Origin: a virus
DNA length: 21,804 bases
Direction: 5' to 3' (one strand)
Virus record (IMG/VR): IMGVR_UViG_3300020147_000028
Location: 1 to 21,804 of that record
In this document: one piece after another, positions 1-21,804 of the stretch
Numbering within the stretch: position 1 is the stretch's first letter
Layout of the letters: each line of letters opens with the position of its first letter
Program-made: the position numbers and the translations under genes
Notes under the pieces: generated by a model
The model's input: only the letters and a program-made list of their open reading frames with translations
Told to the model about the DNA's origin: nothing
The model's database searches: none

Positions 1-205
1 ACAGCGGGAGCAGCGATGTTTCGTCGACAGTCAGCACGGAGCCCGGGATCGGGTCGCCGTCCTCGGTCAGGATGTCGGCGAGCGCCGGTCCGGTCGCCGC
101 GGCGTAGACGACGGCCTGCATCCGTGCGGCGGAACCGAGCCGGCCGTCGATGTCCACCTGATAGACGAGCCGGGATCCATCGTCCGGACCTATCAGCCGA
201 GCCAT
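1..205 (-). CDS. Minor-tail-like protein, N-terminal part (cut by window edge)
   Basis: The ATG at 205 overlaps the stop of the upstream DUF4082-like gene (ATGA), and the frame stays open to the window edge, giving 68 residues. The protein begins MARLIGPDDGSRLVYQVDID and continues with an alternating hydrophobic pattern including GSVLTVDETSLLPL. I know this kind of N-terminus (MARLIGPD..SR.VY, then a short beta-rich segment with 'DG.PIPGS.LTVD') from structural or minor tail proteins of Streptomyces phages. It is therefore likely part of the tail fibre or baseplate set and co-translated with its neighbour. The C-terminus is not in the window, so its size and any receptor-binding domain cannot be judged. 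Confidence 0.7.
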   Translation of the reverse strand, partial: MARLIGPDDGSRLVYQVDIDGRLGSAARMQAVVYAAATGPALADILTEDGDPIPGSVLTVDETSLLPL

Positions 206-1683
206 CAGTAGACCCCCCTCACGCTGGCTGTGGTGGCACCCGATCGCACCGACACTCCTGGCCCGGTGCCGCGCACGGCGGGCCGCCCCGTGATCAGCGA
301 CGGGACGAACCCGAACACCTCGGTGGCGGTCGCCGTGTCGTTGAGCATCCTGGTCAGGAACGCGTCGTCCTGCCCCGCCCCCGCGTCGACGGCCACTGCC
401 GCGTCGGCCACCGCCACCGAAGCGGAGACGACCACCGCCTGAGCCGCCGCTGCGGTTTCCGCGAGGCCGACCGTCGCCGCGGCTGAGGCCACCTCGCCGG
501 AGAGTCCGGCATCGAGCAGCACTCCCGCGCCGAGCCCGGCCGGGGAGTCCACCCCTGCCGCGCTGTCGCCCATGACCAGCGTGGCCACGACGGTGAGCAG
601 GTCGGCAGCGGCGCCCGCGTCCCCCGTCGTCTTGGCCGTGCCCATCCCGTTGTCCACGGTGTCGGCACCGGTACCGGCATCGGTCAGAGGGACGGACGCG
701 GCTGATGTCCGGGCGTCGGCAGCCGCTCCGGTGTCGGTCAGGGCTGCGGTCACGGCCACCGTGAGCACATCGGCGGCCGAGCCGGCGTCGGCGAGAGGCC
801 TGGCGGTACCGAGCCCGTTGCCCACCGCGTCGGCCGCTGATGCCGTGTCGGTCAGGGCGGTCGTCGCCGTGGCCGTCAAGGAGTCGGTTGCGGTGGCCGT
901 GTCGGCCACCGACACGGCAGCGCCGACCTGCACCGCGTCGGCGCCGGCGGCGGACTCGCCCACCGGTGCGGCCCGGGCGGGAACGGTCAGCGTGTCCGCG
1001 CCCGCGCCGAGGTCGATGACGACGATCGAGCGGGTCGGCACGGCGAGCGCGTCGGCACCGGTACCGGTGTCGGTCAGGGCGGCTGTCGCCGAGGCGCTCA
1101 GCCCGTCGGATCCGGACCCTGTCTCACCGACGCTGACCGGTGTGGCGCCGCCCGTCGGGGTGAAGTCGACGTCGACGAAGTAGCACGCGCTGTTGAAGTT
1201 CTGGTTGGGGTAGCCGGTCGTGCTGGCGGCGATGTAGAAGGTCCCCTGCCAGATCGTCAGCCCGGCGACGACGGCGTTGTGCGCAGGCGCCGTGAGATCA
1301 CCATTGGTCAGCGCCGTGGTGAAGAAGTTGCTGCTGCTGACGTAGCGCCCCGCTGAGTTGTGATTGCCGACCCTGCGGATCGAGCCCGCAGTGACCGGCA
1401 CCGGGGTGTCGAAGGCTGTGTAGTTCCACGCGCCCGCCGTCGGAGTGGCGGCACGCACCTTGCTGGCGATCTGAGTGCCGGCGCCACCGAATCCGGTGTC
1501 AGAGTTGGTCGGCGTCCACAACAACGCGGTGTAGGTGCCGCTGACGGTGGTCGTGGCGAAGAACCACACGCCGTTGATCTGCCCGTCTACCGCGAACTGG
1601 ATCGTCGTAGCGCCCGCGATGCCGGGCGTGCCGTCGGAGAAGTTCGGGTTGGCCGGGGTTTGCGAGGTGAACAGGCGGGCCAT
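205..1683 (-). CDS. Fibre-like protein: DUF4082-like domain plus Ala/Asp-rich repeat tract
   Basis: Length is 492 residues. I chose the ATG at 1683 because a GGAGG sits five bases upstream; the in-frame GTG at 1689 would overlap that ribosome site. Residues 1-175 resemble DUF4082, a beta-sandwich domain of surface and carbohydrate-associated proteins: 'INGVWFFATTTVSGTYTALL', 'FDTPVPVTAGS' and a closing 'GYPNQNFNSACYFVDVDF' are characteristic stretches. Residues about 182-435 are imperfect repeats built on [LV]xDxGxxADxLxV. The final 50 residues end in a basic, Gly/Val-rich tail (SGATTASVRGVY). The gene lies in a run of fibre-type genes and overlaps the next by ATGA. I infer a virion surface fibre or adhesin. 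The carbohydrate-binding role is a family-based guess; the repeats may be only a stalk. Confidence 0.75.
   Translation of the reverse strand: MARLFTSQTPANPNFSDGTPGIAGATTIQFAVDGQINGVWFFATTTVSGTYTALLWTPTNSDTGFGGAGTQIASKVRAATPTAGAWNYTAFDTPVPVTAGSIRRVGNHNSAGRYVSSSNFFTTALTNGDLTAPAHNAVVAGLTIWQGTFYIAASTTGYPNQNFNSACYFVDVDFTPTGGATPVSVGETGSGSDGLSASATAALTDTGTGADALAVPTRSIVVIDLGAGADTLTVPARAAPVGESAAGADAVQVGAAVSVADTATATDSLTATATTALTDTASAADAVGNGLGTARPLADAGSAADVLTVAVTAALTDTGAAADARTSAASVPLTDAGTGADTVDNGMGTAKTTGDAGAAADLLTVVATLVMGDSAAGVDSPAGLGAGVLLDAGLSGEVASAAATVGLAETAAAAQAVVVSASVAVADAAVAVDAGAGQDDAFLTRMLNDTATATEVFGFVPSLITGRPAVRGTGPGVSVRSGATTASVRGVY
380..1140 (-). repeat. Degenerate coding repeat, [LV]xDxGxxADxLxV
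   Basis: Within the DUF4082-like gene, about a dozen degenerate units of 18-25 residues share D-x-G/A-x-x-A-D-x-L/V-x-V. Examples are LTDTGTGADALAV, VIDLGAGADTLTV and LADAGSAADVLTV. A larger unit is also visible: residues about 285-320 and 340-375 both read AD-x-V-x-NG-x-GTA followed by DAG-x-AAD-x-LTV, 55 residues apart. This suggests duplication of a multi-repeat block. GC-rich codons give long open frames on the other strand here; these are by-products of the repeat. Confidence 0.8.
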
Positions 1684-1695
1684 GCTCACCTCCCC

Positions 1696-2841
1696 TTACG
1701 GGTTGACGGCCCCCGAGCCGTCGGCCCATGCGTTGTCCTGCCAGACGTTCCCGCCCCCGGCGCGGAAGTGTGTCACCGGTCCGTAGAAGCCGCAGCGGGG
1801 GTAGAACTGCTTGCCGAACCGGTTGCCCACGAACCGCACGTTCGTGCCGGGCGGGTCGACCGAGCTGCCTGCGTACGCGCAGTACGAGCCGCCTTGTAGC
1901 AGGTTGCCCTCGACGAGCACGTTGTCGACGGGATCGGAGACGTTGTAGACCACCAAGGCGCCGGAGCAGAACTGGGTCGGCCCGCACTCCAGATGGTTGC
2001 GCCGGAAGGTCATGTTGGCGCCGCCGTTGGAACCGATCGCCGACTCGTGGTCGCCGGCGCGGTGGTCGAAGTCGTGGAGGTACGAATCCTCGATCGTCAC
2101 GTTGAAGCGCGCTGCAGCGCCTCGGCCGGTGCGATGCACGTGGCAGCGGATGCACGTGTAGTTGTCGTCGCCGATGCCGGACTCGTTGTTGGCCAGCGAG
2201 TCCTCGCCGTCGATCTCCACATCCTCCAGCCGTAGCCCGCGCTGGCCGTCCGCGCCGGGTGCGCCCCCGTACCCTGCGTTGACCCTGCCGATCACCTTGG
2301 ATCGTTTGATGGTCACGTCGTCGGCGTCCGGGCCGAGGTAGACCCCGCCAGAGAACAGGCATCCGTCGAGCGTGACCCCCGCCTGGCTGATGTTGCCGTC
2401 GCACGCCCGCAGCGCGGTGCCCGCCGGCACGCCGGTGTTCGTCTCGTTCGGCCAGCCGGCCGGCGCCGTCGTGGGGGCGGTCGCCGGCACGCTCGCGCTC
2501 GCGCTCGGGCCGACGCTCGGGACCGTCGCCGGCAGGAATGCGGACAGGCTGAGCGTGACGGTGCGGCTCGCCCAGGGCTGGGTCTCCGACCGCATGACCC
2601 GCACACGGAACGACGTCGCCGTGACCTGATAGGTGTGCGTGATCGCGGTCAGGCCCTCGGGCGTGACCTGCACGACCGGCACGGCGCCGAGGGAGTGCAC
2701 GAAGGTCTGGGTGCAATGGCCGGTGGCGTTGGTCGTGCACGTCGCCCGGGAGTGCCACTGCGTGACCGGCTCGGCCGCGGCCTGTGCGGCGCATCCGGTG
2801 AGCAGCAGAAGAGCGGCCACCGCCGAGAGGGCGCGGCGCAT
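1696..2841 (-). CDS. Lipobox-bearing right-handed beta-helix protein with N-terminal beta-sandwich
   Basis: Length is 381 residues from the ATG at 2841, which overlaps the upstream stop (ATGA). The frame opens 51 codons earlier, but those codons read as shadow. Residues 1-17 form a lipoprotein signal: MRRA, a hydrophobic run, then L-T-G-C with Cys17 as the lipidation site. Residues 24-103 resemble a small beta-sandwich common in phage tail and secreted proteins (FVHSLGAVPVVQVTP, then TATSFRVRV, then SRTVTLSLSAFLP). Residues 104-130 are a Pro/Ala/Ser/Thr linker. Residues 131-381 are a right-handed parallel beta-helix of the actinobacterial secreted type (NTGVPAGTALR, GIGDDNYTCIRCHVH, YCAYAGSSVDPPG, RCGFYGPVTHF). 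Possible roles are a polysaccharide-binding or depolymerising spike, or a lysogenic conversion lipoprotein exported by the host. No catalytic residues can be assigned. Confidence 0.75.
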   Translation of the reverse strand: MRRALSAVAALLLLTGCAAQAAAEPVTQWHSRATCTTNATGHCTQTFVHSLGAVPVVQVTPEGLTAITHTYQVTATSFRVRVMRSETQPWASRTVTLSLSAFLPATVPSVGPSASASVPATAPTTAPAGWPNETNTGVPAGTALRACDGNISQAGVTLDGCLFSGGVYLGPDADDVTIKRSKVIGRVNAGYGGAPGADGQRGLRLEDVEIDGEDSLANNESGIGDDNYTCIRCHVHRTGRGAAARFNVTIEDSYLHDFDHRAGDHESAIGSNGGANMTFRRNHLECGPTQFCSGALVVYNVSDPVDNVLVEGNLLQGGSYCAYAGSSVDPPGTNVRFVGNRFGKQFYPRCGFYGPVTHFRAGGGNVWQDNAWADGSGAVNP

Positions 2842-3482
2842 CACGAGAAGGTGATCGTCGCGGTGGCGGTCCACGTCTGGCCGGCAGCCTTGGTGCCCTG
2901 CGCAATGCTGGCCTTGCGGTTGAACAACAGCGCGTTGACCGTGGTGCCACCCGTGACCGTGGGCGTACCCACGTCGATGCCGAACTCGTTCCACGCGAAG
3001 TTGCCGTCACCGGTGCCGAACGTCGCCGAGAAGGCGAGCGTCCGGGTGCCGAGCGTGCCTGCGCCGGCAACGGGCTGGAAGTAACGGTTGGCGGCGCCCG
3101 CCGCCGCCTGAAGGTCGGTGTCGGTGTAGGCCTCGGCGGTGTTGGAGTTGCCCACGCCGATGCGCGTCGCGGTGGCCGTGAGTGCCTGGGTCGCGCCCTG
3201 GTTGGTGAGCAGGTTCATCAGGCGCGTCCACCCGGCATTGGTGATCAGGTTGCCGGTCAGCTCGGTGGTCAGGTAGGGCCGGACGCGCAGCGTGGCGAAC
3301 GCGTCGGCGTCCGGCGCCCAGCCGGGCGGCATGATGCCGAGCGCATCGAACTGGCGTGCGGCCCACTTCGTCTGCTCGGCGTCCCACCGGTCGACCCGCC
3401 AGTGCGTCGTGCCGAAGCTCCGCTCGGCCAGCGGCGCGGCATTGCCCACCGACAGCGCGTCAAGCGCTCGTGCCTTGTCCAT
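2841..3482 (-). CDS. Conserved phage tail-associated protein
   Basis: Length is 213 residues. The ATG at 3482 has a strong AAGGAGG six bases upstream. The central and C-terminal part follows a pattern I associate with conserved actinophage and Gram-positive phage tail or fibre-region proteins: LTGNLITNAGWTRLMNLL, then TATRIGVGNSNTAEAYTDTD, then 'FSATFGTGDGNFAWNEFGID' and a terminal 'WTATATITFS'. It probably forms a beta-rich virion component, perhaps a fibre base or decoration. It is the first minus-strand gene after the plus-strand insert at 3528-3824, and its stop overlaps the start of the beta-helix gene, so the two are probably translated together. The family is recognised by pattern only; the biochemical role is not established. 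Confidence 0.7.
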   Translation of the reverse strand: MDKARALDALSVGNAAPLAERSFGTTHWRVDRWDAEQTKWAARQFDALGIMPPGWAPDADAFATLRVRPYLTTELTGNLITNAGWTRLMNLLTNQGATQALTATATRIGVGNSNTAEAYTDTDLQAAAGAANRYFQPVAGAGTLGTRTLAFSATFGTGDGNFAWNEFGIDVGTPTVTGGTTVNALLFNRKASIAQGTKAAGQTWTATATITFS

Positions 3483-3492
3483 GCGGACCTCC

Positions 3493-3528
3493 TTGTGCTG
3501 CTGGCTTAGTGGGGGTACAGTAGAGCCA
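3493..3528 (+). promoter_or_regulatory. Promoter giving a leaderless transcript (copy 1)
   Basis: TTGTGC (3493-3498), a 17-bp spacer and TACAGT (3516-3521) form a sigma70-type promoter. Six bases separate the -10 box from the ATG, so the predicted +1 is the A of the start codon at 3528. No Shine-Dalgarno precedes this ATG. Positions 3506-3531 recur exactly on the minus strand at 19848-19873, in the same position relative to another start codon. Confidence 0.75.
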
Positions 3529-3824
3529 TGACGACGAACGAGGCCCCCGCTTACATCGCTCGCGACACCTACACCGGGCGATACTCAATCCACCGCCCGA
3601 ACGCCAAGGTCCGCGCCGCCCGTTACACCGCTGCCGAACTGGCTGCCATGGCTCCGACCGGAGTCATTTGGGAGTCGTACGGCGCGACGTTCCCCGGCCG
3701 TGAGTCGTTCGGTCGCTCCCGCTACGTAGCCGACGCGGACGGCAACTTGCACATGTACGACAGCAACGGACGCAAGGTGATCGTGCACCCCGCCGGTCGG
3801 GCCATTCGAGTGCTGACGAACTGA
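3528..3824 (+). CDS. Unknown plus-strand moron protein, 98 aa
   Basis: Small gene on the strand opposite its neighbours. It starts on the predicted transcription start of its own promoter and is followed by a 12-bp-stem hairpin, making a self-contained unit between fibre genes. The product begins MTTNEAPAYIARDTYTGRYS, is rich in Arg, Tyr and Ala, and has a predicted beta-strand pattern near the end (YVADADGNLHMYDSNGRKVI). There are no cysteines, membrane segments or catalytic motifs. I do not recognise the family. The context (reverse orientation, private promoter and terminator, location among late genes) fits a moron expressed independently of the late operon. The reading frame has the GC-rich third positions expected of a real gene in this genome. 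Confidence 0.7.
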   Translation: MTTNEAPAYIARDTYTGRYSIHRPNAKVRAARYTAAELAAMAPTGVIWESYGATFPGRESFGRSRYVADADGNLHMYDSNGRKVIVHPAGRAIRVLTN

Positions 3825-3832
3825 CGTTAGGT

Positions 3833-3868
3833 GGGCGCGGTGGCCGGAGACGAGTAGCCACCGCGCCC
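3833..3868. terminator. Convergent hairpin terminator, 12-bp stem
   Basis: GGGCGCGGTGGC (3833-3844) pairs perfectly with GCCACCGCGCCC (3857-3868) around a 12-base loop. It lies nine bases after the plus-strand stop (3824) and 25 bases beyond the minus-strand stop of the glycine-rich gene (3894), so it can end transcription from both sides. There is no T-run on either strand, so efficiency is uncertain. A shorter CCGGC/GCCGG pairing follows at about 3872-3889. Confidence 0.65.
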
Positions 3869-3893
3869 GTCCCGGCAGGGCGAGGCCGGGAGT

Positions 3894-4778
3894 CTAGAAG
3901 AAGCTTGTCACGATCACGATGCCCGCGGCGCCCGCACCGCCCGCACCGGAGTTGTTCCCGTTCAGCGAGGCGCCGCCACCACCACCGCCACCGCCGTAGA
4001 TGCCACCCGCGGCGCCCGCGCCACCCGCCGCGGTCGTGCTGCTCGCGCCACCTCCCGCGCCTTGGCCGGGGAGCGCGCTGTTGGCCGGCTGTGCCGCGCC
4101 CGCCGTGGCCGCCGCGCCGCCCGCGATGCCGCCTGCCGCCGACGTGCCGGCCATGCCGCTGCCGCCCGCGCCACCGTTGCTCACGGCGTCGGCCGCGCTG
4201 ATGCCGCCCCCCGCCCCGCCGCCCGACGCACCCGCGCCGGGGGTGCCGCCCTGCCCGCCTGCCGCGCCGGTGGCCGACGCCGTGCCACCCACGCCGCCCT
4301 GCCCGCCCGGGGTCGCCGAGGTGCCGCCTGCCGCGCCGGTGGCCGTGCCGCCCGCGCCGCCGTTGCCGCCCGCCGCCCGGACGAAGGTGCCGAAGACGGA
4401 TGCGCCTCCCGCCCCACCAGCCGTCCCATCGGTGCTGTCGGCCGTCGCCGCAGGTCCGGCCGTGCCCGCCGCGCCCACCGTCACGCTGACGGTCGCACCG
4501 AGGGCCGCGGCCGGGATGCTCTTGCTGCTGGCGCTACCGCCCGCCCCGCCGCCGCCACCGGCCCGGATCGTTCCCGCTGCCCCGCGCCGCCCGGATCCGC
4601 CACCGCCGCCGCCACCCACGGTCTCCACCCGCACGGTGACCGCGCCCGCAGGCTTGGTCCACGTGCCGTTGGCCGTGAAGACCTGCACCTCGGCGGTGCG
4701 GGCAGCCGGGCCGCCCTGCCCGCCGGACCCTCCGCCGAAGCGCGCGAAGCCGGTCCGGGCCTTGACCGGCCGCGTCAC
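3894..4778 (-). CDS. Glycine-rich fibre/adhesin-like protein
   Basis: Length is 294 residues from a GTG at 4778 that overlaps the upstream stop (GTGA). The upstream ribosome site is weak, so coupling is likely. After a basic N-terminus, residues 30-52 read VQVFTANGTWTKPAGAVTVR, the typical opening of the phage glycine-rich domain. The rest is dominated by Gly/Ala runs broken by beta-strand segments (IPAAALGATVSVTVGAAG, FGTFVRAAGGNGGAGG) and ends in IVIVTSFF. In known phages such proteins form fibre tips or adhesins built from polyglycine-II-like helices. Here it is the last gene before the convergent terminator. Long proline-rich frames on the opposite strand are shadows of these glycine codons. 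Receptor binding is inferred from family and position. Confidence 0.8.
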   Translation of the reverse strand: MTRPVKARTGFARFGGGSGGQGGPAARTAEVQVFTANGTWTKPAGAVTVRVETVGGGGGGGSGRRGAAGTIRAGGGGGAGGSASSKSIPAAALGATVSVTVGAAGTAGPAATADSTDGTAGGAGGASVFGTFVRAAGGNGGAGGTATGAAGGTSATPGGQGGVGGTASATGAAGGQGGTPGAGASGGGAGGGISAADAVSNGGAGGSGMAGTSAAGGIAGGAAATAGAAQPANSALPGQGAGGGASSTTAAGGAGAAGGIYGGGGGGGGASLNGNNSGAGGAGAAGIVIVTSFF

Positions 4779-5068
4779 TGGATGCCCCGCACGCTGATCG
4801 TGGTGGCTGATGCGCTGATCACCTTGACGACGTTCTGGTCACTGGAGCCGATCTCGCCGATAACGACGCCCGCCCCGGCGATGGCCGGGATCACGTCGAA
4901 GTCGTTGCCCGCCACGGTCGGGTTGGCGGGGTTGGCGGTGCCGTCATAGGAGACATAGACCTCGCCGAGCCCGTTACGCGACAGAATCTCTATCTGCGCC
5001 GGGTTGCCCGTCACGGTGAACGTCGCCACGGTGCTCGCCGTGAGCGTCTGGTGCCGCACGAACGGCAT
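4775..5068 (-). CDS. Small beta-rich virion-module protein, 97 aa, unknown
   Basis: The ATG at 5068 has AGGAGG five bases upstream. The sequence (MPFVRHQTLTASTVATFTVT, then IEILSRNGLGEVYVSYDGT, ending TTISVRGIQ) is almost all predicted beta strand with few charges and no cysteines. The pattern 'NGLGEVYVSYDG.ANP' is reminiscent of short phage structural proteins that lie beside fibre genes. It could be a decoration or collar protein, or a fibre-base protein. It follows a terminator-like hairpin and is coupled by GTGA to the glycine-rich gene. I cannot assign a family. Confidence 0.6.
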   Translation of the reverse strand: MPFVRHQTLTASTVATFTVTGNPAQIEILSRNGLGEVYVSYDGTANPANPTVAGNDFDVIPAIAGAGVVIGEIGSSDQNVVKVISASATTISVRGIQ

Positions 5069-5147
5069 GCCGCCTCCTGTATGTGATGCGGATCACTGGG
5101 GGGTAATCGGCCCGCCCGCACATATAGCCGAAGGTAGAACGCGAGCA

Positions 5148-5169
5148 GGGGCGGCCCGGAGGCCGCCCC
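5148..5169 (-). terminator. Terminator-like hairpin after the capsid module
   Basis: GGGGCGGCC (5148-5156) and GGCCGCCCC (5161-5169) form a perfect 9-bp stem with a four-base loop, seven bases after the minus-strand stop at 5176. No T-run follows (TGCTCG), so termination may be partial. It may lower fibre expression relative to capsid protein. A weak -10-like TATATG lies about 25 bases further on (minus strand, near 5132); I could not find a convincing -35 for it. Confidence 0.55.
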
Positions 5170-5175
5170 GTTCGC

Positions 5176-5697
5176 TCACTGCGCCGCGGCGTGCCGCGAC
5201 TTGACCTCGGCCATGAGGTTCTGCTTGGTCATGGCCTCGGCCTCGGCCAGCGACAGGCCGATGCGCGGGTGCGTGGCGAACTGCTCCCACACATCCTTGC
5301 TGTCCGAGGCCTTCGGCAGCTCGGGCAGCGGCGCGACGGCCGGGGTCGGCTCGGTCACCGACGGAACGTCGACCATCGTCTCATCCCTGCGGTCGTCGGG
5401 CACATCGACGATCAGATCCCCGACGACCGGGGGAACGCCGGCCGGGTCGGACGGCAGGATCACCGGCTGCTCCGGAAGGCGCACCTGCGGCACCCCCTCC
5501 GGCACGACCACCGCCTCCGGCTCGTTCGCCCAGGCGAGCAGGCCCGCCGAGGTGAGCGCGGAGACCTGGAAGGTGGACACCCAGTCGGGCACCAACCCGC
5601 CCTTGACGACGATCACCTCAGGACCGTCGGGGACCTTGGGATCATCGGCCCTGGTCTTCTGGAATGCCAGCTTGCTGGCCAGCACGATGTACGGCAT
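5176..5697 (-). CDS. Post-capsid head/head-tail-region protein with SAP/HeH-like C-terminus
   Basis: Length is 173 residues. The N-terminus (MPYIVLASKLAFQKTRADDP) and 'VVKGGLVPDWVSTFQVSALT' look like a small folded domain. The middle (about 65-125) is Pro/Val-rich linker. The last 40 residues, WEQFATHPRIGLSLAEAEAM followed by TKQNLMAEVKSR, fit the helix-extension-helix (SAP/HeH-like) module found at the C-terminus of many small phage proteins encoded just after the capsid gene. It lies 12 bases after the major capsid gene in the same operon. A head-tail joining or capsid-associated role is suggested by position only. Confidence 0.6.
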   Translation of the reverse strand: MPYIVLASKLAFQKTRADDPKVPDGPEVIVVKGGLVPDWVSTFQVSALTSAGLLAWANEPEAVVVPEGVPQVRLPEQPVILPSDPAGVPPVVGDLIVDVPDDRRDETMVDVPSVTEPTPAVAPLPELPKASDSKDVWEQFATHPRIGLSLAEAEAMTKQNLMAEVKSRHAAAQ

Positions 5698-5709
5698 CAG
5701 AGTCTCCGA

Positions 5710-6636
5710 TCAGGTCAGGGTGCCGATGCCGGTAATCTTGCACGCGGCTCCCGGCTCCTGGACGAAGGGGACGACCGGCCGGCGACCGCGGACCAGCCAC
5801 GAATCGTTGGCCGCGGGGTCCCGGCGGGTCATGGTCTCGATGCCGTTCGCGGGGTCGCCCTGGTACTCCGGCGACGGAATCCGCTCGTATCCCATCGCGC
5901 CGAGCGCCGTGGTGTCCACGACGATCGCCTGCCCCGCCGTCGGCAGGTTCGGCGTCGGCATGATGGTCAGGCCCGCGAGCACCGGCAGGTCGCCGGACAT
6001 GGACACCGTGGTGCCCGACTCGCGCGCCATGGTGCCGAGCAGCGACAGGTTGCCCATGATGTAGGCGAAGGCGAAGTCGTCGCACGCGACCACGTTCGGC
6101 TCGTAGCCCTTGTTCAGCGCCAGGATCGTGGCCTTGGCCCGCAGCAGGTCGAGCAGCATGTTGGCGCCGCCCGCGTTCCAGTTGGCCAGTGCGGTGATGG
6201 ACTGCGTGACCGCCGCGCTGATGAGCGCCAGCGCCGTCGAGTCGACCGTGTAGACCAGGTAGTTGACGATCTTCTGGAGGTTGCGCTCCACCGCCTGACC
6301 CCGGAACCGGCCGACCTCTTCATCGGTGATCGGAATCTCCTCGCCCCACTTGACCGGGTTGGCCGTGGCGGCGGTACCGGTCGGCGCGAGCGAGCGCGGG
6401 TACTGGGCACCGGGCGCGACGATCTCCGGCGCGTCCTGGGTGTAGATCGACTCGTCGGTCTCGTACAGGATCGAGGAGCCCTCGATCCGGCCGGTCAGCA
6501 GCGCGTCGGCGATGAACCGGTTCTCCGCCAGCGTCCGCAGTCGCCGAGAGACGGCGGTCGGGGTGTTCAGGAACCGCGAGATCGCGAGAACGTCGCCGGT
6601 CAGCGTGGGGGCTGACGGCGGGTACGTGATAGCCAT
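5710..6636 (-). CDS. Major capsid protein (HK97-like fold)
   Basis: Length is 308 residues, in the normal range for an HK97-type capsid protein without a delta domain. AGGGGA lies about ten bases upstream of the ATG at 6636. The order fits the family: an N-terminal helical arm (residues 1-50), an E-loop-like segment (SSILYETDESIYTQDAPEIV), the spine region around 'VERNLQKIVNYLVYTVDSTA', an A-domain segment 'LALNKGYEPNVVACDDFAFA', and a C-terminal 'GIETMTRRDPAANDSWLVRG' strand leading to a hydrophobic end. It is preceded by the decoration and protease/scaffold genes, the usual order in phage head operons. It self-assembles into the icosahedral shell. Confidence 0.85.
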   Translation of the reverse strand: MAITYPPSAPTLTGDVLAISRFLNTPTAVSRRLRTLAENRFIADALLTGRIEGSSILYETDESIYTQDAPEIVAPGAQYPRSLAPTGTAATANPVKWGEEIPITDEEVGRFRGQAVERNLQKIVNYLVYTVDSTALALISAAVTQSITALANWNAGGANMLLDLLRAKATILALNKGYEPNVVACDDFAFAYIMGNLSLLGTMARESGTTVSMSGDLPVLAGLTIMPTPNLPTAGQAIVVDTTALGAMGYERIPSPEYQGDPANGIETMTRRDPAANDSWLVRGRRPVVPFVQEPGAACKITGIGTLT

Positions 6637-6648
6637 GTGTCAGATCCC

Positions 6649-7020
6649 CTATCGGCCCATGAAATGGACGGTCGCGCCGTCGGCGGCAGGCGCGATGGCC
6701 ACCCCGACGAGCTGCTGGAAGGTGCCGGCCGCGATGGGCGCGACGACCCCCGCCGCACCGGCGGCGAGGTTGTCGCCGGCATTGATCGCACCGGCGCCGG
6801 TCACCCGGTGGACGATGCCGGGCAGCGGCCAGACGTCGACCTTCTGGCCCGAGGCGGCGTCGAAGGCGGCCACTCCGACGACCTTGGTGGACGCGGCGCC
6901 GGCCGGTCCGACCGTGTTGTTGCCGGTGTTCTCCACCAGTCGGCCACCGACCACCGTGGCCGAGGCCTGCTGGGTGATCGGCGCGTTGACGCTCGGGAAG
7001 CGAGGGGTGTACTCAGCCAT
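6649..7020 (-). CDS. Capsid decoration protein (DUF2190-like)
   Basis: Length is 123 residues; GGAGGG lies upstream of the ATG at 7020. The composition is almost free of charge, rich in Ala, Gly and Val, with the pattern of DUF2190-type proteins: 'GPAGAASTKVVGVAAFDAAS' in the first half and 'GAGAINAGDNLAAGAAGVVA' followed by 'FQQLVGVAIAPAADGATVHF' in the second. These proteins typically sit immediately before the major capsid gene and bind the outside of the expanded shell, stabilising it. The stop lies 12 bases before the capsid start, so the two are co-expressed. The call rests on composition, length and position. Confidence 0.7.
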   Translation of the reverse strand: MAEYTPRFPSVNAPITQQASATVVGGRLVENTGNNTVGPAGAASTKVVGVAAFDAASGQKVDVWPLPGIVHRVTGAGAINAGDNLAAGAAGVVAPIAAGTFQQLVGVAIAPAADGATVHFMGR

Positions 7021-7023
7021 GCG

Positions 7024-9354
7024 TCAGCCCTCCGTCCCGTACACAGCCGTGTAGGCCATGTCCGTCTCGTTCTGATTGATCTCGGCGCCGAGCATGCCGA
7101 CGGCCAGCGTGGGCACGGTGTTCTTCGGCATGAGGTTGATGTAGGCCTCGGTCTCGGCGGGGTTCTTATCCCACATCTCCTTGTAGGCCGACAGCCGGGA
7201 GAGCGGGAACCGGCCGTCACGCGCGGCCTGGTCGAGCACCTGATCGCGCCGGGTCGCCTCGACGCGGGCGAACGCCTGCTCACCCTTGACCGCCATGCTG
7301 AGCAGCTTCTTGTAGTTCTCCGGATCGACCAGGACCGGCCGGTCGGTGGCCGGCAGCTTCGCAGCGAGCGCGGCTACCGGGTCGAGCGAGGGTTCGTCCT
7401 GCGGGGGAGCGAACTGCGCGGCCAGGGCCGTGCGCACTTCGTCGTCCGTCGCGTCGGGACCGAGCCCCAACGCTTCCCGCATCTTGGCTGCGTCCACGGA
7501 CGCCTCCTTCGGGGTTGTGGTGGGCCCGGCCGCCGGTTCGGCGTCGGGGGTATCGTCGTCGACCGGCGCCTCTTGACCGATCTTCTCGACCTCGGTCTCC
7601 AGGACGGCGGGCGCCGCCTCGGCCTTGGCCTTCTCGGCGGCCTTGCGGATCGCGGCACCGGCCGCGCTCACGTCCTTGGCCACGAGGTCGGTGCCGTCCT
7701 CCTTCTTGCCGGCCGCGGCGAGCGCGGCCTTGCGGTCGGAGAAGCGCACCGGCAGCGCCGCGGCTGCCGTCTTGACGTCCTGATAGGCGACGGCCACCTC
7801 CTGCGGCTCGCCGAACTGGAACTCCTCGCCGTTGAGCTCCACCGGGATGCGGTAGAACTTGCCGTTGGAGTCGTCGGCGGCGATCAGCTCCAGCGGATCG
7901 ACGTGCATCGCCGTGATGTACATCGAGCAGCCGGCCGACTCGTAGTAGCGGCGACTGATGTCCTCCACGGACACCGACGCCTTGACCACGGCCATGTGAC
8001 CTCCCAGGGTCGTGCGGATGGTTGCCGACGCCCGGGCGGCGCCGAAGACTGCGATGATCTGGCCGCGGCAGCGTGGACCGCCGAGACACCCGATGTACTT
8101 GCCGGCGCCGTATGCCGCGTCGGCCTCAGCGAGCGTGTCGTAGCGCTTGCCGTCGACCTCCCGGCACGCCTCGCACGCGTTGACGTCCTGCATCTCGCTG
8201 CCGTAGAAGACGACCGGGCCGGTGTAGTCGTCGAGCACCCGGCGCCACCCGGTGTACTGCGCGGCCGACAGCGCCCCGCCGAGCTGGTCGCGCAGGAACC
8301 GGTCGGACAGCCCTGCGAAGTGCTCGATCACCAGGTCGGCGATGTCCGCGCCGGTGCCGGTGCCGAGGGCCTGCGCTGCCACCCGCGACGCGGCTGAGGC
8401 GCTGCTGGCGGCCATCGCCGCGGCGACCGCCTCAGCGGCCTCCCTCACGTCGTCTTCGGTGAGGTCCGGGAGCGGGAGCGTTACACCCTGCACGGCGGCG
8501 GCGGCCACCTGAAGTGCGGCGGCACCTGCGGCGACCGACAGCATCGCCGTGATGAGCAGCTCGGCACCGGCACCGCTGTCCGCCGCTATGTCCGCGAGCG
8601 TGTCCGGTGCGGTGTCCACCGCCTCGGCGACCTGAGCAGCGAGTTCGTCGCGCTGAGCCTCGGAGATGTCCGCCCAGTTGTCCACGAGCGTGTCCAGCGT
8701 TTCGGTCCACTGCTCAGCCAGGGCGGCGAAGTCGACCGCCGAGCGCTTCTCCAGCTCGTTCGGCTCGCGCGGCTCGGCGGCGGCCAGCCGGACGCTGACC
8801 GTCATGCGCCGGCTGCCGGCTGCGGCCTTGGCAGGCTCGGCGCCGGGTGTGGTGGTGAACGCCGCGTAGACATCCTGCATGCTCTTGAGCACCCCGACGC
8901 CCGGCGCGTAGACGCCGAGCAGGCTGAGCGCGGTGATCACGGCCGGATGAGTGTGGCCGACCTGGCAGACGAACGGCCGGTAGATCTCGATCGACCGGTC
9001 CGGGTACGCCGCGGCGAGCACCGAGAGCCCGTTCTCGTCCGCGTCGGCCAGCCATGCGGGAAGCCCGGTCAGGTCACCCACGATCTTCGCGCCGTCCATG
9101 CGCATGTTGGCGACCCACCCGACGGCGGGCTCACCGTCCCACCGCACGCCCGAGCCGGAGTCCTCCTCCATGTGCCCGAGCTTGATGACGGGGTTGCGCA
9201 CGCCCGGGCATTCCAGCGCCGCGACCGCGGCGGCGAAGTCCTCCCGCGTGAAGGTCGTCTCGCCCGTGCTCGCCTTCCACGTCCCGACCGCGGCCAGCTC
9301 GATACCGTGCAGCGTGCGCAGCGGGACCGGAGTGCGGATCTCCACGTCTGTCAT
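7024..9354 (-). CDS. Fused prohead protease, MuF-like minor head protein and scaffold
   Basis: Length is 776 residues from the ATG at 9354, which overlaps the upstream stop (ATGA). Residues 1-165 look like a Mu gpI/herpes-type prohead protease: His61 in KLGH and Ser121 in YPDRSIEI are the likely catalytic pair, followed by HPAVITALSLLGVYAPGV. Residues about 205-440 are MuF-like, with helical bundles ending in the Cys-rich signature ACEACREVDGKRY (Cys394, Cys397) and IGCLGGPRCRGQI (Cys423, Cys429). Residues 455-530 form a small domain (MYITAMHVDPLELI, KFYRIPVELNGEEFQFGEP) seen in prohead proteases. Residues 540-776 are a Lys/Ala/Glu-rich helical scaffold-like part ending like the Mu gpI C-terminus (ARDGRFPLSRLSAYKEMW). 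One polypeptide thus carries three head-assembly roles usually split among genes. Confidence 0.75.
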   Translation of the reverse strand: MTDVEIRTPVPLRTLHGIELAAVGTWKASTGETTFTREDFAAAVAALECPGVRNPVIKLGHMEEDSGSGVRWDGEPAVGWVANMRMDGAKIVGDLTGLPAWLADADENGLSVLAAAYPDRSIEIYRPFVCQVGHTHPAVITALSLLGVYAPGVGVLKSMQDVYAAFTTTPGAEPAKAAAGSRRMTVSVRLAAAEPREPNELEKRSAVDFAALAEQWTETLDTLVDNWADISEAQRDELAAQVAEAVDTAPDTLADIAADSGAGAELLITAMLSVAAGAAALQVAAAAVQGVTLPLPDLTEDDVREAAEAVAAAMAASSASAASRVAAQALGTGTGADIADLVIEHFAGLSDRFLRDQLGGALSAAQYTGWRRVLDDYTGPVVFYGSEMQDVNACEACREVDGKRYDTLAEADAAYGAGKYIGCLGGPRCRGQIIAVFGAARASATIRTTLGGHMAVVKASVSVEDISRRYYESAGCSMYITAMHVDPLELIAADDSNGKFYRIPVELNGEEFQFGEPQEVAVAYQDVKTAAAALPVRFSDRKAALAAAGKKEDGTDLVAKDVSAAGAAIRKAAEKAKAEAAPAVLETEVEKIGQEAPVDDDTPDAEPAAGPTTTPKEASVDAAKMREALGLGPDATDDEVRTALAAQFAPPQDEPSLDPVAALAAKLPATDRPVLVDPENYKKLLSMAVKGEQAFARVEATRRDQVLDQAARDGRFPLSRLSAYKEMWDKNPAETEAYINLMPKNTVPTLAVGMLGAEINQNETDMAYTAVYGTEG

Positions 9355-9572
9355 CAGACGACCTCGTGCGGCCAGTCGCGGCCACCGCGGGAGGCGAGTT
9401 CGGCCCGATCCGCCTCCATCCACCGGTCCGGATCAAAGCCCCACTGGCTCGCGTCCCACTCGGTGGCTCGCAGGAGCACGTCTGCGTACTGGTCAAGCCA
9501 GTAGTCCACGTCTTCCGGCGCGGCCTTGCTGATCCGGTCCCTATACCGTTGCGACGCGCGGTCGTGCATCAT
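9354..9572 (-). CDS. Small unknown protein between portal and protease genes, 72 aa
   Basis: It starts at one of two tandem ATGs (9572 or 9569) overlapping the portal stop, and ends in an ATGA overlap with the protease fusion gene. The product is acidic, Trp/Asp/Arg-rich and probably all helical (RYRDRISKAAPEDVDYWLDQ, then WGFDPDRWMEADRAELA). There are no cysteines or membrane segments. The tight overlaps on both sides show it belongs to the head operon. It may assist portal or prohead assembly, but I recognise no family. Confidence 0.65.
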   Translation of the reverse strand: MMHDRASQRYRDRISKAAPEDVDYWLDQYADVLLRATEWDASQWGFDPDRWMEADRAELASRGGRDWPHEVV

Positions 9573-10852
9573 GGCGTCGCCGGCTCGGGCTCGTTGGTGC
9601 GGCCCGGCTCGATCGCGGGCTCGGGGACGGCCGGCTCAGGCCGGGCGGACTGGCGCTGCTCGTCGGTCAGGACCGGCAGGTTGTAGCGGATGCGCAGGTC
9701 GTTCTCCAGCGTCAGATCCGGCGTGATCGCGCCGCAGGTGACAAGCGCGCTGATCGCCTCGCTGGTCACCTCGGGCCGGTTGATGTCCGTGCACAACACG
9801 CTGGGGACCGGCTCGTCCTCACCCCAGTTGTAGTCGACCATCTCGACGTTGAGGCGGGTCATCGGCGTGGTGATCTCTTTGGCTGTCGCCGACCAGCTCA
9901 TCTGAAGCAGGCCGATCACCGTCTCGCCGAGCGCCCGGTTGCCGGTGCTGGCCGTGTCCAGATTCAAAATCTCGGCGAGGACGGACGTGGCGATCTGGCC
10001 GTCCAGATACTCGATGAATCGCATCGTGTCGGGGGCGCTGCCGGTCATGCCGGAGAGCAGGAACTTCCAGCCCTGCGGCAGCCCGACGCCGACCTGGTCA
10101 CCGGCGCGGAAGCCTGCGGCGATCTGCGCGGCCTGCTCGATGTCAGCCGGTGCGGGGTTCGGTCCGGTCTCCACGCTCGGCACGCCCATGCCCCACCGCC
10201 GGTTGGACTGCGCGTGCACCCGCCACATCTCATGCTTGAGCAGCCATGGTGCGTACGATGCGCGCAGCAGGCTGCGGCCCTGGTAGGCCGAACCCTCGCG
10301 CTTGTGCGCATACCAGAGCAGGTGATCGGCGCGGAGCAGGTCCCTTGATCCGGACTGCTTGACGCCCTTCATCGTGCCGTCGTCGTTCAGCTCGATGTCC
10401 GTGATCGTCTGAGGCAGACGCTCCGACAGTTCGGCCAGCCGCGCACGCATGGGCGTGCCGCCGATCTCGTAGCGCTTGGCGAACGGCGAGAAGCCGAACG
10501 GCAGCATGAGCAGGGCCAGCCTCAGGTGCTCGTCCCACAGCACGCCGCGGCGCCGCGCCGGCCCGGGCCCGCCGTTGTCGCCGGCGATCGGCAGCCCCCA
10601 GGCGTCGGCGCAGAACGCGGCCACCTCATCGCGCACCCCGCGCGGGTTGATCGCGTAGGTGGCCGACTGGAGCGGCAGCGCGTAAGCGTCGAGCACGGCG
10701 GAGATCTGGGGGTCGACGCGCATCTTGGCGTAGGTGGCCGTCGACAGCGGGAAGGTCAGCGCGGGGACGTGCTCGTACAGGTCCATCGCCAAGGCGTCGT
10801 ACTGCCCGCCCATACTGCCCGCGGCGATGCGCGGCGCGTCTGCGATCGGCAC
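9569..10852 (-). CDS. Portal protein (DUF935/Mu gp29-like)
   Basis: Length is 427 residues. I place the start at the GTG at 10852 because AGGAGG lies four bases upstream; the frame is open further but the extension looks non-coding and would cross the plus-strand gene. Family features include 'KMRVDPQISAVLDAYALPLQ' (first helices of the wing), WGLPIAGD, 'DEHLRLALLMLPFGFSPFAK', the helix 'AKRYEIGG', 'RADHLLWYAHKREGSAYQGR' and the stem-like region around 'RFIEYLDGQIATSVLAEILN'. The C-terminus is Pro/Glu-rich. It forms the dodecameric vertex through which DNA enters the capsid and contacts the terminase. It is separated from the terminase gene by the plus-strand insert. Confidence 0.85.
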   Translation of the reverse strand: MPIADAPRIAAGSMGGQYDALAMDLYEHVPALTFPLSTATYAKMRVDPQISAVLDAYALPLQSATYAINPRGVRDEVAAFCADAWGLPIAGDNGGPGPARRRGVLWDEHLRLALLMLPFGFSPFAKRYEIGGTPMRARLAELSERLPQTITDIELNDDGTMKGVKQSGSRDLLRADHLLWYAHKREGSAYQGRSLLRASYAPWLLKHEMWRVHAQSNRRWGMGVPSVETGPNPAPADIEQAAQIAAGFRAGDQVGVGLPQGWKFLLSGMTGSAPDTMRFIEYLDGQIATSVLAEILNLDTASTGNRALGETVIGLLQMSWSATAKEITTPMTRLNVEMVDYNWGEDEPVPSVLCTDINRPEVTSEAISALVTCGAITPDLTLENDLRIRYNLPVLTDEQRQSARPEPAVPEPAIEPGRTNEPEPATP

Positions 10853-10874
10853 GGCACCTCCTACGATCAGGGCA
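10839..10874 (+). promoter_or_regulatory. Promoter giving a leaderless transcript for the 10874 gene
   Basis: TACGAT (10862-10867) lies six bases before the ATG at 10874, placing the predicted +1 on the start codon. The -35 region (TCTGCG at 10839-10844 with a 17-bp spacer) is weak. The 15 bases 10863-10877 recur exactly at 19562-19576 on the minus strand, again ending in a start codon. The promoter overlaps the portal start region, so the two divergent genes share about 20 bp. Confidence 0.65.
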
Positions 10875-11626
10875 TGGAGACGATTGACGTGTACGTGCTG
10901 CTGGAAGACGGCGTGGTTCTCGGCGCCGGAACGCACCGCGAGGTCTGCGAGGAGATCGCGGATCGCCGAGTCGGCGAAGGGTGGTCAGCCTGGGTCGACG
11001 ACGGAGGGGCTCGCCGACGTACGCACCGGGTCGACTCCGGCGCGGTACGGAACGAGTCGGAGCAACAGATCGTCCGCGTACCGCTGGCCGGCTACACGCC
11101 GCCGCGCAGCTACCACGCGAGCGGGTGGGCGAGGGACATCACGACGAGTCCGGCGCTGGTCGATTTCTTCAAGCGCTTCCGGCCGCCGATCGCGACGCCA
11201 GACCTCCCCGAGACATTCGACATCGGCCGGATGCGGGAGGTGATCCACGAACTGCACGAGAAAGGCACGCATGTCGATGCCGTGAAGGTCGGCGAGGGTC
11301 CCGCGTGGTCGTGGCTCAAGGCCGGGCTCGACAAGCTCCCCCGCTACCCGAGCAGCCGACTGATGCCGGACTCGCACACAGCGGCGATGATCTGGGGGCT
11401 GCCCGTCGTGCTCGATCCGAACGTGCCTGAGGACGAGATCCACATGGGCGGCGTCGTGTTCATCGTCGGCCATGACGGAGGGCTTGTGCCGACCGGGCAG
11501 GTGGTCCGGATCGACCAGGGAGAGATGCGGCGGATCGTCCGCGAGAACTTCGAGCGCGACCTTCGCAAGCACCTGCGGCTCGGCCGCGACGACCCGGGCT
11601 TCACCAATCCACCGTCGCGAGATTGA
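10874..11626 (+). CDS. Unknown plus-strand protein, 250 aa, between terminase and portal
   Basis: It runs against the surrounding head operon. It starts leaderless at METIDVYVLLEDGVVLGAGT and ends in NPPSRD, overlapping the 3' end of the large terminase gene by 26 bp tail to tail. The first 60 residues form a compact alpha/beta segment (VYVLLEDGVVLGAGTHREVC), followed by an Arg-rich linker. Residues about 85-250 are mixed, with 'SSRLMPDSHTAAMIWGLPVV' then LDPNVPEDEIHMGG, and a basic helical tail (GEMRRIVRENFERDLRKHLR). No catalytic motif or membrane segment is visible. The G-LPVV-DP-VP pattern recalls loops of phage capsid-like proteins, but this is too weak for a call. Orientation and private promoter suggest a moron inserted between packaging and portal genes. 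Confidence 0.75.
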   Translation: METIDVYVLLEDGVVLGAGTHREVCEEIADRRVGEGWSAWVDDGGARRRTHRVDSGAVRNESEQQIVRVPLAGYTPPRSYHASGWARDITTSPALVDFFKRFRPPIATPDLPETFDIGRMREVIHELHEKGTHVDAVKVGEGPAWSWLKAGLDKLPRYPSSRLMPDSHTAAMIWGLPVVLDPNVPEDEIHMGGVVFIVGHDGGLVPTGQVVRIDQGEMRRIVRENFERDLRKHLRLGRDDPGFTNPPSRD

Positions 11627-13244
11627 CCTCGGCAGGCAGGCCGGTGGCCGCTTCGTACGCCTGATCGGCGGGGGTGTGGCGCCGGGCCGCATTCGTGAGC
11701 GGGGACGGATCCTTCGGCGGCGGGGTCCAGTGCGCGGCCGAGATGCGCGCGGCATAGCTCAGCGTGTCGAGCTGATCGTCGTGCGCCCAGGTAGGGAAGC
11801 CTGCGATCTCGTCTTCCCACTCGTCGAGCCAGTCGACGAACTCCGGCCAGAACACCTCGTGCGAGCGGACCCGGTTGGCGGCGGGGATGGCGCGGGTGAG
11901 CTTGTCTGTGTCGGCCGTGACCGGCTCGATCCGGGCACCCGCCTTGGTGGCGTCGCGGATCAGGGTGCTCCCGATGAAGCCCTTCTCTACGTAGACGGTC
12001 GGGGCGGCCCACCGGCGGCACAGCGGCTCCACCATCGACCAGTGGTCGGACTCGCCGACGCGCTGCCGCTTGCGGTCGAGCAGGATCAGCTTGCCGTCGA
12101 GGCTGATCGCCCACACCGACGCGACCGTCCAGTCCGCCGAGCGCTTCAGGCTCTCGGCGAGGTCCATCGTGATGAACCGGGTCATGTCGCCGAGGTGCAG
12201 CGCCACGCCGTTGATCGAGACGCGGTAGCCCTGCACCGGGTCGTGGTGGCTGCGGTCCGGTTCGGCGTACTGCCAGTACCGGAAGTCGGTCCGGTTGAAC
12301 AGGTTCCCCTCGGCCGCGACCGGCTGCTGCATGTAGATCGAATTCCACACGTAGAGCGACCGCTTGGCCTTGAGCCCGAGGAAGTAGCCGGGCGCCCGCC
12401 GCTGCACACTGATCAGCTCACCGTTCGGGGCGTACGCGCTGGCGCCGTCCCGCCCGCGCACGAGCGGGATCTCAGGGTCGCGGACCGCGGGGATCCGGAG
12501 CACCTTCCACTCGCCGGGCTCACCCTTGAGCAGACGGCCGGCGAGGTCGTCGGCGTGCCAGCGGGTGAGCATGAGCACCACGCGCGCGCGGCTGCTGAGC
12601 CGGGTGGCGGAGTCGGACTCCCACCAGCCCCACGCGCGCTTGCGGTAGGTGGGTGACTCAGCCTCGGCGCGGCCGTGCAACGGGTCGTCGATGACCATGA
12701 GGTCCACCGGCTCACCGGTGATACCGCCCTCGACGCCGACCGACAACACCCGGCCACCTGCGGTGGTCTCGAAGTTGCTCATCGACTTCGAACCGTATTG
12801 CAGCTCGATGCCCAGCTCAGGGTGCCGCTCGATCATGCGATGGATCCACTTGCCCCACCGCTCGGCCTTCTCGGCGGAGTAGCTGACGATCGCGATCCGC
12901 AGGGTCGGATCCTGCGCGAGCATCCACAGCGGGAACCAGCACGACGCGCGGGAACTCTTCCCCTCCTGCGGCGGAACGAAAATCATCTGCCGGCCGGTCG
13001 CCCCCGGCGCGTTCGCCAGGTCGACCAGAGCGTCATCGATCGCGTCCAGCGCGGGCGTCTGCCGGGTGGCCGGCTGATATGCCTTGGCGAGCGCCCCCGG
13101 GGTCGGGTATCGCTCCCGGAACTCAGACCGGCTCAGCGCCGCCGTCTGCCGCTTCACCTGCTGATACTGCTCCAGCTTGGCGATCAGAGCCGCCAGTTCG
13201 GCGTCGGAACTCGTCGACAGCATCGCGGAGAAGTCGATCGACAT
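11601..13244 (-). CDS. Terminase large subunit
   Basis: Length is 547 residues; GGAGAG lies four bases before the ATG at 13244. The ATPase domain has a Walker A of the terminase type (PPQEGKSS, residues 91-98), Walker B VDLMVIDD (Asp186, Asp187) and a coupling motif LMLTRWHADDLAGRLL. The C-terminal RNase H-like nuclease shows the acidic triad: Asp361 (FITMDLAES), Glu420 (VYVEKG) and Asp490/Asp493 (AHDDQLDTL). It packages DNA through the portal and cuts the concatemer. Its first 41 codons overlap the small subunit gene by 122 bases in another frame, so translation of the two is probably linked. Its last 26 bases overlap the convergent plus-strand gene. Confidence 0.92.
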   Translation of the reverse strand: MSIDFSAMLSTSSDAELAALIAKLEQYQQVKRQTAALSRSEFRERYPTPGALAKAYQPATRQTPALDAIDDALVDLANAPGATGRQMIFVPPQEGKSSRASCWFPLWMLAQDPTLRIAIVSYSAEKAERWGKWIHRMIERHPELGIELQYGSKSMSNFETTAGGRVLSVGVEGGITGEPVDLMVIDDPLHGRAEAESPTYRKRAWGWWESDSATRLSSRARVVLMLTRWHADDLAGRLLKGEPGEWKVLRIPAVRDPEIPLVRGRDGASAYAPNGELISVQRRAPGYFLGLKAKRSLYVWNSIYMQQPVAAEGNLFNRTDFRYWQYAEPDRSHHDPVQGYRVSINGVALHLGDMTRFITMDLAESLKRSADWTVASVWAISLDGKLILLDRKRQRVGESDHWSMVEPLCRRWAAPTVYVEKGFIGSTLIRDATKAGARIEPVTADTDKLTRAIPAANRVRSHEVFWPEFVDWLDEWEDEIAGFPTWAHDDQLDTLSYAARISAAHWTPPPKDPSPLTNAARRHTPADQAYEAATGLPAEVNLATVDW

Positions 13245-13608
13245 CCGACTCTCCGATCTGCACCTGAAGCGGAGCGTTCTCGCCGCGCAGCTCGCTGATC
13301 TGGCGGATGATGAGGCGTGCCTCGCGCATCATCTTCTCGTCGCCGTCAAGCGCCCTAGGCATCGCGGCAGTGAGCAGGGATTCGAGCCGGTCGAGGCTTT
13401 CCTGCACGTAGAGGTCGGTCTCGTGGTAGGCGAGAGCCTGCCTCTCCTTCATCAACCCCTTGACGGCGTTGAACGCATTCGACTTGTTGGAGTAGCCGGC
13501 GCCTGCCGCGACCTCGTCCCAGGTCTTCCCGAGCCGCCGCAGCCGCATGGCCTCGGCACGTTGGTCGTAGGCTTCCGCGCGGCGTGCCGGGTCGGTGGGG
13601 ATGGGCAT
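13123..13608 (-). CDS. Terminase small subunit (HTH)
   Basis: Length is 161 residues. Of two tandem ATGs, the second (13608) has AGGAGG at a workable four-base distance. Residues 8-60 form a helix-turn-helix of a type common in actinophage small terminases: ARRAEAYDQRAEAMRLRRLG, then KTWDEVAAGAGYSNKSNAFN. A long helical oligomerisation region follows (residues 60-135), with a polar C-terminus. The function is inferred from the HTH, length and position directly upstream of the large subunit. It should recognise the packaging site and load the large subunit. The C-terminal 40 residues overlap the large subunit's start region. Confidence 0.8.
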   Translation of the reverse strand: MPIPTDPARRAEAYDQRAEAMRLRRLGKTWDEVAAGAGYSNKSNAFNAVKGLMKERQALAYHETDLYVQESLDRLESLLTAAMPRALDGDEKMMREARLIIRQISELRGENAPLQVQIGESDVDRLLRDAVDEFRRRTGGSDRQAGAVSAGEAADGGAEPV

Positions 13609-13645
13609 CATGCCTCCTGCGCCAGAATCCGGGCACGATGAAGAT

Positions 13646-13681
13646 GTGCCGAATTGTGGCACGCAGGAGACCCCTTGCCAA
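13646..13681 (-). promoter_or_regulatory. Promoter upstream of the terminase/head operon
   Basis: In the 86-base gap before the small terminase gene, the minus strand carries TTGGCA (13676-13681), a 17-bp spacer and CACAAT (13653-13658), with an extended -10 TG one base further upstream. Predicted transcription starts near 13646, leaving a leader of about 37 bases that contains the AGGAGG of the terminase gene. The motif GTGCCACAAT matches the -10 regions seen near 19577 and 19282. An inverted repeat GTGCC/GGCAC spans the -10 box and could be an operator. Confidence 0.65.
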
Positions 13682-13694
13682 GTCAGCGCCGGTA

Positions 13695-13874
13695 TCACCT
13701 CAGTGTTTGCGTCGGCTTGACGTCGAAGACCGTCACACCGTCGGCCCGCACGGTGATCCCGTTGATGCGGTAGTTGCGGATCCCGCTGGCCACGACCGTG
13801 CCCACCTTCCACGATGCCAGGCCGTTGCTGCCGGTGTTGATGACCACGCCGTTCAGGTGCCACTCGAACCTCAC
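13695..13874 (-). CDS. Small unknown protein, 59 aa
   Basis: It starts at a GTG at 13874 (GGGAGG seven bases upstream) that overlaps the preceding stop (GTGA). The product MRFEWHLNGVVINTGSNGLA continues with SWKVGTVVASGIRNYRINGI and ends VKPTQTLR. It is basic and predicted to be all beta, with no cysteines or membrane segment. It is the last gene before the terminase promoter. I recognise no family; it may be a small beta-barrel adaptor. Confidence 0.6.
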   Translation of the reverse strand: MRFEWHLNGVVINTGSNGLASWKVGTVVASGIRNYRINGITVRADGVTVFDVKPTQTLR

Positions 13875-14071
13875 CGCGCGACCTCCCTCGATCGGACCCA
13901 CTCGGCATGGGCCCTCATGATGGCGTCGACCGGGTACAGCGCGGCGCGGCGCCCGCGGCGACCATACTGCGCACCGGTCGGCGGAACGTCGGCGAGCCGC
14001 CGCGCCAGTTCGCGCCGGGGAATGGGCGGCCTCATGGCGACGGCCGCCTCACTGATCGTCAGCGCTCCCAC
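13871..14071 (-). CDS. Small HTH/winged-helix-like DNA-binding protein, 66 aa
   Basis: GTG start at 14071. The N-terminal MGALTISEAAVAM followed by PIPRRELARRLADVPP resembles the helix-turn-helix of MerR/excisionase-type small proteins. It is followed by basic residues (GRRGRRAALYP) and a final helix 'DAIMRAHAEWVRSREVAR'. This composition (Arg-rich, 66 aa) fits a DNA-binding accessory protein. Possible roles are a regulator of the adjacent late promoter or a packaging/excision factor. The ribosome site is weak (GGGGG), and it overlaps a 22-codon ORF upstream, suggesting coupling. Confidence 0.6.
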   Translation of the reverse strand: MGALTISEAAVAMRPPIPRRELARRLADVPPTGAQYGRRGRRAALYPVDAIMRAHAEWVRSREVAR

Positions 14072-14127
14072 TCGACCCCCACCGTCTCGGCCAGTCCCGC
14101 CCGGATGGCTGCGGTCATCCTGTCCAT
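14059..14127 (-). CDS. Possible 22-aa peptide ORF
   Basis: ATG at 14127 with GGGAG five bases upstream, encoding MDRMTAAIRAGLAETVGVEW then ER and a stop. It fills the gap between the 75-aa gene (stop at 14130) and the HTH-like gene, overlapping the latter by 13 bases. The sequence has a clean amphipathic helix. It may be a real micro-protein or simply a coupling ORF that brings ribosomes to the HTH gene's poor start. Confidence 0.35.
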   Translation of the reverse strand: MDRMTAAIRAGLAETVGVEWER

Positions 14128-14129
14128 GG

Positions 14130-14357
14130 TCACTCCCACATCGCCCGGAGCACGGCCACGACCTTGTCGTACCCGGCCGGGCGGCGGACGCTGCCCACCT
14201 TGACGACCTGCCACATGCCCAGATCGGTGTCGCCGAGGCGGAGCGGCAGGAGGGGGCGCTGGCCGGGAGGAGTGCCCATGTGCTCGGTGAGGAACTGCGC
14301 GGCGAACTCCGGCGGGACCTCTACCTCGACCAGGGGAATGTCCTTTGCCGTCGGCAT
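14130..14357 (-). CDS. Small unknown protein, 75 aa
   Basis: The ATG at 14357 has GAGGG seven bases upstream; the longer open frame before it is a shadow of the globin-like gene. The product MPTAKDIPLVEVEVPPEFAA goes on with 'QFLTEHMGTPPGQRPLLPLR' and 'KVGSVRRPAGYDKVVAVLRA'. The mixed alpha/beta pattern has no cysteines, nucleotide-binding motif or membrane segment. It directly follows the globin-like gene (two bases between stop and start), so both are on one transcript. Function unknown. Confidence 0.6.
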   Translation of the reverse strand: MPTAKDIPLVEVEVPPEFAAQFLTEHMGTPPGQRPLLPLRLGDTDLGMWQVVKVGSVRRPAGYDKVVAVLRAMWE

Positions 14358-14359
14358 GG

Positions 14360-15583
14360 TCACGCCCTCGGGAAGCGGGGGGCGGAGAAGGCGGAGCGGT
14401 GCTGTTCGGCGATCATCACGCCCGCGGCGTAGTCGTAGGCCTGCGACCAGCTCGCCGTGTACTCCGGCTTCCACGCCGAGCCGGCCGCTGCGGTCAGAGT
14501 GCGGAAAAGCACCTCCTTGACGGCGGCGTACTCCTCCCACGTCGCGCCCTTGATCTCGCCGCTGGGCCGGACGAAAGCGGCGTGGCTGCGGCCGAACGCC
14601 TTGAGCGCCGTGTCGAGCCGGGCCATCTTCTCGTCGTCGGCAGGGTCGTACATCTCCGACAGCGCCTTAAGCGCGTGGAGCAGCTTGTCGCGCTGACCGC
14701 GGCCCGATCGCGGCGATTCTCCGTCCATGTCGCCAGGTGACGGCGAGCGCGGATCGAGCAGGTCGCGCGGGAACAGGCTCGCCAGTCCAGGGGCGAGTGC
14801 GAGCAGCTCGGCATAAAAGGCCTGGATGATCTCGTCGCCCGAATCACCGACCAAGGTGATCGACTGGCGCAGATTGTCGCTGATGCTCGGCACGTACCCC
14901 ATCCCCTCGCAGTGTCGGCAGGGCTGACGTTCGGCGGCGACCAGCGGCGCCGCGGGGGGTGCGGCGGCCAGCACCGGCTTGCCCGCCAGGATGTTGCGGC
15001 CCGGCTGGGGAGCGGCGATCGTGAACCGGCCACGCTCGCCGGCCGAGATGTCACGCAACGCTCGCCCGTCGTCGTCGGTCATGCGCTCCGCATCGCCCAC
15101 CCCCCGGTGATCGAATGCGCCGGAGGGCAGGACCATGCCGGGCTTCGTCGGTATCGGCGCAGGACTGGTGGGATCGAGCGGTGCACCTAGCGGGTCGTTG
15201 ATCAGCCGCGGGTCGGTGTGCATCAGCGTCTCCAGTCGCTGCGACTCGCCGTCGTCGGCCGGCGGCGCCTTGATCTGCTCGTCGCCCACCTCGGCGACCG
15301 GTCGCAACTCGTCGACCCCCTCGGGTCGGCTCGCTTCGGCCGACCTGGACGCGGCGATCACCCTCTCCGCCGCCGCCCGGTCGCTGTCGTCCAGCGGCCA
15401 CTTCTCGTCGGTCTTGGTCTCGTCGTTCATCGTCTCCTGCTTTCGTCTCCGCCACTTCTCCTGCACGATCACCAGCACATACAGCGCCAGCAAGATGATC
15501 CCCGTACAGGCGATGTATGCCCCGAACGCCCACGGGTTCTCATTGACCGGATCATTCCACAGGTCATGCCACCACTGGCTCAT
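14360..15583 (-). CDS. Membrane-anchored protein with C-terminal globin domain
   Basis: Length is 407 residues. Residues 19-41 form one membrane helix (AFGAYIACTGIILLALYVLV), followed by KWRRRKQE. The acidic N-terminus should face outside and the rest the cytoplasm. Residues 50-215 are a Pro/Ala/Asp-rich, probably disordered linker. Cys222 and Cys225 sit in CRHCEGMGY, a zinc-knuckle-like half site. Residues 233-395 read as a globin of the bacterial haemoglobin/flavohaemoglobin type. FYAELLALAPGLASLF gives B10-like Tyr257 and CD1-like Phe271 at the same 14-residue spacing as in Vitreoscilla haemoglobin. FGRSHAAF gives proximal-type His334. 'EYAAVKEVLFRTL' matches helix G, and 'SWSQAYDYAAGVMI' matches helix H. 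An insertion of about 20 residues separates CD from E. Haem binding is predicted, but role and ligand (O2, NO, redox sensing) are unknown. The ATG overlaps a 14-codon ORF and lacks a good ribosome site. Confidence 0.75.
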   Translation of the reverse strand: MSQWWHDLWNDPVNENPWAFGAYIACTGIILLALYVLVIVQEKWRRRKQETMNDETKTDEKWPLDDSDRAAAERVIAASRSAEASRPEGVDELRPVAEVGDEQIKAPPADDGESQRLETLMHTDPRLINDPLGAPLDPTSPAPIPTKPGMVLPSGAFDHRGVGDAERMTDDDGRALRDISAGERGRFTIAAPQPGRNILAGKPVLAAAPPAAPLVAAERQPCRHCEGMGYVPSISDNLRQSITLVGDSGDEIIQAFYAELLALAPGLASLFPRDLLDPRSPSPGDMDGESPRSGRGQRDKLLHALKALSEMYDPADDEKMARLDTALKAFGRSHAAFVRPSGEIKGATWEEYAAVKEVLFRTLTAAAGSAWKPEYTASWSQAYDYAAGVMIAEQHRSAFSAPRFPRA

Positions 15584-15624
15584 GCCGCTGCCCGCAGCTC
15601 GGTCGCCCGCTCACGCCTGCCCAT
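15580..15624 (-). CDS. Possible 14-aa leader ORF before the globin-like gene
   Basis: The ATG at 15624 has AGGAGG seven bases upstream. It encodes MGRRERATELRAAA, and its TGA overlaps the ATG of the globin-like gene (ATGA). The globin-like gene has no clear Shine-Dalgarno of its own, so ribosomes finishing this peptide are the likely source of its initiation. The start also overlaps the stop of the preceding 79-aa gene (TGATG). It may have no function as a peptide. Confidence 0.4.
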   Translation of the reverse strand: MGRRERATELRAAA

Positions 15625-15863
15625 CACATCGCCTCCTGGTCTTTGGCTGCCAGGATGCGCGACCATTCGCGGCGGATGTCTGCGGGTACATCCTCTTCGC
15701 GCACCTCTTCGTGATCGTCGTCGAAGTAGGCCATGCCGTCGTAGTGCAGATTGTCGGGAGAATGCCCTTCGGGCATCTCGCAATTGCCCTCGTACTCCCC
15801 GTCCCACCACGAGACCAGCACCCCGCACGCCTTCACACCGACCGCCCGACCGAGCCGACTCAC
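15624..15863 (-). CDS. Small acidic Cys/His protein, 79 aa
   Basis: GTG start at 15863 overlapping the preceding stop (GTGA); no strong ribosome site. The sequence has one Cys/His set, C-x14-C-x4-H-x6-H (ACGVLVSWWDGEYEGNCEMP, then EGHSPDNLHYDG). This C..C.P.GH..H.DG signature resembles a short metal-binding module seen in many small actinobacterial and actinophage proteins. It is followed by a strongly acidic stretch (YFDDDHEEVREEDVP) and a C-terminal helix. A zinc-stabilised mini-protein is likely; the partner is unknown. A later GTG start is possible. Confidence 0.6.
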   Translation of the reverse strand: MSRLGRAVGVKACGVLVSWWDGEYEGNCEMPEGHSPDNLHYDGMAYFDDDHEEVREEDVPADIRREWSRILAAKDQEAM

Positions 15864-16042
15864 GACGGATCGCTGTCGTCTCGCGTCGCACCGATCTCCG
15901 TCCACCCGCGCATCGCTCGCCGGTTGCGCCACCGCTGAACAGCCCGACCCACACGCGTGCGCTTCCACCGCGGCGGAGCGGCCGGCACATGCCAGATCAC
16001 ACCGTCTTGCTTGATCGTCATCGGTCCGCGTCGTCTTCGCAT
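15860..16042 (-). CDS. Small basic protein, 60 aa
   Basis: ATG at 16042 in a TGATG overlap with the HNH-like gene. The product MRRRRGPMTIKQDGVIWHVP goes on with AAPPRWKRTRVGRAVQRWRNRR and ends TRDDSDPS. It is highly basic (mostly Arg) and Trp-containing, suggesting nucleic acid or membrane-surface binding. There are no cysteines. The sequence around its start (GGCGATGTGATG) is identical to that before the 14-codon ORF near 15624, possibly a copied junction. No family is recognised. Confidence 0.55.
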   Translation of the reverse strand: MRRRRGPMTIKQDGVIWHVPAAPPRWKRTRVGRAVQRWRNRRAMRGWTEIGATRDDSDPS

Positions 16043-16476
16043 CACATCGCCCCCAGCTCTTTGCGCCACCGCTTGCTCCATCGTGCCGCATGGTAGAGGT
16101 CGGCGAACATGGGCGCCTCGGCTGTCTTCGGCGTGCCGTCGGTGCGCCAGAGGCGGTAGGCGGTGGTATAGCGGCCGTTCAGGAAGCCGAGTCCGTACGA
16201 GCGCCAGCCGCGATAGGCGATGCTCCGCTCGATCACGTCGAAGCGTGACCACACGTCGCGAGGCAGGGTCCTCAGAATCTCATCGACGACAGCGAACGGG
16301 CTGGCCGTCGCGTAGTCCTCGATCCCGTCGAGCAGCACGTGGATCCGGCCGTGCGCGTTGGCGCACACCTGCACCGCCGCGTCACCTCCACCGCGCGGCG
16401 CCGGGCGGATCCGGTGGTGCTCGATCGGCACCTCTTCGTCATGCGCCGGGTGCACTAGGCACACCCGGCCGAGCAT
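16042..16476 (-). CDS. HNH-fold nuclease-like protein, 144 aa
   Basis: The ATG at 16476 overlaps the upstream stop. Residues 6-50 carry an HNH/beta-beta-alpha-metal signature: C6LVHPAHDEEVPIEHH (His20, His21), a short Gly-rich turn, then VCANAHGRIHVLLD with Cys38, Asn40, His42 and His46. 'CANAHG.IH.LLD' is the form common in actinophage HNH proteins. The Cys pair may hold a structural zinc while His21, Asn40 and His46 bind the catalytic metal. Residues 55-144 are a separate Trp/Arg-rich domain (RGWRSYGLGFLNGRYTTAYR), perhaps DNA binding. HNH proteins often assist terminase cleavage, but here the gene lies about 2.4 kb upstream of the terminase genes. Confidence 0.7.
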   Translation of the reverse strand: MLGRVCLVHPAHDEEVPIEHHRIRPAPRGGGDAAVQVCANAHGRIHVLLDGIEDYATASPFAVVDEILRTLPRDVWSRFDVIERSIAYRGWRSYGLGFLNGRYTTAYRLWRTDGTPKTAEAPMFADLYHAARWSKRWRKELGAM

Positions 16477-16598
16477 CACGGCACGGCCAGCGAGATGAGG
16501 TAGACGATCAGCATCACGACGCCGATCGAAGCGGCGGTCAGGCTGATTGCTGCCGCCACGATGGCCAGCGTTGTTGCGATTCCACGGACGATCCACAC
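16476..16598 (-). CDS. Small membrane protein, 40 aa
   Basis: GTG start at 16598 with GAGGGGG five bases upstream. The product is almost wholly hydrophobic: MWIVRGIATTLAIVAAAISL, then TAASIGVVMLIVYLISLAVP. It could form one long or two short membrane helices with a single positive charge near the N-terminus. Size and form are compatible with a holin-like or accessory membrane peptide, but no lysin lies next to it in the window, so I make no functional call. Confidence 0.6.
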   Translation of the reverse strand: MWIVRGIATTLAIVAAAISLTAASIGVVMLIVYLISLAVP

Positions 16599-16645
16599 GG
16601 GCACCCCCTCGCCTACGACGGACGGTACCCCGTGACCGCATGTGA

Positions 16646-16864
16646 TCACTCTTCCCGGCCGTCCAGGCCACAATCGGAGCAGTGCGGATGCGGATGATTC
16701 GGTGACAATCGGGGGTGCTCGCAGCGGGGATCACGCAACGCCGTCGCGCAGGCCTCGCCGCGGGCGCCGTGTCGGATGCAGCGGTCGCCGGCTTCGTACC
16801 GGGCGGGCCGGCCCGAGTCGACGCAGTAGGCCTCCGACCCGACCGTTGGCCAGACGACAGTCAT
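16646..16864 (-). CDS. Cys/His-rich small protein, 72 aa
   Basis: The ATG at 16864 overlaps the preceding stop (ATGA). It contains six cysteines and a His-rich C-terminus: 'DPRCEHPRLSPNHPHPHCSD' followed by CG, plus earlier C-x14-C-x8-C. The terminal CEH...HCSDCG block looks like a zinc ribbon or knuckle. The end of the neighbouring 119-aa gene carries a similar HCSNCG, so the two may be related. About 47 bases without a gene separate it from the downstream membrane peptide. Nucleic-acid or protein binding through zinc is a guess. Confidence 0.55.
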   Translation of the reverse strand: MTVVWPTVGSEAYCVDSGRPARYEAGDRCIRHGARGEACATALRDPRCEHPRLSPNHPHPHCSDCGLDGREE

Positions 16865-17220
16865 CGGGTGCTCCACCGGCACTCGCTCGCCTCGTGGCCC
16901 ATCGGCCCGCCGCGCAAGTCGCCGCAGTTCGAGCAGTGCGAGTTGCGGCGTGCGTCCACGTGCAGCCACGGCGTGACGATCCGGTCCCACCTGTCCGACC
17001 ACGCGCGGCAGGTCATCGCGCAGTCGGTGGGAGATTCGTCGGACGGGTCGACTCCGCCACAGGCGACCAGCGTGTAGCGCTCCTCCGACGGCCCGTGGGC
17101 GATCACTCCGGTGCCGAGATGCCGGCAGTCAGTGTGCGGGCAGGGTCCGAGCACCGGTAGCGGGCCGTAGCTCTTGAACCACGTGACCTCGCCCGGATGG
17201 TCAACGTGCACCTCAGCCAT
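16861..17220 (-). CDS. Cys-rich putative zinc-binding protein, 119 aa
   Basis: ATG at 17220; the upstream gene overlaps it by eight bases and supplies a GGAGG nine bases before the start. Two Cys/His clusters are visible: CPHTDCRHLGTGVIAHG near residues 27-43, and HCSNCGDLRGGPMGHEASEC near 94-113, with further cysteines at about 54, 67 and 71. The middle, WSDRWDRIVTPWLHVDARR, is Trp-rich. It probably folds around two zinc ions. The family is unknown to me; there is no catalytic signature. Confidence 0.6.
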   Translation of the reverse strand: MAEVHVDHPGEVTWFKSYGPLPVLGPCPHTDCRHLGTGVIAHGPSEERYTLVACGGVDPSDESPTDCAMTCRAWSDRWDRIVTPWLHVDARRNSHCSNCGDLRGGPMGHEASECRWSTR

Positions 17221-17380
17221 CGGAGTCCGCCTCCTCCTCTTCGTCGGGGATGCCGATGGTCAGGGAGACGCTGATGCCGTCCAGACCGAGGCCTGCAGCG
17301 GCCCGACCCAGAATCTCGGCCGCCTTGACGACGTGCTCGGGATTCTCGGTCACCACGGTGGCCGAGACGACGACGATCAC
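17213..17380 (-). CDS. Small alpha/beta protein, 55 aa, GTG start
   Basis: GTG at 17380 overlaps the stop of the SNase-like gene (GTGA); the stop is at 17213. The product is MIVVVSATVVTENPEHVVKA, then AEILGRAAAGLGLDGISVSL, then TIGIPDEEEEADSDG. The strand-helix-strand pattern (VVVSATVV, helix EHVVKAAEILGRAAAGLG, ISVSLTIG) followed by an acidic tail is convincing. It fills what would otherwise be a 150-base hole in a gapless operon. It may be a small ferredoxin-like-fold protein; function unknown. Confidence 0.65.
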   Translation of the reverse strand: MIVVVSATVVTENPEHVVKAAEILGRAAAGLGLDGISVSLTIGIPDEEEEADSDG

Positions 17381-17790
17381 CCGTCATCACCGCCGATGCC
17401 GCGCCCCCACTGCGGGTTGGCGGCGAGGAACGCGATCACCTCGGCGTTGATGTTCTCGCCGGTGTCGGCGGCGTACAGGGTGCCGACGTAGCGGACGAAC
17501 GATCGGCGCTCGTCGGGTTCGGGATGGTCGTTCGGCTCGGTGACCACGACGAACGGCCAGCGCGTCTTGCGGGCGCGGGCGCGCTCCTCGGCCTCCTCCA
17601 TCGCGAGCGCGAGGAACTTCGCCGACTCCTTGCCGCCGGGCTGCCGCAGCTCAGGCGCGAAGCAGCCGGCCAGCCGGATCGACACCTCGGTGTGCACGCC
17701 CATGCCGAGGTCCACGACCATCAGCACCGTGTCGCCGTCGTCGCCGGGGTCCCGCCTCTTGTCGGAGCGCCGGGCGCGGTAATCCCACAT
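17377..17790 (-). CDS. Staphylococcal nuclease-like (SNase/TNase) protein
   Basis: Length is 137 residues. The ATG at 17790 overlaps the preceding stop. The start MWDYRARR and the motif DDGDTVLMVVDLG (Asp20, Thr21, Asp27) match SNase-type proteins of actinophages. IRLAGCFAPE supplies Arg39 and Glu47, and RRSFVRYVGTLY supplies Arg100, corresponding to the catalytic Arg, Glu and Arg of the family. The residue equivalent to Asp40 of the Staphylococcus enzyme, usually Asp or Asn in the '(I)DAPE' motif, is Phe here. The protein may therefore be weakly active or use another metal ligand. There is no signal peptide, so it would act inside the cell, possibly on host DNA or during recombination. Confidence 0.7.
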   Translation of the reverse strand: MWDYRARRSDKRRDPGDDGDTVLMVVDLGMGVHTEVSIRLAGCFAPELRQPGGKESAKFLALAMEEAEERARARKTRWPFVVVTEPNDHPEPDERRSFVRYVGTLYAADTGENINAEVIAFLAANPQWGRGIGGDDG

Positions 17791-18029
17791 CAGCCGGCAC
17801 CTTCCTCGCTGCGCAGCCGGGCGTGCAGGTGGTCGCCACCGGCGAACGGCGCGTGCCCCTCGATGTAGCCCTCTTCGCTCAGCCGGTCGTAGAGGTCGGC
17901 CCGAATGACCATCGGCACGCCGTTGGCGGTGATCGGCTCACCTTTGAGTGTCGGGACGACAAGGTTGGTCCCGTCGCACTCCCATCCCTTCTCACGCAGA
18001 GGCGGAAGCTGCGCACCGCACGCCTGCAT
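17790..18029 (-). CDS. Small unknown protein, 79 aa
   Basis: ATG at 18029 with GGAGG five bases upstream; the longer frame before it is a shadow. The product MQACGAQLPPLREKGWECDG goes on with 'TNLVVPTLKGEPITANGVPM' and 'DRLSEEGYIEGHAPFAGGDH'. The centre is beta-rich, with a helix and an acidic C-terminus (LRSEEGAG). Two cysteines 14 residues apart might form a disulfide or bind metal. I recognise no family; the pattern recalls small 'DUF' proteins common in phage early operons. Confidence 0.6.
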   Translation of the reverse strand: MQACGAQLPPLREKGWECDGTNLVVPTLKGEPITANGVPMVIRADLYDRLSEEGYIEGHAPFAGGDHLHARLRSEEGAG

Positions 18030-18115
18030 CACGGCCTCCGGAAGGCTCGGGCCACGGCGTAGACCGCCGCGGCGAGAATCAGCGGCAGAGCGAGCCACGC
18101 CATGAGCGAATTCAC
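18029..18115 (-). CDS. Single-pass membrane micro-protein, 28 aa
   Basis: GTG at 18115 overlaps the preceding stop (GTGA), with GAGGG about nine bases upstream. It encodes MNSLMAWLALPLILAAAVYA then VARAFRRP. One membrane helix is followed by a positive tail, so the C-terminus should lie in the cytoplasm. The stop overlaps the ATG of the next gene. It exactly fills the gap between flanking genes, which supports it despite the small size. Confidence 0.55.
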   Translation of the reverse strand: MNSLMAWLALPLILAAAVYAVARAFRRP

Positions 18116-18417
18116 GACGGGCCGCCCTCGATCGCGCGGACAGGCGCCTCGATCTCGGCCGTCGGCTCAGCGGGCACCCAGACCGGGCGCTCCGCCTCCT
18201 CCTTGCTGACCAGGCGGCCGAACAGCTCCATCTTGACGAAGGTCGGACCAGGTACGACCGGACTGAACGGGCCGTCCCACGCGGCATACACCTCGCGCTC
18301 CATCTTGATGGAGCACTCGGTCTCCTTGAGCACGTACTGCACGAACTGATTCGGCGCGACCTCCAGGATCATGCCCACCCTGCCGTTGAATCGCGCCTCG
18401 CCCCTGCTTGTGCTCAT
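18112..18417 (-). CDS. Unknown protein, 101 aa
   Basis: ATG at 18417 with GGCGGAG just upstream, overlapping the preceding stop (ATGA). The product MSTSRGEARFNGRVGMILEV goes on with 'APNQFVQYVLKETECSIKME', 'GPFSPVVPGPTFVKMELFGR' and an acidic Pro/Glu tail. It has a predicted small beta-barrel-like strand pattern, one cysteine and no membrane segment. It is conserved-looking but I cannot name a family. Its start lies in the second copy of a repeated TTMGGG coding junction. Confidence 0.6.
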   Translation of the reverse strand: MSTSRGEARFNGRVGMILEVAPNQFVQYVLKETECSIKMEREVYAAWDGPFSPVVPGPTFVKMELFGRLVSKEEAERPVWVPAEPTAEIEAPVRAIEGGPS

Positions 18418-18647
18418 GCTCCGCCACCCATCGTCGTCTCCTCGCCGAACCGGAATCCCTCGTCGTAAAGGATGCGGATCTTCTGACCCCAGTCCATCAC
18501 CGGCCAATGCACACGGCATGACGAAGTCACCTGCCACCACCACCGGCGGCCATAGGGATCGTCAGCCGGGTAGTTGCCTTTACGACAGAAACACGGCGGG
18601 CCGGGGGGAGATACCGATTCTGAATCTCTCCATGCCAACGCCATCAT
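18414..18647 (-). CDS. Unknown Trp/Cys-containing protein, 77 aa
   Basis: Tandem ATGs at 18647 and 18644 overlap the stop of the upstream gene. The product has PPCFCRKGNYPADDPYGRRW, then WWQVTSSCRVHWPVMDWGQK, and ends DEGFRFGEETTMGGGA. Three cysteines and a His could bind one metal ion, and four Trp lie close together. The last residues repeat those of the upstream gene (FG-x-x-TTMGGG). Function unknown. Confidence 0.55.
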   Translation of the reverse strand: MMALAWRDSESVSPPGPPCFCRKGNYPADDPYGRRWWWQVTSSCRVHWPVMDWGQKIRILYDEGFRFGEETTMGGGA

Positions 18648-19270
18648 CCGCCGCCCATCGTCGTGCCGTCTCCGAAGATCAGGCGCTCCTCGCCGGTCAT
18701 CCGGCCCGGCTCCATGCGGGCCCGCGTGGGATTGCCGTCCGAGTCCTTGCAGCCGGGAAAGAAGCACCTCACCTCGCCCTTACGCCTGAGCATACGCAGG
18801 CCGTACGTGTCGCAGTAGGGGCACGCTAGCTGCTCGCCGCCCTGCCGGGGAAGCTCCGTCCACGGCTCCTCTTCGTCGATCGCGGGGACGGCGCGGGCCG
18901 CAGTCACCCATCGCTCCAATTCCCTGGTCGCCCAGATCAGCGGGGTGTCCGACACCGAGGGCGCCATGTTTCGGACGATCGTGAGCGCCTCGGCGCCGTA
19001 GGTGCCCTTGAACAGGGGGAGGCGCAGTCCCGCCGCCGAGCGCATGCCGCGGGCCAGGTTGCCGGCGCCGAAGTAGATGTCCCAGTACGCCGAAGCCGCA
19101 GCCGGTGCCCACGGCTCGCTCGACTCCGGCGCGTGCCGGCCGATCGTGCCGGTGTCCGGGCCCGAGGTCTCCGGCTCCGGCAACAGTGGCTCCAGTGCGG
19201 TCAGCATCTGCTCAGCCTGCCGTACCGCGTCGTTCAGTCGTTCGATCTTTTCCGTCTCCACGCGCGCCAT
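18644..19270 (-). CDS. Zinc-ribbon protein with N-terminal coiled coil, 208 aa
   Basis: ATG at 19270, possibly leaderless (CATGAT six bases upstream). Residues 1-30 are a short coiled coil (VETEKIERLNDAVRQAEQML). The middle, about 60-130, is helical (AYWDIYFGAGNLARGMRSAA). Residues 148-178 hold a four-cysteine zinc ribbon, ACPYCDTYGLRMLRRKGEVR then CFFPGC (Cys150, Cys153, Cys169, Cys174). I recall similar CPYCDT.SL zinc-ribbon proteins in many Streptomyces phages, without a known role. The C-terminus is basic and ends in GDGTTMGGG. DNA- or RNA-binding is plausible. Confidence 0.7.
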   Translation of the reverse strand: MARVETEKIERLNDAVRQAEQMLTALEPLLPEPETSGPDTGTIGRHAPESSEPWAPAAASAYWDIYFGAGNLARGMRSAAGLRLPLFKGTYGAEALTIVRNMAPSVSDTPLIWATRELERWVTAARAVPAIDEEEPWTELPRQGGEQLACPYCDTYGLRMLRRKGEVRCFFPGCKDSDGNPTRARMEPGRMTGEERLIFGDGTTMGGG

Positions 19271-19288
19271 GGTCGGATCATGGCACCT
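19270..19288 (-). promoter_or_regulatory. Possible leaderless promoter for the 19270 gene
   Basis: On the minus strand, TG-C-CATGAT (extended -10; -10 box 19277-19282) lies six bases before the ATG at 19270. Sixteen of 20 bases match the promoter ending at 19565. There is no clear -35, and it overlaps the end of the upstream gene, so it may be a secondary promoter or chance similarity. Confidence 0.4.
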
Positions 19289-19565
19289 GGTCGCGCGGAG
19301 TGGCGAGCAGCTCGCCTACCCATCGGTCCATCCGCTGCACCGTCGACTCGTCCGGCCGCCCGGCGGCCGTCACCAGTTCGATCTCCGCGGGTGGCGGCGG
19401 GAACGCCTGGTCGGGAAGCGGCTCCCCCGCGTGCCGCATCGCGAACTGCTGCACCTTCTCGCGCGGCCAGCGCACGATCACCTCGTCAATGATCGCTGTG
19501 CGGCCGTTCGTCCATGCGTCCATCCAGTGGTTCCGCTGCCACCCGGTGCGCTCCATGTCTCCCAT
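19278..19565 (-). CDS. Unknown protein, 95 aa, leaderless start
   Basis: ATG at 19565 on the predicted transcription start; an in-frame ATG at 19556 is an alternative. The product MGDMERTGWQRNHWMDAWTN continues with a helical 'IIDEVIVRWPREKVQQFAMR', a Pro-rich segment (DQAFPPPPAEIEL) and a second helix (DESTVQRMDRWVGELLATPR). There are no cysteines or membrane segments. It starts a short transcription unit directly behind an intrinsic terminator. Function unknown. Confidence 0.65.
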   Translation of the reverse strand: MGDMERTGWQRNHWMDAWTNGRTAIIDEVIVRWPREKVQQFAMRHAGEPLPDQAFPPPPAEIELVTAAGRPDESTVQRMDRWVGELLATPRDQVP

Positions 19566-19577
19566 GCCCTGATCGTG
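19565..19577 (-). promoter_or_regulatory. Extended -10 promoter, leaderless, behind a terminator
   Basis: CACGAT (19572-19577) with upstream TG lies six bases before the ATG. It directly follows the terminator tail ending at 19578. The -35 region is inside the hairpin and does not match consensus, so the extended -10 probably matters most. The core ACGATCAGGGCATGG is identical to the plus-strand promoter at 10863-10877. Confidence 0.6.
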
Positions 19578-19588
19578 GCACGAGAAAG

Positions 19589-19610
19589 CCCCGGACCAGT
19601 AGGTCCGGGG
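19589..19610 (-). terminator. Intrinsic terminator B
   Basis: CCCCGGACC/GGTCCGGGG (19602-19610 with 19589-19597) forms a perfect 9-bp stem with a four-base loop. On the minus strand it is followed by CTTTCTCGTGC. It ends the 73-aa gene's transcript (stop at 19630). The tail is shared with terminator A. Confidence 0.75.
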
Positions 19611-19629
19611 CGGCCCCTGGCGCTTCTCG

Positions 19630-19851
19630 TCAGACGTAGTGCTCGACGACGACGGGGATGGACTCGGGATCGTAGGCCGGAACCGCGCGCCAACGGCCCC
19701 CCGCGTCGACAACGATGCCGCGCGGATGCGTCTCCTTGCACGTTCCTCCATGGCCGCCGAGGTCGGCGGCGGGGCAGGGGAGGAGCATGTCGCCGCGTGC
19801 TGCATGGAAGTCGGCGGACCATGCGCTCTGTTGTGCGTTCCCGTTGTTCAT
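19630..19851 (-). CDS. Unknown protein, 73 aa, leaderless start
   Basis: ATG at 19851 coincides with the predicted +1 of its own promoter; terminator A lies upstream and terminator B downstream, so it is a single-gene transcript. The product MNNGNAQQSAWSADFHAARG continues with 'DMLLPCPAADLGGHGGTCKE', then a beta segment (GIVVDAGGRWRAVPAYDP) and IPVVVEHYV. Cys26, His34, Cys38 and nearby His residues may bind metal. Independent control suggests expression at a different time from the flanking operons. Function unknown. Confidence 0.7.
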   Translation of the reverse strand: MNNGNAQQSAWSADFHAARGDMLLPCPAADLGGHGGTCKETHPRGIVVDAGGRWRAVPAYDPESIPVVVEHYV

Positions 19852-19886
19852 GGCTCTACTGTACCCCCACTAATCTCTAACCGCAA
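19851..19886 (-). promoter_or_regulatory. Promoter giving a leaderless transcript (copy 2)
   Basis: Minus strand: TTGCGG (19881-19886), a 17-bp spacer, TACAGT (19858-19863), then six bases to the ATG. Positions 19848-19873 repeat 3506-3531 exactly, while the -35 boxes differ (TTGCGG versus TTGTGC). The -35 directly follows the terminator A tail. Confidence 0.75.
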
Positions 19887-19897
19887 GCACGAGAAAG

Positions 19898-19920
19898 CCC
19901 CCGGTCGCGATGACCGGGGG
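19898..19920 (-). terminator. Intrinsic terminator A
   Basis: CCCCCGGTC (19898-19906) pairs with GACCGGGGG (19912-19920), a perfect 9-bp stem with a five-base loop, followed on the minus strand by CTTTCTCGTGC. It lies about 30 bases after the DUF397-like stop at 19953. The downstream 15 bases (19887-19901) equal those of terminator B (19578-19592). Confidence 0.75.
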
Positions 19921-19952
19921 CCGTTACCGTCGCCGCCGAGCGGCTTGGTAGC

Positions 19953-20150
19953 TCAGTCGAGCAGGTGATCCCAGCTGCCGGCCTTGACGTCGCCGAAGAA
20001 CTGGGTCAGCTCGTCGCGGTTGTAGGTCACGGCGCCCTTGTCGGCACCGAGGGTGCTGGTGAACACGAACGAGTCACCGTCGGCCTTGATGTCGACGCAG
20101 GCGTTGGTGCCGCACGGCCAGACGTTCGGGGTGTCGCGGGGGTCGATCAT
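19953..20150 (-). CDS. DUF397-like small regulatory partner protein, 65 aa
   Basis: ATG at 20150 with GAGGAG upstream. The sequence fits DUF397, a small family nearly confined to actinobacteria: 'TNACVDIKADGDSFVFTSTL' matches the usual G/N-x-CVEVA strand pair, and 'YNRDELTQFFGDVKAGSWDH' matches the closing W/L-x-x-Fl-x-x-vK-G-x-wD. In Streptomyces such proteins are usually paired with XRE-type HTH regulators and influence development and secondary metabolism. No HTH partner lies next to it here. A phage copy may interfere with or replace a host regulator. The gene sits behind a palindrome that may control it and ends at terminator A. Confidence 0.65.
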   Translation of the reverse strand: MIDPRDTPNVWPCGTNACVDIKADGDSFVFTSTLGADKGAVTYNRDELTQFFGDVKAGSWDHLLD

Positions 20151-20156
20151 GTCGTC

Positions 20157-20190
20157 TCCTCTGATCAGAGTGTTGTGCCCTCCTCTGATC
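20157..20190 (-). promoter_or_regulatory. Putative operator: 12-bp palindrome plus direct half-site
   Basis: CTCTGATCAGAG (20159-20170) is a perfect palindrome. Its left arm with flanks, TCCTCTGATC, recurs at 20181-20190, 24 bp (just over two helical turns) away. Both copies fall in the 40-base gap before the DUF397-like gene and flank the predicted transcription start. A -10-like TAGGAT (minus strand) lies near 20188-20193, with no clear -35. On the minus strand each copy also reads as a GAGGAG ribosome site, an alternative explanation. Confidence 0.45.
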
Positions 20191-20409
20191 CTATCGATCG
20201 GCATCGTTGATCGGTATGCGTCCGTCATTGATCGTTGCCGATATCCAGCCGTACCGGCAGGTGCAGGCATGTCCGGTGGACACGCGGACGTGATCACGCT
20301 CCTCGCCGCAGCGGTGCGCACCGTCCGGGAAGTGCGGGCACGGCGGCCGACCGGTACCCGTCGCCGCAGGACAGGATCGGAAACTGCTCAGCTTGCCGTA
20401 CGCGGCCAT
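20191..20409 (-). CDS. Cys/His-rich small protein, 72 aa
   Basis: ATG at 20409 overlaps the preceding stop, with GAGG five bases upstream. It has five cysteines and four histidines, in two groups: CPHFPDGAHRCGEERDH and TGHACTCRYGW. This could form a small zinc-binding fold, similar in style to the other Cys/His micro-proteins in the operon. It ends in a TAG at 20191, the upstream boundary of the operator gap. No family is recognised. Confidence 0.55.
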   Translation of the reverse strand: MAAYGKLSSFRSCPAATGTGRPPCPHFPDGAHRCGEERDHVRVSTGHACTCRYGWISATINDGRIPINDADR

Positions 20410-20750
20410 CAGTCCTCGCCGACGACCGGGACGGCAGGGCGCATGTCGGCAGGAGGCTCGCCGGGGATCTCCTGCTTCTCACCGTGCTCTCGGAAGAAGG
20501 CGTTCATCGCCATCGTGGTCATCGCCATCTGCACCTGCTGCGGCTCGTGCGGACCGGTCAGCCCCTCGTGCACCGCGACGTGCAGCACGTAGACCTCGGT
20601 CACGGCGCCCGTCGCATTCTCGATCACGCTGTTGGTCAGCTTGCGGATCCGGTGCTGCGTGGCGTTGACGATGTCCAGCCAGACCTTCGTGCCGTCGAGC
20701 AGCTCGACCATCTCGCCGTGCCGATTCCCGCCGATCACCATCGCCCTCAT
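20409..20750 (-). CDS. Unknown protein, 113 aa
   Basis: ATG at 20750 with GGGGAGG four bases upstream. Residues 1-60 are beta-rich (MVIGGNRHGEMVELLDGTKV, then WLDIVNATQHRIRKLT). Residues 60-95 look helical, with repeated Met (QVQMAMTTMAMNAFFREHGE), and the tail is Pro/Glu-rich. The first half recalls small phage proteins of unknown function that begin with a short SH3-like strand set. There is no metal site or membrane segment. It is coupled by ATGA to both neighbours. Confidence 0.6.
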   Translation of the reverse strand: MRAMVIGGNRHGEMVELLDGTKVWLDIVNATQHRIRKLTNSVIENATGAVTEVYVLHVAVHEGLTGPHEPQQVQMAMTTMAMNAFFREHGEKQEIPGEPPADMRPAVPVVGED

Positions 20751-21046
20751 GACGCCTCCCCCCGCACGAACGGCACCCAGTCGGGGTTGAACTCGCGAGC
20801 GACCGCCTCCACCGCGACTCGGGCCACCGGATGCTCCGACCGACCCCAGACCTCGCGCAGCATGTCGGCGACCGGGTTGCCCTCGGCCGCGCCGCACAGC
20901 GCCATCAGCGGCAGGAACAGCGGCTGCTCCTCGGCGTTGCCACCCGCCTCGACGTAGACGGACGGCTCGCCTGAACCGTCCGACGCCTCACCCACCTCCA
21001 GCAACACGTACGGCTTCATGCCGAGCCAGCGCTGCGTGATCGTCAT
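20747..21046 (-). CDS. Unknown acidic protein, 99 aa
   Basis: I chose the ATG at 21046 (AGGAG just upstream) over the in-frame ATG at 21073, whose ribosome site would be too close and which overlaps the upstream gene. The product MTITQRWLGMKPYVLLEVGE continues with SVYVEAGGNAEEQPLFLPLM and a helical C-terminal half. The single Cys has no partner. The pattern (strand pair, acidic loop, long helix) suggests a small globular protein. Function unknown. Confidence 0.6.
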   Translation of the reverse strand: MTITQRWLGMKPYVLLEVGEASDGSGEPSVYVEAGGNAEEQPLFLPLMALCGAAEGNPVADMLREVWGRSEHPVARVAVEAVAREFNPDWVPFVRGEAS

Positions 21047-21053
21047 CGTCTCC

Positions 21054-21317
21054 TCAGCCACGATCGTCCCCATCTCCCGTCTCCACCTCGCGCCACTCGC
21101 CGGCCGTCACGGTCACCGTGCGCTCCATGCGGACGGCGCCGACCTTCTTCGCGAACGCCTTGCCCATGCTCCTGCTAGCTGCCGCCAGCCCCTCGCCAGT
21201 AGCCGCGCGGCGAGGCTCGGTGTCCACGATCGTGCCGTCGGGCATCCTCTTGCGGTAGCAGAACTCGGTGTAGGTCGTCTCGCCCTCGGGCCAACCGACC
21301 TTCCGCCTGTCGCCCAT
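21054..21317 (-). CDS. Unknown protein, 87 aa
   Basis: I chose the ATG at 21317 because GGAGG lies eight bases upstream. A GTG at 21383 is in frame and overlaps the nuclease stop, but the intervening codons cover a GC-rich palindrome. The product MGDRRKVGWPEGETTYTEFC continues with a basic middle and 'MGKAFAKKVGAVRMERTVTV'. It may form a small beta sheet with one helix. No family is recognised. Confidence 0.6.
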   Translation of the reverse strand: MGDRRKVGWPEGETTYTEFCYRKRMPDGTIVDTEPRRAATGEGLAAASRSMGKAFAKKVGAVRMERTVTVTAGEWREVETGDGDDRG

Positions 21318-21332
21318 CTCGTCTCCCTCCTG

Positions 21333-21354
21333 CGGCCGGCCGACCGGCCGGCCG
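21333..21354. repeat. GC-only inverted repeat between genes
   Basis: CGGCCGG and CCGGCCG arms around CCGA form a palindromic block of CGGCC units. It lies in the 62-base gap before the 87-aa gene, just upstream of its ribosome site on the minus strand. It could attenuate transcription or be a slipped GC repeat; there is no T-run. Confidence 0.45.
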
Positions 21355-21379
21355 AGAACATGTCGCATTCGATCCACGG

Positions 21380-21706
21380 TCACGGCCTGGCTTTCCGCAG
21401 GGCCCGCAGCTCGCGCTCGATCGTGCCGTCATGCAAGTCGGCCTCACGCCACACCCGACCGTATTCGCCGAGGGCGGCCTGCCACTTGCGCTGCTCAGGC
21501 TCCAGCCCGCCAGTCCCCGACTTCAGCTCAGGGAGCAGTACCCCGCCCGGGCCGGCGATCACGAGATCCGGGAAGCCCTTGGCGTCGGCGGCCACCGGGG
21601 TGATCCACCTGCCGGGCCTGACCTGCACCGGACGGAAGTGGGCGACGCGCAGGCCGAGCAAGCGCGCCAGGTCGATCACAGCCTTCTCGAAGTGCTCCCC
21701 AGCCAT
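21380..21706 (-). CDS. VRR-NUC-like PD-(D/E)xK nuclease
   Basis: Length is 108 residues from the ATG at 21706 (GGAG five bases upstream; TGATG overlap with the membrane peptide). The nuclease core is visible: Glu4 in the first helix, KGFPDLVI with Asp47, and LLPELKSGTG with Glu60-x-Lys62, followed by the LEPEQRKWQ helix typical of VRR-NUC and Holliday-junction-type enzymes. Small stand-alone members are common in phages and cleave branched or structured DNA in replication or recombination. The family is clear from the motif order; substrate is inferred. Confidence 0.8.
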   Translation of the reverse strand: MAGEHFEKAVIDLARLLGLRVAHFRPVQVRPGRWITPVAADAKGFPDLVIAGPGGVLLPELKSGTGGLEPEQRKWQAALGEYGRVWREADLHDGTIERELRALRKARP

Positions 21707-21801
21707 CACCACTCCAAGAAGATCAGGCAGACAGACCAGCACGCGAGCACGGCGAACGCCATGGTCCACGCCACCGGCCTGACCTGCTTACGGTCATACA
21801 C
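21706..21801 (-). CDS. Small membrane protein (possibly cut by window edge), 31 aa
   Basis: The frame ends at 21706 (TGA) and stays open to the window edge. A GTG at 21801 would give MYDRKQVRPVAWTMAFAVLA then CWSVCLIFLEW; an ATG at 21762 would give only 18 residues. One membrane helix (VAWTMAFAVLACWSVCLIFL) follows a basic N-terminus, so the N-terminus should be inside. The true start may lie outside the window. It is co-translated with the nuclease gene. Confidence 0.5.
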   Translation of the reverse strand: MYDRKQVRPVAWTMAFAVLACWSVCLIFLEW

Positions 21802-21804
21802 AGC

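What the first reader, a model, noticed from the sequence alone, without database searches (positions are those of the whole stretch)
3506..3531. 26-bp promoter/start-codon unit duplicated on opposite strands 16 kb apart
Positions 3506-3531 (+) are identical to the minus strand at 19848-19873, covering the -10 box, the start codon and one base beyond, while the -35 boxes and the coding regions differ. The genes downstream are unrelated in sequence, so the unit was moved or preserved as a regulatory module rather than by gene duplication.
Basis: seen in the sequence. Interest (0 to 1): 0.7.

Follow-up and report, generated by a model that had tools for sequence, protein, structure and literature searches.

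The report
Phage-wide leaderless promoter with embedded operator
The repeated 26 letters are two copies of a gene switch that an uncultured group of phages uses 7 to 14 times per genome: a start signal whose message begins at the first codon, fused to a short tag that differs between phages but matches within each phage, as expected if one phage protein controls all copies.

Summary
It is not a private duplication. Both copies belong to a promoter family recurring 7-14 times in each of six related 65-71 kb phage contigs. The core GGGGGTACAGT, or a phage-specific variant, is the most over-represented 11-mer in most of them.

Sixty sites were catalogued in nine records; 52 remain after setting aside four palindromes. 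None of the 52 lies inside a called gene. Forty have a -35 TTG exactly 17 or 18 bp before TACAGT. The next start codon is usually exactly 6 nt downstream (leaderless) or 23-39 nt. The bases before GTACAGT differ by phage (GGGG, GGGA, GTGG), even before orthologous genes, while -35 and -10 stay fixed. At one conserved small gene's promoter, two half-sites flank the -10.

Best reading: a sigma-70-type promoter with an embedded operator half-site for a phage regulator, not yet identified. In the window one copy heads a moron-like 98-aa gene, the other a 73-aa ORFan behind a terminator. It works like cluster K ESAS promoters and L5 operators but is neither by sequence. Promoter and operator activity are inferred, not measured.

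The parts
3506..3531 (+). 26-bp unit, copy A: spacer end, -10, 6 nt, ATG and one base
   Evidence: exact identity with copy B
3493..3498 (+). -35 TTGTGC of copy A, 17-bp spacer
   Evidence: sequence; spacing scan
3510..3521 (+). core TGGGGGTACAGT: putative operator half-site TGGGGG joined to the -10 TACAGT (3516-3521)
   Evidence: recurs in relatives with phage-specific variants
3528..3824 (+). 98-aa gene of family phrog_8588, predicted leaderless, reverse to the surrounding structural operon (moron-like)
2841..3482 (-). 213-aa gene on the left of copy A, structural operon (phrog_23653, function unknown)
3894..4778 (-). 294-aa gene on the right of the 98-aa gene, structural operon
19848..19873 (-). 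26-bp unit, copy B
19881..19886 (-). -35 TTGCGG of copy B, 17-bp spacer
   Evidence: sequence
19858..19869 (-). core TGGGGGTACAGT of copy B, -10 at 19858-19863
19896..19922 (-). GC-rich hairpin followed by TTTCT, likely intrinsic terminator of the upstream unit; conserved in G001 and G002
19630..19851 (-). 73-aa ORFan, predicted leaderless, no relative found

Best explanation
The 26-bp unit is a sigma-70-type promoter (-35 TTG(C/T)G, 17-18 bp, -10 TACAGT) read by host RNA polymerase. In both window copies the -10 is placed so that the transcript would start at the A of the ATG (leaderless). The G-tract against the -10 (TGGGGGTACAGT) is a half-site for a phage-encoded DNA-binding regulator, most likely a repressor that covers the -10. 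The same half-site sits at every member of the family, so one regulator can control many scattered accessory and early units together. Gene family F028 (64-82 aa) has two half-sites around the -10 of its own promoter and is the leading but unproven regulator candidate. Shown from sequence: anatomy, repetition, placement, spacing, per-phage concerted variation. Inferred: promoter activity, leaderless start, operator function, repression rather than activation, and the regulator's identity.
For: 1) Over-represented 11-mers: G001 ACTGTACCCCC 14 seen, 0.02 expected; G007 ACTGTACTCCC 10 vs 0.02; G010 GTGGGTACAGT 8 vs 0.01. 2) Of 52 sites, none inside a called gene; TTG at spacing 17 (30) or 18 (10), never at 14-16 or 19-21; next called gene exactly 6 nt away for 14 and 23-39 nt for 27; read directly, 17 sites have ATG exactly 6 nt after the -10. 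3) In G000-G002 a scan for TTG-N20-TANNNT without any G requirement gave 13 hits, all with the G-tract. 4) Variants sort by phage: GGGG in G000/G001/G002/G009/G021, GGGA at promoters of G007 and G008, GTGG or GTAG in G010 and G003; 0 of 20000 permutations as ordered; orthologous genes F054, F053, F098, F102, F105 carry the variant of their own phage. 5) In G001, G002, G007, G008 and G010 two half-sites face each other 22-28 nt before F028, and in G009 two direct GGGGGTACA sites flank TATAGT there, so the half-site is kept where it is not the -10. 6) No sigma-70 region 2 in seven records, control positive.
Against: No transcript or binding data. Sites were collected by their GTACAGT, so -10 perfection is ascertainment. 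G008's F028 palindrome is GGGG-type while its promoters are GGGA-type. No integrase or ParA found, so a lysogeny repressor is not assured. F028 has no significant hit to a DNA-binding family and its model is low-confidence. Genes were called with my own simple caller. The window lacks the early region, so F028 cannot be seen in this phage.
Confidence: 0.72

Rival explanations
1. Plain host promoter with no phage regulator. The G-tract improves promoter strength or spacer shape, and copies stay alike because they are spread by recombination within each phage (promoter capture, gene conversion).
For: Spacing and hexamers are those of a sigma-70 promoter. Copies head many orphan genes: 30 of 48 against 36% of small genes. 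The first five codons ATGACGACGAACGAG are shared by the window 98-aa gene and an unrelated G001 gene, showing that the promoter with the gene start can be exchanged.
Against: Half-sites are kept around the F028 -10 where they are not part of a -35/-10 pair. Orthologous promoters shift variant with the phage while the rest of the spacer differs. Sites inside one phage share the core but not the outer spacer, which recombination would also copy.
Confidence: 0.17
2. Target of a phage-encoded activator or modified RNA polymerase: the G-tract is needed for phage-timed positive control.
For: A repeated phage-specific consensus that includes spacer bases; no such motif in cellular genomes beyond chance-level single hits.
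Against: The -35/-10 and spacing already look complete. No sigma-70 region 2 found. The single-subunit RNA polymerase search was uninformative because its control was silent.
Confidence: 0.1
3. The identity of the two window copies reflects one recent intragenomic transfer.
For: 26 of 26 identity, including the 6 nt before ATG and the T T A upstream.
Against: Copy B has an ortholog in G001 with 25 of 26 bases; G001 and G002 have the same AGAGCCATGA at yet another junction, so this is a clade consensus.
Confidence: 0.1

Closest known systems
Cluster K mycobacteriophage SAS/ESAS elements (PMC3203893, PMC11373665)
   Same: Repeated intergenic phage elements at starts of small genes; ESAS hold SigA-like hexamers 17-18 bp apart, vary between subclusters, and are suggested to be bound by a regulator. 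The cluster K homologue of the window's 98-aa gene (SoSeph gp93) has an exact SAS.
   Different: Different sequence; SAS absent here; no inverted repeat at each site; the half-site is fused to the -10; many copies predicted leaderless.
L5-type operators/stoperators of cluster A phages (PMC9283540, PMC6550527)
   Same: Short asymmetric sites across the genome, oriented with transcription, whose motif differs between phages together with the repressor.
   Different: 20-30 sites, mostly not at promoters; here 7-14 and nearly all at promoters; different sequence.
Leaderless SigA-like promoters and 17-bp repeats of cluster O phages (PMC4351075)
   Same: Promoters predicted to start at the first base of the start codon, one for a reverse gene within the structural operon.
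   Different: The cluster O repeat is a separate palindrome, not fused to the promoter; absent here.
Promoters of cultured phages Pinnie and Zipp
   Same: Pinnie gp58 and Zipp gp8, homologues of the window gene, have TTGCGC or TTGACT, 18 bp, TACAGT, then ATG 6-7 nt on; Pinnie has three and Zipp two look-alikes.
   Different: Few copies, other spacer bases, not over-represented genome-wide.

Membership tests
Cluster K SAS | 13-bp GGGATAGGAGCCC just before many start codons | tested here: not met
   0-1 match per genome even with 2 mismatches, six genomes
Cluster K ESAS | SigA-like hexamers 17-18 bp apart in several intergenic repeats | tested here: met
   30 sites at 17 and 10 at 18 bp
Cluster K ESAS | imperfect 15-17 bp inverted repeat at each site | tested here: not met
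   core is asymmetric at promoters; facing half-sites only before F028
L5-type stoperator | 13-bp consensus GGTGGMTGTCAAG | tested here: not met
   no exact match and at most one 1-mismatch site per genome
L5-type stoperator | asymmetric sites oriented with transcription | tested here: met
   44 of 52 sites lie within 60 nt upstream of a same-strand gene
L5-type stoperator | most sites away from promoters, blocking elongation | tested here: not met
   40 of 52 have a correctly spaced -35 TTG
L5-type stoperator | cognate two-domain Rep repressor | not tested
   no homology search with Rep was run
Leaderless promoter | -10 placed so that +1 is the first base of the start codon | tested here: met
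   6 nt between -10 and ATG at both window copies and 15 other sites
Leaderless promoter | mRNA 5' end mapped at the start codon | not testable with these tools
   needs dRNA-seq
Ribbon-helix-helix regulators (considered for F028) | match to Arc or RHH_1 profiles, or that fold | tested here: inconclusive
   no F028 match to PF03869 or PF01402; model pLDDT 61 and no fold match

The most novel reading that the evidence does not exclude
An undescribed actinophage-type regulatory system: one small phage protein of an unknown DNA-binding family reads a half-site built into the -10 of 7-14 leaderless or leadered promoters. This makes a phage-specific regulon that gains new orphan genes by promoter capture, and its specificity shifts in concert between phages.
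Probability: 0.35. Interest if true: 0.68.

Novelty: new variant of a known kind. Interest (0 to 1): 0.5.

Why it matters
Promoters and immunity or timing regulators of most actinobacterial phages are unknown. Here the sequence alone gives a regulon, its promoter grammar and three specificity variants, so the regulator can be found by a direct binding test. It also marks accessory genes that would otherwise be missed, and shows how a new gene may join a phage's control circuit by acquiring a 30-bp promoter.

Tried and rejected
Special duplication within the window: rejected, because the core recurs across the clade. IMG/VR hits L015, L016, L019 and L020 to the 17-mer are 30-33% GC contigs with the match in unrelated sequence: chance. 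Cellular genomes: 0 hits for the 17-mer; 105 hits for the looser TTGC-N13/14-TGGGRGTACAGT are scattered single matches across unrelated phyla, about what size predicts. Palindrome before F028 as a terminator: it can form a hairpin with a T-run in G001 and G002, but G007 and G010 lack the T-run and TTG..-N17/18-GATAAT fits a promoter in G001, G002, G007 and G008, so I prefer operator around a -10. F028 as ribbon-helix-helix: suggested by its NFRCP-W pattern, not supported by profiles, PDB sequences or fold search. F032 as helix-turn-helix: no profile hit, model pLDDT 49. Known SAS, stoperator and cluster O repeats: absent. Integrase, serine recombinase and ParA: none. Rfam and tRNA: none in the window. 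A first run of the site statistics had a coordinate-offset bug and was replaced. The relatives without the motif could not be used as controls: G005 shares mainly structural genes with the others.

Full report
Where we are. The window is a 21.8-kb IMG/VR phage fragment, 70% G+C, with leftward head and packaging genes: large terminase, portal, protease, major capsid. It has no close record among cultured phages. The capsid is 90% identical to that of IMGVR_UViG_3300049578_000049 (G002). Handles used here: G001 = IMGVR_UViG_3300023274_000002 (70.6 kb), G002 (69.4 kb), G007 = 3300046715_000149, G008 = 3300046713_000250, G009 = 3300045391_001864, G010 = 3300037439_000116, plus fragments G003 and G021. 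F-numbers are my own protein families. The host is not known; high G+C and gene relatives in Mycobacterium and Gordonia phages suggest an actinobacterium.

The observation. The 26 bases are identical at 3506-3531(+) and 19873-19848(-), and a 21-base part has no third copy with up to 3 mismatches and none in 100 shuffles. Each has TTG exactly 17 bp before TACAGT, and ATG 6 nt after it. With the usual 7-nt distance from the -10 to +1 this puts the start of transcription on the A of the ATG (inference).

It is a family. GGGGTACAGT occurs 14 times in G001 and 8 times in G002, with 0 expected. The core or its variant is the top over-represented 11-mer in G001, G002, G007, G009 and G010, and among the top ones in G008. 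In G000-G002, scanning for TTG-N20-TANNNT with no G requirement gave 13 hits and every one had the G-tract.

Placement. I catalogued 60 sites in nine records; 52 remain after setting aside eight arms of four palindromes (the G010 palindrome has a wider gap and its two arms are among the 52). None of the 52 is inside a called gene. Forty have TTG at 17 (30) or 18 (10) bp and none at other spacings from 14 to 21. The next gene begins exactly 6 nt after the -10 for 14 sites and 23-39 nt for 27; read directly, 17 have ATG at 6 nt. So there are two classes, leaderless and ribosome-site leadered. Downstream genes are orphans in 30 of 48 cases against 36% of genes up to 150 aa, Fisher p about 1e-4.

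Concerted variation. The four bases before GTACAGT are GGGG in G000, G001, G002, G009 and G021, GGGA at promoters of G007 and G008, and GTGG (twice GTAG) in G010 and G003. Shuffling the variants among sites never gave equal order in 20000 tries. Orthologous downstream genes keep the site but carry their phage's variant: F054 is GGGG in G002, GGGA in G007 and G008, GTGG in G010; likewise F053, F098, F102, F105. The -35 and -10 do not change. A sigma factor alone does not predict that; a phage-specific binding protein does. One exception: G008's F028 palindrome is GGGG.

The F028 promoter. In G001, G002, G007, G008 and G010 two half-sites face each other 22-28 nt before F028, a 79-82 aa protein; in the first four they enclose GATAAT, itself 17-18 bp from a TTG. 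In G009 two direct GGGGGTACA copies flank TATAGT before F028. So the half-site is kept where it is not part of the -10. This is the main reason to call it an operator and F028 an autoregulated candidate. F028 has no detectable relative in phage or plasmid records and no recognised fold.

The two window copies. Copy B lies behind a strong hairpin plus TTTCT. The hairpin and the gene before it are conserved in G001 and G002; the promoter is conserved in G001 (25 of 26) but the gene after it is unrelated; in G002 the promoter is absent. Copy A heads a rightward 98-aa gene inside the leftward structural operon, between the 213-aa and 294-aa genes. In G001 and G002 the same promoter heads other genes at another junction, between the 97-aa and 175/176-aa genes. 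The window 98-aa gene and the G001 gene share promoter, ATG and four further codons (37 bp in all) and then diverge. This is what exchange of promoter-borne moron-like genes would leave.

Cultured relatives of the 98-aa gene. It belongs to phrog_8588, with homologues in 43 Mycobacterium and Gordonia phage records. SoSeph gp93 carries an exact cluster K SAS; Pinnie gp58 has TTGCGC-N18-TACAGT-6 nt-ATG; Zipp gp8 has TTGACT-N18-TACAGT-7 nt-ATG. The same gene thus sits under each phage's own type of start-associated promoter.

Known systems. ESAS of cluster K contain SigA-like hexamers 17-18 bp apart plus an inverted repeat, possibly a regulator's site (PMC11373665; PMC3203893). L5 repressor sites are asymmetric, follow transcription and differ between phages with the repressor (PMC9283540, PMC6550527). 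Cluster O phages have predicted leaderless promoters (PMC4351075). The present element shares the logic but not the sequence of any of them, hence a new variant of a known kind.

What is shown and what is not. Shown: identity, recurrence, spacing, placement, per-phage variants, orthology of copy B, changing genes after both copies. Inferred: promoter activity, leaderless translation, operator function, repression, F028 as regulator. No experiment bears on it yet.

Noticed in passing
L078-L080 (G009) and L216:2381, L216:1260, L225:286: In G009 and in IMGVR_UViG_3300028831_000585 the promoters carry an additional inverted repeat on the -35: GCAAGNNNCTTGC in G009, GCAAC..GTTGC in the other. Possibly a second operator.
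   Followed up: partly
L022:17687 (G001), L025:17555 (G002), G007:9605, G008:34247, G010:4398: Conserved divergent region with GTACGTACAGT (GGTACAGT in G010) and CTTGCGCAAG-like repeats between F051 and F032; perhaps the central control region.
   Followed up: no
L023:5186-7649 (G001), L026:5274-7773 (G002): A 69-73 aa MerR/excisionase-like HTH_17 protein is followed by a 756-769 aa FtsK/SpoIIIE-like protein; no integrase found. Unusual maintenance or transfer is possible.
   Followed up: partly
L075:8811-8838 (G008 28811-28838): The F028 palindrome is GGGG-type while the other sites of G008 are GGGA-type: mosaic or relaxed specificity.
   Followed up: no
window 10874-11626 (+): A 250-aa rightward ORF between portal and terminase genes, also present in G001 and G002 at the same place, without the GGGGTACAGT promoter.
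   Followed up: no
L024:1958-2010 (G001), L027:1340-1390 (G002): The moron-like promoters at G001 61988 and G002 41353 lie between CTCTCGT and ACGAGAG arms, an inverted repeat around the core.
   Followed up: no
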